Below are positions 1 through 64,000 of a DNA stretch of 64,000 bases, piece by piece. Within the stretch, counting starts at the first letter, position 1. Every line of letters begins with the position of its first letter. This stretch comes from Hyphomicrobiales bacterium. Its GTDB lineage: Bacteria > Pseudomonadota > Alphaproteobacteria > Rhizobiales > Beijerinckiaceae. Below the pieces are notes generated by a model. That model had not been told where the DNA came from. It searched no databases and was given only the letters and a program-made list of their open reading frames with translations. The stretch covers positions 1 through 64,000 of the forward strand of contig UBNE01000013.1 of the NCBI GenBank assembly GCA_900466745.1, in the 5' to 3' direction. Position numbers and translations under genes: made by a program.

Positions 1-24
1 GTCGTCGCTTCGATCATCGCGTAA
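1..24 (+). CDS. tuf: Elongation factor Tu, last seven codons (5' truncated by window edge)
   Basis: The first 21 bases read in frame as V-V-A-S-I-I-A followed by TAA, which matches the C-terminal tail of alphaproteobacterial EF-Tu. The position just before rpsJ is the usual one for tuf at the end of the str operon (rpsL-rpsG-fusA-tuf). Only the tail is present, so the assignment rests on this short peptide plus gene order. Confidence 0.75.
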   Translation, partial: VVASIIA

Positions 25-32
25 CGCGTTTT

Positions 33-73
33 CGTGAGGGGCGAGGGCCCTTCGGGGCCTTCGCCTCTTCACG
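33..73 (+). promoter_or_regulatory. tuf-rpsJ intergenic hairpin with TTCG tetraloop
   Basis: The stretch from 33 to 73 folds into a near-perfect stem of about 18 pairs closed by a TTCG loop at 51-54. The left arm begins CGTGAGG and the right arm ends CCTCTTCACG. No T-run follows, so it is not a classical terminator. It lies in the leader of the S10 operon, the place where enterobacteria carry the L4-responsive leader; a regulatory or RNA-processing role is inference. Confidence 0.5.
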
Positions 74-91
74 TCACGGAGAACAAAGACC

Positions 92-400
<309 letters not shown>

Positions 401-524
401 GTCGGAGATGGTGTGAACGACGAACCGGCCTCCGCTTCGTCAGACCGTCTTCGGATCCGATTTAACGGGTCCTCTGTTTCCGGCGACCCCGGATGGACAT
501 GACCCCAAGGGAAGGTATGCACCG

Positions 525-1250
525 ATGCGTTCCGGTGTGATTGCACAGAAAGTCGGGATGACCCGCATCTTCACGGATGCCGGCGAGCACATTCCGGTCA
601 CCGTGCTGAAGCTCGACAACTGCCAGGTCGTCGCGCATCGCACGAAGGAGAAGAACGGCTATCTGGCCGTGCAGCTGGGCTCCGGCACGGCGAAGGTGAA
701 GAACGTCTCGAAGGCGGAGCGCGGTCATTTCGCGGTCGCCAAGGTCGAGCCGAAGCGCAAGATGGTCGAGTTCCGCGTCTCCGACGACGCGCTGATCCCC
801 GTCGGCGCCGAGCTGACCGCGGACCACTTCGTCGTCGGCCAGTTCGTCGACGTCTCCGGCGTCACCACCGGCAAGGGCTTCGCCGGCGGCATGAAGCGCT
901 GGAACTTCGGCGGCCTGCGCGCCACGCACGGCGTGTCGATCTCGCATCGTTCGATCGGTTCGACCGGCGGCCGTCAGGATCCGGGCAAGACCTTCAAGAA
1001 CAAGAAGATGCCGGGCCATCTCGGTGCGGAGCGCGTGACCACGCAGAACCTGCGCGTCGTCCAGACGGATGCCGAGCGCGGCCTGATCCTCGTCGAGGGC
1101 GCCGTTCCCGGCGTCGCCGGCGGCTGGATCCATGTCCGTGACGCCGTCAAGCGCGCCCTGCCGAAGGACGCGCCGCTGCCGGGCAAGTTCAAGGTTGCCG
1201 GCGAGGCAAAGGCAGAGGCTCCTGCGGCCCAGGCTGAGGAGAACGCGTGA
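525..1250 (+). CDS. rplC: 50S ribosomal protein L3
   Basis: The 241-residue protein has the L3 beta-barrel start ([16 protein letters not shown]) and the central loop with GTTGRRQDPGK-like residues that reaches toward the peptidyl transferase centre. The C-terminal Ala/Glu-rich tail is longer than in enterobacteria, as is common in Alphaproteobacteria. Its stop codon TGA shares one base with the ATG of rplD, so the two genes are translationally coupled. Confidence 0.97.
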
Positions 1251-1870
1251 TGAAACTCGATATCACCACTCTCGAGGGCAAGTCGGCCGGTTCGGTCGAG
1301 CTGTCGGAGACCGTGTTCGGCCTCGAGCCGCGCGCCGACCTGCTCGCCCGCATGGTGCGCTACCAGCTCGCCAAGCGCCGCGCCGGGACCCACAAGTCCA
1401 AGGGCCGCTCGGAAGTCGACCGCACCCGCAAGAAGATCTACAAGCAGAAGGGCACCGGCGGCGCTCGCCACGGCGCGGCTTCGGCTCCGCAGTTCCGCGG
1501 CGGCGGCAAGGCTTTCGGCCCGGTCGTGCGCGACCATGCCCATGAGCTGCCCAAGAAGGTCCGCGCCCTGGCGCTGCGCCACGCGCTCTCGGCCAAGGCC
1601 AAGGACGCCGGCATCATCGTGATCGACGACGCCAAGCTCGCCGAGCCGAAGACCAAGGTGCTGCTCGGCCATTTCGGCAAGCTCGACCTGTCGAGCGCGC
1701 TGATCGTCGGCGGCGCCGAGATCGATGCGAATTTCGGCCTGGCCGCCCGTTCGATCCCGAATGTCGACGTGCTGCCGGTTCAGGGCATCAACGTCTATGA
1801 CATCCTGCGTCGCGACAAGCTCGTCCTGACGCGCGCGGCTGTCGATGCGCTGGAGGCGCGCTTCAAATGA
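1250..1870 (+). CDS. rplD: 50S ribosomal protein L4
   Basis: L4 of about 206 residues, with the extended Arg/Gly-rich loop near residues 45-95 that lines the exit tunnel. I chose the ATG at 1250, which gives the canonical start [11 protein letters not shown] and overlaps the rplC stop as TGATG; a GTG one codon upstream at 1247 is also open. In enterobacteria L4 represses its own operon; whether this holds here cannot be seen. The 3' end overlaps rplW by four bases (ATGA). Confidence 0.96.
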
Positions 1871-2178
1871 GCCAGACCGCGAAGAATCTGGACCCGCGCC
1901 ACTACGATGTGATCGTGGCGCCGGTCATCACCGAGAAGGCGACCATGCTCTCCGAGCACAACAAGGTCGTGTTCAAGGTTGCCAAGACCGCGACCAAGCC
2001 GCAGATCAAGGCGGCGGTCGAGAAGCTGTTCGACGTCAAGGTGAAGAGCGTCAACACGCTCGTCACCGAAGGCAAGGTCAAGGTCTTCCGGGGCCGGCTC
2101 GGCCAGCGCTCGGACGTCAAGAAAGCGGTCGTGACCCTCGAAGAGGGCCATTCGATCGACGTGACCACGGGCCTGTGA
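1867..2178 (+). CDS. rplW: 50S ribosomal protein L23
   Basis: A 103-residue L23, recognisable by the [16 protein letters not shown] stretch near the N-terminus. L23 sits at the polypeptide exit tunnel, where trigger factor and the signal recognition particle dock. It starts inside the end of rplD (ATGA overlap) and is followed after ten bases by rplB. Confidence 0.96.
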
Positions 2179-2188
2179 GGGAAGCACA

Positions 2189-3031
2189 ATGGCTTTGAAG
2201 CATTTCAAGCCGATCACGCCGAGCCTTCGCCAGCTCGTGATCGTCGACCGCAGCGAGCTCTACAAGGGCAAGCCGGTCAAGGCTCTGACCGAGGGCAAGA
2301 GCTCCTCGGGCGGCCGCAACAACCTGGGCCGCATCACCGTCCGCTTCCGCGGCGGTGGCCACAAGCGCACGCTGCGCCTGATCGACTTCAAGCGTCGCGG
2401 CAAGGCGGGCGTCCCGGCGACCGTCGAGCGGATCGAGTACGATCCGAACCGCTCCGCCTTCATCGCCCTGATCACCTATCAGGACGGCGAGCAGTCCTAC
2501 ATCCTGGCGCCGCAGCGCCTGGCTGTCGGCGACAGCGTGATCGCGGGCGACAATGTCGACGTGAAGCCCGGCAACGCGGCCCCGATGGGCTCGCTGCCGA
2601 TCGGCACGATCGTCCACAACCTGGAGCTCAAGATCGGCAAGGGCGGCGCGCTGGCGCGGTCCGCGGGCAACTACGCCCAGATCGTCGGCCGCGACCAGGG
2701 CTACGTCATCGTCCGCCTGAACTCGGGCGAGCAGCGCCTGATCTCGGGCCTGTGCTACGCCACGGTCGGCGCCGTCTCGAACCCGGATCACATGAACCGG
2801 AACGACGGCAAGGCCGGTCGCTCGCGCTGGCTCGGCCGCCGTCCGCATAACCGCGGCGTCTCGATGAACCCGGTCGACCATCCGCATGGCGGTGGTGAAG
2901 GCCGCACCTCCGGCGGCCGTCATCCGGTCACGCCGTGGGGTCTGCCGACCAAGGGCAAGAAGACCCGCTCGAACAAGCGGACCGATACGTTCATCGTGTC
3001 GAGCCGTCACGCCCGCAAGAAGAAGAACTGA
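2189..3031 (+). CDS. rplB: 50S ribosomal protein L2
   Basis: The 280-residue protein carries the typical L2 features: an OB-like N-terminal fold, an SH3-like domain, and a C-terminal stretch with [14 protein letters not shown], whose histidine (about residue 230) lies near the peptidyl transferase centre. The tail is rich in Lys/Arg. A GAGG site precedes the ATG. rpsS follows after eight bases. Confidence 0.97.
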
Positions 3032-3039
3032 GGTCCGTC

Positions 3040-3318
3040 ATGGCGCGTTCGCTTTGGAAAGGTCCGTTCGTCGACGGATACCTCCTGAAGAAGGCCGAGG
3101 TCGCCAGGACCTCGGGCCGCAATGAAGTCATCAAGATCTGGAGCCGCCGCTCCACGATCCTGCCGCAGTTCGTCGGTCTGACGTTCGGCGTCTACAACGG
3201 CCAGAAGCATGTGCCGGTGTCCGTGTCCGAGGAGATGGTGGGCCACAAGTTCGGCGAGTTCTCGCCGACGCGCACCTTCCACGGCCACGCCGCCGACAAG
3301 AAGGCGAAGAGGAAGTAA
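3040..3318 (+). CDS. rpsS: 30S ribosomal protein S19
   Basis: S19, 92 residues, from the canonical start [16 protein letters not shown]. The open frame extends further upstream into rplB, but the internal ATG at 3040 gives the family's length and lies behind a GAGGTCC site. S19 binds 16S rRNA in the head of the 30S subunit with S13. Three bases separate it from rplV. Confidence 0.97.
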
Positions 3319-3321
3319 GCC

Positions 3322-3705
3322 ATGGGTAAAGCATCCGCCCCCCGTGCGCTGCCTGAGAACGAAGCGGTTGCGGTCGCCCGCAACCTGCGCGTCTCGCCGC
3401 AGAAGCTGAACCTCGTCGCTCAGCTCATCCGCGGCAAGAAGGTCGCGACGGCGCTCGCCGATCTCGAGTTCTCCCGCAAGCGCATCGCGATCGACGTCCG
3501 CAAGTGCCTGCAGAGCGCGATCGCCAACGCCGAGAACAACCACGATCTCGACGTCGACGACCTCGTCGTGTCGCAGGCCTTCGTCGGCAAGGCGCTCGTC
3601 ATGAAGCGCTTCCATGCCCGGGCCCGCGGCCGTGGCGCCCGTATCATGAAGCCGTTCTCGAACATCACGATCGTGGTGCGCGAGCAGGCTGCCGCGCAGG
3701 CCTGA
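3322..3705 (+). CDS. rplV: 50S ribosomal protein L22
   Basis: A 127-residue L22 with the conserved core [21 protein letters not shown] and the basic beta-hairpin near residues 85-105 that reaches into the exit tunnel, where it faces the L4 loop. The C-terminus continues as a short Ala-rich tail. Ten bases separate it from rpsC. Confidence 0.96.
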
Positions 3706-3715
3706 GGAGAGAACG

Positions 3716-4447
3716 ATGGGTCAGAAAATCAATCCGATCGGCCTGCGCCTCGGCATCAACCGGACCTGGGACTCGCGTTGGTTCGCCAACAAGGGCGAGT
3801 ACGGCAAGCTGCTGCATGAGGACATGGCGATCCGCGCCGCCCTGATGAAGCTGCTGAAGCAGGCCGCCGTCTCGAAGATCATCATCGAGCGTCCGCATAA
3901 GAAGTGCCGCGTCACCATCTACTCGGCTCGTCCGGGCGTGGTGATCGGCAAGAAGGGTGCCGACATCGAGAAGCTCCGCAAGGAGGTCACCAAGCTCACC
4001 AAGGCCGACGTGACGATCAACATCGTCGAGGTGCGTAAGCCGGAGATCGACGCGACGCTTGTCGCCGACTCGATCGCCCAGCAGCTCGAGCGCCGCGTCG
4101 CCTTCCGTCGCGCCATGAAGCGCGCCGTGCAGTCGGCGATGCGTCTCGGCGCCGAGGGCATCCGCATCAACTGCTCGGGCCGCCTCGGCGGCGCCGAGAT
4201 CGCCCGTCTCGAATGGTATCGCGAGGGTCGTGTGCCGCTGCACACGCTGCGCGCCGACGTCGACTACGGCGTGGCGACCGCCTTCACGACCTACGGGACG
4301 TGCGGCATCAAGGTCTGGATCTTCAAGGGCGAGATCCTGGAACACGACCCGATGGCCCAGGACAAGCGCCTCTCCGACGAGGGCGGCCGTTCCGGCGGCC
4401 GCGACCGCGATCACCGCGATCGCGATCGTCGCGAGCAGGCTGCGTAA
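3716..4447 (+). CDS. rpsC: 30S ribosomal protein S3
   Basis: S3, 243 residues. It has a type-2 KH domain with the GKKGADI motif (about residue 80-86) and the C-terminal domain with [21 protein letters not shown]-like sequence. It ends in an unusual alternating Arg/Asp-rich tail ([13 protein letters not shown]). S3 lines the mRNA entry tunnel. GAGGAGAG lies just before the start codon. Confidence 0.97.
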
Positions 4448-4465
4448 GGCTGATCGAGAAGAGCC

Positions 4466-4879
4466 ATGCTGCAACCAAAACGCACCAAGTTCCGCAAGCA
4501 GTTCAAGGGGCGCATCCACGGCGTCGCCAAGGGCGGCACGGACCTCAACTTCGGCCAGTTCGGCCTGAAGGCCCAGGAGCCCGAGCGCATCACCGCCCGG
4601 CAGATCGAGGCGGCCCGCCGCGCCATCACCCGCGCGATGAAGCGCGTCGGCCGCGTCTGGATCCGCGTCTTCCCGGACGTGCCGGTCTCGGCCAAGCCGA
4701 CCGAAGTCCGCATGGGCAAGGGCAAGGGCTCGCCCGAGTTCTGGGCGGCCAAGGTCAAGCCGGGGCGGATCATGTTCGAGCTCGACGGCGTGTCCGAGGA
4801 GATCGCCCGCGAGGCGCTCCGCCTCGGCGCCGCCAAGCTGCCGATCAAGACCCGCTTCATCCAGCGCATCGCCGAGTAA
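4466..4879 (+). CDS. rplP: 50S ribosomal protein L16
   Basis: L16, 137 residues, with the standard start [16 protein letters not shown] and the G-x-G-K-G-x-P-E-F-W motif that helps position tRNA near the A site. It lies 18 bases after rpsC and 11 bases before rpmC in the usual order. Confidence 0.97.
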
Positions 4880-4890
4880 GGGAGGGCGAG

Positions 4891-5103
4891 ATGAAAACCA
4901 CCAAGCGTCTGTCCGACCTCACCGCGATGAGCACGGACCAGCTCCAGGACGAGCTGCTCAAGCTGAAGAAGGAGCAGTTCAACCTGCGCTTCCAGAAGGC
5001 GACCGGGCAGCTCGAGAACACCGCGCGCGTCACCGAGGTGCGCAAGGACATCGCCCGCATCAAGACGCTGCAGCGGTCGAAGACCGTTGCCGCGAGCGCG
5101 TGA
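4891..5103 (+). CDS. rpmC: 50S ribosomal protein L29
   Basis: The 70-residue helical-hairpin protein contains the family core [20 protein letters not shown]. The start at 4891 follows a strong GGGAGGG site; the same frame is open far upstream through rplP, but the internal start gives the family size. L29 lies beside L23 at the exit tunnel. Confidence 0.96.
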
Positions 5104-5113
5104 GGAGAAGAAT

Positions 5114-5356
5114 ATGCCTAAGCGCGTACTGCAGGGCGTCGTCGTCAGCGACAAGCAGAACAAAACTGTTGTCGTGAAGGTCGAGCGGCGTTATACGCAC
5201 CCGCTCCTCAAGAAGACGGTGCGCCGCACGAAGAACTATCACGCCCATGACGAGGCGGGTGCGTTCAAGGTCGGCGACACGGTGTGGATCGAGGAGTCCA
5301 AGCCGATTTCCAAGCTGAAAAGCTGGGTTGTGCTCGACGACGCCCCCAAGGCGTGA
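5114..5356 (+). CDS. rpsQ: 30S ribosomal protein S17
   Basis: S17 of 80 residues, an OB-fold protein starting [18 protein letters not shown]. The ATG at 5114 has AGGAGAAG ahead of it and is preferred to an upstream in-frame ATG inside rpmC. It is the last gene of the S10 operon; the 207-base spacer that follows is unusually long for the S10/spc junction. Confidence 0.96.
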
Positions 5357-5426
5357 GTCGAGGACGGCTTCGCCCGGCCCCGAATCAGGGGCAGGGCGGG
5401 GCAGGAAAGAAGCCGGACATGTTTCT

Positions 5427-5453
5427 CCGCAAAGGTGGAAACCACTTTTGCGG
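5427..5453. repeat. Short perfect-type palindrome in the rpsQ-rplN spacer
   Basis: CCGCAAAGGTGG and CCACTTTTGCGG flank an AAA loop, giving a 12-base inverted repeat with a single G-T wobble. Very similar CCGCAAAAGTGG-type palindromes are, as far as I know, dispersed in many Rhizobiales genomes. It lies alone in the 207-base spacer between rpsQ and rplN. It could act as a weak terminator or mRNA-stability element. Confidence 0.6.
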
Positions 5454-5563
5454 ATCATGTTTTGTTTGAGGCCAGGGGGCGATCGACCCCCGTCAGTCGT
5501 AGTCCCGGCCAGCGCTGAGGCCGCCCGGGAAACCGCCTGATACCATTTGGAAGGATCAAGGCC

Positions 5564-5932
5564 ATGATCCAGGTGCAGACGAATCTCGACGTCGCCGACA
5601 ACTCCGGCGCGCGTCGTGTGATGTGCATCAAGGTTCTCGGCGGGTCGAAGCGCAAATACGCCGGTGTCGGCGACATCATCGTCGTTTCGATCAAGGAAGC
5701 CATCCCGCGCGGCCGCGTGAAGAAGGGCGACGTCATGAAGGCGGTCGTCGTGCGCACCGCCAAGGACGTCAAGCGCCCCGACGGTTCGGTGATCCGCTTC
5801 GACCGCAATGCGGCCGTGCTGATCAACAACCAGAAGGAGCCGGTCGGCACCCGTATCTTCGGACCGGTTCCGCGCGAGCTGCGCGCCAAGAACCACATGA
5901 AGATCATCTCGCTGGCGCCGGAGGTGCTGTGA
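5564..5932 (+). CDS. rplN: 50S ribosomal protein L14
   Basis: L14, 122 residues, beginning [18 protein letters not shown] and matching the family end to end. It forms bridges to the 30S subunit with L19. GGAAGG precedes the start. It opens the spc operon; its TGA shares one base with the ATG of rplX. Confidence 0.97.
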
Positions 5933-6249
5933 TGGCTGCGAAGATCAAGAAGGGCGACAAGGTCGTCGTGCTCGCCGGCCGCGACAAGGGCAAGTCGGGC
6001 GAAGTCCTCCAGGTCCTGCCGAAGGACGGCCGCGCCGTCGTGCGCGGCGTCAACCTGGTGAAGCGCCACACCAAGCAGTCCCCGCAGTCCGAGGGCGGCA
6101 TCATCAGCAAGGAAGCGACGATCGACCTGTCGAACATCGCCGTCGCCGATCCGAAGGACGGCAAGGCGACCCGCGTCGGTTTCAAGGTGCTCGATGACGG
6201 CCGCAAGGTTCGTTTCGCCAAGCGTTCGGGGGATCTGATCGATGGCTGA
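5932..6249 (+). CDS. rplX: 50S ribosomal protein L24
   Basis: L24, 105 residues, with the KOW motif near the N-terminus ([20 protein letters not shown]). It is an early assembly initiator that sits at the tunnel exit. The start overlaps rplN by one base, and the end overlaps rplE by eight bases, so translation of the three genes is probably coupled. Confidence 0.96.
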
Positions 6250-6808
6250 GGCTCAGCAGGCGGCGCTCACGCCGCGGATGAAGAAGCATTACGAGGACGT
6301 CGTCCGTCCCGCGATGATCAAGGAATTCGGCTACAAGAACGCCATGGAAGTGCCGACGATCGAGAAGATCGTCATCAACATGGGCGTTGGCGAAGGCACG
6401 GCCGACCGCAAGAAGGTCGACAACGCCGCGGGCGATCTCGCCCTGATCGCCGGCCAGAAGCCGGTCATCACCAAGTCCCGCCTGGCCATCGCCGGCTTCA
6501 AGCTGCGCGAGAACATGCCGGTGGGCTGCAAGGTCACGCTGCGCAAGACGCGGATGTACGAGTTCGTCGACCGGCTCGTCACCATCGCGCTTCCGCGGGT
6601 GCGCGACTTCCGGGGCCTGAACCCGAAGTCGTTCGACGGGCGCGGCAATTTCGCGCTCGGGATCAAGGAGCACATCGTGTTCCCCGAGATCAACTATGAC
6701 AAGGTCGACCAGGTCCTGGGCATGGACGTGATCGTCTGCACGACTGCGAAGTCGGACGACGAGGCGCGCGCTCTGCTCAAGCACTTCAACTTCCCGTTCC
6801 GGCAGTGA
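6242..6808 (+). CDS. rplE: 50S ribosomal protein L5
   Basis: L5, 188 residues, with the family signature around [10 protein letters not shown] and the central [13 protein letters not shown] segment. It binds 5S rRNA and contacts the P-site tRNA. It starts inside the end of rplX; rpsN follows after 35 bases with its own AGGAGAG site. Confidence 0.97.
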
Positions 6809-6843
6809 ACTGACCGTTCAAACGCGGAAACCAGGAGAGATCG

Positions 6844-7149
6844 ATGGCTAAGAAAAGCTCCGTCGAGAACAACGAGCGCCGCAGGAAGCTGGTGAAGAAG
6901 TTCGCCGGCCGCCGGGCCCGTCTGCTCGCAATCGCCAATGACGAAAACCAGCCGATGGACGAGCGCTTCCTCGCCCGCCTGAAGCTGGCCGAACTGCCGC
7001 GCAACTCGGCCAAGAACCGCATCCGCAACCGCTGCGAGGTGACCGGCCGTCCGCGTGCGTTCTACCGCAAGCTGAAGATGTCGCGTGTCGCGCTGCGTGA
7101 GCTCGGCAACAAGGGGCTGGTTCCCGGCCTCGTGAAGTCGAGCTGGTAA
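6844..7149 (+). CDS. rpsN: 30S ribosomal protein S14
   Basis: This is the long, zinc-free form of S14 (101 residues): the C-x-x-C pairs of the short zinc form are absent and only one cysteine (in [11 protein letters not shown]) remains. It ends in GLVKSSW as expected. It binds the 3' domain of 16S rRNA. A strong AGGAGAG site lies upstream. Confidence 0.97.
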
Positions 7150-7163
7150 GGAGGACAGGAACA

Positions 7164-7562
7164 ATGGCAGTCATTGATCCGCTCGGCGATCTGCTGACCC
7201 GCATCCGCAACGCGCAGATGCGCCGCAAGTCCCGCGTGTCCACCCCCGGCTCGAAGCTGCGCGCCCGCGTCCTCGACGTGCTCCAGGCCGAGGGCTACAT
7301 CCGCGGCTACTCGACGACCGAGTTCGGCAACGGCCGGACCGAGTTCGACATCGAGCTGAAGTATCACGAGGGCCAGCCGGTCATCCGGTCGATCTCCCGT
7401 GTCTCGAAGCCCGGCCGCCGCGTCTATTCGTCGGTCGAGACCATGCCGCGCGTGGCCGACGGCCTCGGCGTGACGATCGTCTCGACGCCGAAGGGCGTGA
7501 TGGCCGATCATGTGGCCCGCGAGCAGAACGTGGGCGGCGAAGTGCTCTGCCGGGTCTTCTGA
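7164..7562 (+). CDS. rpsH: 30S ribosomal protein S8
   Basis: S8, 132 residues, starting [18 protein letters not shown] and ending in the family motif GGEVLCRVF. In enterobacteria S8 is the translational repressor of the spc operon. The start has AGGAGGACAGG upstream, one of the strongest sites in this cluster. Confidence 0.97.
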
Positions 7563-7597
7563 CCCGCCAGGCGCCGCTCATCTTCAGGAGAAATCCA

Positions 7598-8131
7598 ATG
7601 TCTCGTATCGGTAAGAAGCCGGTTCCGGTTCCCGCGGGCGTCACCGCCTCGGTCACCGGCCAGCTCGTCAAGATCAAGGGCTCCAAGGGCGAGCTCTCCT
7701 TCGAAGTGCCCGAGGACGTCTCGGTCGCCATGGAGAACGGCGAGATCGCCGTTCAGCCGCGCTACCAGACCAAGCGCGCCCGCGCGCTCTGGGGCACCTC
7801 GCGCGCCCGCATCAACAACCTCGTGGTCGGCACCACCGCCGGCTTCGAGAAGCGCCTCGAGATCAACGGCGTCGGCTATCGCGCCGCCGTTGCCGGAAAG
7901 ACGCTGAAGCTGTCGCTGGGCTATAGCCACGACATCGACTACGACATCCCGGCCGGCATCTCGATCACGACGCCCAAGCCGACGGAGATCGTCGTCGCCG
8001 GCATCGACAAGCAGGTCGTCGGCCAGATCGCGGCCGAGATCCGCGAGTATCGCGGCCCCGAGCCCTATAAGGGCAAGGGCGTCAAATACGCCGGCGAATT
8101 CATCTTCCGCAAGGAAGGCAAGAAGAAGTAA
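7598..8131 (+). CDS. rplF: 50S ribosomal protein L6
   Basis: L6, 177 residues, made of two similar halves. The C-terminal half contains the signature [14 protein letters not shown]. It binds 23S rRNA near the sarcin-ricin loop. TTCAGGAGAAA precedes the ATG, and rplR follows after 11 bases. Confidence 0.97.
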
Positions 8132-8142
8132 GGACGCCAGCC

Positions 8143-8505
8143 ATGAGCAAGCAGAACGATGCGACTGCGCGCCGCAAGGCTCGCGTCCGCCGCGCGATCA
8201 AGGCCGTCGCCAACGGCCGTCCGCGCCTTTCGGTGCACCGCACCGGCAAGCAGATCTACGCCCAGGTCATCGACGACGCGAAGGGGGTCACCCTCGCTTC
8301 CGCCTCGTCGCTGGACAAGGATCTGCGCAAGGACATCAAGTCCGGCGCGAATGTCGAGGCGGCCGGCCAGATCGGCAAGATCCTCGCCGAGCGCGCCGCC
8401 AAGGCCGGCGTGACGGAGGTGGTCTTCGATCGCGGCGCCTACCGCTATCACGGCCGCGTCAAGGCCCTGGCCGAGGCGGCCCGCGAGGGCGGCCTCAGCT
8501 TCTGA
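8143..8505 (+). CDS. rplR: 50S ribosomal protein L18
   Basis: L18, 120 residues, with the basic N-terminus and the conserved [25 protein letters not shown] end. It binds 5S rRNA with L5. It is followed by a 139-base spacer filled with an inverted repeat, so the spc operon is physically stretched here. Confidence 0.97.
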
Positions 8506-8507
8506 TG

Positions 8508-8587
8508 CGGCGAATGGCGAAATAGCGAGTGGCGAATAGCTCCGAAAACTATTCGCCACTCGCCACTCGCCACTCGCCATTCACCGC
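8508..8587. repeat. Direct and inverted repeat block of GCGA(A/G)TGG-type units between rplR and rpsE
   Basis: Units such as GCGAGTGGCGAATAG (8525-8539) recur on both strands; CTATTCGCCACTCGC at 8549-8563 is its exact reverse complement, and the CCACTCG unit then repeats three times. The block would form a long stem in the mRNA. A block of the same unit lies between rpsM and rpsK (14244-14309). Confidence 0.75.
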
Positions 8588-8644
8588 TCCTTGGGGAGCG
8601 CTCGAGCGAGCGGCACGTGCCGCGCAAGTAAGAGGACATGACAC

Positions 8645-9208
8645 ATGGCTAGAGAGCCGCGTGAGCGTCGGGATAGCGAAGAGCGCGATTCCGAATTCGT
8701 GGACAAGCTCGTCCACATCAACCGCGTCGCCAAGGTGGTGAAGGGCGGCCGTCGCTTCGGCTTCGCCGCGCTCGTCGTCGTCGGCGACCAGAAGGGCCGC
8801 GTCGGCTTCGGCCACGGCAAGGCCCGCGAAGTTCCCGAGGCGATCCGCAAGGCGACGGAAGCCGCCAAGCGCGGCCTCGTCCGCATCCCGCTGCGCGAGG
8901 GCCGCACCCTCCATCACGACGTGCACGGCCGCCACGGCGCCGGCAAGGTCGTGCTGCGCGCGGCGCCTGCCGGTACCGGCATCATCGCCGGCGGCCCGAT
9001 GCGCGCCGTCTTCGAGGCGGTCGGCATGCAGGACGTCGTGTCGAAGTCGCTCGGCTCCTCCAACCCGTACAACCTCGTGCGCGCCACTTTCGACGCGCTG
9101 AAGAACGAGGACAGCCCGCGCTCGGTCGCGGCCCGTCGCTCGCTCAAGGTTTCGGCCCTGCAGACCCGCCGCCGCGACGCCGGCGCGGATGCGGCCGCGG
9201 AAGCGTGA
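8645..9208 (+). CDS. rpsE: 30S ribosomal protein S5
   Basis: S5, 187 residues, with the double-stranded-RNA-binding-like N-terminal domain ([20 protein letters not shown]) and the C-terminal S5 domain ([20 protein letters not shown]). It acts in decoding accuracy and mRNA unwinding with S3 and S4. The Ala-rich acidic tail is an alphaproteobacterial extension. An AGAGGA site precedes the start. Confidence 0.97.
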
Positions 9209-9218
9209 GGAGGCTTCG

Positions 9219-9413
9219 ATGGCAAAGGCTGAGAAGACCGTCACCGTCGAGCAGATCGGCTCCCCGATCCGCCGCGACGCCACCCAGCGCCAGACCCTGA
9301 TCGGTCTCGGCCTGAACAAGATCCGCCGCCGCTCGACCCTCCAGGACACCCCCGCGGTGCGTGGCATGGTCGAGAAGGTCAAGCACCTCGTGCGCGTCGT
9401 CGACGCGAAGTGA
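9219..9413 (+). CDS. rpmD: 50S ribosomal protein L30
   Basis: L30, 64 residues from the ATG at 9219, with the family core [20 protein letters not shown]. The frame is open a little further upstream into rpsE, but the internal ATG has GAGGAGG before it and gives the normal length. Confidence 0.95.
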
Positions 9414-9426
9414 GGAGGGCGACACC

Positions 9427-9903
9427 ATGAAACTCAACGAGATTCGTGACAACGAAGGCGCGGCCAAGTCGCGCATGCGCGTCGGCCGCGGCATCGGCTC
9501 CGGCAAGGGCAAGACCGGCGGTCGCGGCGTGAAGGGTCAGACCTCGCGCGCCGGCGTCGCCATCAAGGGCTTCGAAGGCGGCCAGATGCCGCTCTATCGC
9601 CGCCTGCCCAAGCGCGGCTTCGTCAACCTGTTCGGCCGCGAGCTGAACGAGGTCAACCTCGGCCGCATCCAGCAGGCCGTCGAGGCCGGCAAGCTCGACG
9701 CCAAGGGCGCGGTGACCGTCGAGGCGCTCGTCGCCGCCGGCGTCATCACCCGCCAGGCCAAGGACGGCGTCAAGATCCTCGGCAATGGCGAGATCAAGAC
9801 CAAGCTCGCCTTCGAGGTCACGGCTGCCTCCAAGTCGGCCGTCGCCGCGATCGAGAAGGCCGGCGGTTCGGTCAAGATCCTGGCCGCCGCTTCACAGGCG
9901 TGA
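9427..9903 (+). CDS. rplO: 50S ribosomal protein L15
   Basis: L15, 158 residues, starting [12 protein letters not shown] with the Gly/Lys-rich [15 protein letters not shown]-type N-terminal segment that threads through 23S rRNA. GAGGAGGG lies before the start codon at 9427. It is followed by a 252-base spacer with a large palindromic element before secY. Confidence 0.96.
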
Positions 9904-10010
9904 TCCGAGCGCCTACATGAAGTTCGCGAACGGCGGCCGGGCCAGCAGCCCAGGCCGCCGTTCGACTGTTTGAGTGCTTCAAGATCGCGCGGCCCCGCAG
10001 GGCTCGCGCG

Positions 10011-10115
10011 GTCATCCCGGGCGACCGCAGGCAGGCCCGGGATCCATGCCTGGACCTTTTCCGGACAGGCTCAGCCATGGATCCCGGCTCTTCGCTCCGC
10101 CTCGGCCGGGATGAC
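10011..10115. repeat. Nested palindromic element with GTCATCCCGG ends, rplO-secY spacer
   Basis: The element starts GTCATCCCGG and ends CCGGGATGAC, an exact 10-base inverted repeat. A second nested pair, CCGGGATCCATG and CATGGATCCCGG, lies inside it. Similar ends with GTCATTCCGG recur at 13541 and 20019 in this window. It looks like a dispersed REP-type element rather than a gene part. Confidence 0.75.
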
Positions 10116-10155
10116 ATGGTTGTCTTGGGAATCGATCGACTTAAGGACCGGACGC

Positions 10156-11493
10156 ATGGCATCGGCGGCTGAACAGCTAGCGGCAAACCTCAATTTCGGG
10201 GCGCTCGCCAAGGCGGACGAACTCAAGAAGCGCATCTGGTTCACGCTGGGGGCGCTGATCGTCTACCGGCTGGGCACCTATATCCCGCTGCCGGGCATCA
10301 ATCCCGAGGCGGTGGCCGATCTGTTCCGCCAGACCCAGTCCGGCATGCTCGGCATGTTCAACATGTTCTCGGGCGGCGCGGTCGGGCGCCTGGCGATCTT
10401 CGCGCTGGCGATCATGCCCTACATCTCGGCCTCGATCATCGTGCAGCTCCTCTCCAGCGTGGTGCCGAGCTTCGAGGCGCTGAAGAAGGAAGGCGAGCAG
10501 GGCCGCAAGACCCTGAACCAGTACACCCGCTACCTGACCCTCGTTCTGGCCGTGTTCCAGGCCTATGCGATCGGCGTGGGCCTGCAAGGCTCGGGCAATC
10601 TCGTGCTCGAGCCCGGGCCGTTCTTCCTGCTCTCGACCACCATCACGCTGGTCGGCGGCACGATGTTCCTGCTCTGGCTCGGCGAGCAGATCACCAGCCG
10701 CGGCATCGGCAACGGCACCTCGATGATCATCTTCTCGGGCATCATCGCCGAATTCCCGGCGCAGCTCGCCCAGACCCTCGAGCTCGGACGCCAGGGCGCG
10801 ATCTCGACCGGGCTGCTGCTCGGCATCCTGGTGATGGCGATTTGCGTCATCGCCTTCTGCGTGTTCATGGAGCGCGCCCAGCGCCGGCTGCTGATCAACT
10901 ATCCGAAGCGCCAGGTCGGCAACCGCATGTATGAGGGGCAGACCTCGTTCCTGCCGCTGAAGCTCAACACCTCGGGCGTCATCCCGCCGATCTTCGCCTC
11001 CTCGCTGCTGCTGCTGCCGACCACCATCGCCAGCTTCTCGCAGGCCCAGGGCGGCACCGGCTTCCTGTCGACGATCGCGACCTATCTCGCCCATGGCCGG
11101 CCGCTGTTCATGGTGCTCTATGCGGCGCTGATCATCTTCTTCTGCTTCTTCTACACCGCGATCGTGTTCAACCCGGTCGAGACGGCGGACAACCTCAAGA
11201 AGCATGGCGGCTTCATGCCGGGCATCCGGCCGGGCGAGCGGACCGCCGAGCACATCGACCGCATTCTGACGCGCATCACCGTTCTGGGCGCAGGTTATTT
11301 GACGATCGTGTGCCTTATCCCCGAGTTCATGATCACCTATGCTCAGATCCCGATCATCCTTCTGGGCGGCACCTCGCTGCTCATCGTGGTGACGACGACG
11401 ATGGATACCGTGGCCCAGGTCCACGGCCACCTGCTGGCCCATCAGTATGAGGGGCTGGTGAAGAAGGCGAAGTTGAGAGGAGCGAGGCGCTGA
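10156..11493 (+). CDS. secY: Preprotein translocase subunit SecY
   Basis: The 445-residue, ten-helix membrane protein forms the SecYEG channel. It starts [20 protein letters not shown] at 10156 behind AAGGA; an in-frame extension upstream runs through the palindromic element and is not plausible. Recognisable parts are the plug region after helix 1, the [18 protein letters not shown] segment, and the cytosolic loops with [15 protein letters not shown] and [23 protein letters not shown]. It is one base from adk, as usual in the spc operon. Confidence 0.97.
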
Positions 11494-11494
11494 G

Positions 11495-12088
11495 ATGCGG
11501 TTGATTTTCCTGGGGCCGCCGGGGGCGGGCAAGGGCACTCAGGCGGCGCGCATCGTCGCGAAGCATGGCATTCCGCAACTCTCGACCGGCGACATGCTGC
11601 GCGCCGCCGTCGCGGCCGGCACGCCGGTCGGCCAGAAGGCCAAGGCGGTGATGGATGCCGGCGGGCTGGTCTCGGACGAGATCGTGATCGGCATCGTCGC
11701 CGACCGCATCGAGGAGCCGGACGCGAAGAAGGGCTTCATCCTCGACGGCTTTCCGCGCACCCTGGCGCAGGCCGAGGCGCTCGACCGCATGCTGGAAGGC
11801 AAGGGGCTGAAGCTCGACGCCGTGCTCGAGCTCAAGGTCGACCAGTCGAAGCTGGTGGACCGCATCGTCCGCCGCGCCGAGGAGGCGAGGGCGGCCGGGC
11901 AGCCGGTGCGCAAGGATGACGATCCGGAGGTCTTCAAGACCCGGCTCGAGGCCTATAACCGCGACACCGCCGTGGTCGCGCCCTATTACGAGAAGCGCGG
12001 CCAGCTCACGGCCGTCGACGGCATGCAGCCGATCGACGCGGTCTCGGCCGCCATCGAGGCGGCGCTCTCGGTCGCGGCCCAGGGCTGA
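11495..12088 (+). CDS. adk: Adenylate kinase (short LID form)
   Basis: The enzyme interconverts 2 ADP with ATP and AMP. The P-loop [11 protein letters not shown] lies at residues 7-17 and the AMP-binding [13 protein letters not shown] near residue 85. At 197 residues it is the short alphaproteobacterial form without the zinc-type LID insertion. It follows secY by one base and is closed by a strong terminator at 12112-12147, so it ends the spc transcript. Confidence 0.97.
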
Positions 12089-12111
12089 ACGCAAGACCCT
12101 CGCAGAATTGA

Positions 12112-12147
12112 AACCCGGGCAGGCTGTCGTGCCAGCCCGGGTTTTTT
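12112..12147 (+). terminator. Intrinsic terminator after adk
   Basis: AACCCGGGC and GCCCGGGTT form a 9-pair perfect stem around a 14-base loop, followed by a run of T residues to 12147. It ends the spc operon and separates it from the following binding-protein gene. Confidence 0.9.
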
Positions 12148-12205
12148 CGTCTGTGCTGTGCGTTTTTACCCGGCTGCCTTTGCCCTTTCTCCGCGCTTGC
12201 CTGCG

Positions 12206-12234
12206 TTGACAGGCCAAGGCCCGGCGGTTGTGCT
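12206..12234 (+). promoter_or_regulatory. Candidate promoter for the binding-protein gene
   Basis: A perfect TTGACA -35 box lies at 12206-12211 downstream of the adk terminator. About 17 bases later the -10 region is poor (TGTGCT-like), so only the -35 is convincing. It would serve the ABC-type binding protein that starts at 12321. Confidence 0.3.
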
Positions 12235-12320
12235 GGACCCAAGCCGTGGCAAGCGGTGTGAACCCCGTCGATCGGGAGCGGGACGGCTTTCCGATCCGGG
12301 ACAGGACAGGGAGCAGGCGC

Positions 12321-13520
12321 ATGACGAGATGGGGTATGTGGCTGGTCGCGAGCACGCTGGCGCTGGCGCCCGCGGCGGCGCGGGCGCAGGACGCGGTCAA
12401 GATCGGCATCCTCAACGACCAGTCCGGCAACTATGCCGAGTTCGGCGGGCTCGGCTCGGTCGAGGCCGCGAAGATGGCGATCGAGGATTTCGGGGGGTCG
12501 GTGCTCGGCAAGCCGATCGAGATCGTCGCGGCCGACCATCAGAACAAGCCGGATATCGCCGTCGGGCTGGCCCGGCGCTGGTACGACGTCGACGGCGTCA
12601 CCGCGATCGCGGACCTCACCAACTCCGCGGTGGCGCTGGGCGTGGCCGGCATCGCCAAGGAGAAGCAGAAGATCGCGCTCTATAACGGGCCGGCGACGAC
12701 GCGCCTGTTCAACGAGGACTGCACCGCGACCGGCTTCATGTGGACCTTCGACACCACGACCTCGGCCAAGGGCACGGCGGTGTCGACCCTGCGCGAGGGC
12801 GGCGATAGCTGGTACATCATCGCGGCGGACTACGCCTTCGGCCACCAGCTCACCGCCGATATCGAGGCGATCGTCGCCGCCAATGGCGGCAAGACGCTGG
12901 GCACGGTGCGCGCGCCGCTGGGGACGCCCGACTTCTCCTCCTTCCTGCTGCAGGCCCAGGCTTCCAAGGCGAAGATCGTCGCCTTCGCCAATGCCGGCAC
13001 CGACACGATCAACTCGATCAAGCAGGCGGGCGAGTTCGGCCTGGTCGACGGCGGCCAGAAGCTCGCGGCGATGGTCGTGGTGCTGAGCGACGTCCACGGT
13101 CTCGGCCTCGACAAGGCCAAGGGGCTGATCACCACCACCGCCTATTATCACGACGCCGACAAGGCGAGCCGCGCCTTCGCCAACCGCTACATGGCCCGGA
13201 CCAAGAAGATGCCGGGCATGATCCAGGCCAGCGTCTATTCCTCCGTCCTGCATTATCTCAGGGCGGTGAAGGCGGCGGGCACGGCCGCCGGCCCGGCGGT
13301 GGCGGCGAAGATGCGGGAGACGCCGGTCGACGATTTCTACGCGCCCGGCGCGAAGATCCGCGAGGACGGCCGGCTGATGAACGACATGCTGCTGGTCGAG
13401 GTGAAGTCCCCGGCCGAGTCGAAGGCGCCCTGGGACTATTTCAAGGTCGTCCGCAAGATCCCGGCCGCCGAGATCATCCCGCCGCTCTCGGAGAGCAAGT
13501 GCAGCCTGGTGAAGAAGTAA
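12321..13520 (+). CDS. ABC transporter substrate-binding protein, branched-chain amino acid type
   Basis: The protein has a signal peptide (MTRWGMWLVASTLALAPAAARA, cleaved near residue 23) and then the type-1 periplasmic fold (Peripla_BP_6) starting VKIGILNDQSGNYAEFGG. The mature length of about 375 residues fits the LivJ/amide-binding group. I chose the ATG at 12321 because the upstream in-frame extension would precede the signal peptide. No permease or ATPase gene is adjacent, and the gene sits between adk and rpsM with its own spacer on each side. The ligand cannot be deduced; branched-chain amino acids, amides or aromatic acids are all possible. Confidence 0.85.
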   Translation: MTRWGMWLVASTLALAPAAARAQDAVKIGILNDQSGNYAEFGGLGSVEAAKMAIEDFGGSVLGKPIEIVAADHQNKPDIAVGLARRWYDVDGVTAIADLTNSAVALGVAGIAKEKQKIALYNGPATTRLFNEDCTATGFMWTFDTTTSAKGTAVSTLREGGDSWYIIAADYAFGHQLTADIEAIVAANGGKTLGTVRAPLGTPDFSSFLLQAQASKAKIVAFANAGTDTINSIKQAGEFGLVDGGQKLAAMVVVLSDVHGLGLDKAKGLITTTAYYHDADKASRAFANRYMARTKKMPGMIQASVYSSVLHYLRAVKAAGTAAGPAVAAKMRETPVDDFYAPGAKIREDGRLMNDMLLVEVKSPAESKAPWDYFKVVRKIPAAEIIPPLSESKCSLVKK

Positions 13521-13536
13521 GGACCGATGGCAGAAG

Positions 13537-13585
13537 GCCCGTCATTCCGGGTGGCGCCCCCTTGCGCTCGCCCGGAGTGACGGGC
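13537..13585. repeat. GTCATTCCGGG palindrome, probable terminator or REP element
   Basis: GGCCCGTCATTCCGGG pairs with CCCGGAGTGACGGGCC (one G-T wobble) around a loop rich in C. It shares its GTCATYCCGG core with the elements at 10011 and 20019. Its place 17 bases after the binding-protein stop codon suggests it also works as transcription end or mRNA stabiliser. Confidence 0.65.
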
Positions 13586-13668
13586 CCCCGGCGGGGACGG
13601 CCGCCGCCTTGGCCGCGCGGTGCTTCGGCGGCCTCGCCCGCCTTGGCATGTTTCTTGGTTGCGAACGC

Positions 13669-13697
13669 TTGACTCGCGACCGGCAACCCGTTAACGA
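13669..13697 (+). promoter_or_regulatory. Candidate promoter of the alpha operon
   Basis: TTGACT at 13669 and TAACGA at 13692 are separated by 17 bases, resembling a housekeeping promoter. It lies about 170 bases before rpsM, and a separate promoter is expected because a terminator and a foreign gene isolate rpsM from the spc operon. Confidence 0.45.
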
Positions 13698-13868
13698 GCC
13701 GCAATCCGGTTTCATGGGAGCGATGCCGTTACCTTCGCGAGGAGGGACGACGTCGCGTTATCGCGTGGAGCCGTCCAACGCCCTGCAGGGGCCGGCCTCC
13801 ACCGGACGCAGGGTCATTTTCACCGCCGGGGCGCCATCGGGCGCGTCGGCCGACATGGAGAAGAGACC

Positions 13869-14237
13869 ATGGCTCGTATCGCGGGCGTCAACATTCCCAC
13901 CGGCAAGCGCGTCGTCATCGGCCTGCAGTATATCCACGGCATCGGCGCCGCCAAGGCCAAGGAGATCTGCGAGAAGGTCGGCATCGCCGACGAGCGCCGC
14001 GTCAACCAGCTCACCGACGCCGAGGTCCTCCAGATCCGCGAGGCCATCGACCGGGACTATCTCGTCGAGGGCGATCTGCGCCGCGAAGTCTCGATGAACA
14101 TCAAGCGCCTGATGGACCTCGGCTGCTATCGCGGCCTGCGCCATCGCCGCTCGCTGCCGGTCCGCGGCCAGCGCACCCACACCAACGCCCGCACCCGCAA
14201 GGGCAAGGCGAAGCCGATCGCCGGCAAGAAGAAGTGA
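13869..14237 (+). CDS. rpsM: 30S ribosomal protein S13
   Basis: S13, 122 residues, starting [20 protein letters not shown] and ending in the basic [19 protein letters not shown] tail that touches P-site tRNA. It is the first gene of the alpha operon here. GGAGAAGAGACC lies directly before the start. Confidence 0.97.
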
Positions 14238-14243
14238 TTTCGG

Positions 14244-14309
14244 GCGAGTAGCGAGTGGCGAATGGCGAGTGGGTTCTTCCACTCGCCGCTCGCCCATTCG
14301 CCATTCGCC
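14244..14309. repeat. GCGAGTGGCGAATGG repeat block between rpsM and rpsK
   Basis: Units GCGAGTAGC, GCGAGTGGC, GAATGGCGAGTGG and their reverse complements (CCACTCGCCGCTCGCC, CATTCGCCATTCGCC) face each other across a GTTCTT loop. It is the same sequence family as the block between rplR and rpsE at 8508. Confidence 0.75.
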
Positions 14310-14365
14310 TTTCTCCCCAGCGCCTGGCATGACGGGCGCGCCTGAAGGATGAAAGAAAGAGAACC

Positions 14366-14755
14366 ATGGCCAAGGAAGCCACCCGCGTCCGCCGTCGCGA
14401 ACGCAAGAACATCGTCTCCGGCGTCGCCCATGTGAACGCCTCGTTCAACAACACCATGATCACCATCACCGACGCGCAGGGCAACACGATCTCGTGGTCC
14501 TCGGCCGGCACGATGGGCTTCAAGGGCTCGCGCAAGTCGACCCCCTACGCCGCGCAGGTCGCCGCCGAGGACGCCGCCCGCAAGGCGGCCGAGCACGGCA
14601 TGCGCACCCTCGAGGTCGAGGTGACGGGTCCGGGCTCGGGCCGCGAATCCGCTCTTCGCGCGCTCCAGGCCGCGGGCTTCACCGTGACCTCGATCCGCGA
14701 CGTCACCCCGATCCCGCACAATGGCTGCCGGCCGCGCAAGCGTCGCCGCGTCTGA
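14366..14755 (+). CDS. rpsK: 30S ribosomal protein S11
   Basis: S11, 129 residues, with the family stretches [21 protein letters not shown] and the conserved end [15 protein letters not shown]. It lies on the platform of the 30S subunit. AAAGAGA precedes the start. The 128-base spacer from rpsM is filled by the repeat block. Confidence 0.97.
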
Positions 14756-14846
14756 CGCCTGAGGGTCGAAGAGGCGCCCGCAGGGGCGGGCGCCTGTCCG
14801 GGGCGGCTTCCGGCCGCCAGATGAATTCAGCACGAGGAGTGCGGTC

Positions 14847-15863
14847 GTGATCAGCAAGAACTGGCAGGATCTTTCCAAGCCGAACAAGCTCGAAGTCAAG
14901 GTCGGGGACGACCCGAAGCGCCTGGCGACCGTCGTCGCGCGCCCGCTGGAGCGCGGCTTCGGCATGACGCTGGGCAACGCGCTGCGCCGCGTGCTGCTCT
15001 CCTCGCTGCAGGGCGCCGCCGTCACCGGCGTCCAGATCGACGGCGTGCTGCACGAGTTCTCCTCGATCCCGGGCGTCCGCGAGGACGTCACCGACATCGT
15101 CCTCAACATCAAGGCCATCGCCATCAAGATGCAGGGCGAGGGGCCGAAGCGCATGACCCTGCGCAAGTCGGGCCCGGGCACCGTCACCGCCGGCGACATC
15201 AACACCATCGGCGACGTCTCGGTCCTCAACCCCGACCTCGTGCTCTGCACGCTGGACGACGGCGCCGAAATCCGCATGGAGTTCACGGTCAACACCGGCA
15301 AGGGCTATGTCCCGGCCGAGCAGAACCGCCCCGAGGACGCGCCGATCGGCCTGATCCCGGTCGACAGCCTGTACTCGCCGGTCAAGAAGGTCTCCTATCG
15401 CGTCGAGAACACCCGCGAGGGCCAGAACCTCGACAAGGATTCGCTGACGCTGGCGATCGAGACCAACGGCTCGGTCACCCCCGAGGACGCGCTGGCGCTC
15501 GCCGCCCGCATCCTGCAGGACCAGCTCGCCGTCTTCATCACCTTCGAGGAGCCGCGCAAGGAAGAGGCCGTCTCCGCCGCGCCGCAGCTTCCCTTCAACC
15601 CGGCGCTGCTCAAGAAGGTCGACGAGCTCGAGCTCTCGGTCCGCTCGGCCAACTGCCTGAAGAACGACAACATCGTCTATATCGGCGACCTCATCCAGAA
15701 GTCGGAGGGCGAGATGCTGCGCACCCCGAACTTCGGCCGCAAGTCGCTGAACGAGATCAAGGAAGTGCTCGCCACCATGGGCCTGCATCTGGGCATGGAC
15801 GTCCAGGGCTGGCCGCCGGAGAACATCGAAGAGCTCGCCAAGCGCTTCGAGGAGCACTACTGA
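14847..15863 (+). CDS. rpoA: DNA-directed RNA polymerase subunit alpha
   Basis: The 338-residue alpha subunit has the N-terminal dimerisation domain ([16 protein letters not shown] motif near residues 45-60) and the C-terminal domain with the helix-hairpin-helix region ending [24 protein letters not shown]. Translation starts at GTG (14847), behind GAGGAG, giving [17 protein letters not shown]. rpsD, found before rpoA in enterobacteria, is absent here, as usual in Alphaproteobacteria. Confidence 0.97.
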
Positions 15864-15873
15864 GAACGGCAGT

Positions 15874-15935
15874 GGGCAGTCGGCAGCAGGCAGTCGTGAT
15901 CGGCGCCTCTTCCGACTGCCGATTGCCGACTGCCC
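15874..15935. repeat. GGCAGTCGGCA inverted repeat block between rpoA and rplQ
   Basis: GGGCAGTCGGCA at 15874 and TGCCGACTGCCC ending at 15935 are exact reverse complements. Between them lie further CAGTCG/CGACTG units. The architecture copies the other two repeat blocks of the ribosomal cluster but the unit sequence differs. Confidence 0.7.
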
Positions 15936-15993
15936 AATCACAATGAACGGCCGTTCCGTGGCACGGCGGCCGTAAGCAACGAAGGAGCCAATC

Positions 15994-16410
15994 ATGCGTC
16001 ACGGTTTCCGCGGCCGTCGTTTCAACCGCTCGGCCGAGCATCGCAAGGCGATGTTCGCCAACATGGCCCAGGCCCTGATCAAGCACGAGCAGATCACCAC
16101 CACCCTGCCGAAGGCCAAGGATTTGCGTCCGGTGGTCGAGAAGCTGGTCACGCTCGGCAAGCGCGGCGACCTGCACGCCCGCCGCCAGGCCATCGCCCAG
16201 ATCAAGGACGTCGAGCTGGTCGGCAAGCTCTTCGCGGTTCTCGGCCCGCGCTACAAGGAGCGCAATGGCGGCTATCTGCGCATCATGAAGGCGGGCTTCC
16301 GCTTCGGCGACAACGCCCCGCTGGCGATCATCGAGTTCGTCGACCGCGACGTCGAGGCCAAGGGCAAGGATTCCGGCCCGGTCTTCACGGCCGAAGACGA
16401 AGCCGCCTGA
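15994..16410 (+). CDS. rplQ: 50S ribosomal protein L17
   Basis: L17, 138 residues, with the start [20 protein letters not shown] and an acidic C-terminal tail. It is the last gene of the alpha operon; a good terminator follows within 30 bases. The start has AAGGAG seven bases upstream. Confidence 0.97.
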
Positions 16411-16435
16411 TCGGCGAGCCCGATTCGCGTTTCGG

Positions 16436-16461
16436 AAAGGCGGCCTTGCGGCCGCCTTTTT
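16436..16461 (+). terminator. Intrinsic terminator after rplQ
   Basis: AGGCGGCC and GGCCGCCT form a perfect 8-pair stem around TTGC, followed by TTTTTGTTTTTTT. It ends the alpha operon. Confidence 0.92.
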
Positions 16462-16579
16462 GTTTTTTTCAAGGCAGCTATGTTTTTTGCGAGTGCGAAA
16501 TCGCCTTCGGCCGCTTGTGCATTGCGTGCCTGGAATTTAAGCGGGTGCCTAGTCTTCAGCCACAAGGACGGATCGCACC

Positions 16580-17845
16580 ATGTCGGATGACAACCTTCTC
16601 GATCACGCGCTCGTACGTCTCGACGCCGCCGCGAAACATCTCAATGTCGATCCGGACGTCATCGAGAAACTGAAATTCGCGCGTGAGACGACGAAGGTCC
16701 GCCTGATGATCCGCATGGATGACGGCTCCCGGAAGTCCTTTCTCGCCTGGCGCTGCCGCTATGACGACACCCGCGGGCCGACCAAGGGCGGCATCCGCTT
16801 TCATCCGTCCTCGACCGCCGACGAGGTCGAGACGCTCGCCTTCTGGATGACCTTCAAATGCGCCGTGATGAACCTGCCCTATGGCGGGGGCAAGGGCGCG
16901 GTCCAGGTCGATCCGCGCCAGCTCTCCAAGGCGGAGCTCGAGCGGCTGTCGCGGGCCTATATCCAGGCCTTCGCGCGCACCATCGGTCCCGATCGCGACA
17001 TTCCGGCGCCGGACGTCTACACCAATGCGATGATCATGGGCTGGATGGCCGACGAATACGCCCAGATCGTCGGCCAGGCGGTTCCGTCGGTGATCACCGG
17101 CAAGCCGATCGCGCTCGGCGGCTCCCTTGGCCGCAACGACGCGACGGCGCGCGGCGGCTACTATCTCGTCCGGCATCTGCGCGAGGATCTCGGCCTCGGC
17201 GACAAGATGCGGGTGGCGATCCAGGGCTTCGGCAATGCCGGCCAGTTCATCGCCAAGCTGCTGGCGGCGGACGGGCACAGCATCGTCGCGGTGTCGGATT
17301 CGGCCGGCGCCGTGGCCTGTTCCGAAGGGCTCGACATCGAGCGGCTGATCGCGGCCAAGGATCGCGGCCAGTCGATCGCGGCCACGGCGGGCGAGGGCGG
17401 GCATCGCGGGATCGACGCCGAGGATCTGGTCGGCGTCGATTGCGAGCTGCTGGTGCCGGCGGCGCTGGAGAACATGATCCATGAGGGCAATGCCGCCAGC
17501 GTGAAGGCGCGCGTCGTGCTCGAGCTGGCCAACGGCCCGGTCACGCCGGAGGCCGATGCGCTGCTCGAGGAGCGCGGCGTCATCGTGCTGCCCGACATCC
17601 TGGCCAATGCCGGCGGCGTCACCGTCTCCTATTTCGAATGGGTGCAGAACCGGCAGGGCTTCTACTGGCTGCTCCCGGAGATCCATGAGCGCCTGCGCGA
17701 CATCATGGAGCGCGAGGGGCGCGCGATCTGGACGGTGGCCCAGGAGAAGGGCATCGCCATGCGCACCGCGGCCTATGTCCACGCGCTGAGCCGCCTCGCC
17801 GAGGCGATCGAGGCGCACGGCACCCAGAGCTTCTTCGCGACCTGA
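16580..17845 (+). CDS. Glu/Leu/Phe/Val dehydrogenase family, probably glutamate dehydrogenase
   Basis: The 421-residue oxidoreductase converts glutamate to 2-oxoglutarate and ammonium, or the reverse. The N-terminal domain carries the catalytic lysine in PYGGGKGAV (about residue 105), followed by GPDRDIPAPDVYTN. The NAD(P)-binding domain has GFGNAGQF near residue 216. Length and motifs match hexameric GDH; leucine dehydrogenases are shorter. It stands alone, with its own upstream region after the rplQ terminator. Cofactor preference cannot be read safely. Confidence 0.85.
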   Translation: MSDDNLLDHALVRLDAAAKHLNVDPDVIEKLKFARETTKVRLMIRMDDGSRKSFLAWRCRYDDTRGPTKGGIRFHPSSTADEVETLAFWMTFKCAVMNLPYGGGKGAVQVDPRQLSKAELERLSRAYIQAFARTIGPDRDIPAPDVYTNAMIMGWMADEYAQIVGQAVPSVITGKPIALGGSLGRNDATARGGYYLVRHLREDLGLGDKMRVAIQGFGNAGQFIAKLLAADGHSIVAVSDSAGAVACSEGLDIERLIAAKDRGQSIAATAGEGGHRGIDAEDLVGVDCELLVPAALENMIHEGNAASVKARVVLELANGPVTPEADALLEERGVIVLPDILANAGGVTVSYFEWVQNRQGFYWLLPEIHERLRDIMEREGRAIWTVAQEKGIAMRTAAYVHALSRLAEAIEAHGTQSFFAT

Positions 17846-17856
17846 GCGGCGCCGGA

Positions 17857-17901
17857 GCATCGGCCCGAACGCGGAACGCGGTTTTCGGGAAAAGCTGATG
17901 C
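17857..17901. repeat. GCATCGGCCCGAA palindrome after the dehydrogenase gene
   Basis: GCATCGGCCCGAA on the left and TTCGGGAAAAGCTGATGC on the right form an imperfect inverted repeat. I recall closely similar GCATCGGCCCGAAA palindromes as common dispersed elements in Rhizobiales. It lies just downstream of the dehydrogenase stop. Confidence 0.5.
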
Positions 17902-17973
17902 GAGCTCCAAGGAGCGGGAGCATCCGACCGAGGACGATCTTCAGTCCGACGCTCCCGGAGCCGGAATGCGGGC

Positions 17974-17996
17974 GGGCGGTCCTCGGGCCGCCCTTT
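17974..17996. terminator. Terminator between convergent dehydrogenase and BLUF genes
   Basis: GGGCGG and CCGCCC pair around a short loop and are followed by TTT. The position between two converging genes suggests it serves both strands. Confidence 0.55.
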
Positions 17997-18006
17997 CCGT
18001 TGCGGT

Positions 18007-18426
18007 TCAGGCGGGAGACTGGGCGAGCTCGCGGGCGAGGTCGACGATGACGTCGAGCGGCTGGTCGATCAGATCCTGCTCCGGCGTGACGCCGTAGAGC
18101 CCGAAGATGAAGGTCGTGGTCTCGTCGCGCTCGGCGATGCCCATGGACCAGCCGGCGAAGCTGCGCGCGGCGATCGGTCCCTGCGCCAGCAGCCGCAGGG
18201 CGGCATGGCGCGCGTCGCGCCCGATCCGGCCATAGGTCTCGGCGACGGCTTCGGCGCTGCCTTCGAGCACCTGGGCGAAGCCGCCATCCGTCGCCAGCAG
18301 GAAGCCGCTGACGCCGTTCTGTTCGTTGAGCCGGCGGGCGCTCGCCAGGATGCGTTCGAGCTCCTCCCGGCGGGTATCCTCGGGCAGCCGGCTTTCGCTG
18401 GCATATACAAGCCGAATCAGGCTCAT
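18007..18426 (-). CDS. BLUF-domain blue-light sensor
   Basis: The 139-residue protein is a single BLUF domain that binds FAD. The photocycle residues are present: Tyr8 (RLVYAS), Asn34 (RRLNEQNGVSG) and Gln52 (GFAQVLEG), all in the expected spacing apart from a two-residue insertion. I chose the start at 18426, which has AGGAAGAGCAGG upstream, rather than 16 codons earlier. No output domain is attached, so it works as a short PixD-type sensor through partner proteins. No partner such as an EAL or GGDEF gene is adjacent. Confidence 0.85.
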   Translation of the reverse strand: MSLIRLVYASESRLPEDTRREELERILASARRLNEQNGVSGFLLATDGGFAQVLEGSAEAVAETYGRIGRDARHAALRLLAQGPIAARSFAGWSMGIAERDETTTFIFGLYGVTPEQDLIDQPLDVIVDLARELAQSPA

Positions 18427-18567
18427 CCTGCTCTTCCTGTCCGGCTCGTGGAACGGATCGGGTTGGAGTAACATGCCGCGGGAACCGCAGCGCTTCGCAT
18501 GGGTATAGCGGGTGAGGCGCGGTGACCGGAAGAGCCGCGCGTTTCATCTGTTCGAATGAGGGTGAGC

Positions 18568-19998
18568 ATGATCGACTGCATTGCAACCAGGCGCAGGGCG
18601 CTCGCGGCCGGCCTGTTCGCCTGCGCGCTGACGGCGCTGCCGGGGGTGGCCTTCGCGCAGGCGCGGCAGGTGCCCGAGACCCGCGAGCAGGTGACGCTCT
18701 CCTTCGCCCCGCTGGTGAAGCGGACGGCGCCCTCGGTGGTCAACGTCTATGGCGCGCGCGTCGAGAAGCGGCCGCAGAACCCCTTCATGGACGATCCCTT
18801 CTTCCGCCGCTTCTTCGGCGATGGCGGCTTCGGCGTGCCGCGCGAGCGGGTGCAGCGCTCGCTCGGCTCGGGCGTCATCGTCGATGCGCAGGCCGGCCTC
18901 GTGGTCACCAACAACCACGTCATCGAGAACATGAGCGAGGTGAAGGTCGCCTTCGCCGACAAGCGCGAGGTCGAGGCCAAGATCCTGCTGCGCGACCCGC
19001 GCACCGACCTCGCCGTGCTCAAGGTCGCGGAGGCCAGGAACCTGACCGCGATCGAGCTGGCCGACACCGACGAGTTGCAGGTCGGCGACATCGTGCTCGC
19101 CATGGGCAACCCCTTCGGCGTCGGCCAGACGGTGACGCAGGGCATCGTCTCGGCCCTGGCGCGCACGCAGATCGGCGTCGGCGATGCGCAATCCTTCATC
19201 CAGACCGATGCGGCGATCAATCCGGGCAATTCGGGCGGCCCGCTGATCGATATGAAGGGCCGCGTCGTCGGCATCAATACGGCGATCTATTCGCGCTCGG
19301 GCGGCAGCGTCGGCATCGGCTTCGCCATTCCCGCCGCGATGGTGCGCCTCGTCGTCGACAGCGCCAGGGCCGGCGCGGCCACCGTGCGCCGGCCCTGGTT
19401 CGGCGCGCGGCTGCAGGCGCTGACGGCGGATGTCGCCGACGGGCTCGGCCTCGACCGTCCGGCCGGCTCGGTCGTCGCCAGCGTGGTCGAGAAGGGGCCG
19501 GCGGACCAGGCGGGCCTGCGCCGCTCCGACGTGATCCTCGCCGTCGACGGCGTCGCCGTCGACGATCCCGAGGCCTTCGGCTACCGCTTCGCGACGCGGC
19601 CGATCGGCGGCACCACCGCGCTGACGGTGCTGCGCGGCGGCAACCGCATCTCGATCCCGGTCAAGCTCGTCGCGGCGCCGGAAACCCGCCCGCGCGACCC
19701 GGTGAAGCTGACCAGCCGCTCGCCGCTGGCGGGGCTGACCGTCATGAACCTCTCGCCCGCCGTGGCCGAGGAGCTCGCGATGGAGACCGCCAATGAGGGC
19801 GTGGTCGTCAGCGATGTCGAGGAGGGCAGCACCGCCGCCGATATCGGCTTCCAGAAGGGCGACATCGTCATGGCGCTGAACGGCGAGCCGATGGCGACCT
19901 CGCGCGATGTCGAGGCCATCCTGAAGGAGCGCCGCCGCGCCTGGGAGGTGACGATCTCGCGCAAGGGGCAGACGATCACCTCGGTCTTCCCGGGGTGA
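18568..19998 (+). CDS. Periplasmic DegP/HtrA-type serine protease
   Basis: The 476-residue envelope protease has a signal peptide (cleaved after ...LPGVAFAQA, about residue 32), a trypsin-like domain and two PDZ domains (about 270-350 and 385-470). The catalytic triad is His117 (TNNHVIE), Asp147 (RTDLAV) and Ser222 (NPGNSGGPL). It degrades or refolds misfolded envelope proteins. The ATG at 18568 has GAGGGTGAG before it; another ATG four codons upstream is open. Whether it is DegP, DegQ or a paralogue cannot be decided from sequence alone. Confidence 0.9.
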   Translation: MIDCIATRRRALAAGLFACALTALPGVAFAQARQVPETREQVTLSFAPLVKRTAPSVVNVYGARVEKRPQNPFMDDPFFRRFFGDGGFGVPRERVQRSLGSGVIVDAQAGLVVTNNHVIENMSEVKVAFADKREVEAKILLRDPRTDLAVLKVAEARNLTAIELADTDELQVGDIVLAMGNPFGVGQTVTQGIVSALARTQIGVGDAQSFIQTDAAINPGNSGGPLIDMKGRVVGINTAIYSRSGGSVGIGFAIPAAMVRLVVDSARAGAATVRRPWFGARLQALTADVADGLGLDRPAGSVVASVVEKGPADQAGLRRSDVILAVDGVAVDDPEAFGYRFATRPIGGTTALTVLRGGNRISIPVKLVAAPETRPRDPVKLTSRSPLAGLTVMNLSPAVAEELAMETANEGVVVSDVEEGSTAADIGFQKGDIVMALNGEPMATSRDVEAILKERRRAWEVTISRKGQTITSVFPG

Positions 19999-20018
19999 GG
20001 TTGGCCGCCGGAACTCGC

Positions 20019-20165
20019 CGTCATTCCGGGGCAGGCCGAAGGCCTGAGCCCGGAACCCATGAACACCGGGCGATAGTCAGGAAGCCGGAACGCTGTGCGC
20101 TTTGATGAGTAAAACCTATGCTCATGGGTTCCGGGCTCCTCGCTTCGCGAGGCCCCGGAATGACG
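20019..20165. repeat. Nested palindromic element with CGTCATTCCGGGG ends
   Basis: The element begins CGTCATTCCGGGG and ends with its exact complement CCCCGGAATGACG. A second pair inside is AGCCCGGAACCCATGA against TCATGGGTTCCGGGCT. It fills the spacer between the protease and rarA and belongs to the same family as the elements at 10011 and 13537. Confidence 0.75.
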
Positions 20166-20181
20166 GGGTTGGTTCCCTGTC

Positions 20182-21489
20182 ATGAGCGATCTCTTTTCCG
20201 CCTCCGGCCTCGACAAGGCGGGGCCGCGCCCGCTCGCCGACCGCCTGCGGCCGAAGACGCTCGCCGAGGTGGCGGGGCAGGAGCATCTGACCGGACCGGA
20301 CGGGGCGCTGACCCGGCTCGTCGCCTCCGGCTCGCTCGGCAGCCTGATCTTCTGGGGCCCTCCCGGCACCGGCAAGACCACGGTGGCGCGCCTGCTCGCC
20401 GGCCTCGTCGATCTCGGCTTCGAGCAGATCAGCGCGATCTTCAGCGGCGTCGCCGATCTGAAGAAGGTGTTCGAGGCGGCGCGCGGCCGGCGGCTCGGCG
20501 GCAAGGGCACGCTGCTCTTCGTCGACGAGATCCACCGCTTCAACCGCGCCCAGCTCGACGCCTTCCTGCCGGTGATGGAGGACGGCACCATCACCCTGAT
20601 CGGCGCCACCACCGAAAACCCCTCCTTCGCGCTCAACGCGGCCCTGCTGTCGCGCGCCCGCGTGCTGACCTTCAAGGCGCTGGACGAAGGCTCGCTGCTC
20701 TTCCTGCTCGGCCGGGCCGAGGCCCTGGAGGGGCGGGAGCTGCCGCTGACGCCGGAGGCGCGGCTGGCGCTCGCCCGCTTCGCCGATGGCGACGGCCGCG
20801 CCGTGCTGACGCTGGCCGAGGAGATCTGGCGGGCGGCCAAGCCCGGCGAGATTCTCGACGAGCACGGCCTGTCCGAGGTGATCCAGCGCCGGGCGCCGAT
20901 CTACGACAAGGCGCAGGACGGCCATTACAATCTGATCTCGGCGCTGCATAAGACGATCCGCGGCTCGGACCCGGATGCGGCGCTGTATTACTTCGCGCGC
21001 ATGCTCGATGCCGGCGAGGACCCGCGCTTCCTGGCGCGGCGGCTGGTCAGGATGGCGGTGGAGGATATCGGCCTCGCCGATCCGCAGGCGCTGGTCCATG
21101 CGCGGGCCGCGGCGGAGACCTATGAAAGGCTCGGCTCGCCGGAGGGCGAGCTCGCGCTCGCCAACAGCGTGATCTACCTCGCCACCGCGCCGAAATCGAA
21201 CGCGGCCTATATGGCCTACAAGGCGGCGGCGCGGGTCGCGAAGGAGCGCGGCTCCCTGACCCCGCCCATGACCATCCTCAACGCGCCGACCAAGCTGATG
21301 CGCGAGGAAGGCTACGGCGCCGACTACGCCTATGACCACGACCAGCCGGAGGCCTTCTCCGGGCAGAACTACTGGCCGGACGCGCTCGGGCGCCAGCATT
21401 TCTACGACCCGCCGGAGCGGGGCTTCGAGCGCGAGATCCGGAAGCGGCTGGAATACTGGGAGAAGCTCCGGCAGGAGCGCGGCCGCTGA
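20182..21489 (+). CDS. rarA: Replication-associated recombination protein A (AAA+ ATPase)
   Basis: RarA (MgsA) is a clamp-loader-like ATPase acting at stalled replication forks. The 435-residue protein has Walker A GPPGTGKTT at 59-67, Walker B LLFVDEIHRF, sensor 1 GATTENPSF, and the C-terminal tetramerisation region with APKSNAAYMAYKAA. Length and motifs fit the family well. It lies 16 bases after the palindromic element, downstream of the protease gene on the same strand. Confidence 0.95.
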   Translation: MSDLFSASGLDKAGPRPLADRLRPKTLAEVAGQEHLTGPDGALTRLVASGSLGSLIFWGPPGTGKTTVARLLAGLVDLGFEQISAIFSGVADLKKVFEAARGRRLGGKGTLLFVDEIHRFNRAQLDAFLPVMEDGTITLIGATTENPSFALNAALLSRARVLTFKALDEGSLLFLLGRAEALEGRELPLTPEARLALARFADGDGRAVLTLAEEIWRAAKPGEILDEHGLSEVIQRRAPIYDKAQDGHYNLISALHKTIRGSDPDAALYYFARMLDAGEDPRFLARRLVRMAVEDIGLADPQALVHARAAAETYERLGSPEGELALANSVIYLATAPKSNAAYMAYKAAARVAKERGSLTPPMTILNAPTKLMREEGYGADYAYDHDQPEAFSGQNYWPDALGRQHFYDPPERGFEREIRKRLEYWEKLRQERGR

Positions 21490-21610
21490 GGCGGGCGCGG
21501 CCGGCTTCCGCGCCGGGGCCGAGACTGGCCGCTTGTCTTTCGCCGCGGTCTGCTCCCTAGATGGCGGCATCTCGACCGCTTTTGCGGATGTCTTCTCACG
21601 GGTTTCGACG

Positions 21611-21790
21611 ATGGTCCTGGTCGCGCGGCTGCTGCTTTTCGTTCCTTCGGTGATCGCGGGCTGGTTCGTCTCGCAGGAGGACGTGTCCTATTGGGTGATC
21701 GCCTTCGCGATCGCGCTGGTCTTCATCGTGCTGACGATCGCCTTCGAGCTCTATGTGCATCCGCGCCTGCGCCGGCGCCGCAAGGGCTGA
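21611..21790 (+). CDS. Small membrane protein, unknown function
   Basis: A 59-residue product from the ATG at 21611, with two predicted transmembrane helices (about residues 2-18 and 24-47) and a basic tail RLRRRRKG on the cytosolic side. The frame is open further upstream within rarA, but that part is an alternate-frame reading of rarA. No clear ribosome-binding site is seen, which lowers confidence. I do not recognise a family. Confidence 0.5.
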   Translation: MVLVARLLLFVPSVIAGWFVSQEDVSYWVIAFAIALVFIVLTIAFELYVHPRLRRRRKG

Positions 21791-21803
21791 ATCGGAGCGG
21801 GGC

Positions 21804-22172
21804 TCACTTCCGGCAGTCGAACGGCAGGAAGGTGCCGGACATGCCGCGGTTCATCGCCATCAGCGTCAGCTTGTCGGCCAGGGCGATCTCCTCCGGGCTG
21901 CGCGCGCAGACCTCGGCGCGGGACTGGCAGTTTGCGGCCAGGAAGGCGTCGTGGCTGGCGAGGAATTCCGCGCCGAGCCCGGCCTTGCCCTGCCGCTTGA
22001 GCAGGAGTTCGTAGGCCGCCTTGTAGCGGTTGCATTTCTCCGTCGGCCAGTCGGGCGCGGCGCCTTGCCGAGCCGCCGCGGGCAGGCTCGCCAGCGCCCA
22101 GGCGAGGCATGCCCCCATCGCGACGAGCGATCCCCGGCGCCGCGCGCGCGTCGTCCCGTCCGCTTCCGTCAT
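21804..22172 (-). CDS. Secreted hypothetical protein with cysteine pairs
   Basis: A 122-residue product with an Arg-rich n-region and a hydrophobic signal segment (MGACLAWALASLPAAARQ), then a helical mature part of about 85 residues with four cysteines (KCN, NCQ, VCAR and DCRK). The start at 22172 has GGAGCGGGAG upstream. It faces the small membrane gene convergently. I do not recognise the family. Confidence 0.6.
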   Translation of the reverse strand: MTEADGTTRARRRGSLVAMGACLAWALASLPAAARQGAAPDWPTEKCNRYKAAYELLLKRQGKAGLGAEFLASHDAFLAANCQSRAEVCARSPEEIALADKLTLMAMNRGMSGTFLPFDCRK

Positions 22173-22366
22173 CGCTCCCGCTCCGCTTGCTCGCGAAGAG
22201 CGCAGGAGAGCGGGCGATTGCGGCGGATTTCGTTTGTATGCGGTAGGCGGGCACATTATTCCACGACGATGATGTCGATCTCACAGACCCGCCTTCGCGC
22301 CGCTGCGTGCCGCGCCGGGCGCTTCCCCGTCGCAGCCGCCGGCTCCCGTTCCTGCCGGGGGGCGGC

Positions 22367-23617
22367 ATGAGGACCGGCGGCAAGGGACCCGGCAAGGGAT
22401 CCGGCGAGGGCGCCGGCGCGCCCGGACGGGGCGGAAGGCCGCGTGCGGCGGAAGGCCCGCGCGGCAGGCGCCCGAGCCATGACGAGCGGCGGCGCGCGGC
22501 GGCACGGCCGAAGGCCGAGGGCGAGGGTCGCCCGGTGCGCGCCCAGGCGCCGCGCCGGCCGGCCGAGGCGCCGCAGCGGACGCGGGCCGAGGTCAAGGCA
22601 GAGACGGCGCAGGTGCTCTCGACCGGCGTGCAGCAGCTCGTGGTGACGCCGGACGAGAACGAGATGCGGATCGACCGTTTCCTCGAGGCGCGCTTCCCGC
22701 AGCTCTCCTTCAGCCATATCCAGCGTATCGTCCGGAAGGGCGAATTGCGCGTCGACGGCAAGCGCGCCGACAGCAAGGACCGGCTCGCGGCCGGCCAGAC
22801 GGTGCGCATTCCGCCGCTCAAGCTGGAACAGCAGGCGGAGCGCCCGCGCTCGGCCAAGGCGGACGCCGACACGATCGGCTTCCTGCGCGCGATCACGCTC
22901 TACGAGGACGACGACGTCATGGTCCTCAACAAGCCGGCTGGGCTCGCGGTGCAGGGCGGTTCGGGCACGAAGAAGCATGTCGACGGCATGCTCGCGGCCC
23001 TGACCGACAAGGACGGCCAGAAGCCGCGCCTCGTCCACCGGCTCGACAAGGACACGGCGGGCTGCCTCGTCATCGCCAAGTCGCGCTTCGCCGCGGCGAC
23101 GCTGGCCAAGACCTTCCGCTCGCGTGCCGCCCGCAAGGTCTACTGGGCGCTGGTCGCCGGCGTGCCGCGGGTCAAGCAGGGCCGGATCTCGGCCTATCTC
23201 GCCCGCGAGGAGGCCTATGACGGCGACCAGCGCATGGCGGTCGCCCAGCATGGCGAGGACGGCGCGATGCATGCCGTGACCTATTACGCCGTGGTCGAGA
23301 CCGCCGCGCAGAAGCTGGCCTGGCTCTCGCTCAAGCCGGTGACGGGACGCACCCATCAATTGCGCGCCCATACCACCCATATCGGCCATCCGATCGTCGG
23401 CGACCCGAAATACTTCAACATCCTGAACTGGGAATTGCCCGGCGGCATCCAGAACAAGCTGCATCTGCTGGCGCGGCGGATCGTGCTGCCGCATCCGCGC
23501 GGCAAGGGCACCATCGACGTCAGCGCGCCGCTGCCGCCGCATATGCGCCAGAGCTGGAACCTGCTCGGCTTCGACGACGCGCCCTACGATCCGATCGTCG
23601 AGGCGCCGGACGAATAG
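22367..23617 (+). CDS. RluA-family 23S rRNA pseudouridine synthase (RluC-like)
   Basis: The 416-residue enzyme isomerises uridines in 23S rRNA. After a disordered Arg/Gly/Pro-rich leader of about 85 residues comes an S4 RNA-binding domain (about 97-150) and the catalytic domain with the RluA motif HRLDKDTAG, in which Asp227 is the nucleophile. The TGRTHQLRAH motif follows. The ATG at 22367 was chosen for its GGGGGCGGC site. RluC is the closest match in domain order; RluD is the alternative. Confidence 0.88.
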   Translation: MRTGGKGPGKGSGEGAGAPGRGGRPRAAEGPRGRRPSHDERRRAAARPKAEGEGRPVRAQAPRRPAEAPQRTRAEVKAETAQVLSTGVQQLVVTPDENEMRIDRFLEARFPQLSFSHIQRIVRKGELRVDGKRADSKDRLAAGQTVRIPPLKLEQQAERPRSAKADADTIGFLRAITLYEDDDVMVLNKPAGLAVQGGSGTKKHVDGMLAALTDKDGQKPRLVHRLDKDTAGCLVIAKSRFAAATLAKTFRSRAARKVYWALVAGVPRVKQGRISAYLAREEAYDGDQRMAVAQHGEDGAMHAVTYYAVVETAAQKLAWLSLKPVTGRTHQLRAHTTHIGHPIVGDPKYFNILNWELPGGIQNKLHLLARRIVLPHPRGKGTIDVSAPLPPHMRQSWNLLGFDDAPYDPIVEAPDE

Positions 23618-23645
23618 GCTGCGCTTTCCCTGACGGAAGCAATGA

Positions 23646-23687
23646 GAACAGTTGCGGAACATTCTGTTTTCTGTTCTAACTATGTTC
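23646..23687. promoter_or_regulatory. Two LexA-type SOS boxes in the promoter of the next gene
   Basis: GAAC-N7-GAAC at 23646-23660 is the reverse of the alphaproteobacterial SOS box, and GTTC-N7-GTTC at 23673-23687 is the direct form. Both match the known Rhizobiales/Rhodobacter LexA consensus GTTC-N7-GTTC. Between and over them lies an AT-rich promoter-like stretch (TTGCGG at 23652, TCTAAC at 23675). The boxes therefore cover the likely -35 and -10 of the gene at 23709. Confidence 0.65.
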
Positions 23688-23708
23688 ACGTTGGGGAAGG
23701 GGGCTGCC

Positions 23709-24206
23709 ATGCGTCGGATCGCGATCGTTTCCGTCTTTGTCTTCGGGGCTGCGACTGCAGCCTCCGCCCAGACCGCACCGGCGCGGCCGGCACCGGCCGC
23801 CGTCGCGGCTGCGGCGCCGGACGAGCCCGTGCCGCGGGCCGAGCGCGCCAGGGCCCGGCAGGACTGCCTGTCGGAGAACATCGCGCTGTCGGGCGAGGAT
23901 CTGCGCGCGGCGATGCGGCTCTGCATGCAGGGCAAGTTCCCGGGCGTGCAGCTCTATGCGCATGACGGCGTGACGCGGGACGGCAGGCCGACCGCGGTCG
24001 CGGCCCGCGCCGCCTGCAAGACCGAGATCGATGCGCGCCGGCTCGAAGGGGTGCAGCGCATCGCGGCGCTCACAGCCTGCTTCAATGCCAAGCGCCCCGA
24101 CCTCGCGCAGCGGGCGGAATGCCGCAAGGAAGCGCGCGCCAGGGGGCTCGACGGCGCCGAGCTGCGCAAGGCGGTCGAGGCCTGCGCCCGCGAGGCCCGG
24201 AGCTGA
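23709..24206 (+). CDS. Secreted protein with PsiF-like repeats, possibly SOS-controlled
   Basis: A 165-residue product with a signal peptide (MRRIAIVSVFVFGAATAASAQ) and a Pro/Ala-rich linker. The mature part has three cysteine-containing helical segments; the last (QRAECRKEARARGLDGAELRKA) resembles the PsiF repeat seen in phosphate-starvation-inducible proteins. The start at 23709 has GGGGAAGGGGG upstream. Its promoter carries two LexA-type boxes, an unusual setting for a small periplasmic protein. Function is unknown; the PsiF similarity is weak. Confidence 0.6.
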   Translation: MRRIAIVSVFVFGAATAASAQTAPARPAPAAVAAAAPDEPVPRAERARARQDCLSENIALSGEDLRAAMRLCMQGKFPGVQLYAHDGVTRDGRPTAVAARAACKTEIDARRLEGVQRIAALTACFNAKRPDLAQRAECRKEARARGLDGAELRKAVEACAREARS

Positions 24207-24323
24207 AGGCGCCGGGGCGAAGACGCCGCCGGTGCCGGGCCGGCCAGGCCAGGCCGCGGGGCGGGAGGGCGCCATGAGCCGCCGGCCATGGCCTCGCCGG
24301 GCGATCCGGGTTAAGGCACCGGC

Positions 24324-25001
24324 ATGGATCTCATCATCTTCGACCTCGACGGCACGCTGATCAATTCCGAGGCGATCATCCTCGGCGCGCAATACGAGAC
24401 CTTCAGGCGCTGCGGCCGGGTTCATCCCGGCCGCGAGGCCGGCCTCGGCATCGTCGGGCTCACGCTCGACATCGCGATGGCGCAACTCGCCGGGCTCGAT
24501 GCGCCGGACGACCGGCTGACGCAGACCTATCGCGAGGTCTTCGGCGCCATGCGCGCCCAGGCGCAGGCCGACCCGGCGCTGGACGAGCCGCTGTTTTCGG
24601 GCGTCGCCGAGACGCTGGCGCGGCTGCGCCGCGTGCCCGGGCTCAAGCTCGGCATCGCCACCGGCAAGTCGCGCCAGGGCGCGGAGTTCATCGTCGCGCG
24701 TCATGGCTGGCAGGGCCTGTTCGACACGATCCAGTCGGCCGACGACGCGCCCTCGAAGCCGCATCCGGGCATGATCCTGAACGCCATGGCCGAAACCGGG
24801 GCCGCCGCAGAGCGCACCGCCATGGTCGGCGACAGCTCCTTCGACATCGAGATGGCGGTCGCGGCCGGGGTCGTGCCGGTCGCGGCGTCGTGGGGCTTCC
24901 AGCCGGTGGAGAGGCTTGTCGCGCTGGGCGCGCGGCACCGGCTCGCCGCGATGGCGGAGCTGCCGGGGGCGCTGGGGCTCGCGGGGGCCGCCGCTGCCTG
25001 A
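24324..25001 (+). CDS. HAD-superfamily hydrolase, phosphoglycolate-phosphatase-like
   Basis: The 225-residue protein has the HAD motif I DLDGTL (catalytic aspartates 8 and 10), a helical cap, motif II with IATGKS, and motif IV with VGDSSFDIEMA. It belongs to the Gph/PGP-like group that removes phosphate from small metabolites. The true substrate cannot be read from sequence. It stands alone between a secreted protein and a hypothetical gene. Confidence 0.8.
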   Translation: MDLIIFDLDGTLINSEAIILGAQYETFRRCGRVHPGREAGLGIVGLTLDIAMAQLAGLDAPDDRLTQTYREVFGAMRAQAQADPALDEPLFSGVAETLARLRRVPGLKLGIATGKSRQGAEFIVARHGWQGLFDTIQSADDAPSKPHPGMILNAMAETGAAAERTAMVGDSSFDIEMAVAAGVVPVAASWGFQPVERLVALGARHRLAAMAELPGALGLAGAAAA

Positions 25002-25119
25002 AGCAGGGAGCATGGGAGAGGCGAGGAGAGCGAGGGCGCCCCTCGGGCGAGGTCCTTGCCGAGGCCGGGTTCCGGCGAGGCGTCCGGTTCAGTAACGACC
25101 TCGCAACCACATCGACTCA

Positions 25120-25165
25120 GCCTCGTTTAACCTGAATAACCGTTCAGATTTGCGCGTTAACCACC
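25120..25165 (+). promoter_or_regulatory. Possible CtrA half-sites upstream of a hypothetical gene
   Basis: TTTAACCTGAATAACC and a further GTTAACC within 30 bases resemble half-sites of the CtrA cell-cycle box TTAA-N7-TTAA. The second half of each site is imperfect. The 25244 gene starts about 85 bases downstream. Confidence 0.25.
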
Positions 25166-25243
25166 TGCTTCTCGCCCCGGATGCATGGTGATCCCACAAC
25201 AGGGACATACCGGCACAAAACAACGCCGGACAGGGGTTCAGAC

Positions 25244-25678
25244 ATGATCGGACATGAGTTTCGTGAATTCGTCGATCGCGTGATGGATCATCGCGCGATC
25301 GACCAGAACGACGTCAATATTCTTCAGCGCGAGATCTTGGCCGACACGGTCGTGACGCGCGACATCGTCGATGTTCTGGTCGCGCTCGACCGGGCCGTTC
25401 CGGAAAGCTGCGAGGCTTTTTCGGATTACCTCGTGGCGCTGGTCGTCGATTTCGCCGTCTGGGACAACCGCCCGACCGGCGTGATCGACCGCGACAAGGC
25501 GCATTGGCTGGTGACGACGCTTTCGGCCGGCGAGGGGCCGAGCCCGACCGCCCGGCGCATCGCCAGCGAGATCGTGCGCGAGGCCGAGCATTGCGACGAG
25601 ATGCTGCTCGCCTTCGCCTTCGCCAAGGGCGCCTCGAAGGAGGCCGGCGCCGGCTACCGCGTCCTGCTCGCGAGCTGA
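25244..25678 (+). CDS. Conserved hypothetical protein (acidic, about 144 residues)
   Basis: The product starts MIGHEFREFVDRVMDHRAID and is mostly helical and acidic, with two Asp/Glu-rich stretches (QNDVNILQREILADTVVT and RDKAHWLVTTLSAGEG). No signal peptide or membrane segment is seen. The start follows GGGGTTCAGAC, a modest site. It is followed by a very strong terminator. I do not recognise a named family. Confidence 0.6.
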   Translation: MIGHEFREFVDRVMDHRAIDQNDVNILQREILADTVVTRDIVDVLVALDRAVPESCEAFSDYLVALVVDFAVWDNRPTGVIDRDKAHWLVTTLSAGEGPSPTARRIASEIVREAEHCDEMLLAFAFAKGASKEAGAGYRVLLAS

Positions 25679-25714
25679 GCCTGCGCATTCGCGCACAACG
25701 GCCTGGCGCCGATC

Positions 25715-25757
25715 GCGCCCGGATCGCGCTGGACGAGGGCGCGATCCGGGCGCTTTT
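25715..25757 (+). terminator. Strong intrinsic terminator with 15-pair stem
   Basis: GCGCCCGGATCGCGC at 25715-25729 and its exact complement GCGCGATCCGGGCGC at 25739-25753 enclose a 9-base loop and are followed by TTTT. It separates the hypothetical gene from the propionyl-CoA carboxylase gene. Confidence 0.85.
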
Positions 25758-25897
25758 CCTGTGCTCCGGATCGTCCAAGCAGCGGGTTCGCCGGGCGATC
25801 CGATGCATGGCCGGGCTTCGCAGCGATGGACGCCGGTTGCGGCGTCCCATACACCCCGGCTATTGCAGTCTGGACTGAAGCCGGGAGTGGCCCTCGC

Positions 25898-27898
<2,001 letters not shown>

Positions 27899-27913
27899 GC
27901 GGAGCACGCCGTC

Positions 27914-28534
27914 TTGCTGAAGATCTGGGGCCGGCTCAGCTCGATCAACGTCCAGAAGGTCGTCTGGGCGGCCGGCGAGGTCGGGCAGGATTTCGCGCGC
28001 ATCGACGCCGGCGGCCCCTTCGGCGGGCTCGATACGCCGGAATTCCGCGCGCTGAACCCGAACGGGCAGATCCCGGTGCTGGAGGACGGCGCCTTCCGCC
28101 TGTGGGAATCGAACAGCATCGTGCGCTATCTCGCGGCCCGCTACGGCGCGTCCGGGATCTGGGAAGCGGATCCGGCGCGCAGGGCCGATGCCGAGCGCTG
28201 GATGGACTGGATGCTGTCCGAGCTCCAGCCGGCGACGGCGCCGGTGCTGTGGGGCACCGTGCGCAAGGTGCCGGGCCATACCGACCCGCAGGCGATCGCG
28301 GCCGGGATGCGGCGGACCGAGGCGCTGATGGCGATTCTCGACGCGCAGCTCGCGGACCGGCCCTTTCTGGCGGGCGAGCGCTTCGGCGTCGCCGATATCG
28401 CCGTCGGCTGCGGTGCGCATCGCTGGCTCAACATGCCGGTCGAGCGGATCGCGCGGCCGCATGTGCAGCGCTGGTATGCGGAGCTGTTCGCGCGCCCGGC
28501 GGCGAAGGCCGCGCTGCCGCTCCCGGTCGCGTGA
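27914..28534 (+). CDS. Glutathione S-transferase family protein
   Basis: A 206-residue GST-fold protein: an N-terminal thioredoxin-like domain (about 1-80, with SSINVQK near the catalytic serine position, the cis-proline in GQIPVLE and ESNSIVRYLAARYG) and an all-helical C-terminal domain. Translation starts at TTG (27914) behind GGAGCA; there is no in-frame ATG near. It lies 15 bases after pccA and may be cotranscribed. Substrate unknown. Confidence 0.8.
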   Translation: MLKIWGRLSSINVQKVVWAAGEVGQDFARIDAGGPFGGLDTPEFRALNPNGQIPVLEDGAFRLWESNSIVRYLAARYGASGIWEADPARRADAERWMDWMLSELQPATAPVLWGTVRKVPGHTDPQAIAAGMRRTEALMAILDAQLADRPFLAGERFGVADIAVGCGAHRWLNMPVERIARPHVQRWYAELFARPAAKAALPLPVA

Positions 28535-28682
28535 CGGCCTTCCGGCTGGGTGGACACGCGGCGTCCCGGTTCCGGGCCGATGCAAAATCAGACGCCTGGA
28601 CCATCGGGCTGAAGACGATCTTCAACCTTCCGATCCAGAGTGACCGTCGCGTTCCCTCTGTTTTCCCGCCGGTGCGAGCCCG

Positions 28683-29471
28683 ATGTTCTTCATCCTGTCC
28701 AAAATCGTCTGGTTCCTGTTCTCGCCGGTCAACTTCGTCATCCTGCTCGCGGGGCTTTCCGCGCTGCTGGCCTTCACCCGCTTCGCGCGCCCGGCGCGCT
28801 GGCTCGGCCTGTTCGCCGTCGTCCTGCTTGGCCTGATGGCGTTCAGCCCGCTGCCGCGCGCGGTCATCCGGCCTCTGGAGGATCGCTTTCCCCAGCAGGA
28901 TGCGGCCAGGGGTCCGGTGACCGGCATCGTCGTGCTCGGCGGCGCGATCGGGCTGGCGCGCGGCGATGTCGTGCTCAACGCCTCGGCCGCGCGCATGACC
29001 AAGGCGGTGGAGCTGGCGCGGCTGCATCCGCAGGCGAAGGTCGTCTTTTCGGGCGGCGCCGCCACCCTGATCTCGCAGGCGACCGTGACCGAGGCCGACG
29101 GCGCCCGGCGCCTGATGGAAGGGCTCGGGCTGGAGCCCGGCCGGCTGATCCTCGAGGACAAGTCGCGCAACACGCGCGAGAACGCGATGTTCAGCCGCCG
29201 CCTCGTCGATCCCAGGCCCGGCGAGCGCTGGCTGCTGGTGACCTCGGCCTGGCACATGCCGCGGGCGATGGGCGTGTTCCGCAAGGCCGGATTCCCGGTC
29301 GAGGCCTTTCCGGTCGACTACTGGTCGAGCGGGAAGCCCGGCGACTTCCTCCGGCCCTATAGCCGGGCGCCGCGCGCGCTCGAAATCGCCGATAACGGCT
29401 TCAAGGAATGGGTCGGCCTCGTCGCCTATCGCCTGGCCGGCTATACCGATTCGCTGTTCCCCGGCCCGTGA
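28683..29471 (+). CDS. YdcF/ElyC-type (DUF218) membrane protein
   Basis: A 262-residue protein with two N-terminal membrane helices followed by a DUF218 domain: GIVVLGGAIGLARG, later EDKSRNTRENA, and VTSAWHMPRAMGVFRKAGF. Relatives such as ElyC affect envelope (peptidoglycan) synthesis at low temperature. Its exact role here is unknown. The ribosome-binding site is weak. It converges on the DUF3253 gene. Confidence 0.8.
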   Translation: MFFILSKIVWFLFSPVNFVILLAGLSALLAFTRFARPARWLGLFAVVLLGLMAFSPLPRAVIRPLEDRFPQQDAARGPVTGIVVLGGAIGLARGDVVLNASAARMTKAVELARLHPQAKVVFSGGAATLISQATVTEADGARRLMEGLGLEPGRLILEDKSRNTRENAMFSRRLVDPRPGERWLLVTSAWHMPRAMGVFRKAGFPVEAFPVDYWSSGKPGDFLRPYSRAPRALEIADNGFKEWVGLVAYRLAGYTDSLFPGP

Positions 29472-29740
29472 TCTCCGCCGCGGGCGGTAGGCAGCGAGAG
29501 CCGGTAGACGCCGCGGAAATCGTCGGGGTCGACCGGGCGGCCCTTGCGCGTGATGACGAGCCGGCCCTCCTTCATCAGCGTCACCGCCGCGCGCCGCAGC
29601 GGCTGCATCAAGGGGCCCCAGCCGTCGGGATGGTCGCCGCCGAGCGAGCGGGCGACGTCCATCGGCGAGAGCGTGCGGCCGGGCTCCTGCTGCGCCAGCA
29701 GGGCGAGGATCGCCGCTTCGAGCTCCGCGGGCTGCGCCAT
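29441..29740 (-). CDS. DUF3253 protein, winged-helix-like
   Basis: A 99-residue protein with the DUF3253 pattern: AILALLAQQEPGRTLSPMDVARSLGG, then PLMQPLRRAAVTLMKEGRLVIT and RKGRPVDP. Such proteins look like small winged-helix domains and may bind nucleic acid. Its start overlaps the stop of the upstream DUF599 gene by one base (TGATG), so the two are translated together. Its 3' end runs 31 bases into the YdcF-type gene on the other strand. Confidence 0.75.
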   Translation of the reverse strand: MAQPAELEAAILALLAQQEPGRTLSPMDVARSLGGDHPDGWGPLMQPLRRAAVTLMKEGRLVITRKGRPVDPDDFRGVYRLSLPTARGGDHGPGNSESV

Positions 29741-30432
29741 CACCGTTCCTCCGGATAGCCGAAGACGCGGGCGGCGTCGGAGGCGAACTGGCGCCGATAC
29801 ATCGCGACCAGCACGGCAGCGGTGAAGATCAGGAAGGTCACGGGGCCGAGGAACCAGCCCATATAGGCCAAAGCGAGGAAGAAGGCGCGCTGGCCGCGGT
29901 TGAAATGCCGCCCGCCGGCGACGTTCATCTCGATGGTCTCGTGGACGGCGCGCTGCGCCCCCTGCTTGTCCGGGCTGTCGGGCGGGGGCAGGGCGCCGAT
30001 CAGGATGACGCAGTAGTTGAACAGCCGGTAGGCCCAGGCGAACTTGAAGAAGGCGTAGCCGAAGATCATGGCGAGGCCGATCACCTTGACCTCCCAGACC
30101 GTGCGCGTCGGCGCGACGTTGAGCGGCAGGTCGGAAAAGATGGCGACGACCCGCTCGGCCGACTGCAGCAAAGCGAGCGTGCCGCCGATGGCGATGATCG
30201 AGGTCGAGGCGAAGAAGGCGGTGCCGTTCTGCAGGCCGTTCATCACCTGGGCGTCGAGGATGCGGTTGTCGCGGTTCAGCGCCTCCTGGACCCAGCGGGC
30301 GCGGCGCAGGTTCATGCGCATGTTCAGGCTCTTGGCCGCATGCGGGCCGCGCTCGACGGCATGGTGATAGCCGATCCAGGCGAGGACGAAGAATGCGAGC
30401 GCCACCAGGTCGAGGTTGCTGAATCCGATCAT
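29740..30432 (-). CDS. DUF599 multi-pass membrane protein
   Basis: A 230-residue protein with four or so hydrophobic helices (about residues 5-22, 70-90, 110-135 and 175-210) and the DUF599 core: RRARWVQEALNRDNRILDAQ, then MNGLQNGTAFFASTSIIAIGG. I chose the ATG at 30432 because it gives the family start MIGFSNLDLVALAFF; the earlier start would add unrelated sequence. Function is unknown. It forms a two-gene operon with the DUF3253 gene. Confidence 0.8.
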   Translation of the reverse strand: MIGFSNLDLVALAFFVLAWIGYHHAVERGPHAAKSLNMRMNLRRARWVQEALNRDNRILDAQVMNGLQNGTAFFASTSIIAIGGTLALLQSAERVVAIFSDLPLNVAPTRTVWEVKVIGLAMIFGYAFFKFAWAYRLFNYCVILIGALPPPDSPDKQGAQRAVHETIEMNVAGGRHFNRGQRAFFLALAYMGWFLGPVTFLIFTAAVLVAMYRRQFASDAARVFGYPEER

Positions 30433-30566
30433 GGCGCCGCTTTGCCATCTCATCCGCCGCGGGGGCAAGCAGCTTGCGACGGCCTGCGCGGGCCGGCAAG
30501 GCGCCGGCCATTGACGCATCGGCCGGGAGCCGCCACCTTGCGCCCGATTTCGGGGAGGACGATGCC

Positions 30567-30977
30567 ATGCCGCAGACCATCACCAAGGGCTACAAGGCCC
30601 TGGTCGCGGAAGCGGAGAGCCGGATCGAGACCCTGTCGGTGGCCGAGGCGCAGGCGCTCCACGGCCGCGACGAGGTGGTCTTCGTCGACCTGCGCGATCC
30701 GCGCGAGCTGGAGCGGGAAGGGCGCATGCCCGGCGCCTTCCACTGCCCGCGCGGCATGCTGGAATTCTGGATCGACCCGGAGAGCCCCTATGCGAAGCCG
30801 GTCTTCCAGGAGGACAAGCGATTCGTGTTCTTCTGCGGCGGCGGCTGGCGCTCGGCGCTGGCGGCGCAGGCGGCGCAGGAGATGGGGCTGAAGCCGGTCG
30901 CCCATCTCGCCGGCGGCTTCGGCGCCTGGAAGCAGGCCGGGGCGCCGGTCGAGCCGCCCGCTCCCCGGAAGGGCTGA
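30567..30977 (+). CDS. Rhodanese-like sulfurtransferase domain protein
   Basis: A 136-residue single rhodanese domain. It has VVFVDLRDPRELEREGRMPGAFHCPRG and the active loop CGGGWRS with Cys90 as the persulfide carrier. The start at 30567 has GGGGAGG upstream and removes a non-homologous extension. It faces away from the DUF599 gene and is followed by a very small membrane gene. Substrate unknown. Confidence 0.88.
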   Translation: MPQTITKGYKALVAEAESRIETLSVAEAQALHGRDEVVFVDLRDPRELEREGRMPGAFHCPRGMLEFWIDPESPYAKPVFQEDKRFVFFCGGGWRSALAAQAAQEMGLKPVAHLAGGFGAWKQAGAPVEPPAPRKG

Positions 30978-30985
30978 GCCCGGAC

Positions 30986-31159
30986 TTGTCCCATATCGTC
31001 ATCGTCCTGCTGATCGCGGCCTTCGTCTTCCGCAAGCCGCTCGGCCGTCTTCTCGCCCGCCGCTTCCCGAATCGGGCCAGGCGCCAGCAGGTTCTCGGCA
31101 CGATCATCGCGGCTTTCCTGCTGGTGATGGTCCTGCGGCTCGTCGCGGCGCTGTGGTAG
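30986..31159 (+). CDS. Very small membrane protein (57 residues), TTG start
   Basis: An open frame from TTG at 30986 to TAG at 31157-31159 encodes a 57-residue protein. It has two hydrophobic segments, SHIVIVLLIAAFVF at the start and GTIIAAFLLVMVLRLVAALW at the end, separated by a very basic loop (RKPLGRLLARRFPNRARR). It fits exactly in the gap between the rhodanese gene and the next gene (8 and 11 bases). The start site is weak, so the protein is plausible but unproven. Confidence 0.5.
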   Translation: MSHIVIVLLIAAFVFRKPLGRLLARRFPNRARRQQVLGTIIAAFLLVMVLRLVAALW

Positions 31160-31170
31160 CAGGAGGCAGG

Positions 31171-31815
31171 ATGAAGCGTCTCGCAGGGATCGTCCGCCAG
31201 TTCGTCCTGTGGCTCGGGATCGCCATCGGCCCCATGCTGCCGGCCGCCGCGCCCGGCCTTGCCGCCGGCGGCGGTTCGACGCCGGGGGCGGGGCGCGCCA
31301 GCGCCTTCGTCCAACCCGTATTGCCGGCGGATTTCTGCGCCGTGGTGCCGGGTGCCGGCGCCATGCAGGGAGAGCTCTGGCGCAGGACGGTCCCGCCCCC
31401 GGAGCGCGGCGCGACGCTGCGCTTCCTGGCGGTGGATTGCGCCAGCTTGCACCGGCTGGAGGCGGGGCACCTCGCCCGGCCGGCCGCGATGCTGACGATC
31501 TTCGACCTCCAGCCCGATCCGCGCCTGCCGCCGGCGCCGGAGGCCGCGCTCGAGGCGCTGGAGAAGCGATTCGGCGCGCCGGAGCTCGCGGCGAAGGCGC
31601 CCGTGCTCGGGCGGGACGAGCAGGCCGTCTATCTGCAGCAGGGGGACTGGTCCGCCCAGGCGGCGCCGGGGCCGCGCGGCGTGTCGGCCTTCGCGTTCCG
31701 CGGCGCCGGACCCTTCGTCGTCAATATCTTCCACTTCGCGAAGCCCCCGGCCGTCACGGCGGTTCGCGAGCAGGTCGAGGGCGTGGTGCGCAGCGTGATC
31801 GAGGGCTCCCGCTGA
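31171..31815 (+). CDS. Exported hypothetical protein
   Basis: A 214-residue product. Residues 1-37 look like a signal peptide (MKRLAGIVRQFVLWLGIAIG and a cleavage region around AAAPGLAAG). The mature part has a segment ending AVVPGAGAMQGELW and a C-terminal beta-rich half. AGGAGGCAGG lies before the ATG. The rhodanese, small membrane protein and this gene are closely spaced and may form one transcript, closed by the hairpin at 31862. I do not recognise the family. Confidence 0.65.
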   Translation: MKRLAGIVRQFVLWLGIAIGPMLPAAAPGLAAGGGSTPGAGRASAFVQPVLPADFCAVVPGAGAMQGELWRRTVPPPERGATLRFLAVDCASLHRLEAGHLARPAAMLTIFDLQPDPRLPPAPEAALEALEKRFGAPELAAKAPVLGRDEQAVYLQQGDWSAQAAPGPRGVSAFAFRGAGPFVVNIFHFAKPPAVTAVREQVEGVVRSVIEGSR

Positions 31816-31861
31816 GATTTCGCCGGCTCATCGGCGATTGTTCACAGGCGGGGTTGCGTCC

Positions 31862-31882
31862 TGCCTGAAATTCAGGCATTTT
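31862..31882 (+). terminator. Terminator ahead of the ABC-exporter leader
   Basis: TGCCTGA and TCAGGCA pair around AAT, followed by TTTT at 31879-31882. It ends the upstream group of genes 47 bases after the stop codon at 31815, which means the leader that follows probably has its own promoter. Confidence 0.75.
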
Positions 31883-31920
31883 CCTCCGCCTTGGCTCCAA
31901 CTCACGAAAGGGAGGGCTGA

Positions 31921-31968
31921 ATGGCATTCACCATCTTCGTCGCTCCCAGGCGACCAAACCGGCACTAG
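31921..31968 (+). CDS. Candidate 15-residue leader peptide
   Basis: ATG at 31921 opens a frame that reads MAFTIFVAPRRPNRH and stops at TAG (31966-31968). AAAGGGAGGG lies seven bases upstream, one of the best ribosome-binding sites in this part of the window, although no longer gene starts here. Codons 10-12 are AGG, CGA and CCA, rare in this GC-rich genome. It lies 138 bases before the exporter's ATG. I infer a regulatory leader peptide; expression is unproven. Confidence 0.55.
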   Translation: MAFTIFVAPRRPNRH

Positions 31969-32017
31969 GTCGGTCTCGCGCGAGGTCCGCCGGCTGGCGA
32001 CCTCCTGAGCCTTTTTC
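31967..32017 (+). promoter_or_regulatory. Attenuator-like hairpins between leader peptide and ABC exporter
   Basis: The strong hairpin is GAGGTC at 31982-31987 with GACCTC at 31999-32004, extended by GCC/GGC around GGCT, followed by TTTTT at 32012-32016. Two competing pairings exist. AGGTCG at 31967-31972, which overlaps the leader stop codon, pairs with CGACCT at 31998-32003. Also, 31972-31977 can pair with 31982-31987. Either would dissolve the terminator-like hairpin. This is the layout of translation-dependent attenuation. Confidence 0.5.
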
Positions 32018-32051
32018 CAAACCCTTTCGTTCTTCGCTGGAGCCGGCGTGC

Positions 32052-32084
32052 GCCGCCGTCTCCCTTCGATCTGGAGTCGGCGGC
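32052..32084 (+). promoter_or_regulatory. Stable hairpin just upstream of the ABC exporter
   Basis: GCCGCCG at 32052-32058 pairs with CGGCGGC at 32078-32084, and CTCC with GGAG inside, leaving a 9-base loop. The stem lies 22 bases before the exporter ATG, which itself lacks a good Shine-Dalgarno sequence. It could gate translation. Confidence 0.45.
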
Positions 32085-32106
32085 CTTCGCGGCGCCGAAT
32101 GATCCT

Positions 32107-33900
32107 ATGTCTCTCGATACTCAAACCGAGCGGCGCGAGCCGTTCCGGGCCGTTCTCGGCTTCACCTTCCGTCATTGGGCCCGCCAGCCCGGAAAGGTCG
32201 CCTGGGTGGCCGGCGTCATGGTCGCCGCCACCCTCGCCGAGCTGTTCACACCGGTCTACGCCGGCCGCCTCGTCGACGCCGTGGCGAGCGGCACCGGCGG
32301 CGCGGAAGCGGCGCTGTGGGCGCTCGCCGCGATGATGGCTCTGGCGGCGGTCACCGTCGCGGGGCGGCATTTCGCCTTCGTCGGCCTCATCAGCATGACG
32401 CTCCAGACGATGACGCAGGTGGCGCAGGAGGCCTTCGCGCGCCTGCAGCGCTTCTCGACCGACTGGCACGCCAACAACTTCGCCGGCTCGACAGTGCGCA
32501 AGATCACGCGCGGCATGTGGGCGCTCGACCTCCTGACCGACACGATCCTGATCGCGCTGCTGCCCTCGCTGGTCATCCTGCTGGGCATGACGGCGCTCCT
32601 CGCCTGGCAGTGGCCGGTGATGGGGCTCGTCGTGGCGCTCGGGGCGCTGGCCTATATCGGCATGACGCTCACGCTCTCGCTGCGCTTCGTCGCCCCGGCG
32701 GCGCGGCTGGGCAACGCCTGGGATACGCGGCTGGGCGGCGCACTGGCGGATTCCATCACCTGCAACCCGGTGGTGAAGGCCTTCGGCGCCGAGGCGCGCG
32801 AGGATCTGCGCCTGGCGACGGTGGTGGCGAAGTGGAGCCTCAGGACGCGGCGCGCCTGGCTGCGCGGCACCTGGTCGGGCACCGGCCAGCTCGTCGTGCT
32901 GCTCGCCCTGCGCGCCGCGGTGATCGGCCTGGTGATCTGGCTGTGGCTGAACGGGCAGGCCGGCGCCGGCGACGTCGCCTTCGTGCTGACGGCCTATGCG
33001 GTGGTGCACGGCTATCTGCGCGATGTCGGGCAGCACGTCCACAATCTCCAGCGCTCGGTCAACGACATGGAGGAGCTCGTCTGGATGCACGACCTTCCCT
33101 ATGGCGTGCCCGACCGCAAGGGGGCGGTGGCGATGGAGGTCACGCAGGGCGAGATCGCCTTCGAGGACGTGACCTTCCATTACGGCGGCCATCACGATCC
33201 GCTCTACCGGGACTTCTCGCTCACCATCCGCGGCGGCGAGAAGGTCGGCCTCGTCGGCCGCTCGGGCTCCGGCAAGACGACCTTCGTCAAGCTGGTGCAG
33301 CGGCTTTACGACGTCACCGGCGGGCGCATCGCGATCGACGGGCAGGACATCGCCGGCGTGACGCAGGAGAGCCTGCGCCGGCAGATCGCGATCGTGCAGC
33401 AGGAGCCGGTGCTGTTCCACCGCTCGCTGGCCGAGAACATCGCCTATGGCCGGCCCGGCGCCTCGCTGGCGCAGATCGAGCAGGCGGCGCGGCTCGCCAA
33501 TGCGCATGACTTCATCATGCGCCTGCCCAAGGGCTATGCCACGCTCGTCGGCGAGCGCGGCATCAAGCTCTCGGGCGGCGAGCGCCAGCGCGTCGCGCTG
33601 GCCCGCGCCTTCTTGGCCGATGCGCCGATCCTGATCCTGGACGAGGCGACCTCCAGCCTCGATTCGGAATCGGAGGCGCTGATCCAGCAGGCGATCGAGC
33701 GGCTGATGGAAGGCCGGACCACGATCGTCATCGCGCACCGCCTCTCGACGGTCAGGGCGATGGACCGCATCCTGGTCTTCGATCGCGGCCGCGTGGTCGA
33801 GGAGGGGCCGCACGAGGCCCTGCTCGCCCGCGAGGACGGTGCCTATCGCGCGCTGTTCGAGAAGCAGGTCCGCGAGCTGGCCAAGGGGCTGGCGGCCTGA
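32107..33900 (+). CDS. ABC exporter with fused membrane and ATPase domains
   Basis: The 597-residue half-transporter has a six-helix type-1 exporter domain (about 15-310) and a nucleotide-binding domain (about 345-590). Walker A is GRSGSGKTT at 384-392, the signature LSGGERQ at 488-494, Walker B ILILDEAT at 508-515, and the switch histidine is His544. It should act as a dimer that exports lipids, peptides or drugs. The 5' region carries a leader peptide and attenuator-like hairpins, suggesting inducible expression. Poor Shine-Dalgarno ahead of the ATG. Substrate unknown. Confidence 0.9.
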   Translation: MSLDTQTERREPFRAVLGFTFRHWARQPGKVAWVAGVMVAATLAELFTPVYAGRLVDAVASGTGGAEAALWALAAMMALAAVTVAGRHFAFVGLISMTLQTMTQVAQEAFARLQRFSTDWHANNFAGSTVRKITRGMWALDLLTDTILIALLPSLVILLGMTALLAWQWPVMGLVVALGALAYIGMTLTLSLRFVAPAARLGNAWDTRLGGALADSITCNPVVKAFGAEAREDLRLATVVAKWSLRTRRAWLRGTWSGTGQLVVLLALRAAVIGLVIWLWLNGQAGAGDVAFVLTAYAVVHGYLRDVGQHVHNLQRSVNDMEELVWMHDLPYGVPDRKGAVAMEVTQGEIAFEDVTFHYGGHHDPLYRDFSLTIRGGEKVGLVGRSGSGKTTFVKLVQRLYDVTGGRIAIDGQDIAGVTQESLRRQIAIVQQEPVLFHRSLAENIAYGRPGASLAQIEQAARLANAHDFIMRLPKGYATLVGERGIKLSGGERQRVALARAFLADAPILILDEATSSLDSESEALIQQAIERLMEGRTTIVIAHRLSTVRAMDRILVFDRGRVVEEGPHEALLAREDGAYRALFEKQVRELAKGLAA

Positions 33901-33914
33901 CGATCGGCAGAAAC

Positions 33915-33942
33915 GGAAAGGGCCGCGCGAGCGGCCCTTTCC
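33915..33942. terminator. Hairpin between exporter and convergent membrane protein gene
   Basis: GGAAAGGGCCGC and GCGGCCCTTTCC form a perfect 12-pair stem around GCGA. It lies 14 bases after the exporter stop and 25 bases before the stop of the convergent gene, so it can end both transcripts. Confidence 0.85.
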
Positions 33943-33967
33943 TCTCGTCGGGCGGTGGGCGAACGGT

Positions 33968-34483
33968 TCAGGCGGCGGATTGCGCGCCTTCGTCTTCGGA
34001 GCGGCGGCGGCCCAGCAGGAACCACAGGCCGGAGCCGAGAATGCCGACGATGCCGGCGCCGCCGCCGACATAGATCATGTCGCGATCGAGATCGGCCTGC
34101 TGGTGGGCATCGTCGCGGATCACGACGCTGTCCTTGCCCTGCTCGCCGGGAAGGTACTTGATCGGCAGCGCATCGACGGTGAGCCGGTCATTGGCGATGA
34201 TGCGGCTGGCGAACTGGTGCGAGATCGACACCTTCTCCGCCGTGCGCTCCTGGCCGGAGGCGTCCTTCCAGGCAAGGTCGACGGTGTAGCTCGTGCCGCC
34301 GCGGCGGCGCTTGGTGCGGGTGGCGCCCTCGACGGAAGCCTGGGCCTCGATGCCTTCGGCCACGACCTTCTTCACGCGCTCGCCATCCTGCCAGCTCATA
34401 TAGGCCATGAAGGGTCCGCCAACGGCAGCAATCAACAACAGCCATTTTACCTTGCCGGCAACCCAGCCAATAATTCCGCTCAT
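33968..34483 (-). CDS. Two-helix membrane protein, DUF3592-like
   Basis: A 171-residue protein with one membrane helix at each end (about 10-30 and 137-158). Between them is a soluble beta-rich domain of about 100 residues with RRRGGTSYTVDLAWKDASGQ. This layout resembles DUF3592 proteins. The C-terminal tail is acidic. It stands alone. Function unknown. Confidence 0.65.
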   Translation of the reverse strand: MSGIIGWVAGKVKWLLLIAAVGGPFMAYMSWQDGERVKKVVAEGIEAQASVEGATRTKRRRGGTSYTVDLAWKDASGQERTAEKVSISHQFASRIIANDRLTVDALPIKYLPGEQGKDSVVIRDDAHQQADLDRDMIYVGGGAGIVGILGSGLWFLLGRRRSEDEGAQSAA

Positions 34484-34703
34484 AATCGCCTCCTTACGGA
34501 CAATGCTCGAAATAACCAGTCTGGCGGACAGGTTAATTGAGGCGATTTTGTGGCAATGAATGCCGTGCTCCAGTCATTCCACGAGAAACGACCGCCCTTT
34601 CTGCGGGCTGAACGCTCGTGATGCGCCGGACTGCAATTATTCTATTTACCGTAACGGGAGGCTGGCTTGCTTTTGCGAAAGCAGTCCGTTCATCTGCCTT
34701 CGA

Positions 34704-35030
34704 TCACTGCACGGACTTCAGGTATTCTGTTGCGCTCCTGCACGCGTCCCGCCTGCTCTTGAAGGTGAAGGCATGTTCGCGCACGGCGGTCCGGAATTTT
34801 TCGACGTCGTCGGCGTCGGCCGCGCGCAAGGTGCCTTGCGCCGTCAACAGCAGCATGGCTTTCAGTTGCCCGACATAGCGCTCGCCGCATTCCTGCGTCA
34901 CCCATTCGGTCATCGCCGCGATGCGGAGCAGGCGTGCGACATCGTCCTTCGTCGCCGGCTGGGCGCCGGCATGCGGCAGCGGCAAACCGGGCAGGAGGGT
35001 GAGGGCGATCGCCAGGACGCGTGGCGTCAT
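34704..35030 (-). CDS. Small secreted hypothetical protein
   Basis: A 108-residue product with a signal peptide (MTPRVLAIALTLLPGLPLPHAGAQ) and a helical mature part containing two cysteines (TQECGERY and RRDACRS). It starts inside the end of the upstream glutamylcyclotransferase-like gene (ATGA overlap), so the two are probably cotranslated. I do not recognise the family. Confidence 0.6.
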   Translation of the reverse strand: MTPRVLAIALTLLPGLPLPHAGAQPATKDDVARLLRIAAMTEWVTQECGERYVGQLKAMLLLTAQGTLRAADADDVEKFRTAVREHAFTFKSRRDACRSATEYLKSVQ

Positions 35031-35569
35031 TCGCGCTGTCCCGGTTGGTGAATTGTTTCAGGAGCGGCCGCGCGGGCGCGCACGCCCTTCACCGGGCCGG
35101 GCGGCGGCGCGCCGGTCTCCTGTTCCAATGGCTTCAGACCGAAGCTCGGCTTGGTCAGAAAACGATTCAGGTTGGCGATGCAAGCCTCTGGCAGTCCGAA
35201 ATGTTTTGCGCCGAGGATGACTGTTTCCATATAGCCCGGCTTCGGTTTTCCGGGCTCGCCCGAGCGACCGATATAGATCAGGGCGCGCTTGGCGCCGCCG
35301 GGTACGATCACCGGCTGGCTGATCTTCACATAGAGCCCGCTGGCGATGTCCTCGAACTTGTCGAGCGCGCGGATATCGCCGAGCGAACAATCCCAGAGCA
35401 CCCCGTGAACCGCCTCGCGCGGATCGCGGATCACCGAGGCGTAGCCGTCGCGCGTGACGATGAAGCGATGCCGGGGCAGGCGGGCAAGGCCGAGCGCCCG
35501 GGAATGCGGGCAGCGCTCGGCCATCCCGGCCGGGTCCATGTTGAGGCCATAGGCGAAGTAGAGGGGCAT
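35027..35569 (-). CDS. Gamma-glutamylcyclotransferase-like (AIG2/GGCT fold) protein
   Basis: The 180-residue protein starts MPLYFAYGLNMDPAGMAERCP, the substrate-loop motif of the family (YGxN), and has the likely catalytic glutamate in LDKFEDIASGLY. The C-terminal 50 residues are a proline-rich extension. Family members release 5-oxoproline from gamma-glutamyl compounds, but substrates vary. The stop overlaps the next gene by four bases; the isovaleryl-CoA dehydrogenase gene lies 16 bases upstream on the same strand. Confidence 0.75.
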   Translation of the reverse strand: MPLYFAYGLNMDPAGMAERCPHSRALGLARLPRHRFIVTRDGYASVIRDPREAVHGVLWDCSLGDIRALDKFEDIASGLYVKISQPVIVPGGAKRALIYIGRSGEPGKPKPGYMETVILGAKHFGLPEACIANLNRFLTKPSFGLKPLEQETGAPPPGPVKGVRARAAAPETIHQPGQRE

Positions 35570-35585
35570 GGGGGGCCCTCTACCT

Positions 35586-36758
35586 TCACTTCGTCTTGTT
35601 GAACAGCTCCCGCCCGATCAGCATGCGGCGGATCTCGCTGGTGCCGGCGCCGATCTCGTAGAGCTTGGCGTCGCGCAGCAGGCGCCCCGTCGGATAGTCG
35701 TTGATATAGCCGTTGCCGCCGAGGAGCTGGATCGCGTCGAGCGCCACCTGCGTCGCCTTCTCGGCCGCGAGCAGGATCGCGCCGGCGGCGTCCTCGCGGG
35801 TGGTTTCGGCCCGGTCGCAGGCTTTCGCGACGGCATAGACATAGGCCCGGCAGGAGTTCATCGCGACATACATGTCGGCGACCTTGCCCTGGACGAGCTG
35901 GAACTCGCCGATCGACTGGCCGAACTGCCGGCGCTCATGGATATAGGGCATGACCACGTCGAGCGCCGCCTGCATGATGCCGAGGGGGCCTGCCGCCAGC
36001 ACGACGCGCTCGTAGTCGAGCCCGGACATCAGCACGTTGACGCCGCGCCCGACCTGGCCCAGCACGTTCTCCTCTGGCACCTCGCAATCCTCGAAGACGA
36101 GCTCGCAGGTGTCCGAGCCGCGCATGCCGAGCTTGTCGAGCTTCTGGTGGGTCGAAAAGCCCTTCATGCCCTTCTCGATCAGGAAGGCGGTGATGCCGCG
36201 CGGGCCGGCCTCGGGATCGGTCTTGGCGTAGACCACCAGCGTCTCGGCGATCGGGCCGTTGGTGATCCACATCTTGTTGCCGTTGAGGAGGTAGCGGTCG
36301 CCCTTCCTGTCGGCGCGGGTGCGCATCGAGACGACGTCGGAGCCGGAGCCGGGCTCGGACATGGCGAGCGCGCCGACATGCTCGCCCGAGATCAGCTTCG
36401 GCAGGTATTTGCGCTTTTGCGCCTCGCTGCCGTTGCGGCGGATCTGGTTGACGCAGAGATTGGAATGGGCGCCGTAGGAGAGGCCGACGGAGGCCGAGGC
36501 GCGGCTGATCTCCTCGACCGCGATGCAGTGCTCGAGATAGCCGAGGCCGGCGCCGCCATAGTCCTCCTCGACGGTGATGCCGTGCAGGCCGAGCGCGCCC
36601 ATCTCGGGCCAGAGATCGCGCGGGAACTGGTTCGTCCGGTCGATCTCCCCGGCGCGCGGGGCGATCTTCTCCTGCGCGAAGCCATGGACGGTGTCGCGGA
36701 TCGCATCGGCGGTCTCGCCGAGGTCGAAATTGAAGGGGCGCGGCGCGTTGGCGAGCAT
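35586..36758 (-). CDS. ivd: Isovaleryl-CoA dehydrogenase
   Basis: The FAD enzyme oxidises isovaleryl-CoA to 3-methylcrotonyl-CoA in leucine breakdown. The 390-residue protein matches the acyl-CoA dehydrogenase fold throughout. Signatures include [14 protein letters not shown] and WITNGP. Glu250 in [17 protein letters not shown] lies where isovaleryl-CoA dehydrogenases have their catalytic base (other acyl-CoA dehydrogenases place it near the C-terminus). The next enzyme, methylcrotonyl-CoA carboxylase, is encoded at 43494 and 48107, not adjacent. It probably heads a transcript with the two genes downstream of it. Confidence 0.92.
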
Positions 36759-36922
36759 GGCGGAACCTCCCGGCAGAGCGTTGGGAGCGGAACTCCCTTG
36801 CCCTTGTTATAGCCGGGCCGTGACGCGCGCGTCAGTGCGCAGGCACGCCCGGCGCGGTTTGGCGTCGGTGCGGCACCGCGGGCGAGGAACGGCACCCCAA
36901 TCGGCAGGTGCCAGGGCTTGCA

Positions 36923-36946
36923 TATCCTATCCAGGGGGATAGGATA
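36923..36946 (+). promoter_or_regulatory. RcnR/CsoR-type operator
   Basis: TATCCTATCC and GGATAGGATA form a perfect 10-base inverted repeat around AGGG, giving a central G-tract flanked by AT-rich arms. That is the layout of RcnR/DmeR-type binding sites. It ends six bases before the ATG of the repressor gene, so the repressor would block its own transcription and that of the transporter. Confidence 0.85.
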
Positions 36947-36952
36947 ACGCAT

Positions 36953-37219
36953 ATGAGCCATGCAATGGATTCCGACATCATCAACCGCCTGCGCCGCGCA
37001 CAGGGGCATCTCGGCACCGTCGTCGGCATGGTCGAGGCGGGCAGGGCGGTTCCCGAGGTGGTGCAACAGCTCCAGGCGGTCGAGAAAGCTTTGTCGAAGG
37101 TCAAGGAGCTGCTGATCTTCGATCATATCGAGCATCATCTCTTCGACCGCGCCGAAGCGGCGACGCCGGAAGCACGACGGATGATCGAGAGCCTGAAGGC
37201 CCTCACCAAATACCTTTGA
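36953..37219 (+). CDS. dmeR: Metal-sensing repressor, RcnR/CsoR family (DmeR-like)
   Basis: An 88-residue all-helical protein of the DUF156 family. Residues that could ligate metal are His3, His58, His61 and His62. The protein has no cysteine at all: by alignment with E. coli RcnR (as I recall it) the Cys35 position is Val33. The operator overlaps the start region, and the next gene is a cobalt/nickel efflux pump, 14 bases away. The dmeRF systems of Rhizobium and Agrobacterium respond to nickel and cobalt; the same role is inferred here. Confidence 0.82.
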   Translation: MSHAMDSDIINRLRRAQGHLGTVVGMVEAGRAVPEVVQQLQAVEKALSKVKELLIFDHIEHHLFDRAEAATPEARRMIESLKALTKYL

Positions 37220-37233
37220 GACGGAACGAAACC

Positions 37234-38232
37234 ATGGCCGAGACCCACCGCTTCGCGCCGCGACACGAGCATGTGTTCCTCGGAGCCGACCATGACCGCC
37301 ATGAAAGGCGAACCTGGATCGTCGTCGGGCTGACGCTCGTGACGATGATCGTCGAGATCGTCGCGGGCACGCTCTTCGGTTCGATGGCGCTCGTCGCCGA
37401 TGGCTGGCACATGTCGACCCATGCGGCGGCGCTGGGCATCGCCGGCTTCGCCTACAGCTTCGCGCGGCGCCACGCGCATGATCGGCGTTTCACCTTCGGA
37501 ACCGGCAAGCTGGGAGACCTCGCGGCCTTCGCCAGCGCCCTCGTTCTGATGCTGGCCGCGCTCTTCATCGCCTGGGAATCCGTGATCCGGCTGGCGAGCC
37601 CCGTCGCGATCGGCTTCAATCAGGCGCTCGTGGTCGCCGTGCTCGGCCTCGGCGTCAACCTCGCCAGCGCGCTGATCCTGAAGGAGGATCATCACGGGCA
37701 CGGCCATGCGCACGGCCATGAGCATGGCCACTCGCATGGCGGCCGCGATCGCCATGATGCGCACGACCATCGTCATGAAGACCATGGCCATCCGCAGGCG
37801 CTCCGTCGCGGCGCTGACAACAATCTCCGGGCGGCCTATCTCCATGTTCTCGCCGATGCCTTCACCTCGGTGCTGGCGATCGGCGCCCTGCTCGGCGGCA
37901 GCCTCTATGGCTGGATCTGGCTCGACCCGGCGATGGGGCTGATCGGCGCGCTGGTGATCGCGCACTGGTCGATCGGCCTGATCCGCCGGTCCGGCGCGGT
38001 TCTGCTCGATGCCGTGCCCGACGCGGCCCTCGTCGATGCCATCAAGGAGCGGATGGACGCGGCCGGGGCGGAGGTCGCCGATCTGCATCTGTGGCAGGTC
38101 GGGCCGGGGCACTATGGCGCGATCGTTTCCGTCGTGGCCGTGGAGGCGGCGGCGCCGGCGGTCTACAAGGCGCATCTGGCTGCCCTGCCGCAGCTCGCGC
38201 ATCTGACGGTCGAGGTCAATGCGGCGGCCTAG
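37234..38232 (+). CDS. dmeF: Cation diffusion facilitator with His-rich loop (DmeF-like)
   Basis: The 332-residue CDF transporter exports divalent metals, probably cobalt and nickel, in exchange for protons. Its six helices contain the metal-site motifs ADGWHMSTH (helix 2) and LHVLADAFTS (helix 5). Between helices 4 and 5 lies a long His-rich loop (about residues 153-190, with repeated HGHxH). The N-terminus also has His pairs. The gene follows the DmeR-like repressor by 14 bases. Confidence 0.88.
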   Translation: MAETHRFAPRHEHVFLGADHDRHERRTWIVVGLTLVTMIVEIVAGTLFGSMALVADGWHMSTHAAALGIAGFAYSFARRHAHDRRFTFGTGKLGDLAAFASALVLMLAALFIAWESVIRLASPVAIGFNQALVVAVLGLGVNLASALILKEDHHGHGHAHGHEHGHSHGGRDRHDAHDHRHEDHGHPQALRRGADNNLRAAYLHVLADAFTSVLAIGALLGGSLYGWIWLDPAMGLIGALVIAHWSIGLIRRSGAVLLDAVPDAALVDAIKERMDAAGAEVADLHLWQVGPGHYGAIVSVVAVEAAAPAVYKAHLAALPQLAHLTVEVNAAA

Positions 38233-38289
38233 GCAGCAGGACGCCGGGGCGCGGTCCTTTCCGCGAGCGCGCAATCAGGTCTCAGGCCC

Positions 38290-39282
38290 TCAGTCGCCGA
38301 TCACGCCGCGCCGGCGCAGCAGGATCAGGGTCAGCAGCGCCGCGAAGACGCAGGCCAGCGCGACATAGACGGCCCCCGCATCCGCCTCCATCCAGGGCAG
38401 CCCCCGGACGTTGATGCCGAACAGGCCGGTGATGAAGGTCGCGGGCAGGAACAGCGCGGTCAGGATCGAGAGCACATAGAGCTGCCGGTTGGTGCGGTTG
38501 GCCGAGCGGGCGGCGATCTCGTCCTGCAGCAGGCGCGCGCGATCCTGCACCGACTGGACGTCATGGTGGAGCGTGTCGATCCGCAGCAGCAGCCGCGCCG
38601 CCGTCGCCTTGACGGCATCGGGCGCGCTGCGGCCCGATTGCGCCTCGGCGAAGCGGCGGAACAGCACATGCAGCCCGCTGAGCTGGCGATGCTGCCGGAC
38701 CGCGACGCGCCGGATCGACCCGACGCGCTGCGGGCCGTCGCGCAGCCGGTCGAGCAGGATCTGGTCCTCGACGTTGTCGGTCTCGTCGATCAGGCGCACG
38801 ACGCTGTCGGTGAGGTCGTCGATGATGTATTCGATGATCTGCTCGAAGAGCGCGCTCGGGCTTTCCGCCGGCTCGCCGCGGTCGAGCGCCTCGGCGGTCA
38901 TCCGGATCGAATGCAGCGCCTCGCGCCGGCCGGTGAGCAGGAACCGCTCGCCGATGATCCAGCGCAGCGCACCGACGCTGTCGGATTTCTCGCCGACGCT
39001 GCGGATCAGGTCATGCGAGACGCCCCAGGCGAGCTGGGCCGAGTGGTCGAGCCGCTGATGCGTCTCCTGCGACAGGAAGACCTCGCGCGCCGCGTCGGGC
39101 AGCTCCTGCGCGGCGACCCAGCTCTGCGCGCGGGTATGGACCAGGTCGAGATGCAGCCAGACGAAGCCCTCCTCCGGCGCGAGCTCCGGCAGCTCCTCGC
39201 GCGGGATCGGGGCGGGGCGCCCCTCGGCGTCGAAGCGGTAGGTCCAGATGATACCGGATCGGGATTGCAGGTCGGTCGGCAT
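38290..39282 (-). CDS. CorA-superfamily transporter, ZntB-like
   Basis: The 330-residue protein has a large cytosolic N-terminal domain and two C-terminal membrane helices. The helix-1 end carries GINVRGLPW where CorA has GMN; ZntB relatives have GINVGG-like versions. ZntB moves zinc with protons. The start at 39282 was chosen because the open frame upstream is not ZntB-like. No metal regulator sits beside it apart from the dmeRF pair next door. Confidence 0.82.
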   Translation of the reverse strand: MPTDLQSRSGIIWTYRFDAEGRPAPIPREELPELAPEEGFVWLHLDLVHTRAQSWVAAQELPDAAREVFLSQETHQRLDHSAQLAWGVSHDLIRSVGEKSDSVGALRWIIGERFLLTGRREALHSIRMTAEALDRGEPAESPSALFEQIIEYIIDDLTDSVVRLIDETDNVEDQILLDRLRDGPQRVGSIRRVAVRQHRQLSGLHVLFRRFAEAQSGRSAPDAVKATAARLLLRIDTLHHDVQSVQDRARLLQDEIAARSANRTNRQLYVLSILTALFLPATFITGLFGINVRGLPWMEADAGAVYVALACVFAALLTLILLRRRGVIGD

Positions 39283-39373
39283 CGTCGCTTGTCGGGCGCG
39301 CCGCCATGCCGCGGCGCTGCCGTCAAAGGGCTCCGCCGATGTGACGGAGGCGTGACAGCCGGCTTTGCTTTCC

Positions 39374-40339
39374 TCAGCGGCGCCCGAGCGAGCCGGTGAT
39401 GCCGACATCGCGGTTGTCGGCGGTACGGGCCGGGATGCGGCCGGGGGGGACGAAGCGCAGCCTGGTTCCGCCGGCCGCCTTGGGCGCGCGCAGGCCGGCC
39501 GGTGTCGGCGGCGGCGTGCGTACCGCGACCTTCGGCTCGCCGCCGTGCCATTTGCGCGCGCCGATGTCGAAACGGCCCTGGCGCCAGGCCTCGAACTCCC
39601 GCTCGCTGCCGAAGAAGGCGTTGCGGTCGACATGGCCGACGATGCCGGGGACGCGGCCGGTGGTGGTGAACTGCCAGAATTCCCAGCGGTCGCGGGCATA
39701 GCGCTTGGCCAGCGGCGCGGCCGTCGAGCGCAGCCAGTAGGGGTGGTCGTTGAAGGCGCCCTCGAGCACGTCCTCATGGAAGTTGATGTCGGTGTAGATG
39801 ATCGGCTTCTTGCCGGTGTGCGCGCGCAGGCCCGCTATCATGATCCGGATCTTCTCCAGCGCGTCCTCGCGCGAGACCCGGCGGCTGCATTGCGAATCGT
39901 TCTGCCATTCGACGTCGAGCACCGGCGGCAGGGCGTCGGGGTCGCGCGGGATATGCTTCTTGATCCAGCGCACCTGGTCCTTGGCCGGGCGGCACCACCA
40001 GACGAAATGATAGGCGCCGCGCGGGATGCCGTGCTTCTTCGCCTCGGCCCAGTTGCGCTTGAAATTGGGGTCGACATGGTCGCCGCCCTCGGTTGCCTTG
40101 ATGAAGGCGAAGCGGGTGCCGGCATCCTTGACCTTCGCCCAGTCGATATCGCCCTGCCAGCGGGAGACGTCGATGCCCTGGATCACCTTGCGGCGCGCGT
40201 CGCGCACGCCGTGATGCGGCGCGCTGTCGCCCTTCTTCGGATAGAGCGCGAGGGCGGGCCCGGCCAGACAGGCGAGCGCCGCCACGAAGGTGAGAACTCC
40301 GAAGCTCGTCCCGGCCCTGGTCAGCTTGCGCGCTGGCAT
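39374..40339 (-). CDS. GH25 lysozyme, secreted (paralogue 1)
   Basis: The 321-residue protein has a signal peptide (about 1-32) and a glycoside hydrolase family 25 domain (about 52-245). GH25 cuts the glycan strands of peptidoglycan. The catalytic acids fit: Asp57 (GIDVSRWQG), and Asp142 with Glu144 (VLDVEW). The C-terminal 60 residues are proline-rich and basic. The start at 40339 has GGGAGGAA before it. A closely related copy lies immediately upstream. Confidence 0.88.
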   Translation of the reverse strand: MPARKLTRAGTSFGVLTFVAALACLAGPALALYPKKGDSAPHHGVRDARRKVIQGIDVSRWQGDIDWAKVKDAGTRFAFIKATEGGDHVDPNFKRNWAEAKKHGIPRGAYHFVWWCRPAKDQVRWIKKHIPRDPDALPPVLDVEWQNDSQCSRRVSREDALEKIRIMIAGLRAHTGKKPIIYTDINFHEDVLEGAFNDHPYWLRSTAAPLAKRYARDRWEFWQFTTTGRVPGIVGHVDRNAFFGSEREFEAWRQGRFDIGARKWHGGEPKVAVRTPPPTPAGLRAPKAAGGTRLRFVPPGRIPARTADNRDVGITGSLGRR

Positions 40340-40380
40340 GTGTTCCTCCCGCATCACAGGTCCAGATGCGGAGGACGTGG

Positions 40381-40395
40381 TTAAGCGCCGGTTAG
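40381..40395. promoter_or_regulatory. CtrA-like box upstream of GH25 paralogue 1
   Basis: TTAA at 40381 and TTAG at 40392 are separated by seven bases, a 7 of 8 match to the CtrA box TTAA-N7-TTAA. A further TTAACC half-site follows near 40433. They lie 42-95 bases upstream of the lysozyme start. Confidence 0.3.
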
Positions 40396-40614
40396 AATTG
40401 CGCGGCAGTCGAGAGATGTTTTTCAGCCTTGGTTAACCGGCTGAATGCGGGCGGGCGGAGACGGGGCCGCGGCGCCGTTCCGGGCGGCCGCGGGAAGGCC
40501 GCGTCTCCGAGCCGGAACCTGTGCCGGGAACGCGCCCGCGGGCGTCCCGGATTCCCGCTTCGCCGCGCCCGGGACGGCGATCCGCGCCCCGGCGGCGGGA
40601 AGATGCTCCGGGGA

Positions 40615-41586
40615 TCAGTCCTGGACGGTCTGGTCGCCGAGCGTCTGGAAGGCGGAGGCCGTGGCCGGCACGCTGCCGGGAAGGCGCGCCACCGGCACGT
40701 CTTCCAGATCCTGCTCGGGAAGCGGGGCCGGCGCCGGCGCGGGCCCGGCCGGCGCCGGCATGGGGGCGGCCGGATGCTCGCTCGGGATCGGCTGCGGCGC
40801 GGGCGGCCGGCGCTTCTCCCAGCGGCGGGTGGCGATGTCGTATTCGCCCTGGAGCCAGCCGGCGAACTGGCTCTCGCTGCCGAAGAAGGCGTTGCGGTCG
40901 ACATCGCCGCGGATGCCGGGGATCCGGGCCGTGGTGGTGAACTGCCAGAGCGCCCAGGGCCGGTTGGCGTAGCGGGCCTCGGGCTTCGCCGCCGTCGAGC
41001 GGATCCAGTAGGGGTAGTCGTTGAACCGGCCCTCCAGCACCTCCCGGTGGAAGGTGATGTCGGTGTAGATCACCGGGCGCTTGCCGGTGAGCTGCTCCAG
41101 CTCGGTCAGCATGAGCTGGATCTTCTCCAGCGCGAGCTCGCGGTTGATCTTTTGCGGGCAGGTCCGGGAATGGCCGTTCCATTCGACGTCGAGCACCGGG
41201 GGCAGGGCGTCGGGATCGTTCGGGATCTGCTGCTTGAACCAGAGCGCCTGCTCATGGGCCGGGCGGCACCAATAGACGAAATGATAGGCGCCGCGCGCGA
41301 CGCCGGCGCGGCGCGCGCCCTCCCAGTTGCGCTGGAAAGCGGGGTCGACATGGTCGCCGCCCTCCGTCGCCTTGATATAGGCGAAGCGGATGCCGGAGGC
41401 CTTCACCGAGGCCCAGTCGATCTCGCCCTGCCAGCGCGAGACGTCGATGCCGTGGACGGCGTAGCTGTGCGCTTCCGCGACGCCGGGATGCGGGCGCCGG
41501 TCGCCCGCGGTGTCGAGAGCGACGCAGCCGCCGAGAGCCGCGAGCGCGGCAGCAGCCAGACAGGGCAGGAGGCGGATGCGTGACAT
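40615..41586 (-). CDS. GH25 lysozyme, lipoprotein (paralogue 2)
   Basis: A 323-residue protein close in sequence to its neighbour over the GH25 domain (about residues 43-240). It has the catalytic residues Asp48, Asp133 and Glu135. Unlike the neighbour it has a lipoprotein signal with lipobox LGGC, so Cys21 would be lipidated. A Pro/Ala-rich C-terminal tail of about 85 residues follows. Start at 41586 was chosen because the lipobox then falls at a normal place; a start 12 codons upstream is open. Confidence 0.85.
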   Translation of the reverse strand: MSRIRLLPCLAAAALAALGGCVALDTAGDRRPHPGVAEAHSYAVHGIDVSRWQGEIDWASVKASGIRFAYIKATEGGDHVDPAFQRNWEGARRAGVARGAYHFVYWCRPAHEQALWFKQQIPNDPDALPPVLDVEWNGHSRTCPQKINRELALEKIQLMLTELEQLTGKRPVIYTDITFHREVLEGRFNDYPYWIRSTAAKPEARYANRPWALWQFTTTARIPGIRGDVDRNAFFGSESQFAGWLQGEYDIATRRWEKRRPPAPQPIPSEHPAAPMPAPAGPAPAPAPLPEQDLEDVPVARLPGSVPATASAFQTLGDQTVQD

Positions 41587-41722
41587 TGCGGGGACGCGGT
41601 TCTCGGAGGGCGGACGAGACAAGTTGATCGCCGATTTACGTTACCAAAGTTCTGACGCCTGTCAGCCCGGCCCGGCGCGCTCCGGCCCGAATCGCGCAGG
41701 GAGATCGCGGAGCCGGAAACGA

Positions 41723-41750
41723 GAACGGCGACCCGCGAGGGTCGCCGTTC
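41723..41750 (-). terminator. Terminator downstream of tRNA-Leu
   Basis: GAACGGCGACCC and GGGTCGCCGTTC form a perfect 12-pair stem around GCGA. It begins 21 bases after the encoded CCA of the tRNA on the minus strand and has TCGTTT on its minus-strand 3' side. Confidence 0.8.
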
Positions 41751-41770
41751 GCTGGACTGTCGTCCGAATT

Positions 41771-41855
41771 TGGTGCGGTCGAGAGGACTCGAACCTCCAC
41801 GGGTCTCCCCGCTACCACCTCAAGGTAGTGCGTCTACCAGTTCCGCCACGACCGC
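41771..41855 (-). tRNA. tRNA-Leu, anticodon GAG
   Basis: On the minus strand the sequence starts GCGGTCGTGGCGGAACTGG and ends CGACCGC-A-CCA, so the acceptor stem GCGGTCG/CGACCGC is complete and CCA is encoded. The anticodon arm is CTACC-TTGAGGT-GGTAG, giving anticodon GAG, which reads CUU/CUC. A long variable arm (GCGGGGAGACCCGT-like) and the TTCGAGTCC T-loop fit a class II tRNA-Leu. Confidence 0.95.
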
Positions 41856-41980
41856 AGCTCGGTTCCGGTTGCGGGCGGTGCATCCGGTGAGCGGCGCCGA
41901 TCTAGCAAATCGAATCCGCCGCCACAAGAGCGTCCTTGTGGAAAAGCGAGGCCTTTCGACTTTTCCGCGACAATAGCCGT

Positions 41981-42250
41981 TCAGGCGGCCTCGGCGACGC
42001 TCTCGAGCGTGTAGACGGTCGGGCGCTTCAGCATCTGGGTGATCTCGACGGAGATGCGCGCGCCGCTGACGACGACGATTCCCTTGGCGAAGGGGTGGTT
42101 GTTCGCGAGAATCTGGACCTCATCCGTCTCGCTGGCGTTCAGCTCGATGATGGCGCCGCGGCCGAGTCGCAGCAGCTTGTAGATCGGCATCTGTGTCTGC
42201 CCGAGCACGACGGTGAGCTCGACAGGAACGAGATCGAGATCGGTCTTCAA
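41981..42250 (-). CDS. FliN/FliM C-terminal-type (SpoA) flagellar switch domain protein
   Basis: The product of about 89 residues is a single SpoA domain: VELTVVLGQTQMPIYKLLRLGRGAI and then NHPFAKGIVVV. It matches the FliN C-ring core. The best start is TTG at 42250, with CCGGAGGCCGGAG upstream; an ATG at 42376 would give 131 residues with an unrelated N-terminus. No other flagellar gene is nearby, unlike typical fliN. It shares a promoter region with the divergent lipB gene. Confidence 0.75.
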   Translation of the reverse strand: MKTDLDLVPVELTVVLGQTQMPIYKLLRLGRGAIIELNASETDEVQILANNHPFAKGIVVVSGARISVEITQMLKRPTVYTLESVAEAA

Positions 42251-42385
42251 CTCCGGCCTCCGGAACCCTACTTCAGAATTGGACCAGCGAAACTTGCCTA
42301 TCGGCGGCTTTTGGGCGCAAGAGGCTCGGGTCAAGGTCGGCCGGGCGGCGCCGGCCCGGAAACTTTGGACGGACATGGTTAAGCC

Positions 42386-43093
42386 ATGGTGAATCTGCGC
42401 GAGGCGCTGGCGGTTTCCTTCCTGCCGGAGACGGAGCCGGCTGAGCCGGTGGAATGGGTCGTGGCCGAAGGGCTGACGGGCTATGACGCGGCGGTGGCCG
42501 AGATGGAGAACCGCGCCGGGCTGATCGCCGACGGGCTGGCGCGCGAGCGCGTCTGGCTGGTCGAGCATCCGCCGCTCTACACCGCCGGCACCTCGGCCCG
42601 CGACGAGGACCTGATCGCGCCGGAGCGCTTCCCGGTGTACCGCTCCGGTCGGGGCGGGCAGTTCACCTATCATGGCCCCGGCCAGCGCGTGGCCTATGTC
42701 ATGCTCGACCTGAAGCGGCGCCAGCCCGACCTGCGCCGCTTCGTCGCCGCGCTCGAAGGCTGGCTGATCGGCGCGCTCGATGATTTCAACATCCGCGGCG
42801 AGCGGCGCGAGGACCGCGTCGGCGTCTGGGTGCGGCGGCCGGAGCGGGGAGCGGCGGTCGAGGACAAGATCGCCGCCATCGGCATCCGCGTGCGCCGCTG
42901 GGTCTCGTTCCACGGCATCTCCTTCAACGTCGATCCGGACCTCTCCCATTTCGACGGCATCGTGCCTTGCGGCGTCAGCCGGCACGGCGTGACCTCGCTC
43001 GTCGATCTCGGACTGCCGGTGACGATGCCGGAGGCCGATTCGGTGCTGCGCGAGGCGTTCGAGCGCGTCTTCGGCCCGACCGTTTCCGCTTGA
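42386..43093 (+). CDS. lipB: Lipoyl(octanoyl) transferase
   Basis: LipB moves octanoyl groups from acyl carrier protein to lipoyl domains. The 235-residue enzyme has the conserved [18 protein letters not shown] motif, the catalytic pair Lys161 ([11 protein letters not shown]) and Cys195 (VPCGVS), and [19 protein letters not shown]. It is divergent from the FliN-like gene; lipA is not adjacent. Confidence 0.93.
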
Positions 43094-43160
43094 TTCAGCT
43101 TTCGTTAGCCATGCGGGGCCCATGCTTCGTCCAGTTTTTGATCAAAAACGGGGACGAGAG

Positions 43161-43361
43161 ATGCGGGTTTTTCTTCTCGCGGGCAGCCTCGGGCTGCTGC
43201 TCGCAGCGTGCAACACCACGGACCAGCGCATCGCCGGTGCGGCGGCCGGAGCGGGCGCGGGGGCGCTGGTCGGCGGGCCGATCGGCGCGGTAGCCGGCGG
43301 AGCGATCGGCGCCGTCGCGGCGCCCTCCGTCACCGGATCGATCAATCGCGCGAGCGAGTAA
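43161..43361 (+). CDS. Small glycine-zipper lipoprotein
   Basis: A 66-residue product with a lipoprotein signal (LLAAC, Cys17) followed by a glycine-zipper stretch (AAAGAGAGALVGGPIGAVAGG) that can form a membrane-embedded or packed helix pair. Such proteins are common, small envelope lipoproteins of unknown function in Rhizobiales. GGGACGAGAG precedes the ATG. Confidence 0.7.
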   Translation: MRVFLLAGSLGLLLAACNTTDQRIAGAAAGAGAGALVGGPIGAVAGGAIGAVAAPSVTGSINRASE

Positions 43362-43493
43362 GGCGCAGGGCCGCGAGCGAGGCGGGCCTTCGGCGCGGAA
43401 TTGCCCGGCTGCGTTCGGGCGTCCGTGCCGGTTGGCGTTTTCGGCGCGGCGCGCCATAACCTCGGCGGAGATTGTCGCCGAGGGAGCGCGCCC

Positions 43494-45101
43494 GTGCCGG
43501 TCATCGAAAGCAAGGTCGATCTGGATTCGGCCGAGACGCGCGCCAATGCCGAGGCCTGGGCCGGGCTGCGCAATGAATTGCAGCAGCGGCGCGCCACCGC
43601 CGCGCTCGGCGGCAATGCGAAGTCCCGCGAGCGCCATACCTCGCGCGGCAAGCTGTTGCCGCGCGAGCGCGTGCTGCGCCTGACCGATCCGGGTTCGCCC
43701 TTCCTCGAGATCGGCTCGCTCGCCGCCTTCGACATGTATGGGGGCGATGTCCATGCCGCCGGCATGATCGCCGGCATCGGCCGCGTCGCGGGCCGCGAAT
43801 GCATGATCGTCTGCAACGACGCGACGATCAAAGGCGGCACCTATTACCCGATGACGGTGAAGAAGCATCTGCGGGCGCAGGAGATCGCGCGCGAGAACCG
43901 GCTGCCCTGCATCTATCTCGTCGATTCGGGCGGGGCGAACCTGCCGCACCAGACCGAGGTCTTCCCCGATCGCGAGCATTTCGGCCGCATCTTCTACAAT
44001 CAGGCGACGCTTTCGGCCGAAGGTATCCCGCAGATCGCCGTGGTGATGGGCTCCTGCACCGCCGGCGGCGCCTATGTGCCGGCCATGTCGGACGAGACTG
44101 TCATCGTCAGAAAACAAGGCACTATTTTTCTAGGCGGCCCGCCGCTGGTGAAGGCCGCGACCGGCGAGGTCGTCTCGGCCGAGGACCTCGGCGGCGCCGA
44201 TGTGCATGCGCGGCTTTCCGGCGTCGCCGATCATTATGCCGGCGACGACACCCATGCGCTGGCCATCGCCCGGCGCATCGCCGGCAACCTCAACAGCGTC
44301 AAGCGGCCGGATATCGACATCGCCGAGCCGGTCGAACCGCTTTACGATCCGGCCGAGCTCGAAGCCGTGGTGCCGACCGACCTCAAGAAGCAGTACGACA
44401 TCCGCGAGGTGATCGCGCGGCTCGTCGACGGCTCGGAGTTCGACGAGTTCAAGAAGCTCTACGGCACGACGCTGGTGACGGGCTTTGCCCGCATCCACGG
44501 CATCCCGGTCGGCATCATCGGCAATAACGGCATCCTGTTCTCGGAGAGCGCGCTGAAGGGCGCGCATTTCATCGAGCTCTGCTGCCAGCGGCGCATCCCG
44601 CTGCTCTTCCTGCAGAACATCACCGGCTTCATGGTCGGGCGCGACGTCGAGACCCGCGGCATCGCCAAGGACGGCGCCAAGCTCGTCACCGCCGTGGCCT
44701 CGGCGCGGGTGCCGAAGATCACGGTGCTGGTCGGCGGCTCCTTCGGCGCCGGCAATTACGGCATGTGCGGGCGGGCCTACAGCCCGCGCTTCCTGTTCAC
44801 CTGGCCGAATTCGCGCATTTCGGTGATGGGCGGCGAGCAGGCGGCGAGCGTGCTCGCCACTGTCCGGCGCGACAATATCGAGGCCGAGGGCAAGAGCTGG
44901 CCTTCCGCCGAGGAAGAAGCGTTCAAGGCACCGATCCGCGAGAAGTACGAGGAAGAGGGCTCTCCCTACTTTGCCACGGCGCGCCTCTGGGATGACGGCA
45001 TCATCCTGCCCTCCGAGACGCGTCGCGTGCTGGCGCTGGCCTTTTCGGCGACGCTCAACGCCGAAATCCCCGAGACGACATTCGGCGTGTTCCGGATGTG
45101 A
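43494..45101 (+). CDS. mccB: Methylcrotonyl-CoA carboxylase beta subunit
   Basis: The carboxyltransferase subunit makes 3-methylglutaconyl-CoA in leucine degradation. The 535-residue crotonase-like double domain has [39 protein letters not shown] and [18 protein letters not shown], all typical of methylcrotonyl-CoA carboxylase rather than the propionyl enzyme. Translation starts at GTG (43494) with GAGGGAG upstream; no ATG fits. The alpha subunit lies 4.6 kb away at 48107, separated by five other genes. Confidence 0.92.
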
Positions 45102-45122
45102 GGCCGTCTCGGCGCCGGCGCC

Positions 45123-45533
45123 TTATTGGCGCGGCTTGCGCGGCCGAGACGACGCGTTGAGGGCCGCGGCCGCGCGGATCAGGGCCTGGAACGCATCCGC
45201 ATCGATCGTCTCGTCCTCGCGGATGTCGATGGCGCGCCGCGTCTTGCCTTCGAGGCTGGCGTTGAACAGCTTTGCCGGATCGTCGAGGGAAGCGCCCTTG
45301 GCGAAGGTCAGCTTCACCACGGCCTTGTAGGTCTCGCCGGTGCAGATGATGCCGTCACGCGACCAGACCGGCACGCCGCGCCATTTCCATTCCTCGACGA
45401 TGTCGGGCACCGCCTGCCGGATCAGGCCGCGCAGGTGGGCGAGCATCTCGCCGCGCCAGTCGCCCAGTTCGCGAATCCGCGCGTCGATCAGCCGGGAGGG
45501 AGACTCGTCGTCCCGGGACTCGTTCCTGCTCAT
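45123..45533 (-). CDS. DUF1801-family protein (copy 1)
   Basis: A 136-residue protein with the DUF1801/YdhG-like pattern: RGLIRQAVPDIVEEWKWRGVPVW, CTGETYKAVVKLTFAKGAS, and then AIDIREDETI. The family is small, single-domain and of unknown function. It lies 24 bases downstream of a second DUF1801 gene on the same strand. Confidence 0.75.
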   Translation of the reverse strand: MSRNESRDDESPSRLIDARIRELGDWRGEMLAHLRGLIRQAVPDIVEEWKWRGVPVWSRDGIICTGETYKAVVKLTFAKGASLDDPAKLFNASLEGKTRRAIDIREDETIDADAFQALIRAAAALNASSRPRKPRQ

Positions 45534-45557
45534 CGTGGTCCTCCTTCCGCTCGTCTG

Positions 45558-46031
45558 TCAGACAATCCAGCCGGGCAGCTTCGACGCCTGCACGACCCAG
45601 CTCGCCAGGAGTTCCTCGTCGAATGGGTCGCCCTCGCGGATATGAAAGTAGCGCGTATTCTCGTCCTTGGAATCGACGGGAGGGACGGGAGACAGCGACG
45701 CACCGCGGAAAAACGCCAGTTTGACGTAGTTCGTGAAGCAATGGATGCCGAGGAACCAGCCCCGGCCCTCGATGCCATAGAGCGGCGAGTTCCATTTGAC
45801 CGCTTTTCGGACGTTGGGAACCTCCCGCGTGACCAGCGCGTCGAGGCGTCGTCCGACATCGGCTTTCCAGCCCGGCATCGCGGCGATGTAGGCTTGCACG
45901 GGGGCGTCCCCATCGGCCTTCGCGATCTGGGGATTGCCGCCTGCGAGGAGCCTCGGTTTCCCTGCGCCCGGCCCGGAATCCGGTTTTTCCGCCTTCGCGG
46001 CCTTCGCTGTCTTATTCGCCACCGCATGCAC
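45558..46031 (-). CDS. DUF1801-family protein (copy 2)
   Basis: A 157-residue protein. After a basic Lys/Ala-rich N-terminus of about 40 residues come the DUF1801 features: LVTREVPNVRKAVKWNSPLYG, the segment NYVKLAFFRGASL, and TRYFHIREGD. The frame has no ATG near the start: GTG at 46031 (shown) or GTG three codons later, which has CAGGAG at a better distance. It is probably cotranscribed with copy 1. Confidence 0.7.
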   Translation of the reverse strand: MHAVANKTAKAAKAEKPDSGPGAGKPRLLAGGNPQIAKADGDAPVQAYIAAMPGWKADVGRRLDALVTREVPNVRKAVKWNSPLYGIEGRGWFLGIHCFTNYVKLAFFRGASLSPVPPVDSKDENTRYFHIREGDPFDEELLASWVVQASKLPGWIV

Positions 46032-46195
46032 TCCTGTTTCCGAAAACGGCGGGGATCCGGGTCCGCTTTTGCGCTGGCCGAGGCGCGTCCGTCGACGGCA
46101 GTCGGGCTCACGCCACTGTGACCGGCGCGCCGTTCTCCGCGCTTGGCAGCCGCGCTTCCCGGCCTCAGGCTCCGCCGAGCGAAAGGGAGTCTCTC

Positions 46196-47089
46196 ATGAT
46201 CACATCAGTCAAGACCGCTGCGAAAAATGAGCTCGAAGGGTTGGACGGATTGAAGACGGAGCCGTTCTCGCGGCGGGGCTTCGTGATGACCGGGCTGGTC
46301 AGCGGCTTCACCCTCGCCACGACCGTGGTCCATGGCCAGACGATCAACACCGACAGCAAGGGCCTCGTCGCCGGCGAGGTGAAGATCCCGACCGCCGATG
46401 GCGAGCTGCCGAGCTATCGCGCCATGCCGGAGGGGGCGGGGCCGTTCCCGATCATCCTCGTGGTGGAGGAGATTTTCGGCGTCCACGAATACATCAAGGA
46501 TATCTGCCGGCGCCTGGCCAAGCTCGGCTACTGCGCCGTGGCGCCGGAGCTTTACGCGCGGCTCGGCGATCTCTCGAAGATGACCGATGCGCAGGTCATC
46601 GTGCGCGACGTGATCTCCAAGGCGCCTGACGCGACCGTGCTCTCGGATCTCGATGCCACCGCCAAATGGGCCGCGGCCTCATCGAAGGGCGATGCCGCCC
46701 GGCTCGGCGTCACCGGCTTCTGCCGGGGCGGCCGGGCGGTCTGGCTCTATGCGGCGCATAATCCGCAATTGAAGGCCGCGGTCGCCTGGTACGGGCCGCT
46801 CGGCGGCAATCCCACCGCTATCCAGCCGAAGACGGCCGCCGATGTCGTCGGCGATCTCAAGGCGCCGGTGCTGGGCCTCTATGGAGCGGCGGATACCGGC
46901 ATTCCGGTCGCCAGCGTCGAGAAGCAGCGCGATGCCGCCAAGGCCGCCGGCAAGACGGTCGAGATCGTGATCTTTCCCGATACGCCGCATGGCTTCCACG
47001 CCGATTACCGGCCGAGCTACCGCAAGGCGCAGGCCGAGGATGGCTGGGCGCGGATGCTGGCCTGGTTCAAGCGCTACGGCGTCGCCTGA
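46196..47089 (+). CDS. Dienelactone hydrolase family protein with Tat signal
   Basis: The 297-residue alpha/beta hydrolase has a twin-arginine signal (PFSRRGFVMTGLVSGFTLATTV), so it is exported folded. The DLH triad fits: Cys176 (GFCRGGRAVW), Asp233 (GAADTGIP) and His265 (TPHGFH), with Glu91/Glu92 in VVEEIFG. DLH opens dienelactones in chloroaromatic breakdown, but many relatives have other ester substrates. Start at 46196 has AAAGGGAG before it. Confidence 0.85.
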   Translation: MITSVKTAAKNELEGLDGLKTEPFSRRGFVMTGLVSGFTLATTVVHGQTINTDSKGLVAGEVKIPTADGELPSYRAMPEGAGPFPIILVVEEIFGVHEYIKDICRRLAKLGYCAVAPELYARLGDLSKMTDAQVIVRDVISKAPDATVLSDLDATAKWAAASSKGDAARLGVTGFCRGGRAVWLYAAHNPQLKAAVAWYGPLGGNPTAIQPKTAADVVGDLKAPVLGLYGAADTGIPVASVEKQRDAAKAAGKTVEIVIFPDTPHGFHADYRPSYRKAQAEDGWARMLAWFKRYGVA

Positions 47090-47207
47090 GGGGCGTCCAC
47101 CCGTCGCCGTCGCCGGCATGGCCTGCATCGGCAGCTCTTCCTTGTCCTGCGCCGGCGCTTATGCTCTTGGTCGAAACGATTGAATGGCCGAAAGCAAGAG
47201 GAAACGC

Positions 47208-47969
47208 ATGGCTTACCACGACAAGGTCGCGATCATCACCGGCGCCGGCTCGGGCGTCGGCCGGGCGGTCGCCATCGCCTTCCTGAAGGATGGCTATCGC
47301 ACGGTTCTGGCTGGGCGCCGGGCGGATGCGCTGGAGGAGACGATCGCGCTCTCCGGCGTCGACAAGGGGCGGGCGCTCGCCGTGCCGACCGACGTCACCG
47401 ACAAGGCCTCGGTCGAAAATCTCTTCGCGAAGACCAGGGAGGCCTTCGGCCGGGTCGACGTGCTGTTCAACAATGCCGGCGTCAATGCGCCGGGCGGCGT
47501 GCTGCTGGAAGACCTCTCGCTGGAGGACTGGCAGAAGGTGGTCGACACCAACCTGACCGGACCCTTCCTGTGCACGCAGGAGGCCTTCAAGGCGATGAAG
47601 GCGCAGCAGCCGCGCGGCGGGCGCATCATCAACAACGGCTCGATCTCGGCCCATGCGCCGCGGCCGAACTCCGTCGCCTACACCGCGACCAAGCATGCGA
47701 TCTCGGGCCTGACCAAGACCGCCTCGCTGGACGGGCGCAAATACGACATCGCCGTCGGGCAGGTCGATATCGGCAACGCCCTGACCGAGATGGCGAAGAA
47801 GATGACCACCGGCGTGCCGCAGGCCGACGGCTCGATCAAGGTCGAGCCGGTGATGGATGTCGATCATGTCGCCTCCACGGTGCTGCACATGGCGGGCCTG
47901 CCGCTCGAGGCCAACATCCTCTTCGTCACGGTGATGGCGACCAAGGCTCCGCTCGTCGGGCGCGGCTGA
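47208..47969 (+). CDS. Short-chain dehydrogenase/reductase
   Basis: A 253-residue SDR: the NAD(P) motif [11 protein letters not shown] near residue 15, NNAGVNAP, and the catalytic Ser and Tyr-x-x-x-Lys (YTATKHA) with the serine in NNGSISA. Start at 47208 was chosen for AGAGGA upstream; an ATG eight codons earlier is also open. Substrate cannot be deduced. It follows the hydrolase after 118 bases. Confidence 0.85.
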
Positions 47970-48106
47970 GGGCGCTTCGCCTCCCGCTCCGGAATGGCCG
48001 GGGCGGGAGGCCGGAAGCGGCCCAGCCGGGTTTGCGCAACAAGGCGCAGACAGGAGCGACGGGCGGGCTATAACTGGCGGCAACGTTCGCGAGGATGCCG
48101 CCGCCC

Positions 48107-50092
48107 ATGACGATCGCCGCCAAGCTGCCTTCCATCCTGATCGCCAATCGCGGCGAGATCGCCTGCCGCGTCATCCGCACCGCGAAGCGGCTCGGTCTGC
48201 GCACCATCGCGGTCTATTCGGACGCCGATGCGCAGGCGCTGTTCGCGCAGATGGCGGACGAGGCCTGGCATATCGGCGCGGCCCCGGCCCGCGAAAGCTA
48301 TCTCGATGCCGGCAAGATCCTCGCCGTGGCGAAGGAGGCCGGCGCCGCCTGCATCCATCCGGGCTATGGCTTCCTCTCCGAGAATGCGGAATTCGCCGAG
48401 GCCTGCGCGAAAGCGGGGATCGTCTTCGTCGGCCCGCCGCCCTCCGCCATCCGGGCGATGGGCCTGAAGGACGCGGCCAAGGCGCTGGTCGAGAAGGCGG
48501 GCGTGCCGGTGGTGCCGGGCTATCACGGGGCCGAGCAGGGCGCCGATTTCCTCCGCGGGGAAGCGCGGCGCATCGGCTACCCCGTGCTCATCAAGGCGGT
48601 CGCCGGCGGCGGCGGCAAGGGCATGAAGAAGGTCGACCGGCCCGAGGAGTTCGACGACGCGCTCACCAGCGCCCAGCGCGAGGCCCAGAACGCTTTCGGC
48701 GACGCCCGCGTGCTGGTCGAGAAATACGTGCTCTCGCCGCGCCATGTCGAGATCCAGGTCTTCGGCGACGGCCACGGCAATGTCGTGCATCTCTATGAAC
48801 GCGATTGCTCGTTGCAGCGCCGCCATCAGAAGGTGATCGAGGAGGCGCCGGCGCCGGGCATGACGCCGGAGGTGCGCGCCGCGATGGGCAAGGCCGCGAC
48901 CGAGGCGGCGAGGGCGGTCGGCTATGTCGGCGCCGGCACGGTCGAGTTCATCGCCGACGGGCGCGATGGCCTGCGCGCCGACCGCTTCTATTTCATGGAG
49001 ATGAATACGCGGCTGCAGGTCGAGCATCCGGTGACGGAGGCGATCACCGGGCTCGATCTCGTCGAATTGCAGCTCAAGGTCGCGGCCGGCGAGCCGCTCG
49101 GCTTCACGCAGAACGACGTGACGGCGAAGGGCCATGCCGTCGAGGCTCGGCTTTATGCCGAGGATCCCGAGAAGGGCTTCCTGCCCTCGACCGGCAAGCT
49201 CTGGGCGCTGAGCTTTCCGCATGGCGAGGGCATCCGCATCGATACCGGCGTCGAGGCCGGCGATACGGTGACGCCGTTCTACGATCCGATGATCGCCAAG
49301 GTGATCGCCCATGGCGCAACGCGCGACGAGGCGCTGGACAGGCTCGGCGCGGCGCTGGGCGAGACGACCGTCGCCGGCCCGCGCACCAATCTCGCTTTTC
49401 TCAAGAAGCTGACCGAGGCGGAAGGCTTCCGGAAGGGGCCGTTCGACACCGGCTTCATCGACCGCAATATCGCCGCGCTCGGCGCGGAGCCGCAGCCGCT
49501 CGATGCGGCGGCGGTGGCGGCCGCCGCCTTGCAGCTCGAGGAGGAGCGCCAGGAGGCCGGGATGGTCGAGGCCGCCGGCCGGGCGGAGAGCGAGGCACGC
49601 TCGCCATGGCTCGATGCGGATGCCTTCTCGCTGATGCCGCGCCCGCCGCTCGGCTTGCCGCTGCTGGTCGATGGCGAGCGGGTCGAGGCCCGGATCGAGT
49701 GGGACGGCGCGGATGCGCGCGTCAGCCTGCCCGGTCACGAGATCGGCGCGGGCGAGCACGAGGTTGCGCTGGCCGAAGGCGAGGGCGGCGTCTGGTATGC
49801 GCTGCATCGCGGCCGGCAGACGGCGGTGTCGCTGTTCGATCCGTTCAGCGTCGATCTCGATGCCGCGGCCGGCTCGGGCGGCGTGGTCAAGGCGCCGATG
49901 CACGGCAAGCTCGTCGCGCTCTTCGTCGCGCCCGGCGAGGCGGTGACGAAGGGCCAGCGCCTCGCCATCGTCGAGGCGATGAAGATGGAGCATGTGCTGA
50001 CCGCCCCGCGCGACGGCACCGTCAGCGAGGTTGCGGGCGAGCCGGGCGCGCAGGTGGCGGAAGGCGCGAAGGTGGTCGTGCTGGGGGAATAA
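48107..50092 (+). CDS. mccA: Methylcrotonyl-CoA carboxylase alpha subunit
   Basis: The biotin-containing subunit, about 661 residues. It has the biotin carboxylase domain (SILIANRGEIACRVIRTAKR, then KAVAGGGGKGMK and EMNTRLQVEHPVTEA), a short linker of the methylcrotonyl type, and a biotinyl domain with acceptor Lys626 in EAMKMEH. I chose the ATG at 48107, twelve bases after GAGG; an ATG at 48095 is adjacent to that site. Pairs functionally with the beta subunit at 43494. Confidence 0.9.
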   Translation: MTIAAKLPSILIANRGEIACRVIRTAKRLGLRTIAVYSDADAQALFAQMADEAWHIGAAPARESYLDAGKILAVAKEAGAACIHPGYGFLSENAEFAEACAKAGIVFVGPPPSAIRAMGLKDAAKALVEKAGVPVVPGYHGAEQGADFLRGEARRIGYPVLIKAVAGGGGKGMKKVDRPEEFDDALTSAQREAQNAFGDARVLVEKYVLSPRHVEIQVFGDGHGNVVHLYERDCSLQRRHQKVIEEAPAPGMTPEVRAAMGKAATEAARAVGYVGAGTVEFIADGRDGLRADRFYFMEMNTRLQVEHPVTEAITGLDLVELQLKVAAGEPLGFTQNDVTAKGHAVEARLYAEDPEKGFLPSTGKLWALSFPHGEGIRIDTGVEAGDTVTPFYDPMIAKVIAHGATRDEALDRLGAALGETTVAGPRTNLAFLKKLTEAEGFRKGPFDTGFIDRNIAALGAEPQPLDAAAVAAAALQLEEERQEAGMVEAAGRAESEARSPWLDADAFSLMPRPPLGLPLLVDGERVEARIEWDGADARVSLPGHEIGAGEHEVALAEGEGGVWYALHRGRQTAVSLFDPFSVDLDAAAGSGGVVKAPMHGKLVALFVAPGEAVTKGQRLAIVEAMKMEHVLTAPRDGTVSEVAGEPGAQVAEGAKVVVLGE

Positions 50093-50246
50093 GTGAGACG
50101 GCGGAATCGCTTGCGGGTGATTGCTGGGAGATTGATTTAGGCCGGTTTCGTCATGGTCGGGCTTGTTTCGACCATCCACGTCTTCGCTGGTCGAAGGTCG
50201 CGTTCAAAACCTGGATGCTCGCCGCAAGGGCGAGCAGGGCGGCGCG

Positions 50247-51092
50247 CTATGCGTCGAGAGCTGCCGCCGCCTTCGCCAGGATCGTCAGATTGATCTCCGC
50301 CAGCGGGTCGTCGTCTTCCAGAAACCAACTCGCCGACAACCCGCACGAGGCGATGATCCAGCGCAGAAGACGCTGACGTTCCAGTCCCGATTTCGCCAGA
50401 ACGATCTCCAGCCGGCGCTCGAAGGCTCCTGGCGCGACGGCGGCCGGAGGCTCGGGGTTGGCGAGGTCGGGGTCGCAGAACAGGATCGTGTATTCGAAGG
50501 CGCGGTCGCCGATTACCGATTTCGGATCGATGGCGAGCCAGCCGCGTTCCCCGAAATCGAGGACGTTGTCGTGATGCAGGTCGGCATGGAGCGGTACGAT
50601 CTCCCGCTGTGCCGGCAGGAGCGCAGTCGCCTCCTCGGCGGCACGAGCAATAAGGCGGCCATGCCGGGCCGCTGCCGGAAACAGGTCCTTGAACCAGGTT
50701 TTGAGCGGGATCAGCCCGGATGGAGCCGGGCCGCGCGGCTTCTGCAAGGCGGTGATGGCATCGCAGAGGATGGCAGTGGCTTCGTCATCGCCCGCTGCAC
50801 CGCTGCGCGCCATGGCGGCGAGCGAACGCTGGCCGGTGGCGCGTTCGATCAGCATGGCCTCGCCATTCTCGCTGCGCGCGAGCAGGCGGGCGGCGCCATC
50901 GCCGTTCCAGTATTCCAGTGGCAGATAGCCGCGCCGCTCGTCCTCGACCTCGGGCAGCTTCAGCATTGCGGGTGCGCCGCCTCGAAGGACGGGCAGCAGG
51001 TGGCTGGCGTGGGTCCGGATCGGCTTGCCGTCTGGCACGAGGCCCCAACGGGCGAGCCAGGGTCCGAAAACCGTTCGAGGAACCGCGCTCAT
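50247..51092 (-). CDS. Aminoglycoside/hydroxyurea phosphotransferase-like kinase (APH(6) type)
   Basis: A 281-residue kinase-fold protein with the APH(6) signature: PLHADLHHDNVLDFGERGWLA (Brenner-type catalytic loop) and AIDPKSVIGDRAFEYTILFCDPDL. The family inactivates streptomycin by phosphorylation at O-6. A chromosomal copy with no transfer signs may have another substrate, so resistance is not proven. The gene overlaps the SDR upstream by four bases (ATGA), forming an operon. Confidence 0.75.
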   Translation of the reverse strand: MSAVPRTVFGPWLARWGLVPDGKPIRTHASHLLPVLRGGAPAMLKLPEVEDERRGYLPLEYWNGDGAARLLARSENGEAMLIERATGQRSLAAMARSGAAGDDEATAILCDAITALQKPRGPAPSGLIPLKTWFKDLFPAAARHGRLIARAAEEATALLPAQREIVPLHADLHHDNVLDFGERGWLAIDPKSVIGDRAFEYTILFCDPDLANPEPPAAVAPGAFERRLEIVLAKSGLERQRLLRWIIASCGLSASWFLEDDDPLAEINLTILAKAAAALDA

Positions 51093-51856
51093 CCGCGGCC
51101 GATCACAGGGAACTGTTCGGCCTCGTAGATCTGGCCGGAGACCGGCGCGCTGTCGTCCGAGAGCCAGAACGCGGTATGGGCGGCGATCTCCTCCGGCTGC
51201 ATGATCCGGCCGGTCGGCGCGTGGCGGAGCGGCACATGATTCTGCCAGCCGGCTTCACGGCCCTCGCGCCGCTGCGTCGCGTCCTCGTTGGCCGTCCAGG
51301 TCCAGCCGACATTGAGCTGGTTGGCGCGGATGCGCTCGGGGCCGAGCGTGTCGGCGAGGTTGCGCGTCATCGTCATCAGCGCGCCCTTCGACATCGAATA
51401 GACCGTGAGGTTCGAGAGGCCGCACCAGGCGTTGATCGAGCCGACCGTGACGATGGCGCCGGGCGATTTCTGCGCCCGGAAGGCGCGGATCGCGGCCTCG
51501 GCGCAGAGCAGCGGCGCCCGCGTGTTGACCGCGAAGACATGGTCGAAGAAGGCGGCGGTGGTCTCGCCCAGCACGCCGCGCGGATAGATGCCGGCATTGT
51601 TGACCAGGCCATCGATCCGGCCGAAGGCGGCGATGGTCGCGTCGACGATGGCCTGAGCGGCCTCCGGCGCCGCGAGATCGCCGGTCGCGCCCCGCGCCGC
51701 GTCGCCGAGGTTCGCGACGGCGGCGGCGACCTCCGCCTCGTCGCGGCCATGGACAAGCACCTTCGCGCCTTCGGCCACCAGCCGTTCCGCCATGGCATGG
51801 CCGATGCCGCTCGATGAGCCGGTGACGAGGATGACCTTGCCTGCAAGTCCGCGCAT
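51089..51856 (-). CDS. Short-chain dehydrogenase/reductase (operon with kinase)
   Basis: A 255-residue classical SDR with TGSSSGIGHAMAERLVAEGA, NNAGIYPRG and the catalytic VGSINAWCG ... YSMSKGA (Ser, Tyr and Lys in register). The C-terminal part has the tail typical of oxidoreductases of unknown substrate. I chose the start at 51856; an earlier ATG overlaps the divergent VOC gene. Its stop overlaps the kinase start. Confidence 0.85.
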   Translation of the reverse strand: MRGLAGKVILVTGSSSGIGHAMAERLVAEGAKVLVHGRDEAEVAAAVANLGDAARGATGDLAAPEAAQAIVDATIAAFGRIDGLVNNAGIYPRGVLGETTAAFFDHVFAVNTRAPLLCAEAAIRAFRAQKSPGAIVTVGSINAWCGLSNLTVYSMSKGALMTMTRNLADTLGPERIRANQLNVGWTWTANEDATQRREGREAGWQNHVPLRHAPTGRIMQPEEIAAHTAFWLSDDSAPVSGQIYEAEQFPVIGRG

Positions 51857-51890
51857 GATGAAACGTCCGTAGCCAGTCCGGGAGCCAACG

Positions 51891-52247
51891 ATGACGGTGA
51901 AGCGTATCGTCGTGAACATGCTAACCGCCGAACCGGAGCGCGCGAAACCCTTCTACGGCGGCCTTTTCGACATGCACCCCGTCATGGACCATGGCTGGAT
52001 CCGGATCTGCGCGGCGGAGGGCGACCCGGCCGGGCCGCAGCTCGGCTTCGCCAGCGAGGGCGGCTCCGGCGCGCCGGTGCCGGATTTGTCGATCGAGGTC
52101 GACGATCTCGAGGCGGTGCTGGCCAGGGTCGCGGCGGCGGGGCTGGCGATCGAATACGGCCCGGCCGACGAGCCCTGGGGCGTGCGGCGCTTCTTCCTGC
52201 GCGACCCGTTCGGACGGCTGGTCAACGTGCTCGCCCACGCCCGCTGA
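51891..52247 (+). CDS. VOC-superfamily (glyoxalase/bleomycin-resistance) protein
   Basis: A 118-residue protein with two beta-alpha-beta-beta-beta halves: MTVKRIVVNMLTAEPERAKPFYGGLFD and VDDLEAVLARVAAAG, then RRFFLRDPFGRLVNVLAHAR. Metal-binding residues are not fully clear, so an enzyme or a binding protein are both possible. Divergent from the SDR. Confidence 0.75.
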   Translation: MTVKRIVVNMLTAEPERAKPFYGGLFDMHPVMDHGWIRICAAEGDPAGPQLGFASEGGSGAPVPDLSIEVDDLEAVLARVAAAGLAIEYGPADEPWGVRRFFLRDPFGRLVNVLAHAR

Positions 52248-52312
52248 AGCCCGTCTGTGGAGAAGCGCGGCGGAGGCTGGCTCCATGCCGTGCCCGCGCC
52301 TATTTTGCGGAC

Positions 52313-52750
52313 ATGGCCCTTCACCTGCTCAAGCTCTGCGTCGGCGCGGAATCGATCTCGGATCTCGAGGGCTGGGTCGAGGAGCGGATGGCGCAGCGCC
52401 GGGGGCGCGGCGAGCCGGCCGAGCAACTGCACACCACGCGCATGGTGCCGAAGAAGATCGACGAGATCCTCGACGGCGGCTCGCTCTACTGGGTGATCAA
52501 GGGGCAGATCGCGGCGCGCCAGCGATTGACCGGCATCCGGCCCTTCACCGATGCCGAGGGCATCGGCCGCTGCCATCTGGTGATGGAGCCGGTGGTGGTG
52601 CCGGTGGAGCCGCGCCCGTTCCGCCCCTTCCAGGGCTGGCGCTACCTACTGGCGAAAGACGCCCCGCGCGACCTCGCCGAGCATGGCGGCGATCTCGGCG
52701 AGATGCCGGAGGCGATGCGGCGCGAGCTGGCGGGATTGGGGCTGCTGTAG
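52313..52750 (+). CDS. DUF1489-family protein
   Basis: A 145-residue protein starting MALHLLKLCVGAESISDLEGW, with HTTRMVPKKIDEILDGGSLYW and RPFQGWRYLL, the marks of DUF1489, a family widespread in Alphaproteobacteria. Function unknown. It converges on panC. Confidence 0.8.
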   Translation: MALHLLKLCVGAESISDLEGWVEERMAQRRGRGEPAEQLHTTRMVPKKIDEILDGGSLYWVIKGQIAARQRLTGIRPFTDAEGIGRCHLVMEPVVVPVEPRPFRPFQGWRYLLAKDAPRDLAEHGGDLGEMPEAMRRELAGLGLL

Positions 52751-52759
52751 AACGCCCGT

Positions 52760-53608
52760 TCAGACCGCGATATTGTCAAGCAGCCGCGTGCCGCCGATGC
52801 GCGCCGCGATCAGCAGGCGCATCGGGCCGTCCGCCAGCGATGTGACCGGCGCCAGGGTCTCGGCGTGGCGCGCTTCCAGATAGTCCAGCTCGAAGCCGGC
52901 CGTGATGATCTCGTTCTGCGCATCCGAGACCGCCTGGAACAGCGGATCCTCGTTGCGGATGCGCGCGGCGAGATCCTGCATCGCGCGATGCAGCGTCGGC
53001 GCCAGCGCGCGATGCTCGGCCGAGAGATAGCGGTTGCGCGAGGACATGGCGAGGCCGTCGGCCTCGCGGATCGTCGCCAGCGGCACGATGCGGATGCCGA
53101 GGTCGAGATCGGCCGCCATGCGGGTGACGACCTTGAGCTGCTGGTAGTCCTTCTCGCCGAAGACGGCGTGGTCGGCGCGCGACTGCGTGAAGAGCTTGCA
53201 GCAGACCGTTGCCACGCCTTCGAAATGCGTCGGCCGGAAGCGATCCTCCAGCCCGACGGCGGCAGGGCCCAGCAGCAGAACGCGCGTGGCGAAGCCGGCC
53301 GGGTACATCTCCTCGACGGAGGGGAAATAGACGGCGTCGGCGCCGGCGGCGACGAGCTTGGCGCAGTCGTCGTCGAAGGTGCGCGGGTATTTCTTGAAAT
53401 CCTCGTGCGGCGCGAACTGGGTCGGGTTGACGAAGATCGAGACGATGGTTCGGCGCGCATGGCGCCGGCCCTCCGTCACCAGCGCGATATGGCCCTCGTG
53501 CAGGGCGCCCATGGTCGGGACCAGCGCGACCTCTTCGCCGGCCGCATGCCAGCCCGCGACGGCTTCGCGCATCGCGGCAACCGTCTCGAAAATCGTGATC
53601 CCGGCCAT
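52760..53608 (-). CDS. panC: Pantothenate synthetase
   Basis: PanC joins pantoate and beta-alanine with ATP to make pantothenate. The 282-residue enzyme has PTMGALHEGHIAL (HIGH-like motif), VNPTQFAPHEDFKKYPRT, the FGEKDYQQL segment and SSRNRYLS. Start at 53608 has GAGGAAACGAG upstream. panB is not adjacent. Confidence 0.93.
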   Translation of the reverse strand: MAGITIFETVAAMREAVAGWHAAGEEVALVPTMGALHEGHIALVTEGRRHARRTIVSIFVNPTQFAPHEDFKKYPRTFDDDCAKLVAAGADAVYFPSVEEMYPAGFATRVLLLGPAAVGLEDRFRPTHFEGVATVCCKLFTQSRADHAVFGEKDYQQLKVVTRMAADLDLGIRIVPLATIREADGLAMSSRNRYLSAEHRALAPTLHRAMQDLAARIRNEDPLFQAVSDAQNEIITAGFELDYLEARHAETLAPVTSLADGPMRLLIAARIGGTRLLDNIAV

Positions 53609-53707
53609 TCTCGTTTCCTCCACCCGGCGGACGGGTAGCAAATGCGGCCGCTCTGGCCAATATCAGGATCGGGGCAGGATGCGATTCAGGAAGGCCGCCG
53701 ACAGGTC

Positions 53708-54457
53708 ATGAGCGACAAGAACGACCGGGCCGTGGGCCGTGCGGCGGGGCGATCCGCCGCGGAAGCGTCGCGGCCGGGCGAGATCGACCGCTTTCTCGGC
53801 GCCGCCAGGCGGCTGGCGCCGCTCGCCGCCGGGACGGCGGGACGCCTCGTCTTCGCGCTCGACGCGACGATGAGCCGGCAGCCGACCTGGGACCTCGCCT
53901 GCTCGCTGCAGGGGCGGATGTTCGAGGTCGCGGCCAAGGGGTCAGAATCCGGCGGCGGGCTCGCGGTGCAGCTCGTCTATTTCCGCGGGCTCGGCGAATG
54001 CCGGGCCTCGGGCTGGGTCGGCGAGCCCGGTCGCCTCAAGGGGTTGATGGGGCGCATCGCCTGCGAGGGCGGGCAGACGCAGATCGCGCGGGTGCTGCGG
54101 CATGTGCGCGACGAGGCGCGGCGCGTGCCGCTGCGGGCCTTCGTCTTCGTCGGCGACGCGATGGAGGAGGACGCCGATGTGCTGGCCGGCCTTGCCGGCG
54201 AGCTCGGGCTGCGCGGTATCCGCGGCTTCGTCTTCCAGGAGGGGAACGATCCCGTGGCGGCCCGCGCCTTCGCGGCGATCGCGCGGTTGACCGGCGGGGC
54301 GCATGCGCGCTTCGACGTCTCGGCGCCGGCCTCGCTGCTGGAATTGCTGCGCGCCGCCGCCGCCTATGCCGCAGGCGGGCGCGCGGCGATGCTCCGGCTC
54401 GCCGGCGAAAGCCCGGCCGTGAAGGGGCTGATCGCCGCCATGGATGGAGAGCGCTAG
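53708..54457 (+). CDS. VWA-domain-like protein of a VWA/J-domain pair
   Basis: The 249-residue protein is mostly one von Willebrand A-like domain. LVFALDATMS holds a DxTxS MIDAS-type site; a later GGQTQI and FVFVGDAMEED carry the other metal-site residues. No signal peptide. The stop TAG shares one base with the GTG start of the J-domain gene, so both are translated together. Role unknown. Confidence 0.7.
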   Translation: MSDKNDRAVGRAAGRSAAEASRPGEIDRFLGAARRLAPLAAGTAGRLVFALDATMSRQPTWDLACSLQGRMFEVAAKGSESGGGLAVQLVYFRGLGECRASGWVGEPGRLKGLMGRIACEGGQTQIARVLRHVRDEARRVPLRAFVFVGDAMEEDADVLAGLAGELGLRGIRGFVFQEGNDPVAARAFAAIARLTGGAHARFDVSAPASLLELLRAAAAYAAGGRAAMLRLAGESPAVKGLIAAMDGER

Positions 54458-55176
54458 TGGGGCTGCTCTACGGCGTCGCCGTCCTCATCCTGGTCTGGTG
54501 GCTGGCGAAGCTCTTCGCCGGCGCCAATCCGAAGGTCCTGGCCAAGCTCGGCAAGACGGTGGGCGGCGTCGCCTCGCTCGGCGTCGCGGCGCTGCTGATG
54601 GCGCGCGGGCGCATGGACATGGCGATCTTCCTCGGCGGCATCGGCACCTGGCTGCTCGGCTGGAGCGCGACCGGCCCGGGCGGCATCCGCTTTCCCTGGG
54701 CCGACCGCGCCGGGCCGACGCCGGGCGCGACCTCCCGGGTGCAGTCGCTCCTGCTGGAGATGGAGCTCGACCACGACAGCGGCGCGATGCGCGGCCGGGT
54801 CAGGAGCGGCGCCTATGCCGGGCGCGACCTCGACAGTCTCGGGACGGCCGAGCTCGGCGCGCTGATGCGCGACTGCCTGGCGCACGACGCCGAGGGCGCC
54901 CGCCTGCTAGAGGCTTATCTCGACCGCCGGTCGCCCGGCTGGCGTGAAGACGCTCAGCGTGACGGTGACGCGGGGCAGCGCGGCGCGCCGGGCGCGGGCG
55001 CGATGACGCAGCAGGAGGCCTACGAGATCCTGGGGCTTCAGCCGGGGGCGGGCGAGGAGGCGGTCCGCGAAGCCCACCGGGCTCTGATGAAGCGGATTCA
55101 CCCGGATGCCGGCGGTACGAGCGGCCTTGCCGCTCGCGTCAACCAGGCCAAGGACGTCCTTCTGAAGCGCGGATAG
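54457..55176 (+). CDS. Membrane-anchored protein with C-terminal J-domain
   Basis: A 239-residue protein. Two N-terminal membrane segments (about 2-18 and 35-75 as a hydrophobic stretch) precede a soluble linker and a short C-terminal J-domain (about residues 185-239). Its catalytic HPD is at 215-217 (RIHPDAGGT). The domain order matches Pam18/TIM14-like J-proteins, which stimulate Hsp70. GTG start at 54457, overlapping the VWA gene stop. Function inferred only: a DnaK cofactor at the membrane. Confidence 0.75.
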   Translation: MGLLYGVAVLILVWWLAKLFAGANPKVLAKLGKTVGGVASLGVAALLMARGRMDMAIFLGGIGTWLLGWSATGPGGIRFPWADRAGPTPGATSRVQSLLLEMELDHDSGAMRGRVRSGAYAGRDLDSLGTAELGALMRDCLAHDAEGARLLEAYLDRRSPGWREDAQRDGDAGQRGAPGAGAMTQQEAYEILGLQPGAGEEAVREAHRALMKRIHPDAGGTSGLAARVNQAKDVLLKRG

Positions 55177-55231
55177 GGCCGGGTTCTGGGAATAGGTCGG
55201 CGACATGGCGTGAACTCCTTTCCCGGGCCGG

Positions 55232-56887
55232 TCAGCTCTTGGTGGCGAAGCAGGAGAAGCCGCCCCGCTTCAGCTTGGCGCAGGCGTTCTGCGCGTCCTT
55301 CGAGTCGTCGAAGCCGGCGAAGCGGGCGCGGAACAGGGTGGACCCGCCCTTCTCGACCTTCTCGGTGAAGGGCGAGGCGCTGGCGAGCGGGCCGGCGGCC
55401 TTGGCGCGGGCACGGGCCAGGATCTCCTTGGCCTTGGCTTCGTCGTCGGTGGCGCCGAGCTGGATCACCCATTTGCCGGAGGCGACGACCGCGGCCTGGT
55501 GCGACATCGCCGGCGCGGGCTCGGGCGCCTGGGCCCTGGCCGGGGCGGGCTCCGCCTTGCGGACGGCGCTGGCGGCGGCCGGCACGGCCTTCGCCTCGGC
55601 GACCTTCACGGGCTCGGCGGCCGGCTCGGGCAGCCTGGCAATCGAGGAGGTGGTGTCGACGTTCGCCGGCGGCCGCAGGACCTTGGCGTCGGCCGGCTGG
55701 GCGCCGATCGACCAGCGCATCGCCGAAGGCGTCGTGGTCGCGGTGACCGGGCGCATGTTGGAGATCTGCAGCGGCTGGCCGGCGGGCACCGGGCGCGGCG
55801 GCGCGATCGGGGTCTGGGTCGGCATCGGCGCATAGGCGCGGGCGACCGCCGGCAGAGGCGCGGAGACGGTCTCCGGGCGCGGCACCGGGATCGGCGCGGG
55901 CTCGGCGGTGGCGAGGCGCGGGCGCTCCTCCGGCCGGACGCGCTCCTCGGGGCGGGCGCGCTCCTCGCGCTCCGGCGCCTCGGCGACCATCACCGCGGCG
56001 CGGCCGCTGGTGGAGGCACGCGGCAGGTTGGCGAGGACGAGATCGGTCATGATCTTGTCGCGGGAGGCCCCGGAACGGCCGCCGAGCACGATCGAGACGA
56101 TCTGCCGGCCGCCGGCCTTGGCGGAGGTCATCAGGTTGAAGCCCGAAGCGCGGGTGTAGCCGGTCTTGATGCCGTCGACGCCCTCGACCTTGCCGAGCAG
56201 GCGGTTATGGCCGCGGATGGTGCGGTTGCCATACTGGAAGGCGCGGGTCTGGAAGAGCGGGAAATAGCGCGGGAAGCGCTCCTGGATGGCGCGGGCGAGA
56301 ATGGTGAGGTCGCGCGCCGTGGTGATGTTCGGCGGCGAGGCCGGCAGGCCGTTGGCATTGGAGAAGCGCGTCGAGGCCATGCCGAGCGAGCGTGCCTTGC
56401 GCGTCATCATCTCGGCGAAGGCGGCCTCGGAGCCGGCGATGTTCTCGGCCACCACGACGGAGGCGTCGTTGGCCGAGAGGGTGATCATGCTCTTGATGGC
56501 GTCGCTGACGGAGAGCGTCGAGCCGGGGCGCAGGCCGAGCTTGGTCGGCGGCTGCGAGGCCGCGTAGGACGAGACCTTGAGCTCGGAATCCATGTCGAAG
56601 CGGCCGCGCTCCATCTGCTCGAACAGCATGTAGAGCGTCATGACCTTGGTCAGCGAGGCGGGGATGCGCGCCGCATCCTCGTTGACCGCATGCAGCGTGC
56701 GGCCGGTCTTCACGTCGACCACCATCGCGGCATAGGGCGGCGTGTAGCCGCCGCCGGACGCGTGATGACGGCGCTTGCGCGCCTCGGCGGGGGAAGCGGC
56801 CATGGTGGCCGCCACGGCGACCATCCCGATCAGCCCGGCGGCGACCCGCAGACGCGGACGCCGCAACCCAACGCAACCAAACACCAT
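55232..56887 (-). CDS. D-alanyl-D-alanine carboxypeptidase with C-terminal SPOR domain
   Basis: The 551-residue PBP5-like enzyme trims pentapeptides in peptidoglycan. It has a signal peptide (about 1-38), a peptidase S11 domain with SLTK (nucleophile Ser), SAND and KTGYT, a long Pro/Ala/Glu-rich linker (about 300-460) and a SPOR domain at the end (WVIQLGATDDEAKAKE ... KRGGFSCFATKS). SPOR domains bind denuded glycans at the septum, so the enzyme should act at division sites. I chose ATG 56887; a TTG six codons upstream is open. Confidence 0.9.
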   Translation of the reverse strand: MVFGCVGLRRPRLRVAAGLIGMVAVAATMAASPAEARKRRHHASGGGYTPPYAAMVVDVKTGRTLHAVNEDAARIPASLTKVMTLYMLFEQMERGRFDMDSELKVSSYAASQPPTKLGLRPGSTLSVSDAIKSMITLSANDASVVVAENIAGSEAAFAEMMTRKARSLGMASTRFSNANGLPASPPNITTARDLTILARAIQERFPRYFPLFQTRAFQYGNRTIRGHNRLLGKVEGVDGIKTGYTRASGFNLMTSAKAGGRQIVSIVLGGRSGASRDKIMTDLVLANLPRASTSGRAAVMVAEAPEREERARPEERVRPEERPRLATAEPAPIPVPRPETVSAPLPAVARAYAPMPTQTPIAPPRPVPAGQPLQISNMRPVTATTTPSAMRWSIGAQPADAKVLRPPANVDTTSSIARLPEPAAEPVKVAEAKAVPAAASAVRKAEPAPARAQAPEPAPAMSHQAAVVASGKWVIQLGATDDEAKAKEILARARAKAAGPLASASPFTEKVEKGGSTLFRARFAGFDDSKDAQNACAKLKRGGFSCFATKS

Positions 56888-57026
56888 GAAAGGCCCCGAA
56901 CTCAACGCTCACAAGTCCGATCCCGCGCCGCCACGTGGCGCGAAGGACACAGTAGGGGAGGTTAGGACGACGCGGTTACGGAGCCGTTAAAAATTGAACG
57001 GTTGCGACCGGAACGATCTGCGCTTG

Positions 57027-57073
57027 GTGCATTGCAGCGTCCGCTTGACATTCATGTTGCGCTGCACAATATA
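57027..57073 (+). promoter_or_regulatory. Phasin promoter with possible PhaR sites
   Basis: TTGACA at 57045-57050 and AATATA at 57068-57073 (17-base spacer) make a good housekeeping-type promoter about 100 bases before the phasin ATG. Two TGC-x-x-TGCA-like motifs flank and overlap it: GTGCATTGCAGCG near 57027 and GTTGCGCTGCACAA at 57056-57069. They resemble the binding motif of the repressor PhaR. Confidence 0.55.
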
Positions 57074-57178
57074 GCGGCAGTCCCCGGTGGTGATCTCTTC
57101 ATACGACCTTGGGGCGACACGACCGGGCCTTGCACGGCTCGCCACCTGAGTGGGCACCCAGCGTGCCAGGAGATAGCC

Positions 57179-57526
57179 ATGATCCAGCAGTTCGAGACCT
57201 TCCAGAAAGCCTCCAAAGAGAACGTCGACGCCGCTCTGAAGGCCTTCGGCGCCACCTCCAAGGGCGTCCAGACCATCGCCGTCGAGGCCACCGACTACGC
57301 CAAGAAGTCCTTCGAGGCCGGCACCGCCACGCTCGAGAAGCTCGCCGGCGTGAAGACCTTCGACAAGGCCCTCGAGATCCAGGCCGATTTCGTCAAGAAC
57401 TCGTTCGAGGGCGCCGTCGCCCAGCTCACCAAGATGGGCGAGCTCTACACGGCCCTCGCCAAGGACGCCTACAAGCCGTTCGAGGGCATCGTCGCCAAGT
57501 CGGCTCCGGCCGCCGCCGGCAAGTGA
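57179..57526 (+). CDS. Phasin, polyhydroxyalkanoate granule-associated protein
   Basis: A 115-residue, mostly helical protein with the phasin pattern KASKENVDAALKAFGATSKG and QADFVKNSFEGAVAQ. Phasins coat polyhydroxyalkanoate granules and set their size. AGGAGATAGCC precedes the start. The promoter has possible PhaR sites. No phaC synthase is in the window. Confidence 0.88.
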   Translation: MIQQFETFQKASKENVDAALKAFGATSKGVQTIAVEATDYAKKSFEAGTATLEKLAGVKTFDKALEIQADFVKNSFEGAVAQLTKMGELYTALAKDAYKPFEGIVAKSAPAAAGK

Positions 57527-57750
57527 TCGCCGGCAAGTGATCTCCGGCTCGTGACCCGCGGCGCGGCCGGTCCGCGCCGATGGCGTCCTGCGATGCAGCG
57601 TTTCGGGAAGCCCGGCCTTGACGGCCGGGCTTCTTCCGTTGCGGCGCGCGCGGGGCCGCCGCTCTTTTGAACCGATTGAAAACGGGCAGGATTGAGCGCA
57701 TCTCTAGGGCGGACGCCGCAGATTGCGGCGAGAGGGACCTTCGTTTCGCC

Positions 57751-59280
57751 ATGCTCGACAAAGCCGCTCCGCCCCGCACGCTGAAGCTCAACGCAGCCGA
57801 CAACGTCGTCGTCGCGGTCGACCCCGTGGATGCCGGCGTCACGGCCGCCGGCGTCGAGGCGCTGAAGCGCATTCCGCGCGGGCACAAGATGGCGATCGCG
57901 CCGATCGCAAAGGACGAGCCGATCCGCAAATTCGGCCAGATCATCGGCTTCGCCACCGGCGACATCTTGCCCGGCGACTGGGTGCATGAGCACAACACCG
58001 GCTTCCACGCCTTCGAGCGGGACTACGCCTATGCCGCCGAGGCAAAACCCGAATTCGTGCTGCCGGTCGAGCGGCAGGCGACCTTCGAGGGCTTCCGCCG
58101 CGCCAACGGCAAGGCCGGCACGCGCAACTATGTCGGCATCCTGACCTCGGTGAACTGCTCGGCCTCGGCCGCGCGCTTCATGGCCGAGGAGGTCAAGCGC
58201 TCCGGCCTGCTCGCCGATTACCCCAATGTCGACGGCGTCATCGCCCTGACCCACGGCACCGGCTGCGGCATCGACTACAACGGCGAGAGCTTCGAGGTGC
58301 TGAAGCGCACCACCTGGGGCTATGCCTGCAACCCCAACATGGCGGCGGTGCTGGTCGTCGGCCTCGGCTGCGAGGGCTTCCAGATCAGCCGCATGAAGGA
58401 GGCCTATGGCGTCACCGAGAGCGACGTCTTCCGCACGCTAACGATCCAGGAGACGGGCGGGACCAGGAAGGCGGTCGCCGCCGGCATCGAGGCGCTGAAG
58501 GTGATGCTGCCGATCGCCAACCGGGCCAGGCGCGAGACCGTGCCGGCCTCCGAGCTGATGCTGGCTTTGCAGTGCGGCGGCTCGGACGGCTATTCCGGCA
58601 TCACCGCCAATCCCGCGCTGGGCGCGGCCGTCGACATCCTCGTCGAGCATGGCGGCACGGCGATCCTCTCCGAGACGCCGGAGATCTACGGCGCCGAGCA
58701 CCTGCTGACGCGGCGGGCCGCGACGCGCGAGGTCGGCGAGAAGCTCGTCGGCATCATCAAATGGTGGGAGGACTATACCGAGCGCGCCCGGATGAGCATG
58801 AACAACAACCCCTCGCCGGGGAACAAGGCGGGCGGGCTGACCACCATCCTGGAGAAGTCGCTGGGCGCGGCCGCCAAGGGCGGCACCAAGACGATGTCGG
58901 CGGTCTACCACTATGCCGAGCCGGTGAAGGCGAAGGGCTTCGTCTACATGGACACGCCCGGCTACGATCCGGTCGCGGCGACGGGGCAGGTCGCCGGCGG
59001 CGCCAACATCCTCGCCTTCACGACGGGCAGGGGCTCCGCCTATGGCTGCAAGCCGACGCCCTCGATGAAGCTGGCGACCAACACGCCGATCTACGAGAAG
59101 ATGATCGACGACATGGACATCAATTGCGGCGACGTGCTCGACGGAGTCTCGCTCGAGCAGAAGGGCCGCGAGATCTTCGAGAAGCTGCTCAAGGTCGCCT
59201 CGGGCGAACGGACCAAATCCGAGCAGCTCGGCTATGGCGACGCCGAATACGTGCCCTGGCAGATCGGCGCGACGATGTGA
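57751..59280 (+). CDS. Altronate/galactarate-type dehydratase (UxaA/GarD family)
   Basis: A 509-residue enzyme with an N-terminal SAF-type domain (about 1-95: LNAADNVVVAVDPVDAG and PIAKDEPIRKFGQIIGFATGDI) and a long UxaA/GarD C-terminal domain (HGTGCGIDYNGES, LQCGGSDGYSGITANP, MSMNNNPSPGNKAGG). These enzymes dehydrate sugar acids (altronate, galactarate). No other sugar-acid gene is near, so the substrate is unclear. I chose the ATG at 57751; a TTG 28 codons upstream is also open. Ends at a strong terminator. Confidence 0.82.
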   Translation: MLDKAAPPRTLKLNAADNVVVAVDPVDAGVTAAGVEALKRIPRGHKMAIAPIAKDEPIRKFGQIIGFATGDILPGDWVHEHNTGFHAFERDYAYAAEAKPEFVLPVERQATFEGFRRANGKAGTRNYVGILTSVNCSASAARFMAEEVKRSGLLADYPNVDGVIALTHGTGCGIDYNGESFEVLKRTTWGYACNPNMAAVLVVGLGCEGFQISRMKEAYGVTESDVFRTLTIQETGGTRKAVAAGIEALKVMLPIANRARRETVPASELMLALQCGGSDGYSGITANPALGAAVDILVEHGGTAILSETPEIYGAEHLLTRRAATREVGEKLVGIIKWWEDYTERARMSMNNNPSPGNKAGGLTTILEKSLGAAAKGGTKTMSAVYHYAEPVKAKGFVYMDTPGYDPVAATGQVAGGANILAFTTGRGSAYGCKPTPSMKLATNTPIYEKMIDDMDINCGDVLDGVSLEQKGREIFEKLLKVASGERTKSEQLGYGDAEYVPWQIGATM

Positions 59281-59333
59281 CACCGGCCGCGACCGCTTGA
59301 ACCCGACCGCGTTTCCGCGCGACCTTTGCGCAG

Positions 59334-59366
59334 GGGCCGGCACCGCTGCGAAGCGGGCCGGCCCTT
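59334..59366 (+). terminator. Hairpin terminator after the dehydratase
   Basis: GGGCCGGC pairs with GCCGGCCC, then (after one bulged A) CCGCT with AGCGG around GCGA: 13 pairs. TT and a pyrimidine-rich stretch follow. It lies 54 bases after the dehydratase stop. Confidence 0.7.
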
Positions 59367-59388
59367 CCATTGTCGGTTGGGGATGATC

Positions 59389-59781
59389 ATGAAGACCGTG
59401 TTTCTCGTTACGATCCCGCGCGTCCTGCTCGGACTGCTTTTCCTCGTCAGCGCCGTCGACGGCTTCTGGTGGCTGGCAACCGGCGAGAACCTGATCCATC
59501 CGCCCACCAGCGAGCGCGGGCTCGCTTTCGAGGCGGCCCTGCAGCAATCGGGATTCCTCTGGCCCCTGATCAAGGTGGTGAACCTGGTCGGCGGCACGAG
59601 CCTGCTGTTCAACCTGGCTCCGGCCTTCGGTCTCGTCCTGATCGCCCCGATCCTGACGGTGATCGTGTTCTTCCACTTCGTTCTGAACGTGCAGGGCATT
59701 CCGGTCGCGATCATCGTCGCCGGTCTGGGCGCGGTGCTGGCCTTTGCCTATCGCGACCGCTACGCGGCGCTGTTCCGGTAG
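59389..59781 (+). CDS. DoxX-like small membrane protein
   Basis: A 130-residue, four-helix membrane protein: helices at about 5-22, 55-72, 78-95 and 102-120. MKTVFLVTIPRVLLGLLFLV, then ATGENLIHPP and ALQQSGFLWPLIK, resembles DoxX-type proteins. ATG at 59389 or 59383. Function unknown. It converges on the aminotransferase gene. Confidence 0.65.
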   Translation: MKTVFLVTIPRVLLGLLFLVSAVDGFWWLATGENLIHPPTSERGLAFEAALQQSGFLWPLIKVVNLVGGTSLLFNLAPAFGLVLIAPILTVIVFFHFVLNVQGIPVAIIVAGLGAVLAFAYRDRYAALFR

Positions 59782-59895
59782 CGATCCGAGGCCTCATTCC
59801 GGGCCCAAGGCTCGGGCGGCCCGACCAGGCCCGGCGGATGGCTTTGCTTCGCTCGCCGTGGCGGCGGCTGCGGCGGCCCGAAGCGAAGGCGGGCC

Positions 59896-61080
59896 TCAGA
59901 GCGAAAACCCGGTCAGCCGTTCGCCGAGCAGGGCGATCCGCTCGGCCGCGACATTGGCGATGGCGATCCGCAGATGCGCTTCCTGGCCAGGGCCGAAATA
60001 GGGGCCGGGCAGGGCGAGTACGCCGCGCTCCTGCGCCAGGCGCTGCGCCACCTCGGCCGCCCTGGCGCCCGCGAAGGGATGGGCGACATAGGCGAAATAG
60101 GCGCCGGCCGAGAGCACGCGCCAGCCGTTCAGCGGCGTCATCGTCGCGCGGAACAGGCCGGCGCGGGCGTTGATCTCGGCGCGGTTGCGCTCGCGCCAGG
60201 CGCGGATGCCGTCGATGCCCCAGCTCACCGCGGCCTGCCCGCTGCGGACCGGGTTGATCTGGATGCAGTCGAGCACCTTGCCGATCTGGGCGACGACCGG
60301 CTCGCCGGCCGTGATCGCGCCCAGGCGCCAGCCCGGAACGGCATAGGCCTTGGAGAAGCTGTAGAGCCCGATCACCGAATCCCGCCAGCCGCTTGCGGCG
60401 AAGACCTCATGCGGCCTGGAAGCGTCTCCCGGCAGGAAGTCGCGATAGGTTTCGTCGAGCACGAGCCAGAGCCCGCGCCGGGCGCAGAGCGCGGCGAAGG
60501 CGGCGATGGTCTCGGGCGGGTAGACCGCGCCCGTCGGGTTGTTCGGCGTCACCAGCACGATGGCGCGGGTGCGGGCGTCGATCAGCGCCTCGGCGGTGGC
60601 GACATCGGGAACGAAGCCGGATTCCGGCGCGCAGGGCAGCGGCCGCGATTCGACGCCGAGCATGGTCAGCGTCATCTCGTGGTTGAAATACCAGGGCGTC
60701 GGCAGCAGCACGTTGTCGCCGGCCCGCGCCAGCGCCATCATCGTCACGACATAGGCCTGGTTGCAGCCGGAGGTGATCGCGACCTCGGCCGGGCTGAAGG
60801 CGGCGCCGTAGATTCGCGAGATCTCGGCGGCATAGCCCTCGCGCAGGGCGGCGTCGCCGGTGATGCCGCCATAGCGCGCATTGCCGGGCTCGGCCGCCGC
60901 CTCCGCCAGCCGGCGCAGCAGGGCCTCCGGCGGGGCCGAGCCGGGCACCGCCTGCGACAGGTCGACCAGCGGGCCGCGGGCGCCGTCATAGCGGCGCGCC
61001 CAGCCCTGCGCCTCCGGGATCGGTGGCGTGCCGGTGTCGAGGAGGTCGGGGTTCAGCGCGGGGGACGGGGAGGTCGGCAT
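59896..61080 (-). CDS. Class I/II aminotransferase
   Basis: A 394-residue PLP enzyme. The lysine that binds PLP is in SFSKAYAVPGWRLG; other marks are ITSGCNQAYVV, TPNNPTGAVYPP and LVLDETYRDF. It belongs to the aspartate aminotransferase fold group; the exact substrate is not readable. The frame stays open far upstream, but 61080 is the start consistent with family length. Confidence 0.85.
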   Translation of the reverse strand: MPTSPSPALNPDLLDTGTPPIPEAQGWARRYDGARGPLVDLSQAVPGSAPPEALLRRLAEAAAEPGNARYGGITGDAALREGYAAEISRIYGAAFSPAEVAITSGCNQAYVVTMMALARAGDNVLLPTPWYFNHEMTLTMLGVESRPLPCAPESGFVPDVATAEALIDARTRAIVLVTPNNPTGAVYPPETIAAFAALCARRGLWLVLDETYRDFLPGDASRPHEVFAASGWRDSVIGLYSFSKAYAVPGWRLGAITAGEPVVAQIGKVLDCIQINPVRSGQAAVSWGIDGIRAWRERNRAEINARAGLFRATMTPLNGWRVLSAGAYFAYVAHPFAGARAAEVAQRLAQERGVLALPGPYFGPGQEAHLRIAIANVAAERIALLGERLTGFSL

Positions 61081-61188
61081 GGCAGGCCTGCTTTGGGGCG
61101 GCGCGGGCCGCGCGTCAATCGCCTTGGAAGCGTCGCAACCCTCCGCCATATCTGGAACGTTTCCCATTCCGGGACCGGGTGAGAGCCG

Positions 61189-61944
61189 ATGCAGGACGAG
61201 ACCGAGGATGCGATCGCCGAGCTGCATGCCATGCTCGACCGGGCGGATAGCATCGTCAGCTTCACCGGCGCCGGCATCTCGACGGAATCGGGGGTGCCGG
61301 ACTTCCGCTCGGCCGGCTCGCCCTGGATGGTCAACAAGCCGATCCCGTTCGACGCCTTCGTGGCGAGCCGCGAGGCGCGCATCGAGGCCTGGCGGCGCAA
61401 ATTCGCGATGGACGACCATTACCGCGGCGCGCAGCCGAATATCGGCCACCGGGCGCTGGCGCGGCTGGTCGCGGAGGGGCGCTCGCCGGCGATCGTGACG
61501 CAGAACATCGACGGGCTGCACCAGGCCTCGGGCGTCCCGGAGGACCGGATCGTCGAGCTGCACGGCAACGGCACCTATGCGACCTGCCTGAACTGCGGCT
61601 GGCGCCACGAGCTGGCGGCGATCCGCCACGCCTTCGAGGAAACTGGCGAGCCGCCCGCCTGCCTGATCTGCGCCGGGCCGGTGAAGTCGGCGACGATCTC
61701 CTTCGGCCAGGCCATGCCGCAGGCGGCGATGATGCGGGCCCAGGAGCTGGCGCTCGAATGCGATCTCTTCCTCGTCGTCGGCTCGTCGCTGGTGGTCTTC
61801 CCGGCGGCGACGCTGCCGGTCATCGCCAAGCGCCAGGGCGCGCGGCTCGTCATCCTCAACCGCGAGCCGACCGAGCTCGACCCGATCGCCGATCTGGTGA
61901 TCCGTGCCGAAAGCGGCCGGGCGCTGGCGCCGCTGCTTTCCTGA
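61189..61944 (+). CDS. Sir2-family NAD-dependent protein deacylase
   Basis: A 251-residue sirtuin. It has GAGIS (27-31), VPDFRS, TQNIDG, catalytic His125 in ELHGN, and a zinc site of Cys133, Cys136, Cys158 and Cys161. It removes acyl groups from lysines, with NAD as co-substrate. Some relatives are ADP-ribosyltransferases or desuccinylases. It is divergent from the aminotransferase gene. Confidence 0.9.
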   Translation: MQDETEDAIAELHAMLDRADSIVSFTGAGISTESGVPDFRSAGSPWMVNKPIPFDAFVASREARIEAWRRKFAMDDHYRGAQPNIGHRALARLVAEGRSPAIVTQNIDGLHQASGVPEDRIVELHGNGTYATCLNCGWRHELAAIRHAFEETGEPPACLICAGPVKSATISFGQAMPQAAMMRAQELALECDLFLVVGSSLVVFPAATLPVIAKRQGARLVILNREPTELDPIADLVIRAESGRALAPLLS

Positions 61945-62134
61945 GCGCGGCGGGCACGCCGGAGCCGGCCTCCACCGCCGGGGCGCGGGTGATGGTGCGG
62001 GCGCCGATTCCATCTGCGGGCACGATCGTTGCCGCCGGATCATGTGGAAGATCCGATGGGGGGTGTATCCCGAATCCGCAGCGGTGCTATCGTGACGGCA
62101 CGAATCAAGACGTTCTGCGTGGGGTGAGCGGCAC

Positions 62135-62749
62135 ATGTCCGACGAATTCGGTGAGAGCGGGCGGCCACCGATGGGTCCCATTCAGTCATTGAACCGCGTC
62201 GTGCGGCTGGACGGTCCGGCGCATGGCGTCGCGGACGTGCCCGTCGAGGTCACCGGCTACGTCAAATGGTTCGACGTCTCCAAGGGCTACGGTTTCGTGG
62301 TGCCCGAGGCCGGCGGCGCCGATGTTCTGCTTCACGTCACCATCCTGAAACGCGACGGGTTCAACGCCATAGCGGAAGGCGCTCGCATCGTGCTCGAGGC
62401 GGTCGAGAAGCCGCGCGGGCGCCAGGCGGTCCGCGTTCTCTCGATCGACACCACCGCGGCGCGCCATCCTTCGGAGATGCCGCTCGCCCGCACCAACGTC
62501 ACCGTCGCGCCGACCAGCGGGCTGGAACGCATGGTGGTGAAGTGGTTCAACCGGCTGCGCGGCTTCGGCTTCGTCTCGAAGGGCGAGGGCGCGCCTGACG
62601 TCTTCGTGCATATGGAGACGCTGCGCCGCTACGGCCTCGTCGAGCTGGTGCCCGGGCAGACCGTGCTGGTGCGCTACGGCCCCGGGCCGAAGGGCCTGAT
62701 GGCGGCCGAGGTCCGGCTCGAGGCGGGCGGGGCCTCCGCCGCGCATTGA
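62135..62749 (+). CDS. Protein with two cold-shock domains
   Basis: A 204-residue protein with two OB-fold cold-shock domains: the first near residues 38-105 ([19 protein letters not shown] and [11 protein letters not shown]), the second near 130-200 ([20 protein letters not shown] and [11 protein letters not shown]). RNP1 (GYGFV, GFGFV) and RNP2 motifs are present in both. It should bind single-stranded RNA or DNA. Double cold-shock proteins are typical of Rhizobiales. A good terminator follows. Confidence 0.88.
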
Positions 62750-62776
62750 CGCGCCCGGAAGCGGTGGAACGAACGC

Positions 62777-62802
62777 GCCGGCGGGGCTTCCGCCGGCTTT
62801 TT
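62777..62802 (+). terminator. Intrinsic terminator after the double cold-shock gene
   Basis: GCCGGCGG and CCGCCGGC form an 8-pair perfect stem around GGCTT, followed by TTTTT at 62798-62802. It lies 27 bases after the stop codon. Confidence 0.9.
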
Positions 62803-62902
62803 CGTTTCATGCCGCAGATAGCGCGGGTTTCGGCAAGCGGCTTTTACGGTTCCTCAATCCCTTGGGCTAGAATAAGGCGTTTCCGCCGGAGGTTTCGCCC
62901 CA

Positions 62903-64000
62903 TCATCCTTCTCGTCAGCGATCGTGACCGGCAGCGTCTGGCGTTGCAGCGCGCGCTCTCGGTCTGGGGAGCGTGCCGGAGCTTCGATCTCGCCGAGACC
63001 GATGCGATCGCCGCCGCCTCCGGCCGGATCCTGATCGTCGATCTCGACCTGTCCGATCCGGCGACGATCGGCGCGGCGCGCGCCGCGCTGGCGCCGCACC
63101 GGCGCGGGGGCACTCCGTTCCTGTTCCTGCTCCGGGACATGTCGGCGCGCTGCCAGATGCAGGCGAACGCGCTCGGCGCGAGGGTGGTCCTGCCGGCCGC
63201 GACCGCGCAGCCCGCGCTGCTCGACCGGGTGGGCGCGCTGCTCGGGCTCCTGCAGGAGGCGGGGCCGCAGGCGGCGCAGCAGCGCCGCTTCGTCCGGGCC
63301 TCCGCCGCCTTCGCCGATCTGCTCGAGGCGGCGGGCTCCGGCGACGCGCTGCCGGTCCAGCTCATCCATGACGGGGTCGAGGCGATCAACCGGGCGGCCG
63401 CCGATGCCGATCTCGACGCCTGGCTCGACCTGGTCTGGCGCCATGACGACGCGACCTACCAGCATTGCCTGCTCGTTTCGGGGCTGGTCGCCGCCTTCGC
63501 GCACAAGCTCGGCTTCAGCGAGGCTGACCGGCAACTGATCACCGGCGCCGCGGTCCTGCATGACATCGGCAAGGCGCGCATCCCGCTCGACATCCTGCGC
63601 AAGGAGGGGCCGCTGACGCCCGAGGAGCGCGCGATCATCTGCCGCCATCCGCAGATCGGCCACGACATGCTGGTCGCGCAGGGGGGCTTCGCCCCGCTGG
63701 TCCTCGACGCGGTGCTGTCGCATCACGAGATGCTCGACGGGTCGGGCTATCCGCGGGGGATCGGGGCGGAGCGGATCTCTGACCCGGTGCGGGTGATCAC
63801 GATCTGCGACATCTATGCCGCGCTGATCGAGCGCCGCTCCTACAAGCAGCCGCTGCCGCCGGGCGAGGCCTTCGCCGTCCTGGTCGGCATGGGCGGCAAG
63901 CTCGACCGCGATCTGGTGCGCGTCTTCGGCGAGGTGGTGCTGGGCACGGCCGTCAGCCGGCTGGGCAAGGTTCTCGGCCCGGCCGGTCCCCGCGACGCGG
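62903..64000 (+). CDS. HD-GYP phosphodiesterase with degenerate receiver-like domain (3' truncated)
   Basis: The frame runs from about 62876 (after TAA) to the window edge. Residues 1-110 look like a degenerate receiver domain (IILLVSDRDRQRL start, then RILIVDLDLSD). The HD-GYP domain follows: RHDDATYQHCLLVSGLVAAF, then VLHDIGKARIPLDIL (HD pair), HHEMLDGSGYP (GYP) and ICDIYAAL. HD-GYP proteins hydrolyse cyclic di-GMP. No ATG, GTG or TTG stands at the expected start: ATC at 62903 follows the CGGAGG site by nine bases. A TTG at 62945 would lose the first strand. The start is unresolved. Confidence 0.75.

Follow-up and report, generated by a model that had tools for sequence, protein, structure and literature searches.

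Attenuators of the trp type carry a short leader near the 5' end, a hairpin around the leader stop codon and another hairpin after it. Leader frames are also found ahead of exporters: in Bacillus subtilis, the frame bmrB precedes the ABC exporter genes bmrCD and responds to translation inhibitors (PMC4191407). In Sinorhizobium meliloti, a DUF1127 gene is subject to uORF-dependent attenuation, for which Rho-dependent stopping has been proposed (PMC12218461), and genes 25 and 38 of phage T4 are described as having split ribosome-binding sites (PMC3014915).

We analysed a window of 64,000 nucleotides from a genome of 4.49 Mb, for which 'Bosea' is used here as the genus label (its closest named relatives are Bosea). 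A 15-codon frame in this window precedes the gene of an ABC exporter. We propose that it is part of a cis-acting leader in which translating the short frame, and not the peptide, sets exporter expression, a reading to which we assign a probability of roughly one half. The features concerned, given as coordinates, strand and description, are the following.

31854..31859, + strand: predicted -35 element TTGCGT, spaced 17 nt from the -10 element; its position is kept among relatives
31877..31882, + strand: predicted -10 element CATTTT, overlapping the 'terminator' (31862-31882) of the first-pass annotation; its position is kept among representatives
31893..31897, + strand: 5' strand of P0, GGCTC, with its partner GAGCC at 32007-32011; candidate closing helix, only in Bosea and close kin
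31910..31915, + strand: Shine-Dalgarno (SD) sequence of the leader, GGGAGG, invariant across 32 Bosea rows
31921..31968, + strand: leader ORF of 15 codons, MAFTIFVAPRRPNRH, with ATG at 31921 and stop TAG at 31966-31968; from comparative conservation
31910..31947, + strand: P1, GGGAG (31910-31914) paired with CUCCC (31943-31947), masking the leader SD; from local folds and cross-family tests
31950..31979, + strand: P2, 31950-31953 with 31976-31979 and 31958-31963 with 31969-31974, leader stop in the loop; from cross-family tests
31982..32004, + strand: P3, hairpin 3' of the leader stop, arms 31982-31991 and 31996-32004; from cross-family tests
32012..32016, + strand: T-run after P3; a hairpin of -20.2 kcal/mol ends ahead of it
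32073..32076, + strand: SD of the exporter, GGAG, 30 nt upstream of the exporter ATG; from the SD position in representatives
32077..32098, + strand: H4, hairpin separating the exporter SD from the ATG (split ribosome-binding site); from z-scores and local folds
32107..33900, + strand: stand-alone ABC exporter half-transporter of 597 aa; from structural relatives and NCBIfam

The arrangement resembles bmrB-bmrCD in that a leader, presumably translated, stands directly ahead of an ABC exporter, with hairpins overlapping the frame and the ribosome as presumed sensor. The bmrB frame has 53 residues, three alternative stem-loops and a terminator within its coding region, whereas the leaders described here have 12-44 codons and lack a conserved alternative helix; they belong to Alphaproteobacteria and precede a single half-transporter gene with a split ribosome-binding site (PMC4191407). 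The S. meliloti uORF is likewise alphaproteobacterial, with a predicted hairpin that pairs its ribosome-binding site with its first codons and with control that tracks its translation, but its target is the DUF1127 gene and the term 'ABC transporter' is absent from the main text of that report, the likeness being one of arrangement (PMC12218461). As in the trp-type leader trpL of S. meliloti, there is a short frame near the 5' end with a hairpin around the stop and a hairpin after it, but here there is neither a codon run for a single amino acid nor a covarying antiterminator (PMC10117765). In T4 genes 25 and 38, structure between SD and AUG shortens an over-long spacer, as it may do here, from 22 to 5 nt and from 27 to 11 nt; the present case differs in being a chromosomal gene with its SD about 30 nt upstream, found in many families and with a leader frame in front (PMC3014915). 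Each part is of a known kind; what looks new is how they are combined, how widely the combination occurs and that it seems not to depend on the peptide. A search of titles and abstract openings found no published description of this leader, which is no proof of absence. Rfam gave three matches up to E 5 for positions 31700-32200 of the window, all far under their gathering scores, and no match for 20 of the loci.

Conservation of the leader frame

Within the genus, 26 of 37 genomes, the window's own counted in, carry an orthologue of the exporter; so do 88 of 397 from the order (E 1e-75) and 30 of 385 sampled from the class, two of these 30 being the window's own and one of the earlier order genomes. 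A search of genome_contigs gave at least 558 matches, from which 80 named loci were retained, chiefly of Mesorhizobium and Bosea; the genera among the named loci with the exporter include Bosea, Mesorhizobium, Aminobacter, Ensifer, Devosia, Microvirga, Labrys and Dongia. The set comprised 196 upstream regions, of which 16 duplicate another locus, leaving 180 distinct ones. A k-mer filter applied to the leader-bearing loci gave 85 representatives in 27 clades.

Strict calling required an ATG-initiated frame of 10-30 codons that starts 140-300 nt upstream of the exporter ATG and has an SD match of at least 5 nt. Such a leader was present in 144 of the 180 distinct regions, where 3.0 were expected from dinucleotide shuffles, and in 156 of 196 with repeats included (3.2 expected from the same kind of shuffles). 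The frame at 31921-31968 and its SD, proposed in the first-pass annotation with correct coordinates, are therefore conserved far above chance. Looser calling, by a score with manual fixes at six loci (L043, L054, L063, L064, L067 and L089), gave a curated leader in 172 of 180 distinct regions and 187 of 196 overall, with lengths of 12-44 codons across relatives. A leader preceded by a strong SD was present in each of the 28 loci first examined, 26 of Bosea and two from other families. The tie between frame and exporter holds order-wide, and the frame has a predicted promoter of its own. Among 28 loci from other orders, judged by eye and without a control, about six were clearly similar (L201, L203, L204, L207, L208 and L211).

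By curation the leader is absent from 8 of the 180 distinct regions. Nine loci were assigned manually to this class (L049, L074, L079, L085, L100, L101, L115, L116 and L180), and in L074, L079, L085 and L116 the score had proposed a weak frame. In L074, L079 and L085, a 15-codon frame (e.g. MTSFALYHRMTSVRS) lies some 285 nt upstream of the exporter start in the alignment. To the eye, it begins only a few bases past a -10-like element, such that the leader of these loci may be translated from a leaderless transcript. L100, L101, L115 and L116 are second copies of the exporter, and the other copy in each genome has a leader; the weak frame that is all L116 offers was set aside, and L100 has by eye an H4-like hairpin.

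Promoter

The best -35/-10 pair in the window is TTGCGT and CATTTT with 17 nt between them, and 38 nt separate it from the leader ATG. Over the 85 representatives the promoter score was 6.61, compared with 5.18 in shuffles (p 5.8e-16), and the -10 element ended at -40 to -33 relative to the leader ATG in 73 of them, where shuffles gave an expectation of 14.2. The window promoter is predicted to be sigma-70-like, and its position would put the transcript start about 30 nt ahead of the leader ATG. The first-pass annotation had read 31862-31882 as a terminator and had seen no clear promoter; that stretch overlaps the predicted promoter, whose position and distance relatives keep.

Hairpins of the leader

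Scanning z-scores over the 85 representatives showed four sharp peaks, corresponding to P1, P2, P3 and H4, with windows between them at -0.18 to +0.58. P1, which joins the leader SD to leader codons, had a mean z of -1.03 (p 4.5e-13), P2, around the leader stop, -1.02 (p 4.3e-10), and P3, 3' of the stop, -1.24 (p 7.3e-16). In local folds, P1 was seen in 81 of 85 representatives, and a fold energy of -6 kcal/mol was reached in the P2 window in all 85, in that of P3 in 80 and in that of H4 in 84. The letters of the hairpin at 31982-32004, our P3, of the T-run at 32012-32016 and of the exporter ATG at 32107 are as first annotated, but that description had missed both P2, with the leader stop in its loop, and the split ribosome-binding site formed by H4.

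Covariation was assessed on 78 segment pairs by comparing the pairing of each segment with its own partner and with partners from other clades (Bonferroni limit 6.4e-4). Only three pairs fell under the limit, namely P3 (p 4e-7), P2 (p 1.9e-6) and P1 (p 2.1e-4), while the arms of H4 lay over it (p 1.2e-3). A coarser pairing test gave p 8.4e-5 for P1 and 0.055 for P2. In a 63-nt window at the leader stop, the fold energy was below that of shuffles (mean z -0.45, p 3.5e-5) and stop-spanning pairs numbered 9.31 against 9.12 in arm shuffles (p 0.31). P2 is supported by the finer-window tests, the coarser pairing tests being not significant. Taken alone, the window sequence gave no significant hairpin (z -1.06, -1.40, -1.07 and -1.17 for P1, P2, P3 and H4), such that the hairpins become visible through comparison only.

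In longer folds of the window, the leader SD takes another partner instead of P1. These folds contain an 8-bp helix between ACGAAAGG (31904-31911) and CCTTTCGT (32023-32030) that masks the leader SD region and was not seen among the relatives folded. A pairing of the leader SD with the invariant arm GGCCCGCC, suggested by RNAalifold on the Bosea alignment, was discarded, its mean in the energy models being 0.00-0.01 and its top value 0.21 (in L024, with the ribosome at codon 9). In the Bosea clade (n=34), the CUCC motif of P1 occurs in two codon phases, 27 and 6 loci, and is absent in one.

Proposed mechanism

Taken together, the comparisons suggest a device that needs the leader to be read but depends little on the peptide produced. 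In the scheme we propose, the leader frame would be translated, and P1 would mask the leader's own SD and so give the first ribosome a brief kinetic window. With abundant active ribosomes, the ribosome would depart once it had read the leader to its stop; RNA polymerase, now uncoupled, would be halted before the exporter, either by Rho or at P3 in those leaders that have a T-run behind it. Under impaired translation, whether from ribosome-targeting drugs or from a shortage of ribosomes, the leader would stay unread or the ribosome would halt early, termination would fall and the exporter would be produced from its split ribosome-binding site. The exporter would thus probably be made when translation is impaired and be kept low by premature termination otherwise. 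This direction is proposed by analogy with the published leader frames that respond to translation inhibitors, bmrB and the S. meliloti uORF; direction and transcriptional output, both of which we infer, are the weakest steps of the proposal.

More tentatively, we would regard these regions as one so far undescribed family of mRNA leaders in alphaproteobacteria. The frame, free in sequence, masked by its own P1 and holding its stop codon in the loop of a hairpin, would act as the sensor that signals ribosome activity to an exporter with a split ribosome-binding site. If the proposal is right, many alphaproteobacteria control one exporter by sensing ribosome activity through leaders of 12-44 codons; the exporter is then predicted to respond to translation stress, which would be a lead towards its substrate. 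It would also offer the study of split ribosome-binding sites a widely conserved chromosomal case, tied to a peptide-independent ribosome sensor.

The split ribosome-binding site of the exporter

H4 is the strongest of the hairpins (mean z -1.77, p 2.3e-19 over the 85 representatives). An SD match for the exporter is present in 68 of the 85 representatives and absent from 17; in 47 of the 68, the longest match ends in the bins from -35 to -26. A far SD with a hairpin and no near SD was found at 110 of 192 exporter starts and at 5 of 96 neighbour ORFs, a rough background with ORFs called mechanically (a near SD in just 22 of 96) and repeats kept. The exporter start is, as judged from sequence and predicted folds, of the split layout, with an SD too distant from the AUG and a stable hairpin between them.

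H4 and the far SD count in favour of translational control at this site, the main rival to our reading: translation of the leader would alter folding at the split ribosome-binding site and so regulate exporter initiation, with the output at translation and not at termination. By its letters, the CUCC strand of P1 could pair with the exporter SD, GGAG. However, no pair of a leader segment with an H4 segment passes correction, and in L180 (Mesorhizobium erdmanii USDA 3471), where no leader was found upstream of the exporter, H4 is retained by eye, which suggests that H4 may be a simple device of the ribosome-binding site. We consider translational control unlikely on balance. Pairing of the 5' UTR with the exporter SD region, a candidate in its own right, was rejected at p 0.074. 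L180 provides a natural test for H4 working alone.

Termination signals and alternative pairings

The first-pass annotation had interpreted the window as a trp-type attenuator, in which stalling at rare Arg codons would leave the antiterminator arms free, whereas a ribosome at the stop would permit the terminator. The letters of the window do allow both of the alternative pairings on which this interpretation was built. In the relatives, however, neither covaries: the own-versus-swapped comparison over the 85 representatives gave p 0.64 for the first (stop+0 to +9 with stop+28 to +49) and p 0.89 for the second (stop+3 to +16 with stop+14 to +29), and the same run returned p 9.7e-7 for P3 and 8e-7 for P2. 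The second alternative lies within 31966-31999 of the window, a stretch whose fold is equalled or bettered by 119 of 200 shuffles (z +0.36), and 34-nt windows from stop-8, -4 and 0, which can hold it too, do not rise above shuffles among the representatives (z 0.05, 0.21 and -0.15). No conserved pair of mutually exclusive antiterminator and terminator helices was found among the 78 segment pairs.

Energy models gave a P3 probability of 0.87 in the window whether the leader was free, being initiated, or occupied by a ribosome at codon 9 or at the stop, such that no switch is predicted there. In seven other Bosea loci (L003, L004, L006, L008, L010, L124 and L126) P3 does rise when a ribosome occupies the stop, to 0.63-0.87 as compared with 0.00-0.40 for the free leader, which is what such an attenuator would show; close kin lack this change (L005, 0.00 to 0.08; L011, 0.70 to 0.74). 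The AGG-CGA-CCA run is present in the window as described, but stalling codons are not conserved: of 32 unique Bosea leaders, 2 have the run and 23 have CGA, which in many is part of the outer P2 arm. The 85 representatives have AGG in four cases and CGA in 37. TTTT lies 3' of P3 in 14 of the 32 Bosea leaders. We regard trp-type control as quite unlikely.

Termination before the exporter, as in the scheme proposed above, has signs of its own, which are weak. Owing to the T-run at 32012-32016, P3 is a candidate intrinsic terminator in the window. Terminator-like sites were found in 32 of 85 representatives against 15.8 expected, a twofold enrichment only, and the C-over-G ratio of 1.5-2.1 at stop+40 to +70 is matched by 1.83 in the 5' UTR and 1.69 inside the gene. 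Read-through of the stop to fuse leader and exporter, which the letters of the window would permit, was considered and rejected, the distance between them modulo 3 being 0, 1 and 2 in 13, 11 and 8 of the 32 Bosea leaders.

Leader peptide and stop codon

The refuting conditions named in the first-pass annotation were a lack of conservation of peptide or stems upstream of orthologous exporters and a transcript start downstream of 32017. The outcome is mixed: frame and hairpins are kept, with the predicted transcript start upstream, but the peptide sequence mostly is not. Leader peptides vary between families, as in MTAVMYSPLAGKRRI, MAGFDIVMRGREA, MPAFSFSLRGGVQF and MGYMFVPIDPGPSEH. The pN/pS ratio was 0.67 in the leader frame of Mesorhizobium (1.48 and 2.05 in the other frames), 0.54 in f16 (1.28 and 0.99), 0.74 in clade 2 (1.76 and 0.64), 0.89 in Microvirga (0.42 and 0.91), 1.11 in Bosea (0.92 and 0.97) and 1.85 in the Devosia type (1.02 and 0.68). 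Since it is below 1 in four of the six groups, although another frame is lower still in clade 2 and Microvirga, some selection on the peptide is possible; it appears weak or mixed, and is clearest in Mesorhizobium and f16.

These two groups lend some weight to an arrest peptide, in which the nascent chain would stall the ribosome on a drug or metabolite, as does composition: the peptides of the representatives contain Pro in 74 of 85 and Arg in 76, with an Arg within the last four residues in 62. In Bosea, however, the codons for the C-terminal Arg residues double as the 5' arm of P2 and the Pro codons as a strand of P1, such that RNA pairing can explain those residues. Given also the variation between families and the ratios of about 1 or more in Bosea and the Devosia type, we regard a ligand-sensing arrest peptide as improbable.

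The leader stop is TAG in 152 of 187 leaders, and 91 of the 187 have the hexamer TAGGTC at the stop; TAGG was found in 50 of 85 representatives and 16 of 27 clades. In Bosea, the letters 3' of the stop belong to the P2 hairpin as part of its 3' arm, a pairing that may not account for all of the preference for TAGGTC.

A structural RNA alone, riboswitch or small RNA, with an incidental frame would account for three to four fixed hairpins and for the closing helix P0 among Bosea kin. Most families, however, have an SD, an ATG and an open frame; Bosea leaders have 15, 16, 20, 21 or 42 codons between like start and stop contexts, all changes of length being multiples of three; and Rfam has no match. 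We hold this explanation to be very improbable. P0 is present in the minimum free energy folds of L006, L007, L014, L033 and L035; as a general helix it was rejected (p 0.14 over the 85 representatives). The 42-codon leader is that of L009 and L125, which are one contig of Bosea sp. Root381, and arose through in-frame tandem repeats (EFVPSP and EFASWP units), the enlarged leader retaining both start and stop contexts. A chance frame with chance hairpins, to which the window with no significant hairpin of its own might point, is ruled out by the comparative conservation counts.

The exporter and its tie to the leader

Relatives of the exporter with solved structures include P-glycoproteins, Sav1866 and MsbA, and the best 25 of 188 NCBIfam matches are each under their cut-off. 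A search for a plasmid-borne homologue of its first 200 residues (E 1e-50) gave no match. A model of the Bosea leader judges the genus only and misses the known Devosia-type leader of G041; of 28 same-genus genomes, it found one strong copy in exactly those 21 that have the exporter. With stricter filters, the sequence-only Bosea model gave no strong match elsewhere in the genome in 46 genomes. Neighbour genes were rejected as a clue to function, since they differ among the 10 loci viewed (by eye, without a family search); from this difference, leader and exporter appear to travel together as one unit.
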